Of a stretch of DNA of 64,000 nt, positions 1-64,000 are shown in pieces. Position numbers and translations under genes: made by a program. How positions within the stretch are numbered: the stretch's first letter is position 1; the number at the start of each line of letters is the position of its first letter. The notes below the pieces were generated by a model. It saw only the letters and a program-made list of their open reading frames with translations, searched no databases and had not been told where the DNA came from. This DNA comes from Croceibacterium sp. TMG7-5b_MA50 (GTDB lineage: Bacteria; Pseudomonadota; Alphaproteobacteria; Sphingomonadales; Sphingomonadaceae), in assembly GCF_039830145.1 (NCBI RefSeq), contig NZ_CP156082.1, positions 1,010,001 through 1,074,000 on the forward strand. The letters run 5' to 3'.

Positions 1-28
1 CCATTGCGGCAGGCGGAAAGGGCGAGCG

Positions 29-619
29 ATGGCTGACCGGATATTGATCTTCTACGGCTCCTACCGGCGTGATCGGCAGGGCATTCGGCTGGCGGAATGG
101 CTGGTGCGCGCCTTTGCCGCACGTAGGGCCGCGGCCGAACTGATCGACGCGCAGGCTGTCGGGCTGCCCATGCTCGACCGTATGTACAAGGAATACCCTG
201 CTGGGGAGGCGCCGCCCACGCTGGAAGCGCTGGCCGGCAAGATCAAGGGCGCCGATGCCTTCGTGTTCGTCGCGGGCGAATACAATTGGGGTGTGCAGCC
301 CGGCCTCAAGAACCTGACCGACCATTTCCTTGAAGAATGGTTCTGGCGCCCGGCGGCGATCGCCAGCTATTCGGCCGGGCGCCTTGCCGGTGCGAGAGCA
401 GGCCTGGCCTGGCATGGCACCTTGTCCGAAATGGGCATGGTGGTCGTTTCCAGCACGCTGGCCGTCGGCGGGATCGGTCAGGCGATCAATGCCGATGGCG
501 AACCTGTTGGCGATGGCGGAGCGGCACTCACGCGCTCCTTTCCACGCTTCGCGGACGATCTGGCATGGTGGACGCAGGCTGCACGGTCGCAGCGGGAGAC
601 AACACCCCCGCCCTACTGA
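29..619 (+). CDS. NAD(P)H-dependent FMN reductase family protein
   Basis: A 196-residue flavodoxin-fold protein of the NADPH-dependent FMN reductase family, expected in the cytosol and passing hydride from NAD(P)H to a flavin or quinone. A hydrophobic first strand runs into a G-S-Y-R phosphate-binding turn (residues 10-13). The flavin-contact loop V-A-G-E-Y-N-W-G-V-Q-P-G-L-K-N is at about 81-95, close to the T-P-E-Y-N-x-S-x-P-G-x-L-K-N pattern of the family. The ATG at 29 follows a GGAAAGGGCGAG ribosome-binding stretch. It converges on serB, with only 3 bases between the stop codons. The physiological substrate cannot be told from sequence. Confidence 0.85.
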   Translation: MADRILIFYGSYRRDRQGIRLAEWLVRAFAARRAAAELIDAQAVGLPMLDRMYKEYPAGEAPPTLEALAGKIKGADAFVFVAGEYNWGVQPGLKNLTDHFLEEWFWRPAAIASYSAGRLAGARAGLAWHGTLSEMGMVVVSSTLAVGGIGQAINADGEPVGDGGAALTRSFPRFADDLAWWTQAARSQRETTPPPY

Positions 620-622
620 TCG

Positions 623-1507
623 CTACCCGGCGACCCATTCATGCTCGGGTATGCCCATCAGCTTCAGCAGGGCCGTGAGCTCGCCCCGTTCCACCCACCC
701 GTTCGCCGCCTCACGGGCGGCCGGCTTTGCCCGATATGCGATGCCGTAGGTCGCGGTACGCAGCATGGGTATGTCGTTGGCGCCGTCGCCGGCCGCCATG
801 GAAACGGCCTGCTCGCCCAGCAGCGACAGTTCCTCCCGCAATGTCCGCTCCTTGCTGGCGGCGTCGGCGATCGGGCCGGCCAGCTTTCCGTCCAGCCGGC
901 CTTCGGCCACGGACAACCGGTTGCCGACGACCCGGTCGAAGCCGAGCTGTTCCGCCACATGGTCAGCGAAGTGGTGGAAACCGCCGGTCACCAGCACCGT
1001 ACGGCAGCCACGATGGCGAAGGGTGGCCACCAGCACACGGGCACCCGGGACGGGATGGATGCGGGTGTCGAGGCAGGTGCCGATCGCTGTCTCCTCGAGC
1101 CCGGCCAGCAGGCCGACCCGCTCGTGCAGCGCGGCGGCGAAGTCCAGTTCGCCCTGCATGGCACGTTCGGTGATTGCGGCGACCTGGTCCTTCAACCCGG
1201 CGAAGTCGGCCAGCTCGTCGATACACTCCTGACCGATCATGGTGCTGTCCATGTCGGACACGAACAGATCGGGGACGCGGATCTCCTCGCGCGCGATGAT
1301 GGCGTCACTCGGATCGAAATGGTCGCGGATCACCGTTTTTAACGTCGGCAGGTCATTGCCCGGCAGCATCAGCTCCAGCACGTCGCTCCAATGGTCCAGC
1401 AGGCTGGCGCCGGCGAGCGCCAGGCCCTTGTCGGCCAGCGCCGCCGCTGCGGCATCGAGGCGCCTGTCGAGTGTGGCAGGGTCTGCTATGAGCCGGGCAA
1501 TGAGCAA
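623..1507 (-). CDS. serB: Phosphoserine phosphatase SerB
   Basis: Removes phosphate from O-phosphoserine, the last step of serine synthesis; cytosolic HAD-superfamily enzyme. The HAD nucleophile motif D-M-D-S-T-M and the later G-D-G-A-N-D-I-P-M motif are both present. The N-terminal part resembles the ACT-like extension of SerB. I place the start at a TTG (complement of 1505-1507) because GGAG lies 8 bases upstream and the protein then begins L-L-I-A-R-L-I-A-D, giving about 294 residues, the usual length. An ATG at 1543 is the alternative. Its 5' end meets the miaA 5' end head to head, so each promoter must lie inside or against the other gene. Confidence 0.9.
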
Positions 1508-2459
1508 GAAAATGTCTCCGGGTGCGCGAAAGGTGGCGCTCATCGCAGGGCCGACCGCCAGCGGCAAGAGCGATCTGGCCGTGCGACTGGCCCTGGCGGT
1601 GGAGCCGGCCGGGTGCCCTGCCCGCGTGATCAACGCTGACAGCGCGCAGGTCTACCGCGACCTTGCGGTGCTGAGCGCGCGGCCGACCACGGCGGAGATG
1701 CAGGGGGTCGATCATCGTCTGTTCGGCGCGTGGGATGGCGCGGACGCCTGCTCGGCGGCGGACTGGGCTGAGGCGGCCAAGCAGGAAATTGCCGCGGCGC
1801 ACGCCGATGGTGCGCTCCCGATCCTGGTGGGCGGCACAGGTCTGTACCTGCGCACCCTGCTTGACGGCATTGCCCCTGTTCCGGCGATTGACCCGGAAGT
1901 GCGGGCCGCGGTGCGGGCGATGCCCCCTGCCGGCGCTTACGCCGCCTTGCAGCAGGAGGATGCCGACCGCGCGGCGCTGCTCAATGCGGGTGACAGTCAA
2001 CGGGTGGCAAGAGCGCTGGAGGTGGTGCGTTCGACCGGCCGGCCACTCGGCTGGTGGCAGAAGCGGCGCGAGGGCGGCATCGCCGGCGAAGTGGAGCTGC
2101 ACCCTCTGGTGCTGCTACCCGAACGCGCATGGCTGTACGAACGCTGTGACCGGCGCTTCGCACAGATGATGGAAGCCGGGGCGGCGGAGGAGGTCGCCGC
2201 CCTGCTGGATCGCAACCTGCCCGGGGACCTGCCGGTCATGCGCGCGATCGGCGTGGCGGAGGTCGCCGGCTGGTTGCGCGGCCATTTGGACCGGGAGACC
2301 GCGATCGCGCAGGGTCAGCAGGCGACACGTCGCTACGCCAAGCGGCAATATACGTGGTTCAGGCACCAGCCGCCTGCCTGCTGGCCCCGGATCGACTGTT
2401 CACCGGCGTACGAACAGCATGAGTTCACAACAATGTTGCGCACTTTGCGGTTGACATGA
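1500..2459 (+). CDS. miaA: tRNA dimethylallyltransferase MiaA
   Basis: Transfers a dimethylallyl group to N6 of A37 in tRNAs that read UNN codons. The P-loop-like G-P-T-A-S-G-K-S motif is close to the N-terminus, followed by the N-A-D-S-A-Q substrate segment, the V-G-G-T-G-L-Y pattern and the C-terminal [10 protein letters not shown] motif. Length is about 319 residues, normal for MiaA. Start is uncertain among in-frame ATGs at 1488 (best Shine-Dalgarno, AGGG), 1500 and 1512. The stop codon overlaps a consensus TTGACA element that probably belongs to the ilvB promoter. Confidence 0.92.
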
Positions 2460-2479
2460 CATTTTGTGTCTCATAGTGG
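2451..2479 (+). promoter_or_regulatory. Probable sigma-70 promoter for ilvBN
   Basis: A perfect TTGACA -35 hexamer (2451-2456) is followed after 17 bases by TAGTGG (2474-2479), a weak -10. It lies 56 bases before the ilvB GTG and overlaps the end of miaA. No leucine/valine/isoleucine-rich leader peptide is visible between it and ilvB. Confidence 0.5.
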
Positions 2480-2534
2480 GAGCCGACTTCGGGGCGGATA
2501 GCCCTGTTCCCCATGCAGACAAGGGACTGGAACG

Positions 2535-4277
2535 GTGACGCAGGAACGCAGCGGGGCTGCGATATTGATCGAAAGCCTGGTTCGGCAGGGCGTGGAGTTC
2601 GTCTTCGGATATCCCGGCGGCGCGGTGCTGCCGATCTATGACGAGCTGTTCAGCGACACCCGGCTGCGCCACATCCTGGTGCGGCACGAGGCCGGCGCAG
2701 CCCATGCGGCGGAAGGCTATGCCCGCTCAACCGGCAAGCCCGGCGTGGTGCTGGTCACGAGCGGCCCGGGTGCGACCAACGCGATCACCGGCATCGCCGA
2801 CGCCTATCTCGATTCCATTCCGCTGGTGGTCATCACCGGGCAGGTCGCCACCAACCTGATCGGCACCGACGCCTTTCAGGAGGCGGATACGATCGGCCTG
2901 ACGCGCCATTGCACGAAGCACAATTACCTCGTCCGCGACCCGGCGGACCTCGCCCGCACGATTGAGGAGGCGTTCACCATCGCCACGTCGGGTCGACCCG
3001 GCCCGGTCGTGATCGACATCCCCAAGAACGTGCAGGTCGCCACCGCCCCGCTGACCGATCCGCGCCCGCGTCGCCAGCGCCGGTACGACCCACGCACCGT
3101 CGCCGCGCCGGAGGAGATTGCCGAGGCGCTGGAGCTGATCGCCAATGCGGAACGCCCGGTGTTCTATACCGGCGGCGGCATCGTCAACAGCGGCCCCGCC
3201 GCCAGCGCCGCATTGCGCCGCTTGCAGGCGCTGACCGGCGCGCCGGTGACCTCCACCCTGATGGGCCTGGGCGCCTTCCCGGCGGAGCATCCGGACTGGC
3301 TCGGCATGCTGGGCATGCACGGCACGCTGGAAGCCAATATGGCGATGAACGAATGCGACGTGATGGTCTGCATCGGCGCGCGGTTCGACGATCGCGTGAC
3401 CGGCCGGCTGGACGCCTTCAGCCCGCATTCGACCAAGATCCACATCGATATCGATCGCGCCAGCATCAACAAGGTCGTTCCGGTCGACCTCGGCATCGTG
3501 GGCGATTGCGGCACGGTGATGGACCAGCTCATCGCCGCCTGGGGCGAACGGCGCGGACGGGACCTGGGCGAATGGAAGGCGCGCATCGCCGGCTGGAAGG
3601 CACGCGATTGCCTCGCCTTCCCGCACCGCAAGGACGCGCTGATGCCGCAACTGGCCGTACAGCGGCTGTACGACCTGACGCATGAGCGCGCGCCGATCAT
3701 CACCACGGAGGTCGGCCAGCACCAGATGTGGGCCGCGCAATATTTCGGCTTCCAGAACCCGAACAAGTGGCTGACCAGCGGCGGCCTCGGCACCATGGGT
3801 TATGGCCTGCCCGCCGCCATCGGCGCGCAGTTGGGCAACCCCGATGCGCTGGTGATCGACATCGCGGGCGAGGCCAGCATCCAGATGAACATCCAGGAAC
3901 TGGCCACTGCCAGCCAGTACCGCCTGCCGGTGAAGATCTTCATCCTGAACAACGAATATATGGGCATGGTCCGCCAGTGGCAGGAGCTGACCTATGAAAG
4001 CCGCTATTCCAACAGCTATTCCGACAGCCTGCCCGATTTTGTGAAGCTGGCGGAGGCCTACGGCTGGAAGGGCGTGCGCATCACCGGAGAGGCAGAGCTG
4101 GACGCCGGCATCGGCGCGATGCTGGACCATGACGGTCCGGTGATCGTGGACTGCCTGGTCAGCAAGGATGCGAACTGCTTCCCCATGATCCCCAGCGGCG
4201 CCGCGCATACCGAGATGCTGCTGAACGGCGACGTCCACGCCGGCACCATGGCCGATGACGCCAAGGCGCTGGTGTGA
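2535..4277 (+). CDS. ilvB: Acetolactate synthase large subunit IlvB
   Basis: Catalytic subunit of acetohydroxyacid synthase, the first common step of valine, leucine and isoleucine synthesis; uses thiamine diphosphate and FAD. Residues 24-32 (F-G-Y-P-G-G-A-V-L) and the catalytic glutamate E52 in the R-H-E-A-G-A-A-H-A-A-E-G-Y segment are present. The thiamine-diphosphate motif near the C-terminus reads G-E-A-S-I-Q-M-N rather than the common G-D-G-S-F-x-M-N. Length is 580 residues, normal. The start is a GTG. It is the first gene of an ilvB-ilvN-ilvC run and is followed at once by the regulatory subunit. Confidence 0.95.
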   Translation: MTQERSGAAILIESLVRQGVEFVFGYPGGAVLPIYDELFSDTRLRHILVRHEAGAAHAAEGYARSTGKPGVVLVTSGPGATNAITGIADAYLDSIPLVVITGQVATNLIGTDAFQEADTIGLTRHCTKHNYLVRDPADLARTIEEAFTIATSGRPGPVVIDIPKNVQVATAPLTDPRPRRQRRYDPRTVAAPEEIAEALELIANAERPVFYTGGGIVNSGPAASAALRRLQALTGAPVTSTLMGLGAFPAEHPDWLGMLGMHGTLEANMAMNECDVMVCIGARFDDRVTGRLDAFSPHSTKIHIDIDRASINKVVPVDLGIVGDCGTVMDQLIAAWGERRGRDLGEWKARIAGWKARDCLAFPHRKDALMPQLAVQRLYDLTHERAPIITTEVGQHQMWAAQYFGFQNPNKWLTSGGLGTMGYGLPAAIGAQLGNPDALVIDIAGEASIQMNIQELATASQYRLPVKIFILNNEYMGMVRQWQELTYESRYSNSYSDSLPDFVKLAEAYGWKGVRITGEAELDAGIGAMLDHDGPVIVDCLVSKDANCFPMIPSGAAHTEMLLNGDVHAGTMADDAKALV

Positions 4278-4306
4278 CCGCCCTCCTCCCGATCGCAGGA
4301 CCAGAC

Positions 4307-4822
4307 ATGAAGATCCAGCACCGCCAGGCGGAGCGGCACGTGTTGACGGTGATCGTCGACAACGAGGCCGGCATCCTCGCCAAGATCGCCGGCCTGTTCA
4401 CCGCGCGCGGCTACAACATCGACAGCCTGACCGTGGCCGACATCACGGAAGACCACACGACCAGCCGCATCACCATCGTCACCAACGGTCCGCCGCCAGT
4501 GATCGACCAGATCATCGCGCAGCTTGAACGGCTGGTGCCGGTGCACAAGGTGGTCGACCTGACGGACGAAGGCCCGCATGTGGAGCGCGAGCTGGCGCTG
4601 GTGAAGGTCGCCGGTCAGGGGGATCACCGGGTGGAGGCGCTGCGCCTCGCCGACGTGTTCCGTGCCAAGGTGGTCGACACCACCACCAGCAGCTTCGTGT
4701 TCGAACTCACCGGCGCGCCCGAGAAGATCGACCGCTTCGTCGCCCTGATGCGCGAGCTTGGGCTGGTCGAGGTCGGGCGCACCGGCATCGTCGGCATGAT
4801 GCGCGGCGCGCAGGGTATCTGA
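4307..4822 (+). CDS. ilvN: Acetolactate synthase small (regulatory) subunit
   Basis: Regulatory subunit of acetohydroxyacid synthase that binds valine and stimulates IlvB. The N-terminal ACT domain shows the typical V-D-N-E-A-G-I-L-A-K-I-A-G-L-F run with R-G-Y-N-I-D-S-L-T, followed by the ALS small-subunit C-terminal domain (E-R-E-L-A-L-V-K-V). I chose the ATG at 4307, with AGGA 7 bases upstream, giving 171 residues. An in-frame GTG at 4274 overlapping the ilvB stop would add 11 residues. Either way the gene is in the ilvB transcript and is probably translationally coupled. Confidence 0.94.
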   Translation: MKIQHRQAERHVLTVIVDNEAGILAKIAGLFTARGYNIDSLTVADITEDHTTSRITIVTNGPPPVIDQIIAQLERLVPVHKVVDLTDEGPHVERELALVKVAGQGDHRVEALRLADVFRAKVVDTTTSSFVFELTGAPEKIDRFVALMRELGLVEVGRTGIVGMMRGAQGI

Positions 4823-5914
<1,092 letters not shown>

Positions 5915-5924
5915 TCGCGTGATC

Positions 5925-5960
5925 GCTGCCTCGCCCGGATGGGCGAGGCAGCCTTTCCTG
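5925..5960 (+). terminator. Terminator after ilvC
   Basis: Perfect 12-bp stem (GCTGCCTCGCCC at 5925-5936 with its complement at 5941-5952), loop GGAT, then CTTTCCTG. It begins 11 bases after the ilvC stop and should end the ilvBNC transcript. Confidence 0.75.
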
Positions 5961-6047
5961 CCGGTTACACCTTTGTGCCTTCTTGAGCGTTGCCGGACAG
6001 GGCGCCACCTTGCGCTCTGCCAAGCACCACAAGGGGAGCCAATCGCA

Positions 6048-6695
6048 ATGCGCAAGATCATCCTGAGCACCATCGCCGTCGCCACGCTCAGCACCGGGGC
6101 CATCGCCGGCCTGCAGGCGCAGGACGCGCCGGCCCTGCCCGGCCAGATGGATGCCAGCCGCGTCACCGCGGGCACCTACACCGCCGACAGCAATCACTCG
6201 CTGATCGGCTGGCGGGTCAATCACTTCGGCTTCAACGATTACTTCGGCATCTTCGGCGACGTCGCCGGAACGCTGACGATCGATCCGGCGAACCTTGCCG
6301 CTGCAAAGGTCGATGTGACGGTGCCGATCGCCAACGTCACCACCGCCAGCGACGGGCTGACCGGCCACCTGCTGCGCCCCGGCAAGGATGGCGGCAAGCC
6401 GGACTTCTTCGGGGCGGAGCCGGCCCCGGCCCGCTTCGTGTCCACCAGCGTTCAGCCCACGGGCGAAACCGCGGCCACCATCACCGGCGATCTGACCATG
6501 AATGGCGTGACCCGCCCGGTGACCATCGCCGCCCAGTTCACCGGCGCCGGGGCCAACCCGATGAGCCAGGCGCTGACCGCCGGTTTCGAAGGCACCACAA
6601 CCATCCGCCGCAGCGAGTTCGGCATTGCCGGCGCGCTGCCGGTCGTGTCCGACGAAGTCGAACTCGACATCACGATCGCGTTCGAAAAGCAGTAA
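6048..6695 (+). CDS. YceI family periplasmic protein
   Basis: Secreted YceI-family protein (lipocalin-like beta barrel that binds isoprenoid-type lipids in known members). A signal peptide (M-R-K-I-I-L-S-T-I-A-V-A-T-L, cleavage near A-L-Q-A-Q or shortly after) precedes the family pattern: Y-T-A-D-S-N-H-S-L-I-G-W-R-V-N-H-F-G-F, later G-D-L-T-M-N-G-V-T-R-P-V and R-S-E-F-G-I. The last motif is characteristic of YceI. The ATG at 6048 follows AAGGGGAG and gives 215 residues; frames extending upstream lack a leader. Downstream lies a 12-bp hairpin. Confidence 0.88.
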   Translation: MRKIILSTIAVATLSTGAIAGLQAQDAPALPGQMDASRVTAGTYTADSNHSLIGWRVNHFGFNDYFGIFGDVAGTLTIDPANLAAAKVDVTVPIANVTTASDGLTGHLLRPGKDGGKPDFFGAEPAPARFVSTSVQPTGETAATITGDLTMNGVTRPVTIAAQFTGAGANPMSQALTAGFEGTTTIRRSEFGIAGALPVVSDEVELDITIAFEKQ

Positions 6696-6704
6696 TGCCG
6701 TGTC

Positions 6705-6734
6705 CGGGCAGGGTGGACAGCCCCACCCTGCCCG
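6705..6734 (+). terminator. Hairpin after the YceI gene
   Basis: Perfect 12-bp inverted repeat (6705-6716 with 6723-6734, loop 6 bases), starting 9 bases after the stop codon. It lacks a clear T-run, so it may work with Rho or as a 3' end stabiliser. It separates the YceI gene from the leuA leader. Confidence 0.55.
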
Positions 6735-6750
6735 CCTATCAGCCCCGGTC

Positions 6751-6798
6751 ATGACCGCCCGCGATCTGCTATCGCTGCTTCGACTAACGCGCCCTTAG
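6751..6798 (+). CDS. leuL: Leucine-rich leader peptide upstream of leuA
   Basis: A 15-codon frame reading M-T-A-R-D-L-L-S-L-L-R-L-T-R-P then TAG. Five of the 15 codons are leucine, clustered in seven positions (6766-6786), and include CTA twice and CTT once, codons that look uncommon in this GC-rich DNA. It lies about 120 bases ahead of leuA and ends inside the first arm of a set of competing RNA hairpins. This is the arrangement of classical leucine attenuation leaders. I infer that ribosome stalling on the leucine codons controls leuA; no expression evidence is available. Confidence 0.75.
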   Translation: MTARDLLSLLRLTRP

Positions 6799-6852
6799 GC
6801 GCGTCACGGTCCGCGCGCCCTTGTTACCGGCGCGGACCATTCGCCTAAGGGC
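6788..6852 (+). promoter_or_regulatory. Competing RNA stem-loops (leuA attenuator)
   Basis: Several perfect pairings cannot all form together. 6788-6793 pairs with 6798-6803 (6 bp, tetraloop CTTA) around the leader stop codon. 6791-6801 pairs with 6842-6852 (11 bp). 6808-6816 pairs with 6830-6838 (9 bp). The hexamer GCCCTT occurs at both 6791-6796 and 6817-6822, so both can pair with AAGGGC at 6847-6852. No T-run follows, so control could be Rho-dependent or act on leuA translation instead of by an intrinsic terminator. Confidence 0.65.
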
Positions 6853-6918
6853 CTGCATCACCTGCACAGTCGAACAGCCCTGCCGTTCATGCGGGGCAAC
6901 GCGAAGGCAAGCAAAGCC

Positions 6919-8601
6919 ATGACCATGCTGAAGGAACCGGGCCGCAAGTACAGGCCCTTCCCCCCCATTGATCTGCCCGACCGGCAATGGCCGACCCGTA
7001 CCATCATCCATCCGCCGCGCTGGCTGTCCACCGATCTGCGCGACGGCAACCAGTCGATCATCGACCCGATGGACGCGGTGAAGAAGAACCGCTTCTTCGA
7101 CCTGCTGGTGGAGGTCGGCGTGAAGGAGATCGAGGTCGGCTTCCCCAGCGCGGGCGCGACCGAGTTCGACTTCATCAGCGATCTTGTCCGGTCCGGCCGC
7201 GTGCCCGACGACGTGACGATCCAGGTGTTGACCCAGTCGCGTGAGGACCTGATCCGCCGCAGCTTCGAAAGCCTGGAGGGCAGCCCCCGCGCCATCGTCC
7301 ACCTCTACAACGCGGTCAGCCCCGCGTGGCGGGAGATCGTATTCCGCATGACCCGGGAGGAGGTGAAGCAAATCGCCATCGCCGGGGCGCGGCACCTGGC
7401 TGACGAGGCGGCAAGGCGCCCCGGCACGGACTGGCAGTTCGAATATTCGCCGGAGACGTTCTCCACCGCGGAACTCGATTTCAGCATTGAGGTCTGCGCC
7501 GCGGTGATGGACGTGTTGCAGCCGACGGCGGAACGACCGCTCATCCTGAACCTGCCCGCGACGGTGGAGGCTGCGACGCCCAACGTCTATGCCGATCAGA
7601 TCGAATATTTCTGCCGCCACCTGCCTAACCGGGAAGCCGCGGTGATCAGCCTGCACACGCACAACGATCGCGGGACCGGCGTCGCCGCGGCGGAGCTGGG
7701 CCTGATGGCCGGTGCCGACCGGATCGAGGGTTGCCTGTTCGGCAATGGGGAGCGGACCGGCAATTGCTGCCTCGTGACCGTGGCGCTCAACATGTACACG
7801 CAGGGAATCGACCCCGGCCTCGACTTCTCCGACATCGACCGGGTGATCGAAACGGTGGAGTACTGCAACCAGTTGCCCGTGCATCCCCGGCATCCCTATG
7901 GCGGCGAACTGGTGTTCACCGCTTTTTCCGGCAGCCATCAGGACGCGATCAAGAAGGGGTTCGAGGCGCAAGGTGCGCGCAATGACGATCTGTGGCGGGT
8001 GCCCTATCTGCCGATCGACCCCGCCGATCTCGGCCGCAATTACGAGGCGGTGATCCGGGTGAACTCGCAATCCGGCAAGGGCGGTTTCGCCTGGGTGCTG
8101 GAACAGGGCCAGGGGCTGAAGCTGCCAAAGCGGCTCCAGGCCGATTTCAGCCGCCATGTGCAGCGCATGGCGGACGAACTGGGCCGGGAACTGAACGGCG
8201 CCGACATCTGGGACGCATTCCGTGCGGCCTACTACCTGGAGGCCGCGCCGACCTTCGATCTGGTGGATTACGAGGAAACCCGCGCAACCGACGGGACGCG
8301 CCTGTTTGCCGGCACGATCACCGTCGGCGGCCAGACGCAGAAGGTCAGCGGCCGGGGCAAGGGGCTGGTTTCCAGCGTGCTCGCCACCCTGCGACAGACC
8401 TTCGGGCTGGAACTGGAGGTGCTCGATTATACCGAGCATGCGCTGGCCAAGGGTACGGATGCCCGTGCCGCGGCCTATCTGGAATGCGCCTTACCTGATG
8501 GCGCCATCGTGTGGGGTGTGGGCGTAGACGAGGATGTCGCCACCGCCAGCGTGCGCGCGATCCTGTCGGCGGCGAACGGCGCGGTCGCTCGCCGGGCCTG
8601 A
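6919..8601 (+). CDS. leuA: 2-isopropylmalate synthase LeuA
   Basis: Condenses acetyl-CoA with 2-oxoisovalerate, the committed step of leucine synthesis. The catalytic R-D-G-N-Q motif (S-T-D-L-R-D-G-N-Q-S) and the metal-binding H-T-H-N-D-R-G-T-G motif are present. The C-terminal third is a LeuA allosteric domain where leucine binds. About 560 residues, matching the long bacterial type. The start at ATG 6919 (M-T-M-L-K-E-P) follows a GAAGG stretch and matches the family start; ATG 6889 upstream is less likely. It stands alone behind the leucine-rich leader, apart from ilvBNC. Confidence 0.93.
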   Translation: MTMLKEPGRKYRPFPPIDLPDRQWPTRTIIHPPRWLSTDLRDGNQSIIDPMDAVKKNRFFDLLVEVGVKEIEVGFPSAGATEFDFISDLVRSGRVPDDVTIQVLTQSREDLIRRSFESLEGSPRAIVHLYNAVSPAWREIVFRMTREEVKQIAIAGARHLADEAARRPGTDWQFEYSPETFSTAELDFSIEVCAAVMDVLQPTAERPLILNLPATVEAATPNVYADQIEYFCRHLPNREAAVISLHTHNDRGTGVAAAELGLMAGADRIEGCLFGNGERTGNCCLVTVALNMYTQGIDPGLDFSDIDRVIETVEYCNQLPVHPRHPYGGELVFTAFSGSHQDAIKKGFEAQGARNDDLWRVPYLPIDPADLGRNYEAVIRVNSQSGKGGFAWVLEQGQGLKLPKRLQADFSRHVQRMADELGRELNGADIWDAFRAAYYLEAAPTFDLVDYEETRATDGTRLFAGTITVGGQTQKVSGRGKGLVSSVLATLRQTFGLELEVLDYTEHALAKGTDARAAAYLECALPDGAIVWGVGVDEDVATASVRAILSAANGAVARRA

Positions 8602-8617
8602 GGACCGACACGCAGCC

Positions 8618-8672
8618 GGATCAGGCGGTAAGGTTTGGTGGCATGACAAACCACTTTCCTACAGCCTGATCC
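8618..8672 (+). repeat. Nested inverted repeat downstream of leuA
   Basis: Outer arms GGATCAGGC (8618-8626) and GCCTGATCC (8664-8672) are perfectly complementary. Inside them GGTTTG (8632-8637) pairs with CAAACC (8647-8652). It begins 16 bases after the leuA stop and may be the transcript end. The rest of the gap (to 8841) has no gene; it contains the tandem repeat at 8766-8786. Confidence 0.5.
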
Positions 8673-8765
8673 TGTGGCCCAAGCGGTCCATGCATTGCCG
8701 GGTGACCGTCATCGGTCAGCCTGCAATGCAGCACCGGCTAACGGTGACATTAACAATCGCGGGAG

Positions 8766-8786
8766 GTGTCAACTTAGTGTCAACTT
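8766..8786. repeat. Tandem GTGTCAACTT repeat
   Basis: The 10-mer GTGTCAACTT occurs at 8766-8775 and again at 8777-8786, an 11-base period. It looks like a regulator site, but no gene start is adjacent: both neighbouring genes end here. Confidence 0.4.
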
Positions 8787-8841
8787 CCGATCCACGCAGG
8801 CCCATCGTGGCGATGGATCGCCTCGCTTTGCTCGCCGGATC

Positions 8842-9510
8842 CTAGCCGAAGATCCAGTCGATCAACGCCCGGTCATCTACCTGGCGGAGCGGCGCGGGCT
8901 CGCCCAGCGGCGGATGCGGTTCGCCCGCCATGATCAGCACCTCCGCGGGCAGGCCCGGCTCCGTGCTGTTCCACAAGGCTTCCGCCATCGCGTCCAGCAC
9001 GGTGAAGTCGACCGCGTCTCCCAGACGATCGCTGCGGTTCAGCTTGATGCGGGTGCGGTCCTCCGCCAGCAGACGCCGCCGAAGCGCGCGTTGCAGTAGG
9101 TCGATGCGCATGATCGCCTGGTCTAACGCGATCTCGGGGGCGCGGGGCCGCAGGCGTGACCAGTCCGCCTCGATCTGCCCCATGCGCTCGGCGACCATGC
9201 TGTTGTAATCGGGGTGCGGCCCACGGTGCAGCGGCATGCGGGTCGCCTGCGCGGTCTGGTCGGTGGCGGGCAACAGCAGCCCGTTGCTGCGGAAATCGTC
9301 GAAGCCGATGCGGTCACGCCCGATCTCGTCGAACAGCCTGCCGCAACTGTTCCGGTTCAGCAATTGCCGGGGCAGCAGGTGATGCCGCTGCATGCCGGCG
9401 CGATAGCCGGGCTGCCCCGGGTTGTTGACCGCGCGAAATGGAAGCTTGGGCCGCACCAATGCGGCGTTGCGGGCGACCGACCGCCGATTTGGCGGCCCGG
9501 TCGATTTCAT
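8842..9510 (-). CDS. AHH-type HNH-superfamily nuclease domain protein
   Basis: A 222-residue protein resembling the AHH family of predicted HNH/endonuclease VII-like nucleases. The core motif Q-R-H-H-L-L-P-R-Q-L is at residues 41-50, with a later N-G-L-L-L-P and H-R-G-P-H-P-D-Y-N, as in AHH proteins. No signal peptide or long toxin-delivery region is visible. The start ATG overlaps the stop of the upstream gene by ATGA, so the two are coupled. AHH domains are known from polymorphic toxins, but many Sphingomonadales carry short stand-alone copies of unknown role. No immunity gene is evident unless it is the partner. Confidence 0.7.
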   Translation of the reverse strand: MKSTGPPNRRSVARNAALVRPKLPFRAVNNPGQPGYRAGMQRHHLLPRQLLNRNSCGRLFDEIGRDRIGFDDFRSNGLLLPATDQTAQATRMPLHRGPHPDYNSMVAERMGQIEADWSRLRPRAPEIALDQAIMRIDLLQRALRRRLLAEDRTRIKLNRSDRLGDAVDFTVLDAMAEALWNSTEPGLPAEVLIMAGEPHPPLGEPAPLRQVDDRALIDWIFG

Positions 9511-10247
9511 CCCCGTGATGCGCTCACGAACCGTCCGCTGGTTGATGGGTCAAGGATCAGCGGCTCTCCGCCAGGACCGGCCAACGTCACAGTCTGTTCC
9601 AGCCGGCCATTCTCCACCAGCCAGTGCAGGATGCGCAAAGCCAGCCGTGCACCCGCCGCCCGGTCCGTGACCAGGCGCGGATCCAGCCGCAGCTCCTGCC
9701 CGGTGAACAGGCTCAGCCCCTCGCTCTGCAACCCGCCCTCCGGCGTGGGCGCAAGCGCGGTAAGACCAAGGCCGGGGAACGGGCCACCTTCGGCCCAGCG
9801 GATCACGGACTCGCTGAAATGGCGCGGGCTGCACCAGGTACGCGCGGAATGCCACGCCACCGCCTGCACGAACGGCATCTGCGCCAGGCGGGCCATCAGC
9901 CAGGCCATGCCACGCACCACCGGCAGCATGGTGCCGCCGGCGCGCAGATGCGGGCCGGGCCGCAGTGTCACCGCCTCCAGCATGGCCGGGGTGAAATCGG
10001 CAGGCAGACCATACATGTGGCCAAGCGGCGGCATCGGCTCGGGCTCTCCCGGCCGCAAACCCTCCAGGTCGAAGGTGAGACCGTTCGCCAGCAGTTCGAC
10101 CCAGCGCAGCACCTCGGGATCGTCCGATCCATCGTCTGACGGGTCGAGACTGATTGTATAGCCGCCATCCAGCCGCGCAGCCGCGCGCACGTCGGCCACG
10201 GTGGGCCGCCGACCGGGCGCGAAAACGAGCGAAGCTGCCGTTAACAT
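9507..10247 (-). CDS. Conserved protein of unknown function, partner of AHH gene
   Basis: I do not recognise a named domain. From ATG 10247 (M-L-T-A-A-S-L-V-F-A-P-G) it is 246 residues, soluble, with no signal peptide or membrane segment. A middle stretch reads F-D-L-E-G-L-R-P-G and a conserved-looking P-G-P-H-L-R-A-G-G. Longer in-frame starts would run into the divergent recJ start, so I keep 10247. It is translationally coupled to the AHH nuclease gene through ATGA. It faces recJ across a 228-base promoter region. Confidence 0.7.
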   Translation of the reverse strand: MLTAASLVFAPGRRPTVADVRAAARLDGGYTISLDPSDDGSDDPEVLRWVELLANGLTFDLEGLRPGEPEPMPPLGHMYGLPADFTPAMLEAVTLRPGPHLRAGGTMLPVVRGMAWLMARLAQMPFVQAVAWHSARTWCSPRHFSESVIRWAEGGPFPGLGLTALAPTPEGGLQSEGLSLFTGQELRLDPRLVTDRAAGARLALRILHWLVENGRLEQTVTLAGPGGEPLILDPSTSGRFVSASRG

Positions 10248-10475
10248 GCTCGCAGCGTCTGGATGCACCCCGCCGGTGATCTGCCGTCCCCCCTCTAGTG
10301 AGAAAGCGCGTGTATGCACAGGATTTCCTAAACAGGTCGAGTCCGGGTGAAACGCCCGTATCTGTTTGGGACGGCGCGCAACTTTGCACCCCATCACATG
10401 AATTTCGGACCCGCGGCTGCCATGTGCCGCTGCGCCCGCTTTGCACCTGATAAAGCAATGGAGTAGGCGGAAGTC

Positions 10476-12254
10476 ATGGCCACTCGCCCTGCAACCCTTC
10501 GTATAGAACATTCGATTTCTGGCAAGTCCTGGCGCTGGCGCGGCGCCGAGCATGGCGGCGATGGCGCATACGGACTGGGTAGCGATCTGGTCACACACCT
10601 GCTGCTCGCACGCGGGATCGAGCCGCACGAGGTCGCGCGACACCGTAGCCCCACGCTGCGAGACTTTCTGCCAAATCCTTCACATTTCAATGACATGGAC
10701 CGTGCGGCAGAGCGGATAGCCGATGCCGTCATCGCCGGGGAGCAGGTTGCGATCTTTGGCGATTACGACGTGGACGGGGCGACCAGCGCGGCGCTGCTGA
10801 TCAGATTGCTGCGTCTGCTAAGAAACAGTGCAACGGCCTACATTCCCGACCGCCTGACAGAAGGTTACGGCCCGAACGAGAAGGCCTTGCTGGCGCTGGG
10901 GCAGGCCGGTGCCACGCTGATCATCACGGTTGATTGCGGGGCCACCGCCTTTGAACCACTCGCAGCCGCCCACGCGGCCGGCGTGGATGTCGTCGTGGTG
11001 GACCACCACAAATGCACGGCGGACCTTCCCACCGCATATGCCGTGATCAATCCCAACCGTCTGGACGAAGGCGAGATCGGGGTAGCCCATGGCCATCTTG
11101 CTGCTGTCGGTGTCGCATTCCTCCTCGGCGTCGCTCTGGTGCGTGTCCTGCGGGAACGTGGATACTTCCGGGATCATCCCGAACCCGACCTTCTCGCACT
11201 GCTTGATCTGGTGGCGCTGGGAACGGTAGCTGACGTAGCTGCCATACGTGGCCTCAACCGCGCCTTCGTTGCGCAAGGATTGAAGATCATGCGGCGGCGC
11301 GGCAATCCCGGGATCGCCGCTCTGATCGATGCCAGTCGCCTCAACCGGGCACCGACATGCAGCGATTGTGGGTTCGCACTGGGACCGCGGATCAACGCCG
11401 GTGGCCGGGTGGGTGATGCCGCGCTGGGCGTGCGGTTGCTGACCACGGACGATCCGGAGGAGGCGCGCACCATCGCCGTCCGGCTGGACCTGCTGAACGA
11501 GGAGCGCCGCGCTGTTGAGCAGGCAGTCCAGGAGGAGGCAGACGCCCAGGCCTCCATGCAGAGCGATCGAGCGGTTCTGGTGGCGGCAGGAACCGGATGG
11601 CACCCGGGGGTGATCGGCATCGTGGCGGGCCGGTTGAAGGAGAAGCACGGCCGCCCGGCCCTCGTCATCGCGCTGGATGCCATGACCGGTCAGGGCAAGG
11701 GATCAGGCCGGTCGATTGCCGGGGTCGATCTCGGCGCAGCGATCATCGGCGCGCGAGATTTAGGAATGCTGGCGGCAGGAGGCGGCCATGCGATGGCAGC
11801 CGGGCTGACCATCGACAACGCGCGGGTGTCGGAGTTCAGCGAGTGGATCGACCACCACCTTGCCGCTCCGGTGGCGCGCGCCGCTGCCGCAGGATCCCTC
11901 CTGCTGGACCTGATGGTCACACCGGGCGGCCTGAGTTCGGATCTGGTGGAGACGACCGAGCAAGCTGGCCCTTTCGGCGTCGGCTGGCCAGGCCCGCGGG
12001 TTGCAGTCGGCCCCGTTCACCTGATCCGGGCGGAGGTGGTCGGCAACGGACATGTCAGGCTGATCGCCGGTGGACAGGACGGCGCGTCGATCAAGGCGGT
12101 CGGTTTCCGCATGGCGGATACGCTCCTTGGCCAGACGCTGCTGCATGGGGTGCATGGCCGCAGGCTGTGGCTGGCCGGCCGTGCCAAGATCGATGACTGG
12201 GGTACCACACCTCGTGCAGAGCTGCATCTGGAAGATGCCGCCTTTGCCGACTGA
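10476..12254 (+). CDS. recJ: Single-stranded-DNA-specific exonuclease RecJ
   Basis: 5'-3' single-strand exonuclease used in RecF-type recombination and mismatch repair. DHH-superfamily motifs are clear: G-D-Y-D-V-D-G-A-T-S-A (motif I), V-D-C-G motif II, V-D-H-H-K motif III, and the DHHA1 glycine-rich segment G-G-G-H-A-M-A-A-G near the C-terminal part, followed by the RecJ OB domain. 592 residues, normal. The ATG at 10476 has GGCGGAAG upstream. It is divergent from the unknown/AHH pair; the region 10248-10475 should hold both promoters. Confidence 0.93.
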   Translation: MATRPATLRIEHSISGKSWRWRGAEHGGDGAYGLGSDLVTHLLLARGIEPHEVARHRSPTLRDFLPNPSHFNDMDRAAERIADAVIAGEQVAIFGDYDVDGATSAALLIRLLRLLRNSATAYIPDRLTEGYGPNEKALLALGQAGATLIITVDCGATAFEPLAAAHAAGVDVVVVDHHKCTADLPTAYAVINPNRLDEGEIGVAHGHLAAVGVAFLLGVALVRVLRERGYFRDHPEPDLLALLDLVALGTVADVAAIRGLNRAFVAQGLKIMRRRGNPGIAALIDASRLNRAPTCSDCGFALGPRINAGGRVGDAALGVRLLTTDDPEEARTIAVRLDLLNEERRAVEQAVQEEADAQASMQSDRAVLVAAGTGWHPGVIGIVAGRLKEKHGRPALVIALDAMTGQGKGSGRSIAGVDLGAAIIGARDLGMLAAGGGHAMAAGLTIDNARVSEFSEWIDHHLAAPVARAAAAGSLLLDLMVTPGGLSSDLVETTEQAGPFGVGWPGPRVAVGPVHLIRAEVVGNGHVRLIAGGQDGASIKAVGFRMADTLLGQTLLHGVHGRRLWLAGRAKIDDWGTTPRAELHLEDAAFAD

Positions 12255-12274
12255 ATGACGTCGCAAAAGCAGGG

Positions 12275-12303
12275 TTGACCAGACAATGCGGTCCACCTAA
12301 AGG
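12275..12303 (+). promoter_or_regulatory. Promoter of the tRNA-Glu genes
   Basis: TTGACC (12275-12280), 17-base spacer, TAAAGG (12298-12303), with the first tRNA-Glu starting 20 bases further on. Good fit to a housekeeping promoter. Confidence 0.6.
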
Positions 12304-12323
12304 CGCCCCCTGCCTTGCAGAAA

Positions 12324-12398
12324 GGCCCCTTCGTCTAGCGGTTAGGACGCGGCCCTTTCACGGCTGAAACACGGGTTCGATTCCCGTAGGGGTCACCA
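12324..12398 (+). tRNA. tRNA-Glu (anticodon TTC)
   Basis: Cloverleaf: acceptor GGCCCCT pairs with AGGGGTC (one G-T pair), anticodon stem CGGCC/GGCTG around loop C-T-TTC-A-C (anticodon 12357-12359), T-arm ACGGG-TTCGATT-CCCGT, discriminator A, encoded CCA at 12396-12398. Confidence 0.97.
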
Positions 12399-12423
12399 TC
12401 GCAGGTGCAGGCAGAACTGGTTT

Positions 12424-12498
12424 GGCCCCTTCGTCTAGCGGTTAGGACGCGGCCCTCTCACGGCTGAAACACGGGTTCGATTCCCGTAGGGGTCACCA
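12424..12498 (+). tRNA. tRNA-Glu (anticodon CTC)
   Basis: Identical to the first copy except for the wobble base of the anticodon: loop C-T-CTC-A-C with anticodon 12457-12459. It lies exactly 100 bases after the first gene, with a 25-base spacer and encoded CCA. A recent-looking tandem duplication that gives a dedicated GAG reader. Confidence 0.97.
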
Positions 12499-12581
12499 AG
12501 CCTTCTGCCTGTAACACTCAAGCCCCATCAATCATGCTTTCTGGCTGGCACCTCGCCGGCCCTGCCGCTAGGGGGCGCGCC

Positions 12582-13811
12582 ATGTTCGAAAGCCGGCCGT
12601 TCCCGACCGCAGCCGTCCTGATCGCGCTTGCATCAGGATTTGCGTTGTTGCTGGCGGGTGAGAATCTCCTGCTTATCGGCGTATTGATCCTGGTATGGAT
12701 CGCCACCTTCTGGCTGGTCAGCCCCGTGGCCGCCGGCGCCCCAGCCGTCTCCCACGCCGAAAGCGTTCAGCTGACCCGCACGGGCATGCGCGACCTGTTT
12801 GAACATTCCAGCCAGCCGGTGCTTATGCTGGATGGCATGCGCATCATCGTCGCAAACGCCGCTGCGCGCGAGGCGCTCGGCACGCATGTGCTGGGGCAGG
12901 ATGCACGGGTGGCCTTCCGCCACCCGGAAGCGGTGGAACTGCTTTCCGGGCTGGAGAGCGGCAGCGCCTCTATCCAAGGGCTGACTGGTCCGCGAAGCAT
13001 CTGGCAGATCACGCGTCAGCCGCTGGATCAGCGTTATTCGCTGGTGGAACTCGTCAATCGCACGGCGGAGGCGGATATCAGCCGGGCGCACACCGATTTC
13101 GTCGCCAATGCCAGTCACGAATTGCGCACTCCGCTCGCCTCCATCATCGGCTACATGGAAACGCTGGTCGATGAAGGTGATGCGCTGGACCGCGCGCGCG
13201 CGGCGAAGTTCCAGACCACTGTGCTGAGGGAGGCGCGTCGCCTACAGCAGCTGGTGAGTGACCTGATGTCGCTGTCCCGGGTGGAGGCGGAAAAGCACGA
13301 TCGTCCGCGCGATACGGTAGACCTTACTCAGGTGGTTGCCCTGGCGGCGCGTGATGCCGCCGGGCCGGACCGGCAGGATCGGCTGCAAATCGATCTCGCC
13401 GATGAACCGCTGCATGCCCAGGGCGACCAGCGCCAGTTGGAGCAGCTGGTGCGCAACCTCGTCGACAATGCGCTGAAATATGGCGCGGCCGATCGTCCGG
13501 TGAAAGTCGAGCTGAAGCTGGCGGAGCGGCAGTGCGCCGCCATCGTGGTGCGCGACGAAGGCGACGGCATCGCGCCCGAGCACCTGCCTCATCTGACACG
13601 CCGTTTCTATCGCACCGATCCTGGACGGAGCCGGGCAGCAGGCGGCACGGGGCTGGGTCTGGCAATCGTCAAGCACATCGTGGAACGACACCGGGGCAAG
13701 CTGGACATCGCCAGCCGCCAGGGGAGCGGCACCGTCGTGACCATCCGCCTGCCGCTTGCCGCCACCGCAGCAGATGCTACGCAGGCCTCCGGCTCGGAGC
13801 CTATGTCATGA
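12582..13811 (+). CDS. phoR: Phosphate-regulon sensor histidine kinase PhoR
   Basis: Membrane sensor kinase that phosphorylates PhoB when phosphate is low. Order: two short membrane segments (residues about 10-45), a PAS-like region (L-F-E-H-S-S-Q-P-V-L-M-L-D-G), HisKA box with phospho-acceptor H179 in N-A-S-H-E-L-R-T-P-L, then HATPase motifs N (N-L-V-D-N-A-L-K-Y), G1 (D-E-G-D-G-I) and G2 (G-G-T-G-L-G-L). I chose ATG 12582 behind GGGGG (409 residues); ATG 12534 would add 16. Identity as PhoR rests on its place directly ahead of pstS and on phoB at the end of the cluster. Confidence 0.9.
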   Translation: MFESRPFPTAAVLIALASGFALLLAGENLLLIGVLILVWIATFWLVSPVAAGAPAVSHAESVQLTRTGMRDLFEHSSQPVLMLDGMRIIVANAAAREALGTHVLGQDARVAFRHPEAVELLSGLESGSASIQGLTGPRSIWQITRQPLDQRYSLVELVNRTAEADISRAHTDFVANASHELRTPLASIIGYMETLVDEGDALDRARAAKFQTTVLREARRLQQLVSDLMSLSRVEAEKHDRPRDTVDLTQVVALAARDAAGPDRQDRLQIDLADEPLHAQGDQRQLEQLVRNLVDNALKYGAADRPVKVELKLAERQCAAIVVRDEGDGIAPEHLPHLTRRFYRTDPGRSRAAGGTGLGLAIVKHIVERHRGKLDIASRQGSGTVVTIRLPLAATAADATQASGSEPMS

Positions 13812-13820
13812 AGCTGTCGC
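13803..13820 (+). promoter_or_regulatory. Pho box upstream of pstS
   Basis: ATGTCAT (13803-13809), 4-base spacer GAAG, CTGTCGC (13814-13820). Each half differs by one base from the CTGTCAT/CTGTCAC consensus and the spacing is right. It overlaps the phoR stop codon and is about 100 bases before pstS. Confidence 0.6.
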
Positions 13821-13917
13821 AATCTTCCTTGAACGGGCGGCTGTCAGGGCAACGCCCATCGGCTGCGGGGCCACGCCCCTGCCGTTCACTTATCACTGAA
13901 AGGCTGGCACGACCGGC

Positions 13918-14958
13918 ATGATGCGGTGCCTTCCTCCTTTGCTGCTGTCTCTCGTCGGCGCGGTGTCTCTGGCCGGCTGCATGGCCGATGCCGGCACGCG
14001 CGGGTCGATCCGCGCGGTCGGTTCATCCACCGTCTACCCATTCGCCAAAACGGTGGCGGAGGCTTTCGCGCGGTCGCACCCGGAGTTCCCCTCCCCCATC
14101 ATCGAGGCGACCGGCACCGGCGGCGGGATCAACCTGTTCTGCGCCGGCCTTGGCGCCAGTATGCCCGACATCGCCCACGCCAGCCGGCGCATGAAGGTGT
14201 CGGAGTTCGAGCAGTGCCAGGCCAATGGCGTTGCCGATGTCATGGAGATACAGGTGGGGCTGGACGGCATTGCCTTCGCCAGTGCGCGCGGCGGGATCAT
14301 GCTGAATCTCAGCCCTGAGATCGTCTACCGAGCGATCGCGGCGAACCCCTACGGCCGGCCGCAGACCGCACGGCTGTGGTCGGACGTCGATCCATCGCTG
14401 CCGGAGCTGCCGATCCTGGTTTACGGCCCGCCCTCCACCTCCGGCACGCGGGATGCCTTGAAGGAGCTCATCCTGACACCCGGTTGTGTGGCCGGGCCCG
14501 GCATGGCCGCGCTGAAGGAGAGCGACGGGGACCGTTTCGAGCAGATCTGCACCGAAGTGCGCAATGACGGCGCCTTTGTCGATCAGGGGGAGCAGGACAA
14601 CCTGATCGTCCAGAAGATCGAGAGCAATCCGCGGGCCGTCGGCCTGTTCGGCTATTCCTATCTGGAAGAGAACGCCGACAAGGTGCAGGGCCTGCCGATG
14701 AATGGGGTGCAGCCGACTTACGACAACATCGCCAGCTTCGCATATCCGGGCGCCCGCCCGCTCTATATCTATGTGAAGCGCGCGCACCTCCAGGCCATAC
14801 CGGGCTTGCAGGAATTCCTGGCGAAGTGGACCGAGAGCTGGGGCCGTGACGGGCCGCTCACTGACATCGGCCTGGTCGCCAACCCACCGGCGGTTCTGCA
14901 GCGGAGCACGGAGGCAGCCACCCGCCACACCGTGCTGACCGCCGCGGATTTCGAGTAG
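13918..14958 (+). CDS. pstS: Phosphate-binding lipoprotein PstS
   Basis: High-affinity phosphate-binding component of the Pst ABC importer. A lipoprotein signal with lipobox L-A-G-C anchors it in the envelope. The mature protein begins with the phosphate-contact pattern V-G-S-S-T-V-Y-P-F-A and E-A-T-G-T-G-G-G-I, and later shows S-T-S-G-T-R-D. 346 residues. ATG 13918 is followed directly by another ATG at 13921. It lies between phoR and pstC in the same direction, 106 bases after phoR with a Pho box in the gap. Confidence 0.93.
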   Translation: MMRCLPPLLLSLVGAVSLAGCMADAGTRGSIRAVGSSTVYPFAKTVAEAFARSHPEFPSPIIEATGTGGGINLFCAGLGASMPDIAHASRRMKVSEFEQCQANGVADVMEIQVGLDGIAFASARGGIMLNLSPEIVYRAIAANPYGRPQTARLWSDVDPSLPELPILVYGPPSTSGTRDALKELILTPGCVAGPGMAALKESDGDRFEQICTEVRNDGAFVDQGEQDNLIVQKIESNPRAVGLFGYSYLEENADKVQGLPMNGVQPTYDNIASFAYPGARPLYIYVKRAHLQAIPGLQEFLAKWTESWGRDGPLTDIGLVANPPAVLQRSTEAATRHTVLTAADFE

Positions 14959-14968
14959 GCTGACGGCC

Positions 14969-16354
14969 ATGTCTCCTGCCCTCCTTATCCTGTTGGCTCT
15001 GGCCTTGGCGACGATCGGCTGGATCGTGGCGCGTGGCCGCGCCTACAGCTTCGCCCGGGTCGCGCCGGCCCGACGATTGGCCGCGCTGCCGGTCTACCAT
15101 GCCTGGTTCGTGGCGCTTGCCATTGTCCTTCCGGCGATCGTCTTCATCATCGTCTGGGGCATCATATCGCCGGGCCTGATCGCGCAGGCGGTGGCATCCA
15201 GCCCCGCCGCTGCCGGCCTCCCGGCCGAGGGTCTGCTGCGCAGCACGATGCTGGCGGAGGCGCGCAACGTCGCGATGGGCACGGCACCGGGCGTGTTCAA
15301 CCCGGAAGCGGAGAGGCTAGTCGCTCCGTTCCGGGAGGCGATCGACCGCTTCAACCTGATCGGCGCGGGCATCACGCTGGTGATTGCCTTCCTGTGTGGT
15401 GCTGCAGCCTTTCTGCGCCTACGTCCTGACTTCCGCGCCCGCACGCAGGTCGAACGGATGGTGATGGCCATCCTGCTGCTCGCCAGTTTGGTGGCGATCC
15501 TCACCACTTTGGGCATCTTCGTCAGCCTGGTGTTCGAGACGATCCGCTTCTTCGGGATGGTCAATCCGGTGGACTTCCTGTTCGGCACCAATTGGGGGCC
15601 GGACCCGATGAGCAGCACGGAGGCCGTCGACGGCAGCCGCTACGGCGCGCTGCCGCTGTTCTGGGGTACCATCTACATCGGCGCGATCATTGCGATGGTC
15701 GTCGCGATCCCACTAGGGTTGATGAGCGCTATTTACCTGACGCAATATGCCGATCCGCGCGTGCGCCGCTGGTTGAAGCCGATGCTGGAAATCCTCGCCG
15801 GCGTGCCGACCGTCGTCTACGGCTATTTCGCCGCGCTGACCGTCGCCCCCGCGATCCGCGATGCGGCGGTCGCCATCGGCATCAGCAATGCCAGCAGCGA
15901 AAGCGCCCTTGCGGCAGGGCTGGTGATGGGGGTCATGATCATCCCCTTCGTCTCCTCCATGGCCGACGATTCCATCGCCGCCGTGCCGCGCACGATGCGC
16001 GACGGGTCGCTTGCGCTGGGAGCGACCAAGAACGAGACCATCCGGCGTGTACTGGTGCCTGCCGCCTTGCCCGGCATCGTGGCGGGCGTGATGCTGGCAG
16101 TCAGTCGCGCTATCGGCGAGACGATGATCGTGGTGATGGCCGCCGGTGCCGCCGCCAACCTGTCCGCCAATCCGCTGGAGGCGATGACCACCGTCACGTT
16201 CCAGATCGTTGCCATGCTGACAGGTGAAGGCAGCTTCGACCATCCGGCGACGCTTAGCGCCTTTGCCCTGGGCTTCGTGCTGTTCCTGGTCACGCTGGCG
16301 CTCAACTTCATCGCCTTGCGTGTCGTGAAGCGGTTCCGCGAAGCCTATGAGTGA
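14969..16354 (+). CDS. pstC: Phosphate ABC transporter permease PstC
   Basis: Inner-membrane permease subunit of the Pst phosphate importer. At 461 residues it is much longer than the 319-residue E. coli protein. The extra part is N-terminal, with two or more membrane segments and a periplasmic stretch (about residues 1-190). The permease domain follows with the EAA-type loop G-A-T-K-N-E-T-I-R-R-V-L-V-P-A-A-L-P-G-I. This long form is usual in alphaproteobacteria. Its end overlaps pstA by 8 bases, so the two are coupled. Confidence 0.93.
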   Translation: MSPALLILLALALATIGWIVARGRAYSFARVAPARRLAALPVYHAWFVALAIVLPAIVFIIVWGIISPGLIAQAVASSPAAAGLPAEGLLRSTMLAEARNVAMGTAPGVFNPEAERLVAPFREAIDRFNLIGAGITLVIAFLCGAAAFLRLRPDFRARTQVERMVMAILLLASLVAILTTLGIFVSLVFETIRFFGMVNPVDFLFGTNWGPDPMSSTEAVDGSRYGALPLFWGTIYIGAIIAMVVAIPLGLMSAIYLTQYADPRVRRWLKPMLEILAGVPTVVYGYFAALTVAPAIRDAAVAIGISNASSESALAAGLVMGVMIIPFVSSMADDSIAAVPRTMRDGSLALGATKNETIRRVLVPAALPGIVAGVMLAVSRAIGETMIVVMAAGAAANLSANPLEAMTTVTFQIVAMLTGEGSFDHPATLSAFALGFVLFLVTLALNFIALRVVKRFREAYE

Positions 16355-17606
16355 TCCCATGACAGATGTCGGCCCCACCCGTACGCCGGCCTATGCCGTC
16401 CGGCTGCGGCGTCGCTACGCTGCGGAACGCCGTTTCCGACTGGCCGGACTAGGCGCCGTGGTTTTCTCCATGGCGGTCCTCGTCTTCCTGCTGGTGACGA
16501 TGACAATCAACGGCGTTGGCGGCTTCCAGCGGACCACGCTGTTGGTCCCGGTCGATTTCGCGGCAGCGAACCTGACGGCGCCACCAGCCGACGCCAGCCT
16601 CGGCATCGCAATCCGGTCGCTGGAAGACCAGCGTCTGCCGCAGGTCATTGCCGCCAACGTCAGCGCCCGGTTCGGCGCGGACGCAGCGGAGCAGGTCAGC
16701 CCCGATGCCTGGCGCGTCGCGGCCGAACATATCATTGAAGACCCTGGCTTGCTGGACCGGCGGGTCACGCTGGATCTGCCCGTCAGCCAGAATCTCGCGG
16801 CCGCCTTCGCTGGCGATGGCCATGCCGACCTGAAGCCGCTGGCGGATCGCCTGGCTGCGAACGGCGCGTTGACCGACCGGCTCGACTGGGGGTTCCTCGC
16901 CCGTTCCGATGCGACAGATCCGCAGCTTGCCGGTATCTGGGGTGCCTTGAAAGGGTCGATCCTGACAATGCTGGTCACGCTGGCTCTGGCCTTCCCCGTT
17001 GGCGTGCTCGCCGCGCTTTACTTGGAGGAATACGCGCCACGTGGCCGCTGGACCGACATTATCGAAGTATCGATCAACAACCTTGCGGCCGTGCCTTCCA
17101 TCATCTTCGGTCTGCTGGGTCTGGCCGTGTTCCTCGGCCTGTTCCCCTCGCTCCGTTCCGCTCCCATCATCGGCGGCATGACGCTGGCGCTGATGACCAT
17201 GCCGGTGATCGTCATCTCCGGCCGCAACGCGATCAAGGCGGTGCCCCCCTCCATCCGCGACGGTGCCCTGGCAATCGGGGCCAGCCCGATCCAGGTGGTG
17301 TTCCACCACGTGCTGCCGCTGGCCCTGCCAGGCATCCTGACCGGCACCATCATTGGCATGGCGCGCGCCCTGGGTGAGACCGCGCCGTTGCTGATGATCG
17401 GCATGCGCGCATTCGTCGCTACGCCGCCGGGCGGGCTGACTGATCCCGCCACCGTGCTGCCGGTGCAGATCTATCTTTGGTCGGACGAGATCGATCGCGG
17501 CTTCGTCGAACGCACCAGTGCGGCAATCATCGTGCTGCTGGCATTCCTGCTGCTGATGAACGGCATTGCCATCTACCTGCGCAACCGCTTCGAAAAGACA
17601 TGGTGA
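16347..17606 (+). CDS. pstA: Phosphate ABC transporter permease PstA
   Basis: Second permease of the Pst importer, 419 residues. It carries an N-terminal membrane segment and a periplasmic extension of about 170 residues (DUF3333-like) ahead of the permease core. The core has the EAA loop [20 protein letters not shown]. The start overlaps pstC by 8 bases and the stop overlaps the pstB start by 7 bases. Confidence 0.93.
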
Positions 17607-18394
17607 CCCCTTTGCCCGATCAGGTGCTGAGCAATTCCGAACCCAAGATGCGCGCGCGCGAGGTATCCGTATTCTACGGTGCCAAGCGGGCCATCGATAC
17701 CGTGTCGATCGACATCCGGACTGAGGATGTGACCGCCTTCATCGGTCCGTCGGGCTGCGGCAAGTCGACGTTCCTGCGCACGTTGAACCGCATGAACGAT
17801 ACCATCGCCAATGCACGGGTAGAAGGTGTGATCGAACTGGAGGGCGAGGACATCTACCAGTCCGGCATGGACGTGGTGCAACTGCGCGCTCGCGTGGGTA
17901 TGGTGTTCCAGAAGCCGAATCCTTTCCCCAAGTCGATTTATGAGAATGTCGCCTACGGACCGCGCATCCACGGCCTGGCCCCGGCCAAGTCCGAGCTCGA
18001 CGGCATTGTCGAAAGGTCCCTGCGTCGTGCCGGTCTGTGGGACGAGGTGAAGGACCGCCTGAACGATCCGGGCACGGCCTTGTCGGGTGGGCAGCAACAG
18101 CGGCTGTGCATCGCGCGGGCCATCGCGGTGGAGCCGGAAGTCATCCTGATGGACGAGCCATGCAGCGCGCTAGACCCGATCGCCACGGCGCGGATCGAGG
18201 AACTGATCGACGAGCTGCGCGGTCGTTACGCCATCGTGATCGTCACCCATTCCATGCAGCAGGCTGCCCGTGTCTCTCAGCAGACAGCCTTCTTCCACCT
18301 GGGGCACCTTGTGGAATATGGCGCAACCTCGCAAATCTTCACGACGCCGCGCGAACAGCGCACGCAAGACTATATCACGGGACGGTACGGCTGA
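17600..18394 (+). CDS. pstB: Phosphate ABC transporter ATP-binding protein PstB
   Basis: ATPase that powers the Pst importer. Walker [11 protein letters not shown]-loop (F-Q-K-P-N-P-F-P), signature L-S-G-G-Q-Q-Q-R and Walker B V-I-L-M-D-E-P are all present. The ATG at 17600 overlaps the pstA stop (ATGGTGA) and gives 264 residues, standard for PstB. The stop shares one base with the phoU ATG (TGATG). Confidence 0.96.
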
Positions 18395-19062
18395 TGGCGC
18401 AACACACGGTCAAGGCGTTCGACGAGGACATCACCCGGCTCCGTGGCCTGATCGCAGAGATGGGCGGTTTGGCCGAAGTGGCCATCCAGGAGGCTTTGGA
18501 CGCCCTTGTCGCTGGTGACGAGGACAAGGCGAACCGTGTCGTCGGGCGTGATCGCAAGCTGGACGAGCTCGAGGCCGAGATAGATGCAATGGCCGTGCGC
18601 ATGCTGGCCTTGCGTGCCCCCATGGCGGACGATCTGCGGGAGATCATCGCCGCATTGAAGATCGCCGGCGTATTGGAACGGATCGGCGACTACGCCAAGA
18701 ACATCGCCAAGCGTGTGGCCCGCATACCGGAGCGTGCCCGGTTCGAACCGCTGACGCTGTTGCCGGCGATGGGCGAGATCGCGGCGGAGATGGTGCATGA
18801 TGTGCTGACCGCCTACGCCGCCCGTGACCCGATGCTGGCACGCGAAGTGATCGAGCGTGATGCCAAGGTGGATGCGTTCTACGACAGCATCTTCCGCAAC
18901 TATGTCAGCTATATGGTTGAAAATCCGGCAACTATCAGCAGCGCAGCGCATCTGCTGTTCGTTGCCCGCAATCTCGAGCGGATCGGCGATCATGCGACCA
19001 ACGTGGCTGAGATGGTGCACTTCTCCGCCACGGGGCATTATCCCACGGATATCGACCGCTGA
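18394..19062 (+). CDS. phoU: Phosphate signalling protein PhoU
   Basis: Cytosolic helical protein that links PstSCAB to PhoR and represses the Pho regulon when phosphate is plentiful. Two repeats of the PhoU three-helix bundle are visible, each with an E-R-I-G-D-(Y/H)-A metal-binding motif (L-E-R-I-G-D-Y-A-K-N-I-A and L-E-R-I-G-D-H-A-T-N-V-A). 222 residues, normal. Start ATG 18394 shares a base with the pstB stop. Confidence 0.95.
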   Translation: MAQHTVKAFDEDITRLRGLIAEMGGLAEVAIQEALDALVAGDEDKANRVVGRDRKLDELEAEIDAMAVRMLALRAPMADDLREIIAALKIAGVLERIGDYAKNIAKRVARIPERARFEPLTLLPAMGEIAAEMVHDVLTAYAARDPMLAREVIERDAKVDAFYDSIFRNYVSYMVENPATISSAAHLLFVARNLERIGDHATNVAEMVHFSATGHYPTDIDR

Positions 19063-19069
19063 CACGATT

Positions 19070-19087
19070 TTGTCTTTTTGCTGTCAT
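19070..19087 (+). promoter_or_regulatory. Pho box upstream of phoB
   Basis: TTGTCTT (19070-19076), spacer TTTG, CTGTCAT (19081-19087). One half is a perfect consensus heptamer, the other has two mismatches. It lies 35 bases before the phoB ATG, suggesting that phoB is also transcribed on its own and is autoregulated. Confidence 0.5.
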
Positions 19088-19121
19088 AAGGCGCGCGTGA
19101 GCTTCAGGGGATCATCGCCTT

Positions 19122-19811
19122 ATGTCCGCACCCAAGCTGCTGCTGGTCGAAGACGACATCGCGCTTGCCGAACTGCTTGAGTACCGCTTCGCCAATGAAG
19201 GCTATGAAGTGCGCGTCACCGCTGATGGGGACGAGGCGCTGGTGCTGGCGGCGGAGGATGCGCCCGACCTCGTGATCCTGGACTGGATGATCGAGGGTAC
19301 CAGCGGGATCGAGGTCTGCCGCCGACTTCGCCGCGACAAGGGCACGGCCCACGTGCCTATCATCATGCTGACCGCGCGGGAGGGTGAGGACGATCGCATC
19401 CGCGGCCTCGAGACCGGGGCAGACGACTACGTCACCAAGCCGTTCTCCCCGCGCGAACTGCTGGCCCGGGTGTCGGCCGTGCTGCGCCGGGTGCGTCCTG
19501 CCCTGGCCGGCGAGACGATCGAGGCGGGGGACATGAAGCTCGACCCCGTAGCCCACCGGGTGGAGCGGCGGGGGCGCCAGCTCCAGATCGGCCCGACCGA
19601 GTATCGCTTGCTGAAATTCTTCATGGAACACCCCCGCCGGGTGTTCAGTCGCGGGCAGTTGCTCGATGCCGTATGGGGCACCGGCAGCGAGATCGAGGAG
19701 CGCACGGTGGATGTGCATATCCGCCGGCTGCGGAAGGCGATCGCGCTCGATCTCGCAAAAGATCCCATCCGTACCGTGCGATCTGCCGGCTACGCGCTGG
19801 AACCTGTCTAA
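19122..19811 (+). CDS. phoB: Phosphate regulon response regulator PhoB
   Basis: OmpR/PhoB-type response regulator that activates the Pho regulon. Receiver domain: acidic pair E10-D11-D12, phospho-acceptor D54 in V-I-L-D-W-M, and the K of V-T-K-P-F-S-P-R-E-L. The C-terminal winged helix includes R-R-G-R-Q-L-Q-I-G-P-T-E-Y-R-L-L and R-T-V-D-V-H-I-R-R-L-R. 229 residues. Last gene of the phosphate cluster; its 3' end overlaps the convergent extensin-like gene by 4 bases. Confidence 0.95.
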   Translation: MSAPKLLLVEDDIALAELLEYRFANEGYEVRVTADGDEALVLAAEDAPDLVILDWMIEGTSGIEVCRRLRRDKGTAHVPIIMLTAREGEDDRIRGLETGADDYVTKPFSPRELLARVSAVLRRVRPALAGETIEAGDMKLDPVAHRVERRGRQLQIGPTEYRLLKFFMEHPRRVFSRGQLLDAVWGTGSEIEERTVDVHIRRLRKAIALDLAKDPIRTVRSAGYALEPV

Positions 19812-20527
19812 CGGCAAAATCCGCCGAGGCCGCGTAGCGCCTGGTCAAGATGCAGGTGATCGGCATGCGCCGCGTTGTATTCGGGGCTGAGCACCGTGCC
19901 GAACACGTTGCATGCACCATCGCGGACGCGGCGCAGGAAGTCGGCACCCGCTCCTTCCCCATCCCAGCCACGCAGCACGGTCACTCGCTGGCCGTCCTCT
20001 GTCACAAAGCTGGCGATGTCGATCGCGTTGCCCGTCGCATGCTCACTCCAGTTGCCGCCACCGCCGATCCGCCGACAACTGAAGGTTCCGAGATGTTCGA
20101 TCCGCGAAATGGGGGAGCCAAGCAGTTCCTCTGCCGCAGGCTGAACCGTTTGCGTCAGCCAGACCTGCACTGCGGCGTTGACCGCGCAAGTCGTGACCGG
20201 CCTTGACGGGCTGAACACGCCTTCGCGCCATTGCGTACGATCGGCTCTGTGACAGGTACCCTCCCCCGCCGGATCGAGGACGGCGAAGGATATTCCGCTA
20301 CGCTCCAGAACGGCATGGCACTCCTCCGGATCGGAGCGGAGAGCGGCAAGTTTGCGCGGCGTCGCCCAGCCGGGCGGATCGGTGAGGTCGAGCGGTGCCC
20401 ACGGATCATGCTGCGGGTGCTCGGCCAGCCAGGCGCGGGCCGTGAGCAGCACGGCCGCGAGGATCAGCAAGATGATGATGGTGCGGTCTTGATCAAATCG
20501 GTCGAGCTGGCGGGAGAAACGCATCAT
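19808..20527 (-). CDS. Extensin-like family protein
   Basis: A 239-residue membrane-anchored protein with one N-terminal membrane segment (I-I-I-L-L-I-L-A-A-V-L-L) and a bacterial extensin-like C-terminal domain. The domain resembles zinc D,D-peptidases: S-E-H-A-T-G-N-A-I-D-I-A and H-A-D-H-L-H-L-D would supply the metal ligands. Several cysteines (E-E-C, G-T-C-H, T-T-C-A, F-S-C-R-R, G-A-C-N-V, G-F-C-R) suggest disulfides and a periplasmic location. Probably acts on peptidoglycan, but the substrate is not known for most members. Converges with phoB. Confidence 0.82.
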   Translation of the reverse strand: MMRFSRQLDRFDQDRTIIILLILAAVLLTARAWLAEHPQHDPWAPLDLTDPPGWATPRKLAALRSDPEECHAVLERSGISFAVLDPAGEGTCHRADRTQWREGVFSPSRPVTTCAVNAAVQVWLTQTVQPAAEELLGSPISRIEHLGTFSCRRIGGGGNWSEHATGNAIDIASFVTEDGQRVTVLRGWDGEGAGADFLRRVRDGACNVFGTVLSPEYNAAHADHLHLDQALRGLGGFCR

Positions 20528-20561
20528 CCCTCAAGCGCCAGATCAACCCAGGTGTTCCTGA

Positions 20562-21197
20562 TCAGGCAATCCGCCCGCCGCCGCGAACAAGCTCCACCAG
20601 GATGCCGGCTGCCAGTATCAGGAAGATGGTGCCGATCACCCGTTCGAGCCATAGCCGCACCACAGGCTTGCTCATTGCCGCCGCGAGGCCACTGCCGGCA
20701 GCCACATAAATCACCCCGACCGCCATGTCACAGGCGACAGCGATCGCGGCCAGGACCATCAATTGCGAGGCAAGTGGCTGACTGAAGTCCAGGAAGGGTG
20801 GCAGCAAAGCAAGCACGTAGACCAGCGACTTGGGATTACCCAGCGCGATGGCGAGACTGTCACGCAAGGCGTGGCGGCTGCGTGGTGCAGCGGCGCCATG
20901 GGGTGCATCGCGGCGCGCCCCGGCGATTGCCTGCCAGCCCAACCATGCCAGATACAGCGCACCCGCCGCTGCCAGCACTCCGATGGCGCGCGGCCAAGCC
21001 AGCGCCAATGTGCCGAGCCCTAAACCCGCGGCGGCGAACCAGCACAGATTGCCCAGTTGAAGCCCGCCAAGCGCTGCAAATCCCGCGCGATGGCCCCGCC
21101 ATGCCGACTGGGTCAGCACGAACACCATCTGCGGCCCGGGAACGATGCTGACCGACGCGGTGACAGTGGTGAAGAGCAGGAGCTTCGCAGGGTCCAT
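20562..21197 (-). CDS. LysE family amino-acid exporter
   Basis: A 211-residue inner-membrane protein with about six hydrophobic segments, typical of LysE/RhtB translocators that export amino acids or homoserine lactones. The N-terminal pattern P-G-P-Q-M-V-F-V-L and the middle G-N-P-K-S motif are family signatures. The exported compound cannot be told. It lies just upstream of the extensin-like gene on the same strand (34-base gap). Confidence 0.85.
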   Translation of the reverse strand: MDPAKLLLFTTVTASVSIVPGPQMVFVLTQSAWRGHRAGFAALGGLQLGNLCWFAAAGLGLGTLALAWPRAIGVLAAAGALYLAWLGWQAIAGARRDAPHGAAAPRSRHALRDSLAIALGNPKSLVYVLALLPPFLDFSQPLASQLMVLAAIAVACDMAVGVIYVAAGSGLAAAMSKPVVRLWLERVIGTIFLILAAGILVELVRGGGRIA

Positions 21198-21250
21198 GTC
21201 CGCTGCCTGTGGGCATCGGCGATGCTGGTCAATGACAAAGCTGGCGACGC

Positions 21251-22684
21251 TTATCCGGTCATTTCAGCGAGGCGCTCAGCCACCGCCTGCAGGTCGGCCT
21301 GGAACATCCGCTCCTGCTCCTCTCGCGCCGGTCCGTCCAACCGCAACAGATATGATGGGTGCGCCGTGATCCACAATTCGGCGCCATCTTCCAGCACGTG
21401 CGGCACGCCACGCGCCTTGCTGACGCTGACGGTCTTGCCCAGCATGCCACGCGCAGCGCTGGCCCCCATGGCCAGGATGAGCCGCGGCTGCACGATGTGC
21501 CGCTCGCTTTCAATCCACCAGCGGCAGATGTCGATTTCCTTCGCGGTGGGTGTCTGGTGCAGCCGGCGCTTTCCACGATCGACGAACTTGAAGTGCTTGA
21601 CGGCATTGGTCACGTATACCGTACCGCGATCGATGCCCGCCCGCTGCATATGGGCATCGAAGACCTGCCCGGCCGGTCCCACGAATGGGCGACCCTGCCG
21701 ATCCTCCTGATCGCCCGGCTGCTCGCCCACGATCATCAGCGTGGCATTGGGTGGCCCTTCCCCCATGACGGCCTGGTTGTCGAGCTCGCCGATCGGGCAT
21801 TTGCGACACCCATGGATGGCCCGATCAATCGCTGGCAGCGTGGCTGGCCGCTCCTCGAACTCCAACGCACCTGCCTCGACCATCGCTGCCTCCCGGGCCT
21901 GAGCGCCCGCGACCAGCTCCGGAATGAGGGCACTCTCGGGCATGTTCTTCCAGTATTTGCGCGGCATCTCCTTGAGCATGGCACCGATCTTGAGCCGCGC
22001 GGGATTGAAGATGGAAGCATAGTACCGGCGCCACAGATCCTCCGCCGGGTCGCCATCAGGCGCATCGCCACGCTCAGCCGGTGGCCCTTCGCCAAGCACC
22101 TCGCCATCCCAGTGCAGCGAGCCACGCGGGGTCAGAATGGACCACCGCATATTGCTGAAACGGTTGACGAAGAAGGCGGCATTGCTGCGCAGAATATGGT
22201 GCTCGGGTTCGAACCACGCGACGTAGCGTTCCTGCCCATCCGCGTCTTCCATGGCGCGAAAGCGAACAAAGGCGCGCATCTTGTGCTTGTCTCGCCGGAC
22301 CGATCGGGCGAGTTCATCGAGGCGCCGCACGTCATTATCGGTGCGATCATCCAACAGATTGCGGTTCCCCTGCAAACGCCAGAGCAACCGATAGAGTAAC
22401 GCAAAGCGGGCCGGATCTGAATGGCAGATGGCGGCTTCGGCCGCCTGGATGAACGGCTTGCTGGCCCGTACCATGGGCGCATTTGCTGGCGGGAGCGGCA
22501 ATGGCTGGTCGCCAGCGGCAAACAGATCGCCCGTGCTGCCCGGCTCACCCCAGGCAATCTGGTCAGGGGGCACCCGGCACTGCACCAACACGCGCGCGGC
22601 ATCGCGCCAGAAGGTAAAATCGTCCGGCGCCGGCACGTTCACGGCATAATGCGAATCCTTGTCGGCTTGCGGCAGCATGCTCAT
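21251..22684 (-). CDS. DUF4130-UdgX fusion, uracil-DNA binding protein
   Basis: A 477-residue fusion. Residues about 15-250 form the DUF4130 (TIGR03915-like) domain that partners with the radical SAM gene upstream. Residues about 285-477 are a UdgX-type uracil-DNA glycosylase-fold domain: G-E-Q-P-G-D-Q-E-D (320-328), the R-loop K-R-R-L-H-Q-T-P (372-379) with H376, the histidine known in UdgX to bond covalently to the abasic sugar, and H-P-S-Y-L-L-R (442-448). There are C-x2-C cysteines at 293 and 296, plausibly part of the iron-sulfur site. The ATG overlaps the upstream stop by ATGA. The shared promoter has a LexA box. Confidence 0.9.
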   Translation of the reverse strand: MSMLPQADKDSHYAVNVPAPDDFTFWRDAARVLVQCRVPPDQIAWGEPGSTGDLFAAGDQPLPLPPANAPMVRASKPFIQAAEAAICHSDPARFALLYRLLWRLQGNRNLLDDRTDNDVRRLDELARSVRRDKHKMRAFVRFRAMEDADGQERYVAWFEPEHHILRSNAAFFVNRFSNMRWSILTPRGSLHWDGEVLGEGPPAERGDAPDGDPAEDLWRRYYASIFNPARLKIGAMLKEMPRKYWKNMPESALIPELVAGAQAREAAMVEAGALEFEERPATLPAIDRAIHGCRKCPIGELDNQAVMGEGPPNATLMIVGEQPGDQEDRQGRPFVGPAGQVFDAHMQRAGIDRGTVYVTNAVKHFKFVDRGKRRLHQTPTAKEIDICRWWIESERHIVQPRLILAMGASAARGMLGKTVSVSKARGVPHVLEDGAELWITAHPSYLLRLDGPAREEQERMFQADLQAVAERLAEMTG

Positions 22685-23940
22685 GCCGCGAACAGTTCCA
22701 GCTGCTCCTCCGCCGGAGGTGCGACCAGGGACTTGAGGTCGGCACGATCGGTCAGCAGTGTGGGCCGCCAGTCCGCGGTGACAATGAAGGGGCGGACCTT
22801 GGCGATAGAGACGGTGAGCTTGCCGACATCCTCCAGCCGCAAGGTGCGCTGCCGGCGCGCAGCGATCAACTGGTTGACCGCGCGAACACCAAGACCGGGT
22901 ACCCGGAGCAACGCTTCCCGCCCAGCGCGATTGACATTCACCGGGAAGCGGTCGCGAAACTTGAGTGCCCAAGCCAACTTGGGATCGATGTCGAGCGGCA
23001 GCATGCCATCGGCACCAGTCGCCTGCATCACCTCTGCCGCGGAGTAATCGTAGAAACGCATCAGCCAGTCGGATTGATACAGCCGGTGTTCCCGCATCAA
23101 AGGAGGGCGCTTCAGCGGCAGGACGGCACTGGCATCCGGGATCGGACTAAACGCGGAATAGTAGACACGGCGCAGGCCGAAGCCATCGTAAAGGCGGTTT
23201 GCCTTACCCACGATGTCGGCGTCACTCGCCGCGTCAGCACCTACGATCATCTGCGTTGACTGCCCTGCCGGCGCGAAGCGGGGTGCATGGCGGAAGCGCT
23301 TCGTCTCGTCGCGGTTCTGCGCGATATGCTCCTTAACCTCGCCCATCGCCCCTTCGATGCGCCCGGTGTTCTTGTCCGGCGCCAGTCTCGCCAGACCGGC
23401 ATCGGTCGGCAGTTCCACATTGATGGACACGCGATCGGCGTAGAGCCCCGCCTGATGCACCAGCTCCGCATCCGCATCGGGAATGGTCTTCAGATGGATG
23501 TAGCCACGGAAATCATGCTCCTCCCTGAGGATGCGAGCGACCTCAACCAGCTGCTCCATCGTGTGGTTTGAGCTTTTCACAATGCCAGAGGAGAGGAACA
23601 GCCCTTCTATGTAGTTGCGTCGGTAGAAGGAGAGCGTCAGATCGGCCACTTCCTGCGGCGTGAACCGGGCGCGTACCACATTGGAACTCGCCCGATTGAT
23701 GCAGTAATGACAGTCAAAGATGCAATGATTGGTCAGCAGGACCTTCAGCAGGGAAATGCACCGGCCGTCCGGGGCGTAGGCATGACAGATGCCCATACCT
23801 TCAGTGGACCCGATGCCCTTCCCTCCTGAATCCTTGCTGTTGCGTTTCGCCGTGCCGGAGGACGCGCAGGAGGCATCGTACTTCGCGGCATCAGCCAGGA
23901 TGGCGAGGCGATCGATGATGCTGCTCTTCATTCGTTCCAT
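22681..23940 (-). CDS. Putative DNA modification/repair radical SAM protein
   Basis: About 419 residues, matching the TIGR03916 family that is regularly paired with DUF4130/UdgX genes. The radical SAM cluster motif C-x3-C-x2-C is C73-I-F-D-C77-H-Y-C80. A helix-hairpin-helix DNA-binding segment (R-V-P-G-L-G-V-R-A-V-N-Q-L) lies near the C-terminus. It is expected to use S-adenosylmethionine radical chemistry on damaged or modified DNA, but the reaction is unknown. Starts at 23940 or 23931 are both possible; the LexA box overlaps the first, which favours a very short or leaderless transcript. Confidence 0.87.
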   Translation of the reverse strand: MERMKSSIIDRLAILADAAKYDASCASSGTAKRNSKDSGGKGIGSTEGMGICHAYAPDGRCISLLKVLLTNHCIFDCHYCINRASSNVVRARFTPQEVADLTLSFYRRNYIEGLFLSSGIVKSSNHTMEQLVEVARILREEHDFRGYIHLKTIPDADAELVHQAGLYADRVSINVELPTDAGLARLAPDKNTGRIEGAMGEVKEHIAQNRDETKRFRHAPRFAPAGQSTQMIVGADAASDADIVGKANRLYDGFGLRRVYYSAFSPIPDASAVLPLKRPPLMREHRLYQSDWLMRFYDYSAAEVMQATGADGMLPLDIDPKLAWALKFRDRFPVNVNRAGREALLRVPGLGVRAVNQLIAARRQRTLRLEDVGKLTVSIAKVRPFIVTADWRPTLLTDRADLKSLVAPPAEEQLELFAA

Positions 23941-23948
23941 ATATGTTC
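23934..23948 (-). promoter_or_regulatory. LexA (SOS) box
   Basis: On the minus strand the site reads GAAC-ATATATG-GAAC, a perfect alphaproteobacterial LexA site (GAAC-N7-GAAC). It overlaps the first possible start codon of the radical SAM gene, so LexA bound here should block the radical SAM-UdgX operon until DNA damage. Confidence 0.8.
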
Positions 23949-24074
23949 TACACCGCTCGACAGCTAGCGCTTTCTTCTTGCTCACCTTTCCATCCGGCAA
24001 CGCAGGTGGGCACTTTTTGTCCCCGCCAGAGGTTTCGTGACCGCCACCTTCTCTACGGCAGGAGACCCATACGG

Positions 24075-24902
24075 ATGAACCGCATCAAAGCCCGCGACGG
24101 CACGCAACTCTACGTGAAGACGATCGGCCAGGGCCGACCCGTCGTCCTGATCCATGGATGGCCGCTGTCTGCCGATAGTTGGGACCCCCAGGCCATCGCG
24201 CTGGCAGAGGCCGGTTATCAGGCGATTGCCTACGATCGGCGGGGTTTCGGCCGGTCGGATCAACCGCCCTCAGGATATGATTACGACACTTTCGCTGACG
24301 ATCTGGCCGACGTGCTCGAAGCAACTGCCGCCACCGACAATGTTGCGCTGGTCGGCTTCTCCATGGGTGGCGGTGAAATTGCCCGCTATATGAGCCGGCA
24401 TGGCGGCAAGGGCGTGACGCAGGCGGTGCTCGTCAGCTCCGTCGTGCCATATATGCTGCAGACGCCGGACAATCCCAACGGTGTGCCTCAGGCGACTTTC
24501 GATCAGATGACGGCGGGCATGCGGGATGACTTCCGCAAGTTCTTCACCAGCTTCTTCAAGGACTTCTACGGCGTGGGTTACGTCACCCAACCCGTCAGTG
24601 ACGAGCAGTTGCACTGGGCCTGGATGACGACGCAGATGGCGGGTCAGTACCCTACCCTGCAGGCCGCGAAGGCATTCGCCACCACCGACTTCCGGCCTGA
24701 CCTGCCGCACTTTGCCGTACCGACGCTGGTGATTCACGGCACGGCGGACAAGACGGTGCCGATCGAAGCGACCGGCCGGGCGGTCGCTCAGGCTGTGCCG
24801 TCAGCAGAGCTGATCGAGTATGATGGCGAACCCCATGCAGTGTTCGCCACGCAGCAGGATCGGCTGACGCGCGACCTGCTGGAGTTCCTGGGCCGCCGCT
24901 AA
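24075..24902 (+). CDS. Alpha/beta hydrolase (non-heme haloperoxidase-like)
   Basis: A 275-residue alpha/beta hydrolase resembling cofactor-free haloperoxidases/esterases. The oxyanion H-G-W-P-L motif, nucleophile elbow G-F-S-M-G-G-G, a later acid residue in H-G-T-A-D-K-T-V and the catalytic histidine in G-E-P-H-A-V make a complete triad. No signal peptide in the form starting at ATG 24075, which has an AGGAGA ribosome-binding site; longer in-frame starts overlap the divergent LexA site and lack such support. Substrate unknown. Transcribed alone. Confidence 0.88.
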   Translation: MNRIKARDGTQLYVKTIGQGRPVVLIHGWPLSADSWDPQAIALAEAGYQAIAYDRRGFGRSDQPPSGYDYDTFADDLADVLEATAATDNVALVGFSMGGGEIARYMSRHGGKGVTQAVLVSSVVPYMLQTPDNPNGVPQATFDQMTAGMRDDFRKFFTSFFKDFYGVGYVTQPVSDEQLHWAWMTTQMAGQYPTLQAAKAFATTDFRPDLPHFAVPTLVIHGTADKTVPIEATGRAVAQAVPSAELIEYDGEPHAVFATQQDRLTRDLLEFLGRR

Positions 24903-24908
24903 TCCTTA

Positions 24909-26795
24909 TCAGGCCACGGCCGGCACTTGCGGGCCGTGGCCATCCGTCGCCTCCGGGCGGTTACCGCGCAAGGCAAGCACCGCCATGTACGGGGCACACA
25001 GGAACTGGACCGCCAAGGTGAGCAATCCGGCGGAGCCAAGCACCGTTAGTTCCCAGCCGATCCGCGGCAGAGCCAGCAGGACCAGCCCACCGGCAGAAAG
25101 GCATGCAAGCCCCAACACCGTCTCCGGCATGGCCGACCACAAAGCGCCACCAAGCGTGTCCGCTCCACCGAACTTGGGCGTCCGGCGCCAGGCCAGCGGC
25201 TTGCCCGACAGCCCGGCAACACCGGACAGCAAGACCACATAGGTAAGCGACGCACGGGCCACCTCTCCCCGGATCATGTCGGAGAGCCGGTCAATGCCGG
25301 ACAGCTTGTAACGGTGGTGGATGCGGACCACTGTCGTGATCATGGTCAGACCCAGCAGCGGCCAGGTGACATCCGGAATGTTCACGGGAATGATCGCACC
25401 GGACAGAATCGCGCCCATCAGGCCTGCGAGCATGAACAGACCAGTGACGATGCCTGCCAGCGTCTGTAACGGGGCCATGCAACGCAGCACCTCCAGCAGC
25501 TTGGTCCAGCCAGGCATCGGGCGCGCATACGGGGCGGGCAGGAAAAGCCGCCAGTGCCGCATCAATTGTTGCACCGGTCCGGCGGTCCAGCGGAAGCGCT
25601 GCTTCTTGTAATCGTCGAACGTGTCGGGGATCAGGCCCCGCCCGAATGTCTCGCTAAGATAATAGCCGCGATAGCCGACCGCCCGAATGCGGACGGAAAC
25701 CTCGGAATCCTCGGTCAGGCACCATTCCGCCCAGCCGCCTGCTGCGCGCAAAGCGCGGGTGCGCAGCAGACACATCGTGCCGATGGTGAACGCGCCGCCA
25801 TATTCATGTACGCCGAGCATATCGACCTTGTTGTTGGGCATGTACTCGGCGTAGCAGGCCGACAGGAACGGGCTGTTCTCGTAATCGCGGTAATCGTGGG
25901 GCGTCTGCAGATAGCCGATCCGCGGGTCTTCGAAGAACGGCACCAGTCGCGCCAGGAAGTCGGGCGTGGACAGATAATCGGCATCGATGACGGCGATGAT
26001 CTCCGCCGTCTGATCCATCTGGCCGAGCAACCAGTTGAGTGCACCAGCCTTTGCACCCGGAAGCGGGGACACATGGAAGAAACGGAACACTTCCCGGCCC
26101 AGCTTCGCGTTCAGCTCCGCACTGTATGCCTCCAGCGGCCGCCAGAGCGCCTCGTCCTTGGTGTTGTTGTCACACACCAGCACCTCGAAGTTGGGGTAAT
26201 CCAGCTCTGCGAGGCGATCCATGGTCGCCTTCACAATTTCCGGCGGCTCCGCATAGCAAGGGAGCTGGATGGAAACGCGCGGCGTGAAATGGCGGGATCG
26301 GGTCGCCGGCGCGTGGGTCGGCTCGTCCCAACTGCCATGCGTCAGCACCGCTTCGCGCGCGATCCGTTCGATCGAGGCAAGGACGGAAACGGCAAACGTC
26401 ACCGTGACGCCGACAAGGGCTAGCGCCTCGAACCCGCGGGCCAGCGTCAGCTCGTTGATGAACAGACAGGACCATAGCCAGGTGGTGGTCAGGCCCTGGA
26501 ACGTGATCGCCAGCCACGCGGCACCAGGGATGGAGATATTGCGAGCGCCCATTGCGATCGCGACCGACAGGATCACGAATATCGCGGCGGGCCACAGGAT
26601 CGTGCCCAACTCTCCCATCAGCAGGGCCGACGCGCCGGCCGCCAGTACCGCGATGCCGAGCAATTCGCCAAGCTCCACCGCCCGTGTCTCATGCGTCACC
26701 CGCACCGAGCGGGCAAGCCAGAGGGAAATCGACAAGACGGCAACTGCTATGAACAGCACCCATGGATCGAGATCGACGCGCTGCGGCAGCGGCAT
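24909..26795 (-). CDS. Membrane glycosyltransferase family 2 (beta-glucan synthase-like)
   Basis: A 628-residue inner-membrane processive-type GT2 enzyme. Three to four N-terminal membrane segments precede a cytosolic catalytic domain with P-C-Y-A-E-P, the D-A-D-Y nucleotide-sugar/metal motif, T-E-D-S-E (catalytic aspartate) and Q-R-F-R-W, the Q-x-x-R-W motif of cellulose-synthase-like enzymes. About five C-terminal membrane segments follow. It resembles beta-(1,3)-glucan or cyclic glucan synthases, but the product cannot be fixed from sequence. No exopolysaccharide partner genes are beside it. Confidence 0.85.
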   Translation of the reverse strand: MPLPQRVDLDPWVLFIAVAVLSISLWLARSVRVTHETRAVELGELLGIAVLAAGASALLMGELGTILWPAAIFVILSVAIAMGARNISIPGAAWLAITFQGLTTTWLWSCLFINELTLARGFEALALVGVTVTFAVSVLASIERIAREAVLTHGSWDEPTHAPATRSRHFTPRVSIQLPCYAEPPEIVKATMDRLAELDYPNFEVLVCDNNTKDEALWRPLEAYSAELNAKLGREVFRFFHVSPLPGAKAGALNWLLGQMDQTAEIIAVIDADYLSTPDFLARLVPFFEDPRIGYLQTPHDYRDYENSPFLSACYAEYMPNNKVDMLGVHEYGGAFTIGTMCLLRTRALRAAGGWAEWCLTEDSEVSVRIRAVGYRGYYLSETFGRGLIPDTFDDYKKQRFRWTAGPVQQLMRHWRLFLPAPYARPMPGWTKLLEVLRCMAPLQTLAGIVTGLFMLAGLMGAILSGAIIPVNIPDVTWPLLGLTMITTVVRIHHRYKLSGIDRLSDMIRGEVARASLTYVVLLSGVAGLSGKPLAWRRTPKFGGADTLGGALWSAMPETVLGLACLSAGGLVLLALPRIGWELTVLGSAGLLTLAVQFLCAPYMAVLALRGNRPEATDGHGPQVPAVA

Positions 26796-26969
26796 ATCTT
26801 AAATTCCTGCAAAGATGGCATCGGTGCCTTTGCTGCAATGCAACATCAAGGACCTTTGTTCCACGAATGCGTCATCGCGGCACAAAACCATTGCCGCAAA
26901 GGGACCATTCGCCGGCCGCGCCATCCTTTTGCGGCCAAATGAGCGCGATCATGCGACCGGCTGCGTCAT

Positions 26970-26995
26970 GGAACCGGAGCCGTCGCCATCCGGTT
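26970..26995 (+). promoter_or_regulatory. Possible EcfG-type general-stress promoter
   Basis: GGAAC (26970-26974), 17 bases, GGTT (26992-26995). The -35 matches the alphaproteobacterial EcfG consensus exactly; the -10 has one mismatch (CGTT expected). It is 25 bases before a general-stress-type gene. Confidence 0.4.
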
Positions 26996-27019
26996 GGGCA
27001 CTCAGAAGGAGATAACCTA

Positions 27020-27490
27020 ATGAGCGACGCGCACGAACTGAAGCAGAAATTCTGGAAGGCTCTGGCCGACAGCCCGTTCACGTTCCTGCAGCTGGATGCG
27101 CAGCCGGCGACGGCCGTGCCCATGACCGCTACGCTGGACCGTGATGCGAACAGCGCGATCTGGTTCTTCACCAAGAAGGATCATGCGCTGGCTGCCGGTG
27201 GCCCGGCGACGGCCACGTTCAGTGGCAAGGGGCACCAGATGTTCGCTCGCTTCAACGGCACGCTGGTGACCGAACATAGTCGAGAGCGCCTGGACAAGCA
27301 GTGGAGCAAGCCGATCGAGGCCTGGTATTCGCAGGGCAAGGATGATCCAAACCTGCTGCTGCTGCGCATGGATCTTGGCCAGGCGGAGATCTGGAACGCC
27401 GATCTGGGTGTGATCGACGAGGTCAAGATGCTGCTGGGCTTCGATGTCCGCGCCGAGGCGAAGGACGAGCATACCGAAACCGCGCTGTAG
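27020..27490 (+). CDS. Pyridoxamine 5'-phosphate oxidase-like general stress protein
   Basis: A 156-residue split-barrel flavin-binding protein of the general-stress-protein-26 type. It shows F-L-Q-L-D near the N-terminus, P-M-T-A-T-L, a conserved W-F-F-T-K-K-D-H (flavin contact) and W-S-K-P-I-E-A-W-Y in the second half, as in that family. Probably binds FMN or F420-like cofactors; the reaction is unknown. ATG 27020 follows AAGGAG, the strongest ribosome-binding site in this area. Followed by a bidirectional terminator shared with the convergent permease gene. Confidence 0.85.
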   Translation: MSDAHELKQKFWKALADSPFTFLQLDAQPATAVPMTATLDRDANSAIWFFTKKDHALAAGGPATATFSGKGHQMFARFNGTLVTEHSRERLDKQWSKPIEAWYSQGKDDPNLLLLRMDLGQAEIWNADLGVIDEVKMLLGFDVRAEAKDEHTETAL

Positions 27491-27506
27491 GCCAGCCTGC
27501 AAAAGC

Positions 27507-27540
27507 GAAGGCCCGCCGGGAGCGATCCCGGCGGGCCTTC
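27507..27540. terminator. Bidirectional terminator
   Basis: Perfect 14-bp stem (27507-27520 with 27527-27540), loop AGCGAT, between two convergent genes. Read on the minus strand it is followed by GCTTTTG, so it suits the permease transcript best. Confidence 0.85.
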
Positions 27541-27551
27541 TGCTGTCGGCC

Positions 27552-29108
27552 TCAGGCGTCCTTGCCGCCTGGGGTGTGGATACCACCCGGCAGCGGAGGC
27601 ACGGGCTGCGGCGGGATACCGACATCGTCTTCCGGTACGTCGATGATGCCTTGCCCCACGAAGGAGCGGGAGCGGCTGTACAGGAAGTACACGGCGAGGC
27701 CGACCAGCGCCCAGCAGAAGAACAGCAGGATGGAACGGCTGTCCAGGCTGAAGAACAGATAGATGCAGCCGGCGATCGACAGCGGCGCCACCACGAAGAT
27801 CGCCGGCGTGCGGAACGGACGGTGCCGGGTGGCATCGGTCCGGCGCAGCACCATGACCGCGATCGACACCGCGGCAAAGGCGAACAGCGTACCCGAGTTG
27901 GAGATGTTGGCGAGTTGCCCCACCGGGAAGAACCCGGCAAACAGCACCACGAAGATGCCCGTCAGCACGGTGATGACATGCGGCGTGTTGAAACGTGGAT
28001 GCACCTTGGAAAAAGCCGCCGGCAGCAGGCCGTCACGGCTCATCACGAAGAAGATGCGGGTCTGGCCGAACATCATCATCAGGATGACGGACGGCAGTGC
28101 CAGGATCGCCGCAAGGCCGATAAGATTGCCGATCTGCGGCCAGCCGATCTGGCGCAGCGTCCAGGCAAGCGCCTCGTTGGAGCAGGTGACGGCCTGGTTC
28201 GCGATGGCATTGCACTGGGCGGTCAGCGCCGCCGTACCTGGCTCCAGCACCTCTCCGGCCGGTCCCATGACCGGCTGTGCGCCGACCGTGCCGATGACGC
28301 CGGCGGCGACCAGGATGTAGAACAGGGTGCAGATGCCCAGCGAACCGATCAGGCCGATCGGCATGTTGCGCTGCGGGTTCTTGGTCTCCTCCGCCGCGGT
28401 CGAAACCGCGTCAAAGCCGACATAGGCGAAGAAGATGGAGGCGGCCGCGGCGGAGATGCCCCCGAAGCCGAGCGGTGCGAAGGGTTCGAACTGCTCCATG
28501 CGCATGACAGGCACGGCCAGGATGATGAAGGCGGTCAGGGCAACGATCTTGATGCCCACCAGCACCGCGTTGACGGTGGCGGACTCCTTCGTGCCGCGCA
28601 CCAGCAGCATGGTGACGAGCGCGGCGATGATCATCGCAGGCAGGTTGATCGTGCCGCCGTCTAGCGGCCCGAGCGTCAGGGTGTCGGGCACCTCGATGCT
28701 GAACGCATGCTCGATATAGCCGATGAGATAGCCCGACCAGCCAACGGAAACCGCCCCGGCGGCGACCGCGTATTCCAGGATCAACGCCCAGCCGACCATC
28801 CAGGCGATCAACTCGCCCATAACGGCGTAGGAATAGGTGTAGGCAGAGCCAGAGACGGGTACCATCGACGCCATCTCGGCATAGCAGAGCGCCGCCACGG
28901 CGCACACCGCGCCTGCGATGATGAAGGATATCATCATGCCCGGCCCGGCCTTCTGCGCCGCCTCGGCCGTCAGCACGAAGATACCGGTGCCGATCACCGC
29001 GCCGATCCCCAGCATGGTCAACTGGAATGCGCCCAGCGATCGATGGAGCGACTTCTTCTCTGCCGTCGCCAAAATGGCGGATAGCGGCTTTACGCGGCCG
29101 AAGATCAT
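27552..29108 (-). CDS. APC family amino-acid permease
   Basis: A 518-residue inner-membrane transporter with about 12 hydrophobic segments. The APC signature G-I-G-A-V-I-G-T-G-I-F-V is in the first membrane helix, and the arrangement (long N-terminus with R-S-L-G-A-F-Q-L, cytosolic loop E-E-T-K-N-P-Q-R-N-M-P-I-G) matches the cationic amino-acid transporter subfamily. Substrate not determinable. A loop of about 30 residues between two middle helices holds two cysteines (Q-C-N and T-C-S). Transcribed alone; divergent from the DUF475 gene. Confidence 0.9.
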   Translation of the reverse strand: MIFGRVKPLSAILATAEKKSLHRSLGAFQLTMLGIGAVIGTGIFVLTAEAAQKAGPGMMISFIIAGAVCAVAALCYAEMASMVPVSGSAYTYSYAVMGELIAWMVGWALILEYAVAAGAVSVGWSGYLIGYIEHAFSIEVPDTLTLGPLDGGTINLPAMIIAALVTMLLVRGTKESATVNAVLVGIKIVALTAFIILAVPVMRMEQFEPFAPLGFGGISAAAASIFFAYVGFDAVSTAAEETKNPQRNMPIGLIGSLGICTLFYILVAAGVIGTVGAQPVMGPAGEVLEPGTAALTAQCNAIANQAVTCSNEALAWTLRQIGWPQIGNLIGLAAILALPSVILMMMFGQTRIFFVMSRDGLLPAAFSKVHPRFNTPHVITVLTGIFVVLFAGFFPVGQLANISNSGTLFAFAAVSIAVMVLRRTDATRHRPFRTPAIFVVAPLSIAGCIYLFFSLDSRSILLFFCWALVGLAVYFLYSRSRSFVGQGIIDVPEDDVGIPPQPVPPLPGGIHTPGGKDA

Positions 29109-29250
29109 GAACCCGGACGTTCCCTCATTGCTTGTGCGCCACGCCAGGACACGCAGCCTGACCGGCGCTTGTGCGCGATCTTGTATGCCAATTTACGCTG
29201 CCTGCAATGCTGCCTGCCGATTTCCGGCACGTTTTGCCGGATATGTGCGT

Positions 29251-29275
29251 GGAACGGCGCTCATGGTTGCCCGTT
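29251..29275 (+). promoter_or_regulatory. EcfG-type general-stress promoter
   Basis: GGAAC (29251-29255), exactly 16 bases, CGTT (29272-29275): a perfect match to the alphaproteobacterial general-stress sigma factor consensus, 60 bases before the DUF475 gene. A 7-bp hairpin (29223-29229 with 29235-29241) lies just upstream. Confidence 0.65.
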
Positions 29276-29334
29276 GTCGGCAAAGCGCCTAGCGCAAGGA
29301 ACATTCCGCAACTGATTGGGACCACGCCGGCGCC

Positions 29335-30429
29335 ATGGGCACATTCCGCCGCTTCTACGGCTTCTCGCTGATCTTCACCCTGTTCTGCCTCGGACTGGGC
29401 GCCTGGTACGGCTTTTCCAGCACCGGCACCGTCACCGCCACCCTTGGCATGCTGTGGATCATCGTGGTCCTTTCCGTGCTGGAGATCAGCCTGTCGTTCG
29501 ACAATGCGGTGGTCAACGCATCCGTCCTGAAGGACATGGACAAGGTCTGGCAGAAGCGGTTCCTGACCTGGGGCATCGCCTTCGCAGTGTTCGGCATGCG
29601 CGTGATCTTCCCGCTGGCGATCGTCGCGATCGCCGCTGGACTGAATCCGGTCGAAACCGTGAACCTGTCCCTGAACGATCCCGCCGAATACGAGCGGATC
29701 GTCAGTTCCGCCCATGTCGGTATCGCCGGCTTTGGCGGTGCGTTCCTGGCGATGGTCGGCCTCAAGTTCTTTTTCGATGGCGAGAAGGAGGTGTTCTGGA
29801 TCGCCAGCGTGGAACGTCTGTTGTCCCGTTTTTCTGCCGTGCCGGCAGCGGAAATCGCGCTGCTGCTGCTGGTGCTGTGGGGCATTTCAGGGCTGCTGTC
29901 GCCAGCCGATGCCCTGACCTTCCTTACGGCCGGCATCCTCGGCCTCGTGACCTTCATCGCCGTGGAAGGCGTCAGCGCCATTCTGGAATTGCAGGAGGAG
30001 AAGAAGCAATTGGCAGGCGCTGCCATGCGCAGCGGTCTGGGTGGCTTCATCTACCTCAACATCCTCGACGCATCGTTCAGCTTTGACGGCGTGATCGGCG
30101 CCTTCGCCCTGTCGAACAATATGATCGTGATCGCGCTCGGCCTGTCCATCGGGGCGATGTTCGTTCGTTCCATGACCGTGCACCTGGTCGAACAGGGGAC
30201 GTTGGCGCAGTACCGCTACCTCGAACACGGGGCCTTCTGGGCGATCATCGTGCTTGGCGGCATCATGCTGCTGTCCGCCCGTTTCCATATTCCGGAAACG
30301 ATCACCGGTCTGATCGGAGCCGTGCTGATCGGTCTGTCGCTGCTCTGGTCCGTCCGGCACAACCGCCGGATGAAGGGTCGCGAGGGCCTGGGAGCTGTGC
30401 AGCAGAAGACCGAGGCCCGGCTTCACTGA
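29335..30429 (+). CDS. DUF475 family (TerC-like) membrane protein
   Basis: A 364-residue inner-membrane protein with about nine hydrophobic segments. It carries S-L-S-F-D-N-A-V-V-N-A near the N-terminus and, in the second half, D-A-S-F-S-F-D-G-V-I-G-A-F-A, the paired acidic S-F-D motifs of the TerC/DUF475 group, thought to bind metal ions inside the membrane. Metal export or tolerance is likely but unproven. Preceded by a perfect EcfG-type promoter, so probably part of the general stress response. Confidence 0.85.
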   Translation: MGTFRRFYGFSLIFTLFCLGLGAWYGFSSTGTVTATLGMLWIIVVLSVLEISLSFDNAVVNASVLKDMDKVWQKRFLTWGIAFAVFGMRVIFPLAIVAIAAGLNPVETVNLSLNDPAEYERIVSSAHVGIAGFGGAFLAMVGLKFFFDGEKEVFWIASVERLLSRFSAVPAAEIALLLLVLWGISGLLSPADALTFLTAGILGLVTFIAVEGVSAILELQEEKKQLAGAAMRSGLGGFIYLNILDASFSFDGVIGAFALSNNMIVIALGLSIGAMFVRSMTVHLVEQGTLAQYRYLEHGAFWAIIVLGGIMLLSARFHIPETITGLIGAVLIGLSLLWSVRHNRRMKGREGLGAVQQKTEARLH

Positions 30430-30448
30430 GCTGCAGATGTACGGATAA

Positions 30449-30474
30449 GCCGGGCATCGCTACCGCGGCCCGGC
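30449..30474 (+). terminator. Hairpin after the DUF475 gene
   Basis: GCCGGGC (30449-30455) pairs with GCCCGGC (30468-30474), 12-base loop, 20 bases after the stop. Weak T content, so a modest candidate. A second inverted repeat (AAGCTGCC 30505-30512 with GGCAGCTT 30545-30552) follows. Confidence 0.45.
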
Positions 30475-30585
30475 GTATCTAAGTTCAACAGCATGGGACG
30501 GCGTAAGCTGCCTGTCACGCGGATAGATCAGCCCGGTGCTGTGTGGCAGCTTGCCTGGACATCAGCACGCTGATGGTTCGTCAGT

Positions 30586-32028
30586 TCAGTTTCCCAACCC
30601 CAACGCGTCGCGCATGATGTAGAACAGGTCGGTCTGGTCGATCAGACCGGCGACATTGCCGGCATGCGGGCCATAGGCCGCGATCCGCAGCTGAGTGCCC
30701 GTATGCGCCTGTGACCCCTCTTCCGCCGTGGCATAGTTCACGGTCATGACCGCATCATCATGGGTGATGAGCGACCGCGTCAAACCCGGCGAGCGGGTGT
30801 CATTGCCGACGATCTGGCTGGTATGCCCATGATCTGCCGTGACAATCACCAGGGTGTCACCCTGCTCCTGCGCGAAGGCCAAGGCGACCTGTACCGCCTC
30901 GTCCAGATCGACCGTCTCGCCGATCTGACCGCATGGGTTGGCCCCATGATCCTCCTTGTCGATCGACGCGCCCTCTACCTGCAGGAAGAAGCCCTTGGGC
31001 TTGCTCCGCAACAGTTGGATGGCCTTGCTCGTCATCGCAGCCAGCGTGGGCTGCGCATCGGTCCGCTCAGGATTGTCGCTGCATCGGACCGGCGCTTCGT
31101 CCAGATTGGCGCGACGTGCCGCCTTCGGTCCGGTCCAGCGCACGGGCATGTTGCCGGGCGCAAAGAGGCCGATCAGCGGCTGATCGCCATTCGCCGCCTC
31201 CACCCTGGCAAGCTCGTCAGCATCGCGTACGATGCGATAGCCGCGGCCCATTGCCTGCTCCAGCAAGGTGCGCCCTTGCCAGTCGCCGGCGGTCGCCACC
31301 TCGTCAAAGGTGCGGGCGCCTCCGCCCAGCACCAGGTCAGGTCGCAGGGTGAGCATCTGCTCGGTGATGGAGCCTGCGCCGCCGTTCTCCAGCGCATTGC
31401 CGGCGCAGGTCGCACTGGTCGCGACCGGGCCGTAGCAGCGGCGGCTGGTGACATGCGCAGCGATCGCCGCGGGCGTCGCATCCTGGATTTCCGCAGTCGT
31501 GACGTCACCTGTGGCAAGGCCTGCCGCCTTCGCCAGTTCCATGATCGTGGGGTGAGGACGCTCGTGAATATCGACCCCGATTGCGCCATTGTAGCTTTTC
31601 ACGCCGATCGCCCATGCCGTAGCGCTGGCGGCGGAATCGGTCACGTAGTCCGGCTTGCCGTCATCCTTGTGCAGCGAATAGTGCGTGTAATGGCCGGTGA
31701 TCGGCAGCGCGTCGATGCCGGGGAAGTACCCGCCTGCACCCATGGCGTAGTTGCGCGCCACGGTGATCTCGGAGTCCCCCATCCCGTCACCGATCAGCAG
31801 GATAACGTTGCGCGCCTGTGCGCCGTTGACCAACGCGCGCAGTTCCTCTGTCCGGTCTCCGGCGATCCGGCGCGCTCCGCCCGGTTCGCTCAACGTGCCC
31901 TCCGCCGCGCGTGACAGATCCGGCGCGGGACCGGTCTGCTGCGCAATGGCGGGATGGGCGAGCAAGGCCGTCGCGGCCAGCAGGATCGTGCGAAGCGGCA
32001 TGGTTCGTTCCATCATCATCAGCCTCAT
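30586..32028 (-). CDS. phoA: Alkaline phosphatase PhoA
   Basis: Periplasmic phosphomonoesterase that frees phosphate from organic esters. Very close to E. coli PhoA in order and spacing: I-G-D-G-M-G-D-S (metal), [10 protein letters not shown] with the nucleophile serine, I-Q-D-A-T-P-A, I-D-K-E-D-H and T-A-D-H-G-H-T-S metal ligands. Both disulfide pairs are kept (R-C-Y-G-P...T-C and R-C-S-D-N-P...N-P-C-G). A signal peptide with A-I-A-Q cleavage region is present. I chose ATG 32028, which shares a base with the TonB receptor stop; ATG 32013 and 32001 are alternatives. Confidence 0.94.
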
Positions 32029-34814
32029 CAGAACAGCGCCCGCACGCCCAGGCTGTAACGGGCGCCGGAAAACTCGTACATGGTGGGGAAGGACGGATCC
32101 ATCGTGTAGCCGGAGGTTTCCTCCTCCGTCACGTTGATGCCCTGCAGCTCTACCCGGAAGTTCGGAGTCAGCTGATAGCTGGCTGCGAGGTCCACCTGCC
32201 CGTAGGCATCCCGGTATACCGGGTACATGTTGTTCTGGATGTATTCCACATACGCGCCCTTGCGATTGTAGGACACGCGGGCGGCCAGCGGACCGCGATC
32301 CCAGAACACCGTCACGTTGTAGGTGTTGTCGGCAAGACCGATCGGCGACGTGTCGATGCCGAGGTCGCTTTCTCCGGTCAGTGAACTGTCGAGGAAGGTG
32401 TAGTTGGCATTGATGCCGAACCCTTCCAGCGCGGGCACGACCATCCCGAACGGCAGCACCGCCGCTAGTTCCACACCCTTCACGGTGAACGAACCCTCGG
32501 CATTCACCGGCTGGTAGACGTCGAAATCGTATACGCCATCGATCGTGCCGTTCGCGTTGTACTTGGTGACGTCCGGCACTGTGCCGGTCAGCCGGTTCGT
32601 GATGACCCCCTGAATATCCTTCCAGAAGTAGGAGGCGGACAGCAGGCCGCCGCCCGGCAGGTACCACTCGAGACCCGCCTCCCACTGGTCGGCGTAGGTC
32701 GGCTCCAGATCGGGGTTGCCGTCATTGAAGCGGAAGGTGTTGAAGCTGGCAGTCCGCTTGTAGGCAAGATCCGTCAGTGCCGGGCGGATCAACGTCTGAG
32801 AGGCGGCGGCGCGCAGCAGCAGGTCGGGCAACAGTTCGGCCCGCGCGTTCACCGCCGGCAGCACCTTGTCATATCGCCCTTCACTCGAAACCGGAGCATC
32901 GGTGTAGCCGGTGGAACCGTCGGTGTTCTGGATTTGCTGGAACCCTTCGGACTTCACCTTCGTGTTGATGTACCGCGCGCCGCCGTTGATAAACACGGGC
33001 ACCGGACCAAGATCGAACTCAAGGTCGGCCATGGCCCAGCCGGCCCAGGTTTCCTCCCGAACCTTGTAATACTGGCCATCGCTGAATGGCGTGCGGAAGC
33101 CATCGGGACGGAAGAAGTCACGTGCCCAGGCATTGTCGGCCTGCGCCCAGTCCAAGTCGCGCGCCTGGTAGGACTGCCCGCCGACGATCTCCGTCACGGA
33201 GGTCAGCGGACTTTCGGCCAGCGTGCGCTTGTTGACATAAGCCACGCTGCCGCGCTCCGGACCTTGCAGTTTTTCCTCGCCGTACTGACGCTGGTTGGTC
33301 TTGTTGGTGTAGCGCGCGCCGGCGTTGATGCGGCTGACGGGGCCGTCGAAGAAGCGGGAGATGTCGGCCTGGGCGGCGTACTTGTCGTCGGCGATCTGCT
33401 CCAGCGTGGTCTCGTACGCCTCGAACAGGTAGCGGTTCGGTGCATTGTACATGTCGATGGTGTTCGGATCTTCGCTGGGGATCGTTTCGCCGCCCGTGGC
33501 GGTGTAGCGGGTCCGGGTCGGGGCGTAGGCGACGTGCTTCAGGTTGGAGAAGTCGAGCGTCTTGTCGGCGCCTGAATAGCCGCCCAGCACGTTGATCTCC
33601 CACTGACCCGGCGTCCAGTTCAGTTCGCCGCCGAACTGCCGGTAATCGGTCTCGTTCACGTATTCCTTGCTGAGGAATTCGTGCTGCGTGCGGGTGTAGG
33701 AGACGTCGCGCAGGACGGTGATGCCGTCATCCGCCAGGGTCGTGCTGTCGAATTCGTGAATGACGCCGAGCGTCGAGGTGCTGGAGGCCGAGTAGCCGGC
33801 GGCGTCGTATTCGTCGACGTGGGTGTCGTAGCTGCCGATGAACGCGTCGAACGCGATGCTGAGATCGTTCGACGGCTGGTACTGCAACGACCCGGAGAAG
33901 CCGTAGCGGTCCTGCTGGTCGTAATAGACCCGGTCGCCGACCTTATCGAGGAAGACGACCCGGTTGACTCGATCCTTGTCGGCAAGGTCGCCAAGGGTGA
34001 TGCCCGCGTCGCGCTGCAGCACGGCGACCGCCTGCCGGGTCTGCGCGTTGCCGCGGTCGGTCCAGCGGCTGATCGGGCGGAAGTTGATGCCCGAATTGCT
34101 GTCGGTGCGATTGGACCGCTGCTGCCCGGCGAAGGACAGCAGGATGCCGAAGTCGCCGAAGGTGTCGCTCGCCAGGACGGAGAATTGCGGGTCCACCTTC
34201 TGCGAGATGGTGTTGTACGCGCCTTCCACACTGCCCACGATGCGGCGACCCGGATTGTCGAACGGGCGCGCGGTGCTGATCGCGACGGAGCCGGCGATGC
34301 CGCCTTCCTCGTGCGCGGCGGTCGGCGACTTATTGACGGTGACGGTCTGGATCAGCTCGGACGCGAAGATGTCGAATTCGACGTCGCGCCCGCCCGATCC
34401 CGAGGCGGTCGCCAGCTGGTTGATCGACACGAAGGTATATTCGGACGGCAGGCCGCGGACGTTGACGCGGGTGCCGAGGCCGCGGTCGCGTTCGATGGTC
34501 ACGCCCGGCACGCGCTGCAGCGCTTCCGACAGGTTCTGTTCGGGGAAGTCGGCGATATCCGTGGCGACGATCGAATCGGAGAAGCCGATATTCGCGCGCT
34601 TGATGTCGATCGCCTCCTGCAGGCTGCGCTGGTAGCCGGTGACGATGATGGCGTTGTCGTCCGCCGCGGCACCCTCCGCCCCGGCGGCGACCGGCTCGGC
34701 GCCGTCAGCCTGCTGCGCCATCACAGGCATCGTGGCAGGCAGCGTGCCGGCTGCCAGCATGGCGGTGCCGGTCAGCAGGCGCGCGAGCAGCCCGCTGGTG
34801 GTGTTCCTGATCAT
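32028..34814 (-). CDS. TonB-dependent receptor, partner of phoA
   Basis: A 928-residue outer-membrane receptor. Signal peptide (cleavage near V-M-A-Q-Q), TonB-box-like I-I-V-T-G-Y, plug domain with [23 protein letters not shown], then a long beta-barrel ending in A-L-F (terminal aromatic). It fits the large Xanthomonas/Caulobacter-type receptor group often used for sugars or other large nutrients. Linked by TGATG to phoA and preceded by a Pho-box-like site. I infer uptake of a phosphorylated compound that PhoA cleaves; the ligand is unknown. Confidence 0.9.
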
Positions 34815-34861
34815 CTGTGTCGTCCCCGTCCGTTCTGAAGCGGGGCCGGTGATGCCGACAG

Positions 34862-34879
34862 GTGACGTCCAAATGACGG
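34862..34879 (-). promoter_or_regulatory. Pho-box-like site for the TonB receptor-phoA operon
   Basis: Minus strand: CCGTCAT, spacer TTGG, ACGTCAC. The halves have one and two mismatches to CTGTCAT/CTGTCAC and the 11-base period is right. It lies 48-65 bases upstream of the receptor start. Confidence 0.45.
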
Positions 34880-35000
34880 GATTGCATCTGCGTGACTGTT
34901 TGCTTTCAAGGCAAGTATCCGCCCGCGCAAACGATGACGGCACCCCTGTCAACGTCATGCCGTTCCCGCTACGCCCGACACGAGTCGCAGGAGGTTCAGG

Positions 35001-35996
35001 TTGAAACGCACCGGTCTTGTCGAGCTTGCGAAGATTGCCGGTGTGTCGGTGTCGACCGTTTCCCGCGCGCTGTCCGGCAGTTCCCGCGTGTCCGCCGCGA
35101 CCAAGGCCCGGATCCGCGCGCTGGCAACCGAGCACGGCTTCCGCCTGAACCAGACCGCGAGTGCGCTGCGGCGGCAGCGGACGGGCGCGATCGGCGTGGT
35201 CATCCCACTGGGCCACGATGTCGACCAGACCCTGTCCGACCCGTTCTTCATGGCGCTGCTGGGCCCATTGGCCGATGCCCTGGCGGAGGCGGGTTACGAC
35301 CTGCTGCTGTCGCGGGTGATCCCGCGCGGTGACGGCTGGCTGGACGACATCGTGGCCGCCGGTCGCGTGGATGGCGTCATCATCATCGGGCAATCCAACC
35401 AGACCGAGACGATCGAGGAGGTCGCCGGTCGGTTCGCCCCGCTGGTGGTATGGGGCGCCCGCCGGCCCGGCATGACGCAGATCACGGTCGGCACCGACAA
35501 TCACACGGGCGGGCAGCTCGCCGCCCGGCACCTGATCGCCATTGGACGGCGGCGGCTCGCCTTCCTGGGCGATCCCGGAGTGCCGGAGTTCGCCGATCGC
35601 CAGGCCGGCTTCCACGCGGTGATCGCGCAAACGCCGGGGATCGAGGAGACGGTCCTGCCGCTGCACCTGACAGACCGGGATGCCTTCACCGAAACCGCCC
35701 GGTTCCTGGACGCGAACCTGCCGCCCGACGGCATTTTCGCCGCGTCAGACGTGATCGCCATGGGCGCGATGCGTGCAATCACCGGGCGGGGCCTGCGGGT
35801 GCCGCAGGATGTGTCGGTGATCGGCTTCGACGATATCGGCATCGCCGCCCACACCGCGCCGCCGCTGACGACCATTCGCCAGGATCTGGAACGTGGCGCC
35901 CGGCAATTGGTCGAACTGCTGCTGCGCCGCATTGCGGGCGAGAGTGCCGGGCCGGTGATCATGCCGCCCGAACTGGTTTTGCGCGCCTCCGCCTAG
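35001..35996 (+). CDS. LacI family transcriptional regulator
   Basis: A 331-residue LacI-type repressor. N-terminal helix-turn-helix (L-A-K-I-A-G-V-S-V-S-T-V-S-R-A-L-S-G) with hinge region, then a periplasmic-binding-protein-like sugar-sensing domain (G-V-V-I-P, F-D-D-I-G-I-A). The start is TTG at 35001 with AGGAGG six bases upstream. It converges on the MFS transporter gene and is divergent from the TonB receptor-phoA operon. Two perfect LacI-type palindromes 2.4 kb downstream, between the transporter and receptor genes, are its most likely targets; I infer a sucrose or fructoside effector. Confidence 0.92.
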   Translation: MKRTGLVELAKIAGVSVSTVSRALSGSSRVSAATKARIRALATEHGFRLNQTASALRRQRTGAIGVVIPLGHDVDQTLSDPFFMALLGPLADALAEAGYDLLLSRVIPRGDGWLDDIVAAGRVDGVIIIGQSNQTETIEEVAGRFAPLVVWGARRPGMTQITVGTDNHTGGQLAARHLIAIGRRRLAFLGDPGVPEFADRQAGFHAVIAQTPGIEETVLPLHLTDRDAFTETARFLDANLPPDGIFAASDVIAMGAMRAITGRGLRVPQDVSVIGFDDIGIAAHTAPPLTTIRQDLERGARQLVELLLRRIAGESAGPVIMPPELVLRASA

Positions 35997-37318
35997 GCCG
36001 TGGCGGCGGGCAGCGATGGTCGCCCTTCCCGCACCCGCAGCGTGGCGATGGCGGCGCACAGCATCAGCACACCTGCGAGCATCAGCACGTTGCGCGGATC
36101 GCCGCCCAGCACGGGGCGGTAGATCAGCGGCACCACCAGCGTCTCGATCATCATCGGGATGACGATGAACATGTTGAAGATGCCCATGTAGATGCCGGTG
36201 CGTGCGGGCGGGATCGCGCCCGCCAGCATGATGTATGGATTGCCCATCAGGCTGCCCCACCCGATCCCGATGCCGATCATCGGCAGGAACAGGCCGAGAT
36301 TCGTGTCCGCCGACGGCAGGGCGAGCATGGCGAGGCCCGAAAGCACCATTGCGATCGCATGGACGGGTCGCGCACCGATGCGGCGGGCGATCGGCACCAT
36401 CGCGAAGGCGGCGATGAAGGCGATGAAATTGTACGTCGCGCCCGCCTGCCCGGTCGCCAGGATCGCCTGCCGGAAGGCCGGGCTGGCCGGATCGCCGGTG
36501 CCGAACAGAGAGCGGGCGACGGCAAAGCCGATATACTGCCAGTAGGCGAACATCGCGAACCACTGGAACAGCATGGCCAGCGCCAGTTGCCGCATCGCCA
36601 GCGGCATTTCCCGCACGGCCGCCACCAGATCGTCCCACGCGACCTGCGCCGACAGGGAGGAGCCGCCCCCATCCGGTTGTTCCGAAGGCGGGGTGGGCAA
36701 TTCGGGCACCCGCACGACGGACCAAACGATGGTGGAGATGGACAGGATCGCGCCGATGACGAAGGCGATGCGCGTAATTTCCGGAATGCCGTTGGCATCG
36801 ATCAGGTCGGCGCTGATGCCGCCCCATACCAGCAGGGACGGCGCCAGGTAGGACAGCGTCTGGGCAAGCCCGGTGAAGGCCGATTGCGTCAGGAACCCGG
36901 CGGCCCGCTGCGACGGGTCCAGCCGGTCGCTGACATAGGCGCGGTACGGTTCCATCGTGACGTTGTTGGCGGCATCCAGAATCCACAACAGGCTGGCCGC
37001 GACCCACAATGCGGGACTGTACGGCATGGCAAGCAATCCAAGGCTGCAGAGCACCGCCCCGACCAGAAAATAAGGCGTGCGCCGGCCGAACCGCGTCCGG
37101 GTGCGGTCGCTGAGCGCGCCGACGATCGGTTGGACCAGGAGGCCGGTCACCGGCCCGGCCAGCCACAGCAGCGGCATGGTCGCCTCGTCCGCGCCCAGAT
37201 AGCTGTAGATCGGCCCCATGTTCGCCTGTTGCAGGCCGAACGAGAATTGCAGCCCGAAGAACCCGAGGTTCATTTCAGCGATCCGCATCGCCGACAGCAA
37301 CGGCTTGCCCATGGTCAT
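35993..37318 (-). CDS. SUT/GPH-type MFS sugar transporter
   Basis: A 441-residue inner-membrane transporter with about 12 hydrophobic segments. The loop between helices 2 and 3 reads W-L-A-G-P-V-T-G-L-L-V-Q-P-I-V-G then S-D-R-T-R-T-R-F-G-R-R-T-P-Y, the signature of the plant SUT/animal SLC45 sucrose symporter group. This points to proton-coupled sucrose (or related disaccharide) import. Start ATG 37318 follows a GAAGAGCGAGG ribosome-binding stretch. Its 3' end overlaps the lacI 3' end by 4 bases; its 5' end faces the TonB receptor across a LacI operator pair. Confidence 0.87.
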   Translation of the reverse strand: MTMGKPLLSAMRIAEMNLGFFGLQFSFGLQQANMGPIYSYLGADEATMPLLWLAGPVTGLLVQPIVGALSDRTRTRFGRRTPYFLVGAVLCSLGLLAMPYSPALWVAASLLWILDAANNVTMEPYRAYVSDRLDPSQRAAGFLTQSAFTGLAQTLSYLAPSLLVWGGISADLIDANGIPEITRIAFVIGAILSISTIVWSVVRVPELPTPPSEQPDGGGSSLSAQVAWDDLVAAVREMPLAMRQLALAMLFQWFAMFAYWQYIGFAVARSLFGTGDPASPAFRQAILATGQAGATYNFIAFIAAFAMVPIARRIGARPVHAIAMVLSGLAMLALPSADTNLGLFLPMIGIGIGWGSLMGNPYIMLAGAIPPARTGIYMGIFNMFIVIPMMIETLVVPLIYRPVLGGDPRNVLMLAGVLMLCAAIATLRVREGRPSLPAATA

Positions 37319-37377
37319 CCTCGCTCTTCCATCATCGGCCATTCTGATGGGCCGTGGCCCTGACGTACAAGCCATGC

Positions 37378-37387
37378 CAAACGTTTG
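37378..37387. promoter_or_regulatory. LacI-type operator 1
   Basis: Perfect palindrome CAAACGTTTG. Centre 24 bases from operator 2. Lies in the divergent promoter region of the sugar transporter and TonB receptor genes, nearest the transporter. Confidence 0.65.
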
Positions 37388-37400
37388 CAAGATTTCTGTT

Positions 37401-37412
37401 GCAAACGTTTGC
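37401..37412. promoter_or_regulatory. LacI-type operator 2
   Basis: Perfect 12-base palindrome GCAAACGTTTGC with the central CG usual for LacI-family sites. 59 bases before the TonB receptor ATG. Expected to be bound by the regulator encoded at 35001-35996. Confidence 0.7.
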
Positions 37413-37471
37413 GCATCATCTATGCCCTGCCCCAGAGAGCCGGCTGACCGGCCTTTTGGGAGTGAGAGGCG

Positions 37472-39973
37472 ATGATGAAGGCGACACCTATCCTGCTGGC
37501 GACCACCATGCTGGCACTGCCCCTGCCGGTGCTGGCGCAAAGCGCCGCCGAAGTGGCAGCGACCCCGGACGATGCCAGTGGCAGTGAAGCGGAGACGTTC
37601 GGCGACGAGATCGTCGTCACGGCCGTTCCGCAGGGCACCAACCGGCTCGACAGCTCGATCACCGTGAGTTCGATCAGCGCCGATTCGCTGGTGCAGCTGG
37701 CGCCCCGCACGTCGGGCGAGCTGCTGCGCAACCTGCCCGGCATCCGGGTCGAGGCATCGGGCGGCGACGGCAATGCCAACATCTCCGTCCGCGGCCTGCC
37801 GGTCGCCTCCGGCGGGTCAAAGTTCCTGCAATTGCAGGAGGATGGCCTGCCGATCCTGGAATTCGGCGACATCACGTTCGGCAATGCCGACATCTTCCTG
37901 CGCGCCGATTTCAACGTGCGCACCGTCGAATCGGTACGCGGTGGCTCGGCATCGACCTTCGCCTCCAACTCGCCGGGCGGGGTCATCAACTTCATCAGCA
38001 AGACGGGCGAGCAGGAAGGTGGCGCGGTCCAGTTGACCGCCGGACTGAATTATGACGAGTTCCGCCTGGACTTCGACCAGGGTGGGCGGCTGTCAGACAG
38101 CCTGACCTACCACATCGGCGGGTTCCTGCGCACCGGCGACGGTCAGCGGGAGGTCGGCTATTCCGCCGTGCAGGGCGGGCAGATCCGCGCCAACATTACC
38201 AAGTCGTTCGACGGCGGCGGTTACCTGCGCCTGCACGCCAAGTACCTGAACGATCGGGCGATCGCCTACCTGCCCAACCCGGTGTTCGTCGCCGGCAGCG
38301 ATGCCGACCCCGATTACCGTGACCTGCCCAACTTCTCCATCAACAGCGACACGCTGCATAGCCGATATATCCAGAGCGCGCTGACCCTGGACGGATCGAA
38401 CGAGCCGGCCCGCCGCTCCATCGATGACGGACAGCATCCGATGGTCGCCTCCATCGGGCTGGAGGCGAAGGTTCCGCTGTCGGACGACTGGGACCTGATC
38501 GAACGGTTCCGTTACGCCGACATCTCCGGCGACTTCGTGGCGCCCTTCCCCGCCGCCGCGGGCGCCGCCCAGACACTCGCCAACGGGCTGGGTGGCCCCG
38601 GCGCGCAGCTGTTCTATGCCAGCGGACCGATGACCGGGCAGCGGATCGCCGATCCGGCGACACTGGGCGGCAACGGGCTGCTGGCCAATGTCGTGCTGTT
38701 CGACGTGGACCTGCAGAGCCTGAACAACCTCACCAACGATGTCCGCATCACCGGTTCCATCCCGCTGGGCGAACAGACGCTGGCGGTCACGGGCGGCCTC
38801 TACGCCTCCCGCCAGGAGATCGTGACGGACTGGCTGTGGACCTCCTTCGTCCAGACGGTGGAAGGTGACGGGCGTTCGGTGCTGGTGGATGTACGCACCG
38901 CCGCCGGGGTGCCGGTGACGCAGAGCGGCGTACCCGGCTATTCGGCGAGCTTCTTCGGCAATTGCTGCCGGCGCAGCTACGACCTCGACTACACCACGTT
39001 GGCGCCGTTCGCCCAGTTCGGGCTCGATCTCGACCGGATCAACCTCGATGCGTCGGTCCGGTACGACTTCGGAGAGGCCGGCGGCAGCGTTGCGGGCGCG
39101 GACCTGGGCGCGGCGTTCGGGCCGGGCGTCGTGATCCGCGACATCAACGGGGATGGCGTCATCGCCGCGCCCGAGCGGCAGGTGGCGGTGATCCCGTCGC
39201 GTCGCTCGCCGGTCGATTACGACTATGACTACCTGTCCTATTCCGCCGGCGTGAACTTCCGCGTCACCGGTGCGGCGGCGCTGTTCGCCCGGTACAGCCG
39301 TGGCGGGCGCGCCAATGCGGACCGGCTGACCTTCGGCCCGTCTATCAACCCCGTCACCGGCGGACTGGTCGATGCGGGCGCGGCGGTCGATTTCGTGCGG
39401 CAGCTGGAAGGCGGCTTCAAGTACCGGGGCGACGGCGTGTCGTTCTACGCCACCGGCTTCTGGGCGCGGACGGAGGAGCAGAACTTCGAGGCGACGACGC
39501 AGCGCTTCTTCAACCGCAATTACGAGGCGAAGGGCGTGGAGCTGGAAGGACGGGTCACGCGCGGGCCGTTCACGCTGAGCGCCGGGGGCACCTACACCGA
39601 TGCGGAGATCACGCGCGACGCGCTGAACCCGGCGGTGGTCGGCAATCGGCCGCGGCGGCAGGCGCGCTTCATCTACCAGGTGACGCCGCAGGTCGATTTT
39701 GATGCGGTCAGCTTCGGCGCGAACGTCATCGGCACGAGCGCCAGCTACGCGCAGGACACCAACGAGCTGGAGATGCCCGGCTATGCCCAGGTCAACGCCT
39801 TCGTGGCGTTCCGCCCGACGGACCAGATCACGGTCACGCTGAACGGCAACAACCTGTTCGGGGAGACCGGCATCACGGAGGTGGAGGAAGGCGCGATCCC
39901 GGCGAACGGCATCGTCAGGGCACGCTCCATCACCGGGCGCACGATCTCTGCCGCGGTGCGGTTCGGGTTCTGA
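37472..39973 (+). CDS. TonB-dependent receptor of the sugar locus
   Basis: An 833-residue outer-membrane receptor. Signal peptide (cleavage near V-L-A-Q-S), TonB box E-I-V-V-T-A-V, plug domain with L-L-R-N-L-P-G-I-R-V-E-A and N-I-S-V-R-G-L-P, G-G-S-A-S-T-F-A-S-N-S-P-G-G-V-I-N-F, then a 22-strand-type barrel ending in R-F-G-F. A GGGAGTGAGAGG stretch precedes ATG 37472. First gene of a run that continues into the GH68 enzyme and fructokinase with only 7 bases and then an ATGA overlap between genes; I infer sucrose or fructo-oligosaccharide uptake. Confidence 0.9.
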   Translation: MMKATPILLATTMLALPLPVLAQSAAEVAATPDDASGSEAETFGDEIVVTAVPQGTNRLDSSITVSSISADSLVQLAPRTSGELLRNLPGIRVEASGGDGNANISVRGLPVASGGSKFLQLQEDGLPILEFGDITFGNADIFLRADFNVRTVESVRGGSASTFASNSPGGVINFISKTGEQEGGAVQLTAGLNYDEFRLDFDQGGRLSDSLTYHIGGFLRTGDGQREVGYSAVQGGQIRANITKSFDGGGYLRLHAKYLNDRAIAYLPNPVFVAGSDADPDYRDLPNFSINSDTLHSRYIQSALTLDGSNEPARRSIDDGQHPMVASIGLEAKVPLSDDWDLIERFRYADISGDFVAPFPAAAGAAQTLANGLGGPGAQLFYASGPMTGQRIADPATLGGNGLLANVVLFDVDLQSLNNLTNDVRITGSIPLGEQTLAVTGGLYASRQEIVTDWLWTSFVQTVEGDGRSVLVDVRTAAGVPVTQSGVPGYSASFFGNCCRRSYDLDYTTLAPFAQFGLDLDRINLDASVRYDFGEAGGSVAGADLGAAFGPGVVIRDINGDGVIAAPERQVAVIPSRRSPVDYDYDYLSYSAGVNFRVTGAAALFARYSRGGRANADRLTFGPSINPVTGGLVDAGAAVDFVRQLEGGFKYRGDGVSFYATGFWARTEEQNFEATTQRFFNRNYEAKGVELEGRVTRGPFTLSAGGTYTDAEITRDALNPAVVGNRPRRQARFIYQVTPQVDFDAVSFGANVIGTSASYAQDTNELEMPGYAQVNAFVAFRPTDQITVTLNGNNLFGETGITEVEEGAIPANGIVRARSITGRTISAAVRFGF

Positions 39974-39980
39974 GGCGATC

Positions 39981-41105
39981 ATGGCGAGCGACGTGATCGA
40001 GACCTTCCGCTGGACCCCCGCGCATGTGGCCGCGATCGGCCGCGGCGCGGGGGCGGCGCCGCTGATCGGGGCGGTCGCTCCGGTCCTGCCGGGGATCGAC
40101 ATCTGGGACCACTGGCCCGTCACCGATCGGGCGGGTCGCACGTTGGCGTTTCCAGGCGGGCCACTCGTCATCGCCCTGACGGCGCCGGTACTGCCGGACC
40201 CGGACGATCGGCACGCGATCGCCCGCCTGCGCCTGCTGCAGGCGGGTCCGGACGGTTGGCGCGATTTCGGCCATCTGCTTCCCGACACGCTCAATCCTGG
40301 CAGCCGCGAATGGGCGGGCACGGCGGTGCTGGAAGCGGACGGGCAGACGCTGTCGCTCTACTACACGGCCGCCGGTCGGCGTGGGGAGGCCGTGACCAGT
40401 TTCGCGCAGCGCCTGCTGCTGACGCAAGGGCGGCTGGTCATGGACGAACGGTCGGCGCAGGTCACCGGCTGGACCGAGCCGGTCGAGATCGTGGTGCCGG
40501 ATGACGTGACATACCAGGCGGACATGGCAGGGGGCGGCGCGGTCGGTGCGATCAAGGCGTTTCGCGACCCCTTCCCCATCATCGATCCGGCCACCGGGAT
40601 CGAGCATGTGCTGTTCACCGCATCGCTGGCCGGATCGCCCAGTGCATGGAACGGCTTGATCGGCATGGCGCGGCGGGACAAGGCGGGCTGGACCCTGCTG
40701 CCGCCCCTGGTCGATGCCGACGGGCTCAACAACGAGCTGGAGCGGCCGCACATCGTGCGCCATGATGGGCGGATGCTGCTGTTCTGGTCGACCCAGGCCA
40801 AGGTGTTCGCCGATGGCGGGCCGCGCGGGCCCACCGGCTTGTACGGGCTGGTGGCGGACAGCCTGTATGGCCCGTGGCGACCGCTGAACGGGACCGGACT
40901 GGTCCTGGCCAATCCGGTGGAGGCGCCGTTCCAGGCCTATAGCTGGCTTGTGCTGGACGATCTCAGCGTGTGGAGCTTCGCCGACCTGTTGGGTCTGGCG
41001 GAAGCGCCAGGCTCAGTCACGGAAACCCGCGCGGCATTCGGCGGTACGCCTGCGCCCGTCCTGCACCTTGAGGTGGACGGTGACAGCGTGCGGGTAACGG
41101 CATGA
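39981..41105 (+). CDS. GH68 family glycoside hydrolase, small cytosolic form
   Basis: A 374-residue GH68 enzyme, the family of levansucrase, inulosucrase and beta-fructofuranosidase. The catalytic triad can be placed: nucleophile D43 in W-D-H-W-P, transition-state stabiliser D196 in R-D-P, acid/base E254 in E-L-E-R-P. E-W-A-G-T-A (110-115) matches the conserved W-S-G-S-A box. It is shorter than secreted levansucrases and has no signal peptide, so it should act inside the cell. Placed between a sugar receptor and a fructokinase it more likely hydrolyses sucrose than builds levan; that is inference. Confidence 0.87.
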   Translation: MASDVIETFRWTPAHVAAIGRGAGAAPLIGAVAPVLPGIDIWDHWPVTDRAGRTLAFPGGPLVIALTAPVLPDPDDRHAIARLRLLQAGPDGWRDFGHLLPDTLNPGSREWAGTAVLEADGQTLSLYYTAAGRRGEAVTSFAQRLLLTQGRLVMDERSAQVTGWTEPVEIVVPDDVTYQADMAGGGAVGAIKAFRDPFPIIDPATGIEHVLFTASLAGSPSAWNGLIGMARRDKAGWTLLPPLVDADGLNNELERPHIVRHDGRMLLFWSTQAKVFADGGPRGPTGLYGLVADSLYGPWRPLNGTGLVLANPVEAPFQAYSWLVLDDLSVWSFADLLGLAEAPGSVTETRAAFGGTPAPVLHLEVDGDSVRVTA

Positions 41106-42007
41106 TGGAAGAACCGATCGTCGCCTCGCTGGAGCTGGGCGGCACCAAGTGCATCGCGGCCGTATCGCTGGGAACGGACGTCCTGCGGATGACCGCCTTG
41201 CCCACGGGTGACGAGCCGCACATCGTGCTCGCCACGCTGCTCGACCTGCTGGCGCAATGGCGCGGCAATCATCCGTTCGTGGCGATCGGCGTCGCCAGCT
41301 TCGGCCCGATAGCGCTGGACCCGGCCGATCCAGAGTTCGGCCGCATCTTGCAGACACCCAAGCCGGGCTGGTCCGGCTTCGACGTGCGCGGCGCCGTCAG
41401 CGCGCGCTTCGACCTGCCGCTGGCGATCGACACCGACGTCGCGGGTGCGGCGCTGGCGGAAGGGCGCTGGGGCGCGGCGCGCGGCTGCGCCACCCATTGC
41501 TACCTGACGATCGGCACGGGGATCGGGCTGGGCCTGGTGACCGATGGCCGCGTCCACCACGGCACCTTACATCCGGAGGCCGGGCACCTCCCCGTGCGGC
41601 GTGTGGCGGGCGACGGCTTCGCCGGCATCTGCCCGTTCCATGGCGATTGCCTGGAAGGGCTGGCCAGCGGCCCCGCGATCGCCGCGCGAACGGGCCGCGC
41701 CGGACCGGACATCGCGGACGACGATCCGGTCTGGTCGCTGGTCGCCCGTGAGGTCGCGGACCTCATGACCACGCTGATCCTGGTGGTGGCGCCCCACCGC
41801 ATCGTCGTGGGCGGCGGGGTCGCAAGCCAGCGGCCCGGTCTGCTGGAGGCGATCAGGGCAGCGACCGTGCAGCGCATGGGCCATTATCTGCCGGGCTGCG
41901 ACGAAGCCGGCATGGCGCGGCTTATCGTGCCGCCAGCGCTGGCCCATGCCGGGCCACTGGGCGCATCGGCCCTGGCGCTGGATGCGCTGGGACACGCCGC
42001 GGCCTGA
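41102..42007 (+). CDS. ROK family fructokinase
   Basis: A 301-residue ROK-family sugar kinase. N-terminal ATP loop L-E-L-G-G-T-K-C, active-site D-T-D-V-A-G-A-A-L-A-E-G-R-W-G-A, T-I-G-T-G-I-G-L-G and the zinc-type stretch H-P-E-A-G-H with C-P-F-H-G-D-C-L-E-G match bacterial fructokinases (Mak/ScrK ROK type). It would phosphorylate the fructose freed by the GH68 enzyme. The ATG overlaps the GH68 stop (ATGA). Last gene of the sugar operon. Confidence 0.9.
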   Translation: MMEEPIVASLELGGTKCIAAVSLGTDVLRMTALPTGDEPHIVLATLLDLLAQWRGNHPFVAIGVASFGPIALDPADPEFGRILQTPKPGWSGFDVRGAVSARFDLPLAIDTDVAGAALAEGRWGAARGCATHCYLTIGTGIGLGLVTDGRVHHGTLHPEAGHLPVRRVAGDGFAGICPFHGDCLEGLASGPAIAARTGRAGPDIADDDPVWSLVAREVADLMTTLILVVAPHRIVVGGGVASQRPGLLEAIRAATVQRMGHYLPGCDEAGMARLIVPPALAHAGPLGASALALDALGHAAA

Positions 42008-42361
42008 TGGCGGCGGCTCTCTGCTACCGGCTCAACTGCATCACGCAACCGCTACGGGCGAAGCGGCGACCATGTGGCTCCGTAAGCCAATGCATGTCTT
42101 CTACTGAGACACAGTACGGTAAAGCGTGGCGTATGCGCGATTGACCGCGCAAATGCTTTCCATATGGTCACAGCCGCAAGTATTGGGGCGGCTTTGACCA
42201 TGATGTTTATCAAGTTTAGCGCTCTTGTATCTTGGTTCAACAGAAAGAAATGCCCGCACAAAAGCGCCGGGTGCACGATGATCCGGCCTTGCGACGTCTG
42301 CTGGGAGGACGATTGCTTCCGGCTCTAATGCGAGCGCCGCATGTTGATCCGGAAATAAGGG
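42008..42361. other. 354-base intergenic region
   Basis: Less GC-rich than its surroundings. I see no recognisable gene or clear terminator in it. The only frame worth noting is the small cysteine-rich one at 42200-42328 (separate entry). Confidence 0.5.
42200..42328 (+). CDS. Possible small cysteine-rich protein (speculative)
   Basis: A 42-codon frame (M-M-F-I-K-F-S-A-L...) with five cysteines in its second half, including P-C-D-V-C-W and D-D-C, and a basic N-terminal half. No clear ribosome-binding site and no recognised family. Could be chance in a gene-free stretch. Confidence 0.15.
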   Translation: MMFIKFSALVSWFNRKKCPHKSAGCTMIRPCDVCWEDDCFRL

Positions 42362-42445
42362 TGGTGCCCCTGGCCAGACTCGAACTGGCACTCCAAAGGA
42401 ATCCGATTTTGAGTCGGACGCGTCTACCAATTCCACCACAGGGGC
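42362..42445 (-). tRNA. tRNA-Leu (anticodon CAA)
   Basis: Minus strand. Acceptor GCCCCTG pairs with CAGGGGC, D-arm and long variable arm typical of leucine tRNA, anticodon loop C-T-CAA-A-A, T-arm with GTTCGAGTC, discriminator A and encoded CCA (42362-42364). Reads UUG. Confidence 0.97.
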
Positions 42446-42461
42446 ATTTCAGGACATGCCG

Positions 42462-42490
42462 GCCCTAGCGGGCCATGCGCAGCCCCGCAA
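42462..42490 (-). promoter_or_regulatory. Possible promoter of tRNA-Leu
   Basis: Minus strand TTGCGG (42485-42490), 17 bases, TAGGGC (42462-42467), ending 17 bases before the tRNA 5' end. Lies in the gap after suhB. Confidence 0.35.
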
Positions 42491-42496
42491 GTCGGC

Positions 42497-43318
42497 TCAG
42501 TCCCGGATCGCGCCGGCCAGCAGCTTGTGCAGCCGGGAATGCAGCGGATCGTTGCCGGCCAGCACCTGATCCGCGCAGATCGGCAGCGACCGGCCACGGA
42601 AATCGGTGACGAAGCCGCCCGCTTCCCGCACTAGCAAGCAGCCAGCGGCGGAGTCCCACAGGTTCAGCCCGCTTTCCCAGAAACCGTCATATCGGCCCGC
42701 TGCCACCCAGGCGAGGTCGAGCGCGGCGGAGCCGAAGCGGCGGATGCCGGCAACCTCCGGCCCGATCGCGCCAAAGATGCGGCCCCATTGCTGGAAATCG
42801 CCATGCCCGGCGAAGGGAGTGCCGGTGGCGATCAGCGCCTCCGACAGCTGGCGGCGACCGGACACGCGCAGCCGCCCGTCATGCAGCCATGCGCCGCGGC
42901 TCTTTTCCGCCCAGAAGCTTTCGTCGGTGATCGGCTGGTACACCAGAGCGGCGGTGACATCGCCCCAGCCGCTGCCGTCCAGCTTCGGTTCCTGCACCGC
43001 GATGCTGATCGCGAAATGCGGGATGCCGTGCAGGAAGTTGCTGGTCCCATCCAGCGGGTCGATGATCCAGCGCGGTTCACGCGGATCGCCTTCGATCTCG
43101 CCCGCTTCCTCCAGCAGGAAGCCCCAGCCGGGACGGGCGGCACGCAGTTCGTCCCACAGGGTGCGTTCCGCCTGCATGTCGGCGCGGCTGACGAAGTCCG
43201 CCGGCCCCTTGCGGCTGACCTGCAGGTGCTCGATCTCGCCGAAATCACGGCGCAGCTTGCCGCCCGCCTTGCGCGCGGCGCGCTCCATCACGCGGATCAG
43301 GCCGGTAATCGCTGCCAT
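42497..43318 (-). CDS. suhB: Inositol monophosphatase family protein (SuhB-like)
   Basis: A 273-residue Mg-dependent phosphatase of the inositol monophosphatase family, cytosolic. Metal-binding motif D-P-L-D-G-T-S-N-F (W-I-I-D-P-L-D-G-T) and the E-E-A-G motif upstream are present; the C-terminal W-D-S-A-A-G-C-L-L-V-R-E-A-G signature is intact. In related bacteria SuhB also supports rRNA transcription. Located 6 bases downstream of efp on the same strand, so probably co-transcribed. Confidence 0.9.
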   Translation of the reverse strand: MAAITGLIRVMERAARKAGGKLRRDFGEIEHLQVSRKGPADFVSRADMQAERTLWDELRAARPGWGFLLEEAGEIEGDPREPRWIIDPLDGTSNFLHGIPHFAISIAVQEPKLDGSGWGDVTAALVYQPITDESFWAEKSRGAWLHDGRLRVSGRRQLSEALIATGTPFAGHGDFQQWGRIFGAIGPEVAGIRRFGSAALDLAWVAAGRYDGFWESGLNLWDSAAGCLLVREAGGFVTDFRGRSLPICADQVLAGNDPLHSRLHKLLAGAIRD

Positions 43319-43324
43319 GACCCG

Positions 43325-43888
43325 TCAGCCGGCCTTCCCGACATAGGTACGTTCGTACACGTCGACGACGATCCGCGTGCCGCTGCCGATATGCGGCGGC
43401 ACCATCACGCGCACGCCGTTGTCGAGGATCGCCGGCTTGTAGGAGGAGGAGGCGGTCTGCCCCTTCACCACGGCGTCAGCCTCCACAATGGTGGCTTCCA
43501 CCGTGTCGGGCAGTTGCACGCTGATCGGCTTCTCGTCCCACAGTTCCAGCATCACCTCCATCCCGTCCTGCAGGAAGGCGGCGGCATCGCCGAGCAGGTC
43601 GGACGGCAACTGGATCTGGTCGTAGGTATCCTTGTCCATGAACACCAGCATGTCGCCTTCGGCGTACAGGTACTGATAGTCCTTGGTATCCAGGCGCACC
43701 CGCTCGATCGTGTCGGCGCTGCGGAAGCGGACGTTGGTCTTGCGGCCGTCCTGAAGGTTCTTCATCTCGACCTGCATGTAGGCGCCGCCCTTGCCCGGCT
43801 GGGTGTGCTGGATCTTGGCGACCTTCCAGATGCCGCCTTCATATTCCAGGATATTGCCGGGACGAATGTCCACGCCGCTGATCTTCAT
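43325..43888 (-). CDS. efp: Elongation factor P
   Basis: Helps ribosomes through polyproline stretches. 187 residues, three beta-barrel domains. The modified loop reads Q-P-G-K-G-G-A with K33, a lysine as in EpmA-modified factors; arginine-type rhamnosylated loops are excluded. The C-terminal E-P signature region ([10 protein letters not shown]) is present. Start ATG 43888 ([12 protein letters not shown]) is the family start. Confidence 0.96.
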
Positions 43889-43984
43889 CGCTGTGCAAGC
43901 CTTCAAGGGATGGGAAAGACTGGCGCGCCGTAGCTTGTGGCGCGCGGCATGGCAATGCGGGGCATGGATCGCTAGATAGCGGGC

Positions 43985-44380
43985 ATGAACATGCGAACCC
44001 ACCGCCTGGCGCCGCTTGCGATCATCCCTGCGCTGCTTGCCCTGCCCACCGCGCTGCCGGCGCAGACTGCCGGGGAGACTCCGCCACGACACGGTGGCGA
44101 TATCGGCGTGGTGCAACAGGGGCTGTATGTCTGCGAATTGCCCGATCCCCGCGCCCCGTCACGCGGCGTGGTGCAGGACGGCGCCGGTTTCCGCATCCTC
44201 GATGCGTCCCGCTACATCTCCGACGAGGGCACCGGGACGTATCTGCGCCGGGGTGACAGGATGATCCTGTCGAGCGGCCCGCGCCGGGGCGAAAGCTACC
44301 ACATCGTCACGCCCGGCTTTTTCAGGAAGCTGGAGGGCGGCAGCCCCGGCCGGCTGCGCTGCATCCGCCGCGGACGGTAG
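43985..44380 (+). CDS. Secreted hypothetical protein
   Basis: A 131-residue protein with a signal peptide ([13 protein letters not shown], cleavage near L-P-A-Q-T). The mature part has G-L-Y-V-C-E-L-P and R-L-R-C-I-R, two cysteines that could pair, and no domain I recognise. Divergent from efp with a 96-base gap; ends 3 bases from the convergent M23 peptidase. Start may be ATG 43985 or 43991. Confidence 0.7.
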
Positions 44381-44383
44381 GCG

Positions 44384-44983
44384 TCAGCCCCCGCCGAGCA
44401 GCGGATACGGGTTGATGGCGCGTGCAGGTTCCCACCACTCGGAATCGGGGGTGGTGCGCAGTACGGCGAAGTGAAGATGGGGTGCCGCAGCATCGGCGTT
44501 GCCGGTCGCGCCGACCGTGCCGACCACCTGCCCGGCCTGGACCTGCTGCCCTTCGGCAAGACCGGGCGCATAGGATTGCAGGTGCGCGTAGTAATGCAGC
44601 ATGCGGCCGTCGGCTGACCGGATATAGATGGTGAGGCCGCCGGCGCGGCTGGTGAACAGCTTCTCCACCCGCCCGGCGGCCGCCGCCTGCACCGGCGTCC
44701 CGGCGGGGGCCATGATGTCGAGCGCCTGATGCGTGCGCTCCTCCTCCCCCTCCTCCCCGCGGGGATCGGTGAAGGTATCGCTGAGGTCAGTCGCCACGAC
44801 GCCTTGCACGGGGATGACCCAGCCGCCCTGCATGGCCATGGGACGGCGGGCGCCATCGGTGGAGGCAACACTCGTGCCGCCGCCATACTGCTCCGTCAGC
44901 CATCCTCCACCCACCACGATCCAGGCCGCGCTGGTCAGGGTGGCGGTGACGACAATGGTCAGCAGGCGATCTGCGAGGCGCAT
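44384..44983 (-). CDS. M23 family metallopeptidase
   Basis: A 199-residue membrane-anchored LytM-type peptidase with one N-terminal membrane segment. Zinc motif H-Q-A-L-D-I (H-x3-D) and H-L-H-F-A-V (H-x-H) are both present, along with G-T-P-V-Q-A-A-A-A-G-R-V. It should cut peptidoglycan cross-links or act as an amidase activator. Four bases downstream of the L,D-transpeptidase gene on the same strand, so the two cell-wall genes form an operon. Confidence 0.88.
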   Translation of the reverse strand: MRLADRLLTIVVTATLTSAAWIVVGGGWLTEQYGGGTSVASTDGARRPMAMQGGWVIPVQGVVATDLSDTFTDPRGEEGEEERTHQALDIMAPAGTPVQAAAAGRVEKLFTSRAGGLTIYIRSADGRMLHYYAHLQSYAPGLAEGQQVQAGQVVGTVGATGNADAAAPHLHFAVLRTTPDSEWWEPARAINPYPLLGGG

Positions 44984-44987
44984 GACG

Positions 44988-46178
44988 TCAGGCCTGGAAC
45001 AGGACTTCGGTGGAACCGGTCACCATCTGGGCGAGGCGCGCCGCATCCCAGTTGGTCAGGCGCACGCAGCCATGGCTTTCCGCGCGGCCGATCGTCTGCG
45101 GCTCCGGCGTGCCGTGGATGCCGTAATGATCCTTGGTGAGGTCAATCCACACGACCCCGACCGGTCCGTTCGGCCCCGGAGGCAATTGCTGTTCCTCGAC
45201 CGAGTCCGACACGTCCCAGAACAGGTCCGGATCGAACGCGAAGGTGGGATTATAGGACGTACCGTTGATGCCCCATTCGCCCAGCGGCAGCGGATCATGG
45301 CTGGACCCGGTGGTGACGGTGAACAGCGCGATCAGCTTGTCGCCCTTGTCATACGCCTTCAGCGTGCCGGCGGACTTGTCTACGACGATGCGGGCGGCCT
45401 CCGGCTGCTCGCTGCCGACGCCCAGGCTGGCGAGCGTCGCAAGCCATTCCTTGTTCTCGACATTCGCGGGCACGATGCGGTCGGCGCCCACATTGGGCAC
45501 GCGAATTTCCTGCCCCGCCCGCAGCAGCGGACGTGGCGGGGTGCTGGTGACGGACGGCGTCGCGGTTGGCCGGTCGACCGGGGCCGGCGGCGCGACATTG
45601 TCGCGCGCGGCGGGGCGACCATTGGGGTTCAGCGCGTGGAGCACCTCCACCGTGGTATGGAACCGTTCGGCCAGTGCCTCGTCCAGGCTGGCATAGCCGA
45701 TCCGCTGCAGCTTCGCCTGGTCGGCATAGTCGGCGGGGATCGGGCGATACTGACCCTGGCCCCAGCCCTGCGGCACCGTGACCACGCGGGTCGCCGGGAT
45801 GTTGTTCCACCGGGCCAAGGCGGCGCGGGTCGGCTCGTCGAACTCGCCCGTCACCTCCAGCCCGTTCGCCTCCTGGAAACCCTGCAGCGCGTTGGTGGTG
45901 GACAGGCCGGTGCGACCGTCGATCACGCCGGGGCCGAACCCCAGCCGTTCCAGCACTACCTGCGCCTGCATCAGCGGGCGCGGGTCGCTGTCGGCGATGT
46001 CCACATCGGCCTGCTGCCCGGGGGCGGGATCGTCGGAGGCCATGGCGTCTGCGCCTGGCGCCTCGCCCGCGGCGCTTGCCGCCTCCTCCTGATCCGGATT
46101 GTCCGTTCCGTTGAAGCCGCAGGCGGCCAGGGCCAGGCCGAGTGCCAGCAGCGGTGCGGTCAGGATCGTGGTGCGCAT
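44988..46178 (-). CDS. L,D-transpeptidase lipoprotein with peptidoglycan-binding domain
   Basis: A 396-residue envelope lipoprotein. Lipobox L-A-A-C (C20), then an acidic linker, a peptidoglycan-binding helical domain (Q-V-V-L-E-R-L-G-F-G-P-G...A-L-Q-G-F-Q), and a C-terminal YkuD domain with the catalytic signature H-G-T-P-E-P...S-H-G-C-V-R-L-T-N. The cysteine would form 3-3 peptidoglycan cross-links or attach proteins to the wall. Upstream of the M23 peptidase in the same operon. Confidence 0.9.
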   Translation of the reverse strand: MRTTILTAPLLALGLALAACGFNGTDNPDQEEAASAAGEAPGADAMASDDPAPGQQADVDIADSDPRPLMQAQVVLERLGFGPGVIDGRTGLSTTNALQGFQEANGLEVTGEFDEPTRAALARWNNIPATRVVTVPQGWGQGQYRPIPADYADQAKLQRIGYASLDEALAERFHTTVEVLHALNPNGRPAARDNVAPPAPVDRPTATPSVTSTPPRPLLRAGQEIRVPNVGADRIVPANVENKEWLATLASLGVGSEQPEAARIVVDKSAGTLKAYDKGDKLIALFTVTTGSSHDPLPLGEWGINGTSYNPTFAFDPDLFWDVSDSVEEQQLPPGPNGPVGVVWIDLTKDHYGIHGTPEPQTIGRAESHGCVRLTNWDAARLAQMVTGSTEVLFQA

Positions 46179-46228
46179 GTCTTCTCCCTTTTGGGTAAGA
46201 CAACCGCAACCGGGGCGTTTGGCTCCCC

Positions 46229-46864
46229 TTAGCGGGCGGCAGCGGCGAAGGCGCGCACCGCCGCGCTTTCGTCAAGACCATCGGCATTGGCCCAGACGCT
46301 GGCGGATATGGCCAGGAAATCGGCGCCCGCATCTATCAGCGGGCGGCAATTGGCGGGCGTGATGCCGCCGATCGCGACGCAGGGAATCTCCATCAGGCCG
46401 TGCCACCATTCCAGCAGGTCGGTGCCGGGCCGATGCTCGCTGGCCTTGGTCACGCTGGGATAGAAGGACCCGAAGGCGACATAGTCCGCGCCCGCGTCGC
46501 CAGCCTCCATCGCAAGGTGGCGGCTTGCATGGCAGGTGACGCCAATCTGCGCGTCGGGACCGAGCAGGCTGCGCGCCTCCCGCGGGTCGCCGTCACCCTG
46601 CCCCAGATGCACGCCGTCGGCCCCGATGCGCTTCGCCAGGCTGACATCGTCGTTGACGATGAAGGCGACGTCCCGCTCCGCACACAGGCGCTGCAGCGGC
46701 TCCGCCGCGCGGGCGCAGGCGTGCTGGTCCAGGTCCTTCAGCCGCAGCTGGAACGCCGCCACCGGCAGTGCCGGGTCGGCGGCGTCGATCGCGCGGGCGA
46801 GCCGGTCGGGGAAGGTGCCGGACACATCGGCGGGGGAGATCAGGTAGAGCTGGCAAGAGGACAT
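46229..46864 (-). CDS. thiE: Thiamine phosphate synthase ThiE
   Basis: Joins HMP diphosphate and thiazole phosphate to give thiamine phosphate. 211 residues, TIM-barrel. Recognisable motifs: L-Y-L-I-S-P at the start, F-I-V-N-D-D, D-G-V-H-L-G-Q-G-D, G-V-T-C-H-A-S, D-Y-V-A-F-G-S-F-Y-P-S and A-I-G-G-I-T-P. Start ATG 46864. No thiamine riboswitch is visible in the 45-base gap upstream. Confidence 0.9.
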   Translation of the reverse strand: MSSCQLYLISPADVSGTFPDRLARAIDAADPALPVAAFQLRLKDLDQHACARAAEPLQRLCAERDVAFIVNDDVSLAKRIGADGVHLGQGDGDPREARSLLGPDAQIGVTCHASRHLAMEAGDAGADYVAFGSFYPSVTKASEHRPGTDLLEWWHGLMEIPCVAIGGITPANCRPLIDAGADFLAISASVWANADGLDESAAVRAFAAAAR

Positions 46865-46909
46865 GGCGGGCGCCTTACATCGGGGCGGGCGGCGCGCCAA
46901 TGGCCGCCG

Positions 46910-47788
46910 TCAGGACAGATCCTCTCGCGGGCGGGACACGGCCGGTCGCCCCGTCAGCGCGGCCCCGGCGCTGGCCGCGATCATCAGCGCCACGGCGATG
47001 CCTTGCGGCAGGGTCAGCCGTTCGCCCAGTACCGCGTAGCCCGACAATGCGGCGGTCGCGGGGGAGGCGCTGACGATCAGGCCGAACAGGCGCGGGCTGA
47101 GCCGACCAAGCGCGAACATCTCCAGCAGATAGGGCAGGCAGCTCGACATCAGCGCAACCAGCAGGCCCATCGCCAGCACCGGCACGCTCAGCAGCAGGGG
47201 ACCCGCGCGCACGATGCCGAGCGGCACGGTGACGATGCAGGCGAGCGCGAGGCCAAGGGCTACCACCTGCCGCCCGCCGATCCGGCTGACCTGCTTGCCG
47301 AACACGATGTAGAGCGCCCAGCAGGTCGCCGCACCCAGCGCCAGCACCACTCCGCGCCAGTCCAGCGCAGCCGCGTGGTCGGTCCACGGCACCAGCAGCG
47401 CGAGGCCGGCCACGGCAAGCCCCGCCCACAGCCGGTCCCGCAAGGCGCGGGTGCCGGCCAGCACCACGGCGAGCGGACCAACGATCTCGATCGCGACCGC
47501 CACGCCGATCGGGATGAAGATGAACGACCAGTAGATCAGCAGGTTCATCAGGCCCATCGTCAGGCCGTACAGCAGCACCCAGCCCCATTGCGCCGCCTGC
47601 AACCGCACGCGCCATGGTCGCCCGAGCAGCAGCAGCAGCAGCGCGGCGATCCCGGTGCGCAGCGCCACCACGCCTTCCACCCCGATGCCGGCATACAGCG
47701 TCTTCGCCACCGCGGCGCCAAGATTGACCGAACAGATCGAGCCGAGAATCGCCAGGGCGGCGGCAAGGACGGTCCGGTCTGAGTTCAT
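46910..47788 (-). CDS. EamA family transporter (DMT superfamily)
   Basis: A 292-residue inner-membrane protein with about ten hydrophobic segments in two EamA repeats, resembling the RhtA/YdcZ-like exporters of amino acids and metabolites. Patterns such as P-L-A-V-V-L-A-G-T-R and A-L-S-G-Y-A-V-L-G-E-R-L-T-L-P-Q fit the family. Substrate unknown. Lies upstream of thiE on the same strand. Confidence 0.85.
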   Translation of the reverse strand: MNSDRTVLAAALAILGSICSVNLGAAVAKTLYAGIGVEGVVALRTGIAALLLLLLGRPWRVRLQAAQWGWVLLYGLTMGLMNLLIYWSFIFIPIGVAVAIEIVGPLAVVLAGTRALRDRLWAGLAVAGLALLVPWTDHAAALDWRGVVLALGAATCWALYIVFGKQVSRIGGRQVVALGLALACIVTVPLGIVRAGPLLLSVPVLAMGLLVALMSSCLPYLLEMFALGRLSPRLFGLIVSASPATAALSGYAVLGERLTLPQGIAVALMIAASAGAALTGRPAVSRPREDLS

Positions 47789-47827
47789 CCCGCCGCCCTG
47801 TAAGGCGGCCGAACGAAGCGCAACCGT

Positions 47828-48232
47828 TCAGTTGCCGCCCGCCCGTTCACGGGGCCGGTCGCCTGCCTGCTGCCACGGCCAGCGGCCGTCGATCTCCACC
47901 TCCAGGCTGAACGACAGGAAGGTGCGGATGATGACGATGAGGCCGAGCACCAGCACGCTGTTCAGCGTCGGCTCGACCGCCACGGTGCGGATGATGTCGG
48001 CCGCGACCAGCAGTTCCAGCCCCGTCAGCACCGACCGGCCGAGCGTCCGGCGGAAGGCGGGCAGCACGCCGTCACGCCCTTCTGCCCGGCGCAGCAGGCT
48101 ACCCCGTAACAGGCTGATGCCGAACTGCGCCGTGGCGAGGACCGCGCCGAGGATGATCGCGGCGATCCCCGCCAGTTCGAACCCCTGCGCCACCACGGTG
48201 GCGGTCGTCAGCATGAAGGTCTCGCTCAGCAT
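47828..48232 (-). CDS. DUF1622 membrane protein
   Basis: A 134-residue protein with about three hydrophobic segments and the DUF1622 pattern L-E-L-L-V-A-A-D-I-I-R-T-V followed by V-L-G-L-I-V-I-I-R-T-F-L-S-F-S-L-E-V-E-I-D-G. Function of the family is unknown. Start ATG 48232, with ATG 48214 as an alternative. Divergent from the SDR gene. Confidence 0.82.
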   Translation of the reverse strand: MLSETFMLTTATVVAQGFELAGIAAIILGAVLATAQFGISLLRGSLLRRAEGRDGVLPAFRRTLGRSVLTGLELLVAADIIRTVAVEPTLNSVLVLGLIVIIRTFLSFSLEVEIDGRWPWQQAGDRPRERAGGN

Positions 48233-48337
48233 GCCCGCGCAATGGGCGGGGTCCGCCGGTTGTTCCGGCAGGCGGGACGGACCCTGCGGCCGGCGACGCC
48301 GTTGACGGGCAAACCCTTCGTCGCATCAGGAGCATCC

Positions 48338-49339
48338 ATGTCCCCTAGGCTGAAGCCATTGGCCGAGCAGACCATCGTCATAACCGGGGCCACATCCGGC
48401 CACGGCCTATCAACCGCGCGCATGGCAGCTGCCGCCGGCGCCAACGTCATGCTCGCCGCGCGAGACGAAGATGCGCTGCGCAGCGTGGTCGCCGATATCC
48501 TGTCCATCGGCGGCGCTGCCGCCTGCACCGTCACCGATGTGGCGGTGCCCGCCGATGTCGAGCGTCTCGCCGCGGCGACCATTGCGCGGTTCGGCGGGTT
48601 CGATACCTGGATCAACAATGCGGGGTCGGGCGCCTATGGCGAACTCACCGCATTGTCCCTGGCCGATCACCGGCAGGTGTTCGAAACCAATTACTGGGGT
48701 GTCGTCCACGGATCGCTGGCGGCGATTGGGCACCTGAAGGATCGCCCAGGCGGCGGGGCGCTGATCAATGTCGGGTCCATCAACAGCGACATGCCCTCCC
48801 CGATCCTGGGCGCCTACAACGCGACCAAGCATGCCGTTAAGGGGTTCACCGATTCACTCAGGATCGAGGTGCTGGCCAAGGGTCAGCCGGTGGCGGTCAC
48901 GCTGATCAAGCCGGCGGCGATCGGCACCCCATTTCCGCAGCATGGCCGCAACATCACCGGGCGACACGCCGCCCTGCCCCCGCCGCTCTACGCGCCGGAC
49001 GTGGTCGCGCGCGCCATCCTGTATGCGGCCCAGCATAACCGGCGGTCGATGACCGTGGGCGGCATCGGCAAGCTGCAGGTGCTGGCCGCGCAGACCTTTC
49101 CCAACCTGTTCGACCGGCTGGCCATCCCGATGACCAGCGTGCTGGCCCGGTCGGGACAGCCGGAGCCGTTCGAGCCCGGCAACCTCTACGCCCCGCAAGG
49201 CCGGGATGGTGCCACGGAAGGGCAGCAACGCGGCCGCCGGCTCAGCACCTTCAGTGCGGCGCAGCGTCACCCGGCCGCGGCGCTGGCCCTGCTGGGTGGA
49301 ATGGTTGCGGGCGGCGCCTGGCTGAGCCGGCGCCGCTGA
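48338..49339 (+). CDS. SDR family oxidoreductase
   Basis: A 333-residue short-chain dehydrogenase. Cofactor motif T-G-A-T-S-G-H-G (T-G-x3-G-x-G), N-N-A-G, catalytic S and Y-N-A-T-K (Y-x3-K) are in order. The C-terminus is extended by about 80 residues with a final hydrophobic segment and S-R-R-R, so it may be membrane-tethered. ATG 48338 follows AGGAG. Substrate unknown. Confidence 0.87.
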   Translation: MSPRLKPLAEQTIVITGATSGHGLSTARMAAAAGANVMLAARDEDALRSVVADILSIGGAAACTVTDVAVPADVERLAAATIARFGGFDTWINNAGSGAYGELTALSLADHRQVFETNYWGVVHGSLAAIGHLKDRPGGGALINVGSINSDMPSPILGAYNATKHAVKGFTDSLRIEVLAKGQPVAVTLIKPAAIGTPFPQHGRNITGRHAALPPPLYAPDVVARAILYAAQHNRRSMTVGGIGKLQVLAAQTFPNLFDRLAIPMTSVLARSGQPEPFEPGNLYAPQGRDGATEGQQRGRRLSTFSAAQRHPAAALALLGGMVAGGAWLSRRR

Positions 49340-49347
49340 TTGCGGGG

Positions 49348-49914
49348 TCAGGCTGCCTTGCGCAGCTTGTCCAGCTTCTTGAGGGCCATGTTGCGCTTCA
49401 ACCGGCTGAGATGGTCGATGAACAGGATGCCGTTCAGGTGATCCATCTCGTGCTGCATGCACGTCGCAAGCAGCCCGTCGAGCCATTGTTCGTGGCTGCC
49501 GCCGTCCAGGTCCTGCCAGCGGACGCGGCAGCGGGTGGGCCGCTCCACCTCGCCGTAGATCTCGGGGATGGAGAGGCAGCCTTCCTGGTAGGTCGCGGTC
49601 TCCTCGCTCGTCTCCACGATCTCCGGATTGATGAAGGTCAGCGGCGTCTTCTTGGTAGGGCGATGGTCATGGCCGCAGCCGTGATCGTCGCATTCGGCCG
49701 GGTCTGCGTCGGGGTCCGGCTCCTGCAGGTCGATCACCATTACCCGGACCGGCTCGCCAACCTGGATCGCCGCGAGGCCGATGCCGTGCGCATCGTACAT
49801 CGTTTCGAACATGTCGGCGACGAGGGTGCGGAGCCCGTCATCGAACGCCTCCACAGGTTGGGAGACGAGCTTCAGCCGGGGATCCGGCACTTCCACGATT
49901 TCACGAATGGCCAT
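49348..49914 (-). CDS. def: Peptide deformylase with Cys/His-rich insertion
   Basis: Removes the N-formyl group from new proteins. All three metal motifs are intact: G-I-G-L-A-A-I-Q-V-G, E-G-C-L-S-I-P (C113) and Q-H-E-M-D-H-L-N-G (H155, E156, H159). Unusually, the stretch between D-L-Q-E-P and P-L-T-F-I-N-P is expanded (about residues 66-90) and contains C75-D-D-H-G-C80-G-H-D-H84, a possible extra metal site. 188 residues. It lies away from fmt, across recR and on the opposite strand. Confidence 0.93.
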   Translation of the reverse strand: MAIREIVEVPDPRLKLVSQPVEAFDDGLRTLVADMFETMYDAHGIGLAAIQVGEPVRVMVIDLQEPDPDADPAECDDHGCGHDHRPTKKTPLTFINPEIVETSEETATYQEGCLSIPEIYGEVERPTRCRVRWQDLDGGSHEQWLDGLLATCMQHEMDHLNGILFIDHLSRLKRNMALKKLDKLRKAA

Positions 49915-49949
49915 GCCCGCAAGATAGTCGGATCGGCCGTTCTAATCAA

Positions 49950-50546
49950 TCACGCGACCGGGCGCCGCGCCCGCAACGCCTGCGCCAGGGTCCCTTCGTC
50001 CAGATAGTCGAGCTCCCCGCCGACCGGCAGACCATGGGCAAGCTGGGTGATGCGGACGGGCAATCCTTCCAGCCGTTCCGCCAGGTAGTGCGCGGTGGTT
50101 TGCCCTTCCAGCGTGGCGTTCATCGCCAGCACCACCTCGTCGATCCCGCCGCCGGATACCCGTTCCAGCAGGCGACCGATGCTGAGATCCTCCGGGCGTA
50201 CACCCTCCAGCGCGGATAGCCGGCCGCCCAGCACATGATACCGGCCGGTGAACAGATGCGCCCGGTCCAGCGCCCATAGATCGGCCACATCCTCCACCAC
50301 GCAAAGCTGGCGCGTGTCGCGGCGCGGATCGGCGCAGATGGCGCAAGGGGTGACGGTATCGACATTGCCGCAGGTGGCGCATTCGACCAGGCTGCGGCGC
50401 ATCACCTCCAGCGCGTCGGCCAGCTGGACCAGCGCGGTTTCGCGCCGTTTCACCAGCCACAGCACGGCCCGGCGGGCGGAGCGCGGGCCAAGGCCCGGCA
50501 GACGCGCCAGTGCGCCCGCCAGCGCCTCGATCTCTTGCGATGCCAT
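49950..50546 (-). CDS. recR: Recombination mediator RecR
   Basis: Acts with RecF/RecO to load RecA at gaps. 198 residues. N-terminal helix-hairpin-helix [11 protein letters not shown], zinc finger C-A-T-C-G-N...C-A-I-C, then the Toprim domain ([12 protein letters not shown] and [12 protein letters not shown]). Start ATG 50546. Divergent from fmt with a 45-base gap. Confidence 0.95.
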
Positions 50547-50591
50547 CGACCCGCAGATAGGGCGCGCCACGGCATTAGCAAAGGGGCCGGG

Positions 50592-51497
50592 ATGCGCACG
50601 ATCTTCATGGGTACCCCCGACTTCGCCGTGCCCACCCTGGATGCGCTGGTGGAGGCGGGGCACGAGGTGGTCGCCGCCTATACCCAGCCGCCCCGCCCTG
50701 CCGGCCGGGGCAAGGCGCCGCGCCCATCCCCGGTGCAGTTGCGGGCGGAGGCGCTCGGCATCCCGGTCCGCTCCCCACGTACCCTGCGCGATGCCGATGC
50801 GCAGGCGGAGTTCGCGGCCCTGCATGCGGAGGTCGCGGTGGTGGTCGCCTATGGCCTGATCCTGCCGCGCCCGATCCTGGCCGCGCCGGCGCTCGGCTGC
50901 GTGAACGTCCATGGCAGCCTGCTGCCACGCTGGCGGGGGGCGGCGCCAATCCAGCGTGCGATCCTGGCCGGCGATCCGGTGACCGGCATCACCATCATGC
51001 GCATGGCGGAAGGGCTGGATACCGGGCCGATGCTGGCGACCGCGCGCGTGCCGGTGCAAGACAAGACCAGTGGCGAGCTGTTCGCCGAGCTGGCGGAGGT
51101 CGGCGCGCACCTGCTGGTCGACACCCTGGCCGACCATGCGCACTGGCGGGCGGAGGACCAGGACGAACGCGAGGCGACCTACGCCGCCAAGATCGACAAG
51201 GCGGAGGCGCGGATCGACTGGACCAAGACAGCCGAGCTGCTGGAGCGCGAAGTGCGCGCCTTCGCGCCCGCGCCGGGCGCATGGTTCGAGCTGGACGGCG
51301 ACCGGATCAAGGTGCTGGCCGCACATGTGGTCGCCAGCAATGCCGCCCCGGGCACGGTGGTGGATGACGAGCTGACGATCGCCTGCGGGGAGGCATCGCT
51401 GCGCCCCGCGATCGTGCAGCGCGCCGGCCGGCCGGCGATGCCGGTAGCCGATTTCCTGCGCGGCCGGGCCGTGCCGTTCGGCACCATCTTGCGCTAG
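50592..51497 (+). CDS. fmt: Methionyl-tRNA formyltransferase
   Basis: Formylates initiator Met-tRNA. 301 residues. F-M-G-T-P-D-F at the N-terminus, the folate-site motif with [17 protein letters not shown] and D-T-G-P-M-L are all present, followed by the C-terminal OB-like domain. Start ATG 50592 (M-R-T-I-F-M-G-T-P). Nine bases upstream of truA, so co-transcribed. Confidence 0.95.
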
Positions 51498-51505
51498 GGT
51501 TTGGC

Positions 51506-52255
51506 GTGACGCGCTTCGCCCTGACTCTGGAGTTCGATGGCGGTCCGTTCATGGGCCTGCAGCGGCAGGCGCATGGCCCCAGCGTGCAGCAGGCGGTGGA
51601 AGAGGCGGTGCTGCGGGTGACCGGCGAGGCGGCGTTGCTGCACAGCGCCGGGCGGACCGACAGCGGCGTCCACGCCCTTGCCATGCGCAGCCATGTGGAC
51701 GTGGCAAAGGATATCGCCCCCTTCCGCCTGCAGGAGGCGCTGAATGCCGTGCTGCGGCCGCAGCCGGTGGCGGTGACCGCATGCTGCGTGAAACCGGACG
51801 ACTGGCATGCGCGCTTCTCCTGCACCGGCCGGTCCTATCTTTATCGCATCGCCAATCGCCGGGCCCCGCTGACGCTGGAGCGCGGACACGCTTGGCAGAT
51901 CCCGCGGCCGCTGGACGCCGGTGCCATGCATCGGGCGGCGCAGGCGCTGGTCGGCAGCCACGACTTCACCACCTTCCGATCGGTCCATTGCCAGGCGGCG
52001 AGCCCGCTGAAATCGCTCGACCGGCTGGATGTGCGGCGCGACGGGGATTGGGTGCTGGTGGAAGCGGCGGCGCGGTCGTTCCTGCACCATCAGGTGCGAT
52101 CCATGGTGGGCACGCTGGCGCTGGTCGGCCTGGGCCAGTGGCAGGAGGCGCAGGTGGCCGAGGTGCTGGCCGCCCGCGACCGTACCCGGCTGGGGCTGAA
52201 CGCCCCGGCGCAAGGGCTGTACTTCGTTAGCGCCAGCTACCCGGACGATGCTTGA
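51506..52255 (+). CDS. truA: tRNA pseudouridine synthase A
   Basis: Makes pseudouridine at positions 38-40 of tRNAs. 249 residues. The catalytic aspartate lies in [21 protein letters not shown] and the C-terminal [11 protein letters not shown] motif are typical. GTG start at 51506, directly behind fmt. Converges on the penicillin-binding protein gene with one base between them. Confidence 0.95.
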
Positions 52256-52256
52256 T

Positions 52257-54410
52257 CTAGGGGGTCGGCGCAGGCTCCGGCGCCTCATCGGCACTGACGC
52301 TGACGCCGTTGCCGTCCAGCCGGAGGTCGATCGAGGCGCCATCCACATCGCCGGAGATCACCGCCGCGCCATCCTCCAGCCGCAGCACCGGGGCGCCCTC
52401 CCCACCCAGCGGGAGATCGCCGATGGCGGGCAGGTCGAGCGGCTGGACCGGGCCACTGGGGTTCGGTGCAGGGGCATCGCGGCGGCGGACGGGCCCGCTC
52501 CGTTCCCCCAGGGCCTGCTGCATGAAGTCGCGCCAGATGCGGGCGGGCACGTTGCCGCCGCCGGTGCCGGCGGGAAGCGGGCTGTTATCGTCATTGCCGA
52601 CCCACACGCCCACCACTAGGTCGCCCGAATAGCCGACGAACAGGGCGTCGCGGCTGTCCTGCGTGGTGCCGGTCTTGCCGAAGTTCGCGCCGCGCAGCAT
52701 GGCCGCGCGGCCCGTCCCACGATTGACCGCCGTGCGGAGCATCTGTTCCATCGCGGCGTGTTCGTCCGAGCCGACGCTATCTTTGCCATCGAATAGCCAG
52801 GCCCACAGTCGCGCCAGCCAGCCACGCTCCTCCACCGGCAGGGCGCGGGGCTGCACCGGGAAGCTGTTGCCGGCGACCCCGGCATAGGCGGCAGTCAGCT
52901 CCATCAGCGTCATGGTGGAGGTGCCGAGCGCCAGCGAGGGATCACCTTCCGGCAGGGGAGACGTCACGCCCAGTTCGCGGGCGAGATCGATCACCTGTTC
53001 CGACCCGACCTCCCCCAGCAGGCGCACGGCGGCGACGTTGCTGGACCGGGCGAAGGCATCCTCCAGCGTGATGAACTGCGAATAGTTGTCCGCCGCGTTG
53101 CCCGGTCGGTAGCTGCCTTCGGTGATCGGCTCGTTGCTGATCGGGTCCTCCGGCTCCCACCCGTCCTCCAGCGCGGCGAGATACACGAACAGCTTGAAGG
53201 TGGAGCCGGGCTGGCGGCGCGCCTGGGTGGTGCGGTTGAACGGGCTGTCAGCGTAATCACGCCCGCCGATCATCGCCACCACCTCGCCACTGGTGCGCAT
53301 CGCCACCAGCGCCACCTGCGCACGGCCGAGCGGCGCGCGTTCGACCGCGCGGCGGGCGGCGTTTTGCAGGCGGCTGTCCAGCGTGGTGACCAGCGTCTGC
53401 CGCGCATAGCCGCCCGTGGCGACACGCCGCGCCTGCGGCAACGCCCAATCGGCGAAGTAGGTGCCGGTCGGCAGCGTGCTGCCGTTGCGGACGTCCAGGC
53501 GGGGGGCACGCAACGCCTCGGCCTCGGCCGGGGTCAGGTACCCGGCGTCGACCATTGCGCCGACGACCGTCGCCATCCGCTCCCGCGCGAGGCGATAGTT
53601 CTTGGTCGGCGCGTAGCGGGACGGCGCCTGCAGCAGGCCCGCCAGCATCGCCGCCTGCGACGGTGTCAGGCGTTCGGGCTGGCGGTGGAAGTAATGCAGG
53701 CTCGCCGCCCGGAGGCCGTAAGCATTGTCGCCGAAATAGGCGTTGGACAGATACCGTTCGAGGATCTCGTCCTTGGTCAGCCAGGCCTCCAGCCAGAAGG
53801 CGATCAGCGCCTCCCGCCCCTTGCGTCCCAGGCTTTGTTCGGAGGTCAGGAAGGTGAACTTGGCAAGTTGCTGCGTGATGGTGCTGCCGCCCTGCGTGCG
53901 CCCGGTGGTTATGTTCCCCCACGCCGCGCGCGCGATGCCCCACGGATCGACGCCCCAGTGATTGTAGAACCGGCGATCCTCGATCGCGAGGAACGCTTCC
54001 ACCACATGCGGCGGCAGGTCGGCGACGGTGACCGGCGCATCGACATTGGCGCCATTGCGGGCGATCGGCGTGCCGTCGGTTGCCAGCAGGGTGATCTGCG
54101 GGGGCACGATCGGCTGCAGGCTCTTGGACAGCGGCGCGGTTACCGCCAGCCATGCGATGACCAGGATCAGAAGCGCGAGCAGCGCCGCCAAGCCATGGCG
54201 GATCCACCAGCCGCGTGTCCGCTGCGGCGACAACGCTGGCGGAGCTTCGACCGGCGCGGCCGCGGATGGCCGTGGAGGTGCGCGCCAGTCATCCTCGTCA
54301 TCGTCCAGGCCATAGAGCGGTGACCAGGGCGCATCCTCCCGGTCGCGCCACGGTTCCGGCGTTTCTTCCCGCCGCGCCGCCCTGCCCGTCAGCCGATCCC
54401 ACAATGCCAT
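52257..54410 (-). CDS. Class A penicillin-binding protein (PBP1A-type)
   Basis: Bifunctional cell-wall enzyme, 717 residues. A 65-residue acidic, proline-rich cytosolic tail, one membrane segment (about 70-92), then the GT51 transglycosylase domain (E-D-R-R-F-Y-N-H-W-G-V-D, G-G-S-T-I-T-Q-Q) and the transpeptidase domain with R-Q-P-G-S-T-F-K (S-x-x-K), S-S-N and K-T-G-T-T. The C-terminal about 90 residues after the transpeptidase domain are an extension rich in Gly/Pro/Asp. Which PBP1 paralogue it is cannot be fixed. Confidence 0.93.
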   Translation of the reverse strand: MALWDRLTGRAARREETPEPWRDREDAPWSPLYGLDDDEDDWRAPPRPSAAAPVEAPPALSPQRTRGWWIRHGLAALLALLILVIAWLAVTAPLSKSLQPIVPPQITLLATDGTPIARNGANVDAPVTVADLPPHVVEAFLAIEDRRFYNHWGVDPWGIARAAWGNITTGRTQGGSTITQQLAKFTFLTSEQSLGRKGREALIAFWLEAWLTKDEILERYLSNAYFGDNAYGLRAASLHYFHRQPERLTPSQAAMLAGLLQAPSRYAPTKNYRLARERMATVVGAMVDAGYLTPAEAEALRAPRLDVRNGSTLPTGTYFADWALPQARRVATGGYARQTLVTTLDSRLQNAARRAVERAPLGRAQVALVAMRTSGEVVAMIGGRDYADSPFNRTTQARRQPGSTFKLFVYLAALEDGWEPEDPISNEPITEGSYRPGNAADNYSQFITLEDAFARSSNVAAVRLLGEVGSEQVIDLARELGVTSPLPEGDPSLALGTSTMTLMELTAAYAGVAGNSFPVQPRALPVEERGWLARLWAWLFDGKDSVGSDEHAAMEQMLRTAVNRGTGRAAMLRGANFGKTGTTQDSRDALFVGYSGDLVVGVWVGNDDNSPLPAGTGGGNVPARIWRDFMQQALGERSGPVRRRDAPAPNPSGPVQPLDLPAIGDLPLGGEGAPVLRLEDGAAVISGDVDGASIDLRLDGNGVSVSADEAPEPAPTP

Positions 54411-54466
54411 GCCGGCTGTCTTAGCGGACTAATACAGCCGGCGTAAAGAGCCGAGCGATAGCGGCC

Positions 54467-55450
54467 TTAGCGGGTCGGCCGGGCAACCACGCTTTCGGGC
54501 AGTTCGGTGCCGAACACGCGTTGGTAGTATTCCGCCACCAGCATCTTTTCGGCGTCATCGCACTTGTTGAGGAAGCTGAGCCGGAAGGCGAGTGCCGGAT
54601 CGTTGAAGATTTCCGTATTCTGCGCCCAGGTGATGACGGTGCGCGGGCTCATCACGGTAGAAATGTCCCCGCTCATGAACCCCTGCCGGCTGAGGTCGGC
54701 AACGCGAACCATGTCCGCCACCAGCTTGTCGGCCAGCTTCGTCTTGCCGCCGACGATCGCCCGCTCCGTCTCCGCAGGCAGGTAGTTCAGCCCGACGACG
54801 ATGTTCCACCGGTCCATCTGACCTTGGTTGATTGCCTGGGTGCCATGGTACAGCCCGCTGGTGTCACCCAGGCCGACCGTGTTGGCGGTGGCGAACAGGC
54901 GGAAGCCGGCATGCGGCCGGATCACGCGGTTCTGGTCCAGCAGGGTCAGCTTGCCCTCCGCCTCCAGCACGCGCTGGATCACGAACATGACGTCGGGGCG
55001 CCCGGCATCATATTCGTCAAACACCAGCGCCACCGGGTGCTGCAGCGCCCAAGGCAGCAGCCCTTCGCGGAATTCCGTCACCTGCAGCCCGTCGCGCAGC
55101 ACGATGGCATCGCGCCCGATCAGGTCGATACGGCTGATATGCGCGTCCAGGTTAATGCGGATCAGCGGCCAGTTCAGCCGGGCGGCGACCTGTTCGATGT
55201 GGGTCGACTTGCCCGTGCCGTGATAGCCCTGCACCATCACGCGGCGATTAAAGGCGAAGCCCGCCAGGATCGCCAGCGTAGTGTCCGCATCGAACACGTA
55301 GGTCGGGTCGGCGTCGGGCACCCGCTCGTCCGCCCGGCTGAAGGCCGGCACGGTCATGTCGGTGTCGATGCCGAACACCTCCCGCACGCTGACTTGGACA
55401 TCGGGGGCCGGCAGCGCGGTGCCGGATTCAGGACTGGTCAACTGGTTCAT
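54467..55450 (-). CDS. cobS: Cobaltochelatase AAA+ subunit CobS
   Basis: ATPase subunit of the aerobic CobNST cobalt chelatase of vitamin B12 synthesis. 327 residues. N-terminal V-R-E-V-F-G-I-D, Walker [10 protein letters not shown], Walker B L-V-F-D-E-Y-D, sensor-1 F-A-T-A-N-T. cobT, usually next to cobS, is not here: the next gene on this strand is the penicillin-binding protein. Confidence 0.92.
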
Positions 55451-55506
55451 CGGGCGCCTTGCCTAGACAAGGGTCTGTTGCGCTGCAACCGTGAATGGCT
55501 TGCCGG

Positions 55507-56202
55507 TCAGCCCATCTTGGGCGGCAACCCGAACAGCGCGGCGAACCGACAGGCAAGATCGCGATCGCCGCTGATTTGCACCCCCGCCGCCTCCGCCTCG
55601 GCAAGCGGTTGCTTGCCGTAGAACACGCGCAACAAGGGTAGCGGCGTGTCGGCGGCGAAGCCGATTGCGCCATCGCATATCGTTGTCGCACGCCGTACCG
55701 GCATGGCCCCGTCCGCCAGATCCGCCACGAAGTCCTCCCCACCAATGGAGAAGTCGGCCCGCACGTCGAGCGAGCGAGCTGCGACCGGGTCAAGCATGGT
55801 GCGCAGCGAAAGCATGAAGGCGACGGGCGTCATCGGCAGTTGCGGGTTGTGCGCGGGGGACATGGCAGCCCAGCGCCCGAGCTCCTGGATCGAAGGCTCA
55901 AGCGCCAGGCCCCACTCCGTCAGCTCGAATAGCTGCACCGGGGTGGGCGGCGGCAGCCGGCGACGGGTCAGGACACCCGACAGCTCCATGCCTGACAGCC
56001 GTTCCGTCAACACCTTGGCGGACAGTCCCGGAAGGCTGGCCTTCAGGTCGGAGAAGCGCAGCGGGCCGAGCATCAATTCCCGCACGATCGGCAGGGTCCA
56101 GCGCTCCCCAACCAGTTCCATGGCGAAAGCCATGCCGCAGGCGTCGCGGTACCATCGCCCGTGAACCTGCTGCGCTGACTTGGTAACTTTCTGCGACTCC
56201 AT
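55507..56202 (-). CDS. HxlR family transcriptional regulator
   Basis: A 231-residue winged-helix regulator. The N-terminal 110 residues match HxlR (C-G-M-A-F-A-M-E-L-V-G-E-R-W-T-L-P-I-V-R-E-L, R-F-S-D-L, L-T-E-R-L). The C-terminal half is an extra domain with an SCP2-like look (D-V-R-A-D-F-S-I-G-G-E...G-D-R-D-L-A), possibly for ligand binding; this makes it about twice the length of simple HxlR proteins. C23 near the helix could be redox-sensing, as in HypR/QorR-type members. Its start codon lies inside a perfect palindrome facing the VOC/GST gene run, so it probably controls both itself and that run. Confidence 0.88.
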   Translation of the reverse strand: MESQKVTKSAQQVHGRWYRDACGMAFAMELVGERWTLPIVRELMLGPLRFSDLKASLPGLSAKVLTERLSGMELSGVLTRRRLPPPTPVQLFELTEWGLALEPSIQELGRWAAMSPAHNPQLPMTPVAFMLSLRTMLDPVAARSLDVRADFSIGGEDFVADLADGAMPVRRATTICDGAIGFAADTPLPLLRVFYGKQPLAEAEAAGVQISGDRDLACRFAALFGLPPKMG

Positions 56203-56226
56203 GGTTGCTTTTGGTAACCATGGAGT
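56196..56226. promoter_or_regulatory. Operator palindrome between HxlR gene and VOC gene
   Basis: Perfect 11-bp inverted repeat ACTCCATGGTT (56196-56206) and AACCATGGAGT (56216-56226) with a 9-base spacer. The left arm contains the HxlR start codon. TTGGTAAC, at 56180-56187 and 56211-56218, forms a direct repeat around it. Likely HxlR binding site. Confidence 0.7.
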
Positions 56227-56274
56227 GCATCAAAGTCAAGCAGACGATTCGCAAGCGAACCAGTGGAGTTCCCT

Positions 56275-56706
56275 ATGCCGGAGATGATCTTCGTAAACCT
56301 GCCCGTGACGGACCTGCCGCGTTCGACCGACTTCTACACAGCCGCGGGCTTCGCCATGAACCCGGCCTTCTCCAACGATCAGGCGTCCTGCATGGTTTGG
56401 TCGGACACGATCTTCGTCATGCTGCTGACCCATGAGTTCTGGAGAACCTTCACCAGCAAGACCATTCCCGGCGCGAAGGAGAGTGCGCAGGTGCTGCTAT
56501 GCCTTAGTCGTGAGGATCGCGCCGAGGTGGATGCCATGGTCGCCGCTGCCGTACGCGCCGGTGGCGTGCCCGATCCGACGCCGACCCAAGATATGGGCTT
56601 CATGTACGGCCGCAGTTTCGAGGATCCAGACGGGCACATCTGGGAAGTGATGTGGATGGATCCGGCCGCCGCGGAGGGTGGCCCGCCGGCGGAAGCCGCC
56701 GCTTGA
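56275..56706 (+). CDS. VOC family protein (glyoxalase-like)
   Basis: A 143-residue VOC-superfamily protein of the lactoylglutathione-lyase-like group: F-V-N-L-P-V-T-D-L-P-R-S-T-D-F-Y at the start and D-P-D-G-H-I-W-E-V at the end, the latter carrying the metal-binding glutamate. ATG 56275 has GGAG 7 bases upstream; GTG 56263 is less likely. First gene of the run facing the HxlR regulator. Substrate unknown. Confidence 0.87.
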   Translation: MPEMIFVNLPVTDLPRSTDFYTAAGFAMNPAFSNDQASCMVWSDTIFVMLLTHEFWRTFTSKTIPGAKESAQVLLCLSREDRAEVDAMVAAAVRAGGVPDPTPTQDMGFMYGRSFEDPDGHIWEVMWMDPAAAEGGPPAEAAA

Positions 56707-56734
56707 TTCAGGTCTCGTCACAAGGAGGTAGCGC

Positions 56735-57394
56735 ATGAACCTGCCAGCCACGCTGAGCGCGTTCGAATGGGTCCCCGATTTCGCCCGCGGGCACGTCCGC
56801 GACCTGCGGGTGCGCTGGGCGTGCGAGGAGATCGATCGACCGTATGATGCCGTGTTGCTCGACGCCACACGGCCGCGTGGACCCGACTACACCTGCTGGC
56901 AGCCATTCGGCCAGGTTCCCGCCTGGCGGGAGGGGACCCTTTCCATGTTCGAGAGCGGGGCCATCCTGCTGCATCTCGGCGAAACGGACGAGCGGCTGCT
57001 GCCGTCAGATCCGCAGACACGGTGGCAGGCTATCAGTTGGCTGTTTGCGGCGCTCAACTCGGTCGAGCCATATGTGGGTCCGCTGGTGGATGTGCGGCTC
57101 TTCCATGCCGACCGCCCATGGGCGGAAGACGCCTTTGCCACCTTTCGCCCGGCCGCCGAACAGCGGCTGACGCAACTGAGCGACGCGATTGGGGAGCGCG
57201 AGTGGCTGGCCGGGCCTTTCTCCATCGCTGACATCGCAATGGCTACCGTGCTGAAGGATGTCAGCTCCATGAACCTGCTCGATGGGTTCCCCACCCTCGA
57301 CGCCTATCTGCAGCGGGCTTGCGCCCGCCCGGCCTACGCCCGCGCGCTGCAGGCGCAACTCGACGATTTCCGTGACCAGCCGAAAGCAACGTAA
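56735..57394 (+). CDS. Glutathione S-transferase family protein
   Basis: A 219-residue GST. Thioredoxin-like N-terminal half with F-G-Q-V-P-A-W and E-S-G-A-I-L-L-H-L (glutathione-binding S-G pair), then the helical C-terminal domain with W-L-A-G-P-F-S-I-A-D-I-A-M-A. The N-terminal catalytic Ser/Cys position is not obvious. Second gene of the run; 28 bases from the VOC gene. Confidence 0.88.
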   Translation: MNLPATLSAFEWVPDFARGHVRDLRVRWACEEIDRPYDAVLLDATRPRGPDYTCWQPFGQVPAWREGTLSMFESGAILLHLGETDERLLPSDPQTRWQAISWLFAALNSVEPYVGPLVDVRLFHADRPWAEDAFATFRPAAEQRLTQLSDAIGEREWLAGPFSIADIAMATVLKDVSSMNLLDGFPTLDAYLQRACARPAYARALQAQLDDFRDQPKAT

Positions 57395-57411
57395 AATCAA
57401 GGAGAGAGCAC

Positions 57412-57765
57412 ATGTATATCAGCGGATTTCTGCTCGCCGTCCCGGGTGACAAGAAGGAAGCCTATCGCGAGATGGCGGCGGCCGTCGGGCCATTCTTCCA
57501 GAAGCACGGCGCGATCGAGATCGTGGAAGCGTGGGAGGAGGATGTCCGCGACGGGCAGCACACCGACTTTCGCATGGCCGTGAAGGCCGAACCCGGCGAG
57601 AAGATCGTGTTCTCCTGGATCATCTGGCGCGACAAGGCAGCTGCCGATGCGGCCGAGAAGGCGATGGAGAGCGATCCCGACATGCAGATGCCGGACGAGA
57701 TGCCGTTCGACGGGAAGCGCATGATCTTCGGTGGCTTCGCCCCGATCTACACTCTCGGCCGCTGA
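57412..57765 (+). CDS. DUF1428 family protein
   Basis: A 117-residue ferredoxin-like fold protein of DUF1428: Y-I-S-G-F-L-L-A-V-P at the start, the W-E-E-D-V-x-D-G-x-x-T-D-F motif, F-S-W-I-I-W and D-G-K-R-M-I-F-G-G-F at the end, all family marks. Family function is unknown; such genes are often found with SRPBCC and VOC genes in stress or detoxification clusters, as here. Confidence 0.9.
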   Translation: MYISGFLLAVPGDKKEAYREMAAAVGPFFQKHGAIEIVEAWEEDVRDGQHTDFRMAVKAEPGEKIVFSWIIWRDKAAADAAEKAMESDPDMQMPDEMPFDGKRMIFGGFAPIYTLGR

Positions 57766-57787
57766 CGCCGGACACGGGAGACAGGAC

Positions 57788-58606
57788 ATGACCCAGCCTG
57801 ACAATGCCGGCGGTGACGGCGGCGACTTCATCTGGTACGAACTGGCGGTGCCCGACCCGGCATTGGTACGCGACTTCTACCGGGAGGTCGCGGGCTGGTC
57901 CATCGACGAGACCGCCCATGATACCGGCACGGTCGAATACCGGATGATCCGGCGTGCCGATGGCGGCTTTGCCGGCGGCGTGCTGACGATCACGGATCAG
58001 ATGGCGCAAGGCGGCATGCGGCCGATGTGGCTCGGCTATATCCACCACCCTGACGTCGATGCCGCCGTGCAGGCGATGATCAAGGCGGGCGGAACGACCC
58101 TTATGCCGCCATCGGACATGGAGGGTGTCGGCCGCATCGCGCTGCTGGCCGATCCGCAGGCTGCGCCAGTCTACATCATGGCGCCGACGCCGCCGGCGGG
58201 CGATCCCGACGCGAAGAGCGACGTCTTCAGCTACATGACCACGGGCCATGTCACCTGGAACGAGTTGATGACGAGCGATCCGGCGGCCGCGATCGCGCTG
58301 TATGGCCAACTGTTCGGGTGGTCGCAGGAAGGCTCCATGAACATGGGCGAGTTGGGCGAGTACCAGTTCATCCAGCATGGCGACGATCCGATCGGCGCTG
58401 TCATGCCGCTGATGCCGCAGATGGAGCGGTCCTGCTGGAACTTCTACATCGCGGTCGAAGACATTGACCGGGCGGCGGAAGCCGTGACCGCCCGGGGCGG
58501 CAGCGTATTCGGCGAGCCGCAGGAGGTGCCCGGCGGCAGCTTTGCCCTCAACGCCCTCGATCCGGCTGGCGCCGCCATCGGCTTCGTCGGCCCGCGCAAG
58601 GAGTGA
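57788..58606 (+). CDS. Two-domain VOC family protein
   Basis: A 272-residue protein with two tandem VOC domains: F-I-W-Y-E-L-A-V-P-D-P-A-L-V-R-D-F-Y near residue 12 and W-N-E-L-M-T-S-D-P-A-A-A-I-A-L-Y in the second half. It resembles the CFP32-like glyoxalase proteins. An ACAGGA ribosome-binding stretch precedes ATG 57788. The stop overlaps the next start region (GTGA). Confidence 0.88.
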   Translation: MTQPDNAGGDGGDFIWYELAVPDPALVRDFYREVAGWSIDETAHDTGTVEYRMIRRADGGFAGGVLTITDQMAQGGMRPMWLGYIHHPDVDAAVQAMIKAGGTTLMPPSDMEGVGRIALLADPQAAPVYIMAPTPPAGDPDAKSDVFSYMTTGHVTWNELMTSDPAAAIALYGQLFGWSQEGSMNMGELGEYQFIQHGDDPIGAVMPLMPQMERSCWNFYIAVEDIDRAAEAVTARGGSVFGEPQEVPGGSFALNALDPAGAAIGFVGPRKE

Positions 58607-58608
58607 CG

Positions 58609-59094
58609 ATGATGAGCAAGGCCACCATCTGCCTGTGGTTCCGCAACAAGGACGCGGCGGAGGCTGCGGCATTCTATGCCGCGACCTTCCCCGACAGCCA
58701 TGTCGGCCCGACCCTGGCCGCTCCCACGGACTATCCCGCCGGGGTGGCGGGAGACCCGCTGGTCGTCCACTTCACCGTGATGGGCCTGCCCTGCATCGGC
58801 CTGAACGGCGGAGAGGCGCCGTGGGACCACGATCTCGCCTTCTCGTTCTCCGTAGAGACGGAGGATCAGGCCGAGACCGACCGGTACTGGGATGCCCTGA
58901 TCGCCGATGGTGGAGAGGCCGGGCAATGCAGCTGGTGCAAGGACCGGTGGGGTATCTCCTGGCAGATCACTCCGCGCGCGTTGAACGAAGGGATGCGTGA
59001 CCCTGACCCGGCCGCAGCCGCACGGGTGATGCAGGCGATGATGGGCATGACGAAGATCGATGTGGCCGCCATCGAAGCGGCGCGGAGAGGGTGA
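58609..59094 (+). CDS. VOC/PhnB-like protein (3-demethylubiquinone methyltransferase-type fold)
   Basis: A 161-residue protein of the PhnB-like VOC group: I-C-L-W-F-R-N-K-D-A-A-E-A-A-A-F-Y, then G-L-N-G-G (family substrate loop) and C-S-W-C-K-D-R-W-G-I-S-W-Q-I. AAGGAG lies just upstream; ATG 58609 or 58612 are both possible. Catalytic role unknown. Confidence 0.87.
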   Translation: MMSKATICLWFRNKDAAEAAAFYAATFPDSHVGPTLAAPTDYPAGVAGDPLVVHFTVMGLPCIGLNGGEAPWDHDLAFSFSVETEDQAETDRYWDALIADGGEAGQCSWCKDRWGISWQITPRALNEGMRDPDPAAAARVMQAMMGMTKIDVAAIEAARRG

Positions 59095-59096
59095 CG

Positions 59097-59546
59097 ATGG
59101 CGGACTCAAACGAACTTTCGGTGACGCGCTTCATCGCGGCGGCGGCGGCGACGGTGTGGGACGTCCTGGCGAACCGGCAGGCGGAATGGTGGTGCCCCGT
59201 CCCCTGGTCGGTCGAGATAACCGCGCAGGAACGCCGCGCCGGCGGGCGCTGCGCCATGGTCATGCGCGGTCCGGCGGGGGAGGAGGTGCCGACCGAGGGT
59301 GTGTACCTCGCCTGGGATGAAGGGCGGCGGATCGTATCCACCGACGCCTTTACGGGCGACTGGCAACCCGCCGGGCCGTTCATGACCGGCATCTGGGAGA
59401 TCGAGCCGGAGGGCACCGGCACCCGATATACGGCGCGTGCCCGCCATTGGACGGCGGAGGCGCGCGATCAGCATCTTGCCATGGGCTTCGAACCGGGGTG
59501 GAATGCCGTCGCGGACCAGTTCAAGGCCCTGTGCGAAGGAGCATGA
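59097..59546 (+). CDS. SRPBCC domain protein (AHSA1-like)
   Basis: A 149-residue START/AHSA1-type lipid- or ligand-binding protein: F-I-A-A-A-A-A-T-V-W-D-V-L near the start, G-G-R-C-A-M-V and a hydrophobic C-terminal helix with G-W-N-A-V-A-D-Q-F. Such domains bind hydrophobic compounds. GTG 59091, overlapping the previous stop, is an alternative start. Confidence 0.85.
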   Translation: MADSNELSVTRFIAAAAATVWDVLANRQAEWWCPVPWSVEITAQERRAGGRCAMVMRGPAGEEVPTEGVYLAWDEGRRIVSTDAFTGDWQPAGPFMTGIWEIEPEGTGTRYTARARHWTAEARDQHLAMGFEPGWNAVADQFKALCEGA

Positions 59547-59549
59547 TCG

Positions 59550-60188
59550 ATGGCGGGGTTCACATTCTTCTTCAATCCGATGAGCCGCGCGCAGATCGCC
59601 CGCTGGGCCTTGCACGAGGTGAGCGCCGACTACGATCCGGTGTTCGTTCCGTGGGATGATCGGCCTGCCGCCTTGCTGGCAGCCAACGGGATGGGCAAGC
59701 TGCCGACGATCATCCATCACACGAACGAAGGTGACCACGTCATCACCGAATGTGCTGCGGTGTGCCATTATCTGGCGCAGGCAACCCATTCTCCCCTGCT
59801 GCCGCAGTCGGGCGAGATGGCGGATTATTTCCGCTGGCTGTTCTTCGGCGCCGGGCCGCTGGAACAGGCGGTGATCAGTCACTCCATGAAGTGGGAGGTC
59901 ACGGACCGGACGCAGGAGATGATGGTCGGTTTCGGCAGTTACGAACGCACAATGGATGTGCTGGAGAACTGGTTGAAAACACATGATTTCATCTGCGGCA
60001 ATCGGTTCACCATGGCAGACGTGTATGTCGGATCGCAAGTCGATTGGGGTGTGTCGTTCAAGACCATGCCCGAACGGCCGGGGTTCCTCGCCTATGCCGA
60101 GCGCGTGCGGCAGCGGCCCGCCTATCAGGAGGCAAAGGCCATCGACAATGCCCTGATCGCGGAGATGAAGGCGGGCACAAGCGGCTGA
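59550..60188 (+). CDS. Glutathione S-transferase family protein
   Basis: A 212-residue GST, second in this run: F-F-F-N-P-M-S-R-A-Q-I-A-R-W-A-L-H-E-V at the N-terminus (S11 possible catalytic residue), I-T-E-C-A-A-V-C-H-Y-L (glutathione binding) and a C-terminal N-R-F-T-M-A-D-V-Y-V-G-S. Three bases after the SRPBCC gene. Confidence 0.88.
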   Translation: MAGFTFFFNPMSRAQIARWALHEVSADYDPVFVPWDDRPAALLAANGMGKLPTIIHHTNEGDHVITECAAVCHYLAQATHSPLLPQSGEMADYFRWLFFGAGPLEQAVISHSMKWEVTDRTQEMMVGFGSYERTMDVLENWLKTHDFICGNRFTMADVYVGSQVDWGVSFKTMPERPGFLAYAERVRQRPAYQEAKAIDNALIAEMKAGTSG

Positions 60189-60244
60189 TTGGACTGGCAA
60201 ATACCGGCGCGCATCCCATGTCTTCACCAATCAGGAGACCTGCG

Positions 60245-61123
60245 ATGCGCGACGGATCAGCTTTGGCCACTCTGCGACGGCAACCCTGGCATCCGGCGGA
60301 GCAGATGCGCCGGCAGCTTGGGCGCAGTGTGCGGCAGATGTTCAACGATCCGGGACGGGGCGAAGCGCCGGTGATCCCGTCCGCAGACGCGCTGTTCGCG
60401 CCCGACACGCCGATCCGCATGGTTCATGCGGACGTCACCTCCATGATGGTCGGCGGGGTCGCGGCCTTGCTCTTGCAGATGCTGCATCCCCACGCGTTGC
60501 AGGGCGTGCTGGACCATTCCGATTTCCGGCACGACCTCGACCGTCGGCTGCGACGCACCGCCCGCTTCGTCGCGGTGACGACCTATGGCCCGGCAGCCGA
60601 TGCCGCCCGGGCGATCGAGCGGGTGAATGCCATCCATCGGCACATCAACGGGACGTTGCCGGATGGCACGCCGTACAGCGCGACCGATCCCGCAACGCTG
60701 GCCTGGGTTCACCTGGCGGAAGCGTGGTCGTTCCTCAACGCTTATGTCACTCTGGTCCGCCCTGACATGCCCGGCGGGGAGCAGGACGAGTATTACCGCC
60801 AGTTTGCCGTGCTGGCCCGCCTGCTGGGCGCAGCCCCAGTGCCCGAAAGCCGTGCGCAGGCAGCCGAGTTGATGGCGGCCATGCGACCCGCCCTCTCCGC
60901 CGGACCTGCCCCGCGGCAGGTGGCGCAGGTGGTGTTGAACCATCGCGGCAGCACCATCAGTGCCATGGCACAGCCTGTACTGACGCAGGCGGCGGTCGAT
61001 CTGCTGCCGCCTTTCGCCCGCACCATGCTCGGCTTGCGCAGTTCGCCCCTGCCCGCGATCAGCACCCGGCTGGCGACCCGCATGCTGGGCGGCACGATCC
61101 GGTGGGCGTTGCGCCCGGCCTGA
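60245..61123 (+). CDS. Oxygenase MpaB family protein (DUF2236)
   Basis: A 292-residue protein of the latex-clearing/MpaB-like group. H-A-D-V-T-S, M-L-H-P-H-A-L, V-T-T-Y-G and N-A-I-H-R-H-I-N-G contain the histidines expected around heme. Expected to be an oxygenase of unknown substrate. ATG 60245 has AGGAG 8 bases upstream; ATG 60218 lacks a ribosome-binding site. Confidence 0.85.
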   Translation: MRDGSALATLRRQPWHPAEQMRRQLGRSVRQMFNDPGRGEAPVIPSADALFAPDTPIRMVHADVTSMMVGGVAALLLQMLHPHALQGVLDHSDFRHDLDRRLRRTARFVAVTTYGPAADAARAIERVNAIHRHINGTLPDGTPYSATDPATLAWVHLAEAWSFLNAYVTLVRPDMPGGEQDEYYRQFAVLARLLGAAPVPESRAQAAELMAAMRPALSAGPAPRQVAQVVLNHRGSTISAMAQPVLTQAAVDLLPPFARTMLGLRSSPLPAISTRLATRMLGGTIRWALRPA

Positions 61124-61130
61124 ACGGCCG

Positions 61131-61155
61131 GGAACCTGCAAGGCCGGCCATCGTA
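61131..61155 (+). promoter_or_regulatory. Possible EcfG-type promoter for the HdeD gene
   Basis: GGAAC (61131-61135), 16 bases, CGTA (61152-61155), one mismatch to the general-stress consensus (CGTT). 26 bases before the HdeD-like gene start. Confidence 0.45.
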
Positions 61156-61180
61156 AGGCGGGTGCAGGAGGAACCGACAC

Positions 61181-61816
61181 ATGGCTACACAGCACGATCA
61201 CACCGGCAGCGCGATCCATGATCCGGTTGCCGGCATCGCCGATCCGCTGGTGCCCGGCGGATCCATCGCGGTCGCGAACTGGGGCTGGTACCTGGCACGC
61301 GGAGTACTGCTGATCGTACTCGGCCTGCTTGCCGCCTTCATGCCCGCTGCGGCGCTGTTCGTGTTCGCGCTGCTGTTCGCCGCCTTCTCCTTCGCCGACG
61401 GCATCTTCAACATCATCGCGGGCGTGCGCGGCGCGACGCACCATCGGCAGCGCTGGTGGGCGCTGGTTCTTTCCGGCCTGGTCGGAGTGGCGATCGGCGT
61501 GCTGTTTGTGGCTTTCCCCGTCCTCTCCTCAATTGCATATGCGACCGTCGCCGTGCTGCTGATTGCCGCCTGGGCGGTCATCACCGGTGTGGCGGAGATC
61601 ACCGCCGCGATCCGGTTGCGGCGGGAAATCACCGGCGAATGGCTGCTGGGCCTGTCGGGCGCTGTCTCGGTCCTGCTGGGTGTTGCGCTGTTGTGGCTTG
61701 CCATGGGCAATCCGGCAATCAGCGTCGTGTCGGTCGGCTGGCTGATCGCGCTATACGCCCTTGTCGCGGGTATCGCGCTCGTCATCCTGGCCCTGCGACT
61801 GCGCAAGCTGCGCTGA
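61181..61816 (+). CDS. HdeD family acid-resistance membrane protein
   Basis: A 211-residue inner-membrane protein with six hydrophobic segments in the DUF308/HdeD pattern (R-G-V-L-L-I-V-L-G-L-L-A, D-G-I-F-N-I-I-A-G, repeated W-A-V-I-T-G-V-A-E-I). In E. coli HdeD supports survival at low pH. Preceded by GGAGGAA and a candidate general-stress promoter. It may be read alone or at the end of the VOC/GST run. Confidence 0.87.
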   Translation: MATQHDHTGSAIHDPVAGIADPLVPGGSIAVANWGWYLARGVLLIVLGLLAAFMPAAALFVFALLFAAFSFADGIFNIIAGVRGATHHRQRWWALVLSGLVGVAIGVLFVAFPVLSSIAYATVAVLLIAAWAVITGVAEITAAIRLRREITGEWLLGLSGAVSVLLGVALLWLAMGNPAISVVSVGWLIALYALVAGIALVILALRLRKLR

Positions 61817-61821
61817 CGGCC

Positions 61822-62397
61822 ATGCACCGTCTGTTCGTCGGCATCCGCCCGCCGCCCGCGGTGCTGGACGCATTGATCGACGTGCAGGACGGGATCGAAG
61901 GTGCCCGCTGGCAGAGCGAGGAGCAACTGCATCTTACGCTGCGCTTCGTGGGCGAGGTGGAGCGCCCCGTCGCCAACGAACTGGCGGAGGCATTGGCGGA
62001 CCTAGCCGCCCCACCCTTCACGCTGGAGGTGGCAGGCACGGGCCACTTCGAACGCAAGGGCCGCCCACATGCTGTGTGGGCCCATGTTCGCCCGAACCCT
62101 TCCCTCGACGTGCTGCACAGCCGGGTCGAACGGGCGTGTCAGCAGGTGGGCCTGCCGCGCGAAACGCGCAGATACGTGCCGCATGTCACGCTGGCGCGCC
62201 TTTCAGGCGGCAGCGGCCCGATCCATGGCTGGTTGGCGAGTACCGGCACGTTGCGGGTACCCGCCTGGCCGGTGACGGACTTCGTCCTGTACGAAAGCCA
62301 CTTGGGCAAAGCTGGCTCAATCTATGATCCGGTGGTGACTTACCCGCTCGGCGCAACCGACACCTCCGCCGTGCCGGTCAGCCGCACCGGCAGATAA
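61822..62397 (+). CDS. thpR: RNA 2',3'-cyclic phosphodiesterase ThpR
   Basis: A 191-residue 2H phosphoesterase. Both catalytic H-x-T-x motifs are visible: H-L-T-L-R-F and H-V-T-L-A-R. N-terminal L-F-V-G-I-R-P-P fits the family. Its 3' end overlaps the convergent DUF4403 gene by 58 bases, so the last 19 codons are also coding on the other strand. Confidence 0.92.
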   Translation: MHRLFVGIRPPPAVLDALIDVQDGIEGARWQSEEQLHLTLRFVGEVERPVANELAEALADLAAPPFTLEVAGTGHFERKGRPHAVWAHVRPNPSLDVLHSRVERACQQVGLPRETRRYVPHVTLARLSGGSGPIHGWLASTGTLRVPAWPVTDFVLYESHLGKAGSIYDPVVTYPLGATDTSAVPVSRTGR

Positions 62398-63806
62398 AGG
62401 CCCTGCCCGGCGGCCTTGAGCTTGCCGGTGGCGACCTCGTCGATCCTGGCCCGGATCACCAGCGGGCCTTCGCGCTTCTCAGCAATTGCGCGGCGTACCT
62501 TCACCAGCAGCTCGGCAAAATCACGGTCGAAGTTCTGCGTCAGCGCGCCGGCGATGTAGGCGTCCACCCCCGGCGCATTCGCCAGTTGCAGCAGCAGGTC
62601 GCCGCCGGTCATGTCCGTCGTGCCGCTGATCTCCAGTCCGCTGATGCCGACGCGGCGCGATCCCGGCTCGTTCACCGGGGTGCCGGTGAACCAGACCGTT
62701 CCGGTCGCCTGCTCCCCTTCGCTGTCCTGCGCCGCGAAGGTCGCACCCACCGCGATGCGTCCGCCGGTCGTGCCGTAGATGGTGACCCGGTCGAACCGCG
62801 CCCGTACCGGACCCAGGCCAGGCACCTCGAACGGCCGCTGCGATCGCCGTTGCAACGCGCGCAGCAATACCGGCTCTAACTGCCGGTAGTCGGCGATGAC
62901 CGGGATGAAGAACGACAATCGCCCACTTCCCCGCTGTAACGGCTGAAGCGGTGGCAGCGGCGTGGCCGGCGGGTCGGTCGGACGATCGCCGATGAACGTC
63001 TCGGTCGTGGCGGCGAGGCCCAGGTTCAGCCGCAGTCGGCCCTCCGCGATGCGGTACCCGCCATACCGCAGGGCCTGTGGCGTGATCCGCATCCACACCG
63101 GCGGGTTCTCCCGATTGAGGGAGATGCTGGTGAAGGCGCTGCGCCATGCACGACCGATCTGCTCGCGCACCTGCAACCGCCCGATCTCCCCCGGCAGCTC
63201 CCGTTCCAGTCGGGCGATGATCGGCCTGAGCTCGCGATCGGCGGCCTCGGCGAACTCGATCCGCTGGCCGAGGAAATCGACATGCGGTTCGTCCCGCCAG
63301 TCATAGCGGATGTCGATCGTGCCGCGCGGGGTCCAGTCACGGGCCAGGTCGATGCGGATCACCGCACGGGCCATGGCGGTGGCGGTCGCGGTCTCCCGCT
63401 TCAGCACGCCGCCGATATCCTCCGCCCGCACGACCGCGTTCAGCGGCATGGCGAGGATGATCTCCTCTCCCGAGCCAGCCAGTTGCAATGGACCGCGGGT
63501 GACCTCGCCCCGGATGCGACACCGCACGGTCGGCGTCTTGATGGTGGCGATGCCGATGTCGATCCGGCGGGACGGGACGCAGGCCTGCCCCGGCCGGTCG
63601 ATCTGCCACAATTGCCGCGGCAGACGCCGCTCCAGCACCGCCGCCAGATTGCCGAGATCCGCGTCGACCGGCACGGCAAGGAAGGATTCCACCCGTTCCA
63701 CCGGGATGGGATCGTTGGCGCGTGGCGGCGCCCCGTCGCCCCCGCGCCCGCTGCAGCCCGCGGTGACGAGCAGCAGCGCGACGCCGGCGGTGTTGCGGTA
63801 ACCCAT
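62340..63806 (-). CDS. DUF4403 family lipoprotein
   Basis: A 488-residue envelope protein with a lipobox T-A-G-C (C18) after a short hydrophobic N-terminus. The body is mostly beta structure with no catalytic motif I can name, matching the DUF4403 family of unknown function. It is followed by the convergent thpR with a 58-base overlap. The start ATG is at 63806. Confidence 0.82.
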   Translation of the reverse strand: MGYRNTAGVALLLVTAGCSGRGGDGAPPRANDPIPVERVESFLAVPVDADLGNLAAVLERRLPRQLWQIDRPGQACVPSRRIDIGIATIKTPTVRCRIRGEVTRGPLQLAGSGEEIILAMPLNAVVRAEDIGGVLKRETATATAMARAVIRIDLARDWTPRGTIDIRYDWRDEPHVDFLGQRIEFAEAADRELRPIIARLERELPGEIGRLQVREQIGRAWRSAFTSISLNRENPPVWMRITPQALRYGGYRIAEGRLRLNLGLAATTETFIGDRPTDPPATPLPPLQPLQRGSGRLSFFIPVIADYRQLEPVLLRALQRRSQRPFEVPGLGPVRARFDRVTIYGTTGGRIAVGATFAAQDSEGEQATGTVWFTGTPVNEPGSRRVGISGLEISGTTDMTGGDLLLQLANAPGVDAYIAGALTQNFDRDFAELLVKVRRAIAEKREGPLVIRARIDEVATGKLKAAGQGLYLPVRLTGTAEVSVAPSG

Positions 63807-63850
63807 GCAGCATCACTCCCCCGATGGCAGGGGAGCAATGCGCGAACAGC

Positions 63851-64000
63851 TTAGTTGGTTGCTGGCGGCAGCTGCAGCCCAGTCCAATGCGCCAGGAAAG
63901 CGAGAATGTCGGCGGATTCGGCGATCGCCTTGTCCGTCGGCTTGCCCGCGCCGTGCCCTGCGCGCGTCTCGATACGGATCAACTGCGGACGGGGACCGAG
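63851..64000 (-). CDS. Prolyl oligopeptidase-like S9 peptidase, 3' end only
   Basis: The last 49 codons of a minus-strand gene, cut by the window edge. It reads [16 protein letters not shown] then [12 protein letters not shown], the C-terminal part of the S9 catalytic domain; the G-H-G-A-G stretch holds the catalytic histidine. Confidence 0.8.

Follow-up and report, generated by a model that had tools for sequence, protein, structure and literature searches.

A predicted LexA-controlled operon for a radical SAM protein and a DUF4130-UdgX fusion in Croceibacterium

The operon and its products

The window, that is, the whole 64-kb stretch of Croceibacterium DNA analyzed here, contains on its minus strand a two-gene operon for a radical SAM protein and a DUF4130-UdgX fusion protein, preceded by an exact match to GAAC-N7-GAAC. 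Its features are as follows.

23962 to 23967, minus strand: probable -35 element CTAGCT (family consensus CTNGNC), assigned from its fixed distance from the box
23934 to 23948, minus strand: putative LexA operator GAACATATATGGAAC, an exact GAAC-N7-GAAC whose ATATA core is also likely to be the -10 element
22681 to 23931, minus strand: gene for the radical SAM protein, 416 amino acids, TIGR03916, assigned by profile match and conserved cysteines
21251 to 22684, minus strand: gene for the DUF4130-UdgX fusion, 477 amino acids, translationally coupled by ATGA, assigned by profile matches
21935 to 22627, minus strand: DUF4130 / TIGR03915 region, residues 20-250 of the fusion, assigned by profile match
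21281 to 21928, minus strand: UdgX domain, residues 253-468 of the fusion (NCBIfam TIGR03914), assigned by profile match and motifs

As stated in the original prediction, GAACATATATGGAAC (23934-23948, minus strand) matches GAAC-N7-GAAC in full, and the two genes are coupled, the TGA of the radical SAM gene overlapping the ATG of the DUF4130-UdgX gene as ATGA (22681-22684). The box had also been said to overlap the start of the operon, but it ends 2 nt before the conserved ATG (23929-23931, minus strand) of the radical SAM gene. There is an in-frame ATG within the box of the Croceibacterium genome; it is non-conserved, and box and start would overlap only if that codon is used.

The radical SAM protein matches the TIGR03916 profile with 568.8 bits (curated cut-off, 343.5) and has the cluster motif C70-x3-C74-x2-C77 (CxxxCxxC), in which C70, C74 and C77 are invariant. 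On the N-terminal side, 28 of 29 sequences from several phyla retain C22, C49, H50 and C58; these residues could bind a second metal cluster. The one exception, a divergent relative in Gemmatirosa kalamazoonensis (L301, 2833-4098), has neither the three extra N-terminal cysteines nor a DUF4130 neighbour, and is a natural contrast for the role of these cysteines. The AlphaFold model of the Croceibacterium protein (pLDDT 84, pTM 0.83) is of low confidence at residues 23-48, the region of the extra cysteines. As for the helix-hairpin-helix ascribed to this protein, a region resembling such a motif lies toward the C-terminus, at about residues 325-381, and the assignment is plausible but the matches to ComEA and RuvA behind it are weak (E 0.02-0.04). 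Both a sequence search of the PDB and Foldseek gave generic radical SAM folds only as a hint to the substrate, which therefore cannot be inferred from those matches.

In the fusion protein, DUF4130 (Pfam boundaries, residues 92-250) scores 136.4 bits against a cut-off of 27, TIGR03915 scores 219 bits against 112.25, and TIGR03914, which represents UdgX, scores 313 bits against a curated cut-off of 189.95. The last domain carries what defines the UdgX family (PMC10359453), namely motif A GEQPG (at 320), an R-loop with a terminal histidine (KRRLH, ending in H376) and motif B HPSxLLR (HPSYLLR at 442). H376 had been named beforehand as the R-loop histidine, and its numbering is right; the covalent H109 is the residue that aligns with it in M. 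smegmatis UdgX, and across an alignment of 61 fusion proteins neither it nor R374 nor GEQPG varies. An apparent loss of this histidine in a few relatives proved to be an artefact, as KFRLH, KLRLH, KWRIH and KQRIH all end in H, and that in L137 belongs to a frameshifted copy. For the AlphaFold model of the fusion (pLDDT 90, pTM 0.65), the top Foldseek rows are mostly members of the UDG superfamily, with a TM-score of 0.88 for UdgX, and nothing recognisable as a structural relative of DUF4130 was found among them. The family-A DNA polymerase of phage phiLo (PDB 9qhs) likewise contains a UDG-like domain that is a relative of the UdgX region. The Croceibacterium genome has two other UDG-superfamily genes, and thus UdgX is not its only uracil-glycosylase relative.

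Position and conservation of the LexA box

A bare GAAC-N7-GAAC is not a rare sequence. It is found three times in the window, where 1.1 are expected, and 82 times in the whole genome of 3.24 Mb, for which the reversed control gives 33; with 82 copies genome-wide, the count of the bare pattern was dropped as evidence for LexA control, and proof must therefore rest on position and conservation. As for position, the operon has the pattern near its start codon, as is the rule for the alphaproteobacterial LexA regulon, and its own genome encodes LexA (C1:798456-799124) and has a copy of the box both at recA and at lexA, where it lies 35 nt ahead of the coding stretch that was matched. Boxes are also found at recN, imuA, dinB and a UvrD/PcrA-type helicase gene, among others, and a further one precedes a gene that we read as mmcB. 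Among those exact matches of the genome that were examined with a scoring matrix built only from the relatives' copies of the radical SAM operon, the operon box took the top score of 29.7 bits, with the runner-up at 26.2. The two next-best-scoring boxes are at C1:663707-663721 (L018) and C1:1874264-1874278 (L197); one of them stands just before a terminator-like stretch with no clear gene, and the other directly adjoins the start codon (ATG) of an ORF for which NCBIfam has no match. In addition, a second radical SAM gene, which belongs to the PA0069 family and is SplB-like, starts at a GAAC-N7-GAAC (C1:1418591-1418605, L189), so that two radical SAM proteins of the Croceibacterium genome are probably under SOS control.

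How well is the box kept among relatives? The TIGR03916 family is present in four of the five genus members searched, in 153 of 250 genomes of the same taxonomic family and, counted over the curated cut-off, in 18 of 289 genomes of the class. The original prediction depended on the site being kept in close relatives, and so it is: of 131 alphaproteobacterial genomes for which the upstream region was available, 129 have the box ahead of the operon, in either orientation and at most 250 bases from the start, while same-sized windows elsewhere in those loci have it in 11 cases out of 1684 (0.65%). A second set, consisting of named contigs, has the box in 77 of 80 loci; it overlaps the former set in some genomes, and the two are not summed. 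In 99 of 125 loci, exactly two bases separate the box from the start codon that follows it. Because the box recurs at the same place against so low a background, the operon is almost certainly under LexA (SOS) control, as far as comparison of genomes can tell.

The surroundings of the box suggest how such control would work. When the loci are aligned on the box, only two conserved islands are seen upstream, the box itself and CTNGNC, which spans -34 to -29 as counted from the box end, and the bases between them are close to random. The T and G of the latter island keep the same distance from the box in 87 of 112 loci, with neighbouring offsets accounting for 23 at most. The spacer of the box begins with ATATA in 70 of 125 loci, and TA occupies its positions 2 and 3 in 117 of the 125; the recA, lexA, recN and dinB boxes of the Croceibacterium genome lack this feature. 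The simplest reading of these sequences appears to be a -35 element at CTNGNC and a -10 element at the TATA inside the box, 18 bp apart. If the TATA is the -10 element, LexA would cover it directly, and transcription is predicted to start at about the ATG to give a leaderless mRNA.

Outside the class, another motif is found at the same gene. In beta- and gammaproteobacteria, the LexA operator is of the type CTGT-N8-ACAG. A survey of LexA boxes at the gene pair in other genomes had been proposed as a check; besides the 129 of 131 in Alphaproteobacteria, exact CTGT-N8-ACAG is found near the beginning of the radical SAM gene in 16 of 20 proteobacterial loci outside the class, with a near match in one more, and the operon of Caballeronia, located on a large replicon, has this motif upstream, too. 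The presence of two unrelated LexA motifs at one operon thus indicates strong selection for its SOS control. Neither motif was found at the radical SAM gene in xanthomonads and look-alikes (Xanthomonas dyei, L295; L330; L331), which have in common a palindrome, GTCTCA...TGAGAC, just upstream of the start; this palindrome may be the operator of another regulator or the terminator of the upstream gene. With simple patterns, no recognised box was found in the loci sampled from Bacteroidota, Fusobacterium, Gemmatimonadota and Acinetobacter.

Composition of the module among lineages

In almost all the lineages sampled, the radical SAM protein is paired with DUF4130, Gemmatirosa (L301) being the sole unpaired exception seen, while UdgX is not always there. 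In Bacteroidota (L297, L298), Fusobacterium (L300), Acinetobacter (L299) and a further proteobacterium (L329), the next gene encodes DUF4130 only, in proteins of 243-301 residues with no UDG domain. Operons of this DUF4130-only type are found also within Alphaproteobacteria, where a LexA box is present in eight of the nine whose downstream sequence is complete; among other proteobacteria, eight such operons have CTGT-N8-ACAG. Since UdgX is absent from many operons, some of which are still LexA-boxed, the SOS link belongs to the radical SAM-DUF4130 pair. It is thus likely, from these comparisons, that radical SAM and DUF4130 make up the core with UdgX as an accessory, and UdgX, in which H376 is conserved, is probably an accessory capture domain. 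Of the SOS-induced radical SAM/UdgX pair originally proposed, SOS control is strongly backed by the conservation of the box, whereas radical SAM plus UdgX as the functional unit finds no support, the constant partner being DUF4130.

The two genes do not always stay together. In six members of the taxonomic family the DUF4130-UdgX gene is not the next one after the radical SAM gene. Even with the partners apart, a DUF4130 gene is found at another place in the genome, as seen in 10 out of 10 genomes of the taxonomic family checked. The separated DUF4130-UdgX genes that were examined have no box of their own upstream, even with one mismatch allowed, so that strict co-induction is not universal. 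In G297, G318 and G459 (L350, L354 and L353, respectively), the unboxed DUF4130-UdgX gene is located far from the boxed radical SAM gene or on another contig, and only one half of the pair may be SOS-induced in these genomes. In other loci, from several genomes of the taxonomic family (L121, L109, L125, L161 and L039), a small gene is inserted between the radical SAM and DUF4130-UdgX genes; its product, recognized by eye as hemerythrin-like from H..E motifs, is possibly an iron/oxygen sensor inside an SOS operon.

A possible mechanism and its alternatives

Then, what would this operon do when DNA is damaged? LexA self-cleaves on RecA filaments, radical SAM enzymes generate a 5′-deoxyadenosyl radical, and UdgX covalently captures a uracil-derived abasic site, for which it needs the motifs that the Croceibacterium domain retains. 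We consider, with a probability of roughly 0.78, that this is a LexA-repressed, DNA-damage-inducible operon whose core is radical SAM and DUF4130 with UdgX fused on. LexA sitting on the box, a conserved sequence that would double as the -10 element, would keep the operon repressed; upon damage, RecA-stimulated self-cleavage of LexA would free the promoter, and both proteins would be made together. Radical SAM and DUF4130 might then act jointly on a damaged or modified DNA base through 5′-deoxyadenosyl-radical chemistry, with the helix-hairpin-helix presumably giving DNA binding. Most likely, UdgX would cap uracils or abasic sites that the core pair meets or makes, and such sites would thereby escape being cut during SOS-stage replication. 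Any specific lesion chemistry assigned to the core pair is a tentative guess. In the same speculative vein, the radical SAM-DUF4130 pair might be a widespread, previously uncharacterised glycosylase-free SOS lesion enzyme, to which some lineages have added the UdgX cap so as to process and then shield, and in which C22, C49 and C58 would hold a second metal cluster.

Several other explanations have to be weighed. The pair might instead be a module for mutagenesis or damage tolerance that modifies bases, for example thymine, to aid error-prone polymerases. DUF4130 has indeed been predicted to be a mutagenesis-related enzyme, possibly modifying thymine and tied to radical SAM proteins and UDGs (PMC3765255), and the error-prone polymerase genes imuA and dinB have the same box in the Croceibacterium genome; but a common regulon does not imply a common reaction, and no linkage to imuAB-dnaE2 was seen in the flanks of the operon, so we hold this explanation to be rather unlikely. 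It is also conceivable that UdgX is the center of the system, capping abasic sites, and that the radical SAM-DUF4130 pair serves to undo or resolve the crosslink between UdgX and DNA or to restore the site. The covalent histidine, invariant in 61 of 61 aligned fusions, fits such a role, as does the proposal that UdgX protects abasic sites and that its adducts are resolved by RecA-dependent or protease pathways (PMC10359453). Radical SAM-DUF4130 pairs free of UDG in several lineages, some with LexA-type boxes, make it improbable.

Could the operon be a DNA-modifying or anti-phage system that came under SOS regulation by happenstance? Many large replicons that are classed as plasmids have copies, as do a few records of phage collections, and modification is part of the NCBIfam name. 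The operon matched no PADLOC model, however, its LexA box is near-universal, and within the taxonomic family its presence in 153 of 250 genomes is a distribution more like that of a repair gene, which renders this idea very improbable. As for a box that is a mere chance match outside LexA control, its abundance as a bare pattern is the point in its favor, but both position and sequence are kept in 129 of 131 genomes while the flanking bases are near random, and other proteobacteria have a different LexA motif at the same gene; this explanation is already essentially refuted.

Relation to known systems and perspectives

We take COG4277 to be the radical SAM/HhH family. SOS regulation of a UDG-based COG1573-COG4277 operon has been reported for Verrucomicrobia and Alphaproteobacteria, in Caulobacter, according to PMC8565304 (citing Erill 2016 and da Rocha 2008), and has been predicted for Bacteroidetes (PMC8565304). 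This published operon (PMC8565304 and its references 7 and 65) is the same two-gene kind under LexA, Alphaproteobacteria included. SOS control of the operon is not new, as it was published earlier for Caulobacter and Verrucomicrobia by the account in PMC8565304, and the Croceibacterium operon is another instance, with an exact box, of a known SOS-regulated gene pair. A difference is that the published operon is described as a UDG base-excision system, whereas the two Bacteroidota loci examined here have a DUF4130-only partner. LexA control has also been predicted for CAC3343-CAC3344 of Clostridium acetobutylicum (PMC3828012), whose LexA motif is a different, Gram-positive one.

Each protein has a better-known relative or counterpart. 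UdgX of M. smegmatis (PDB 6ail, 6ajo) shares about 42% identity over the domain, a TM-score of 0.88, GEQPG and KRR(I/L)H with the Croceibacterium domain; the former is a single-domain protein, while the latter follows DUF4130 in a fusion whose gene is coupled to that of a radical SAM protein. Spore photoproduct lyase (SplB, COG1533) is, like the protein of the operon, a radical SAM protein linked to DNA repair, and SplB-type genes are SOS-regulated in several groups (PMC8565304). However, SplB is not among the 50 best fold matches of the operon's radical SAM protein, which belongs to a different family and has the extra N-terminal cysteines and the C-terminal helix-hairpin-helix-like region.

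Our literature search had partial coverage and supports no claim of priority; within it, the optional nature of UdgX, the box serving as the -10 element and CTGT-N8-ACAG at this operon were not found stated. The physiological role of UdgX has been described as largely unknown (PMC10359453), and an SOS-induced radical SAM-DUF4130 pair that is able to exist without UdgX is a place to look for it. Comparison between lineages with and without the UDG domain would be a direct test both of UdgX and of an uncharacterised radical SAM DNA enzyme.
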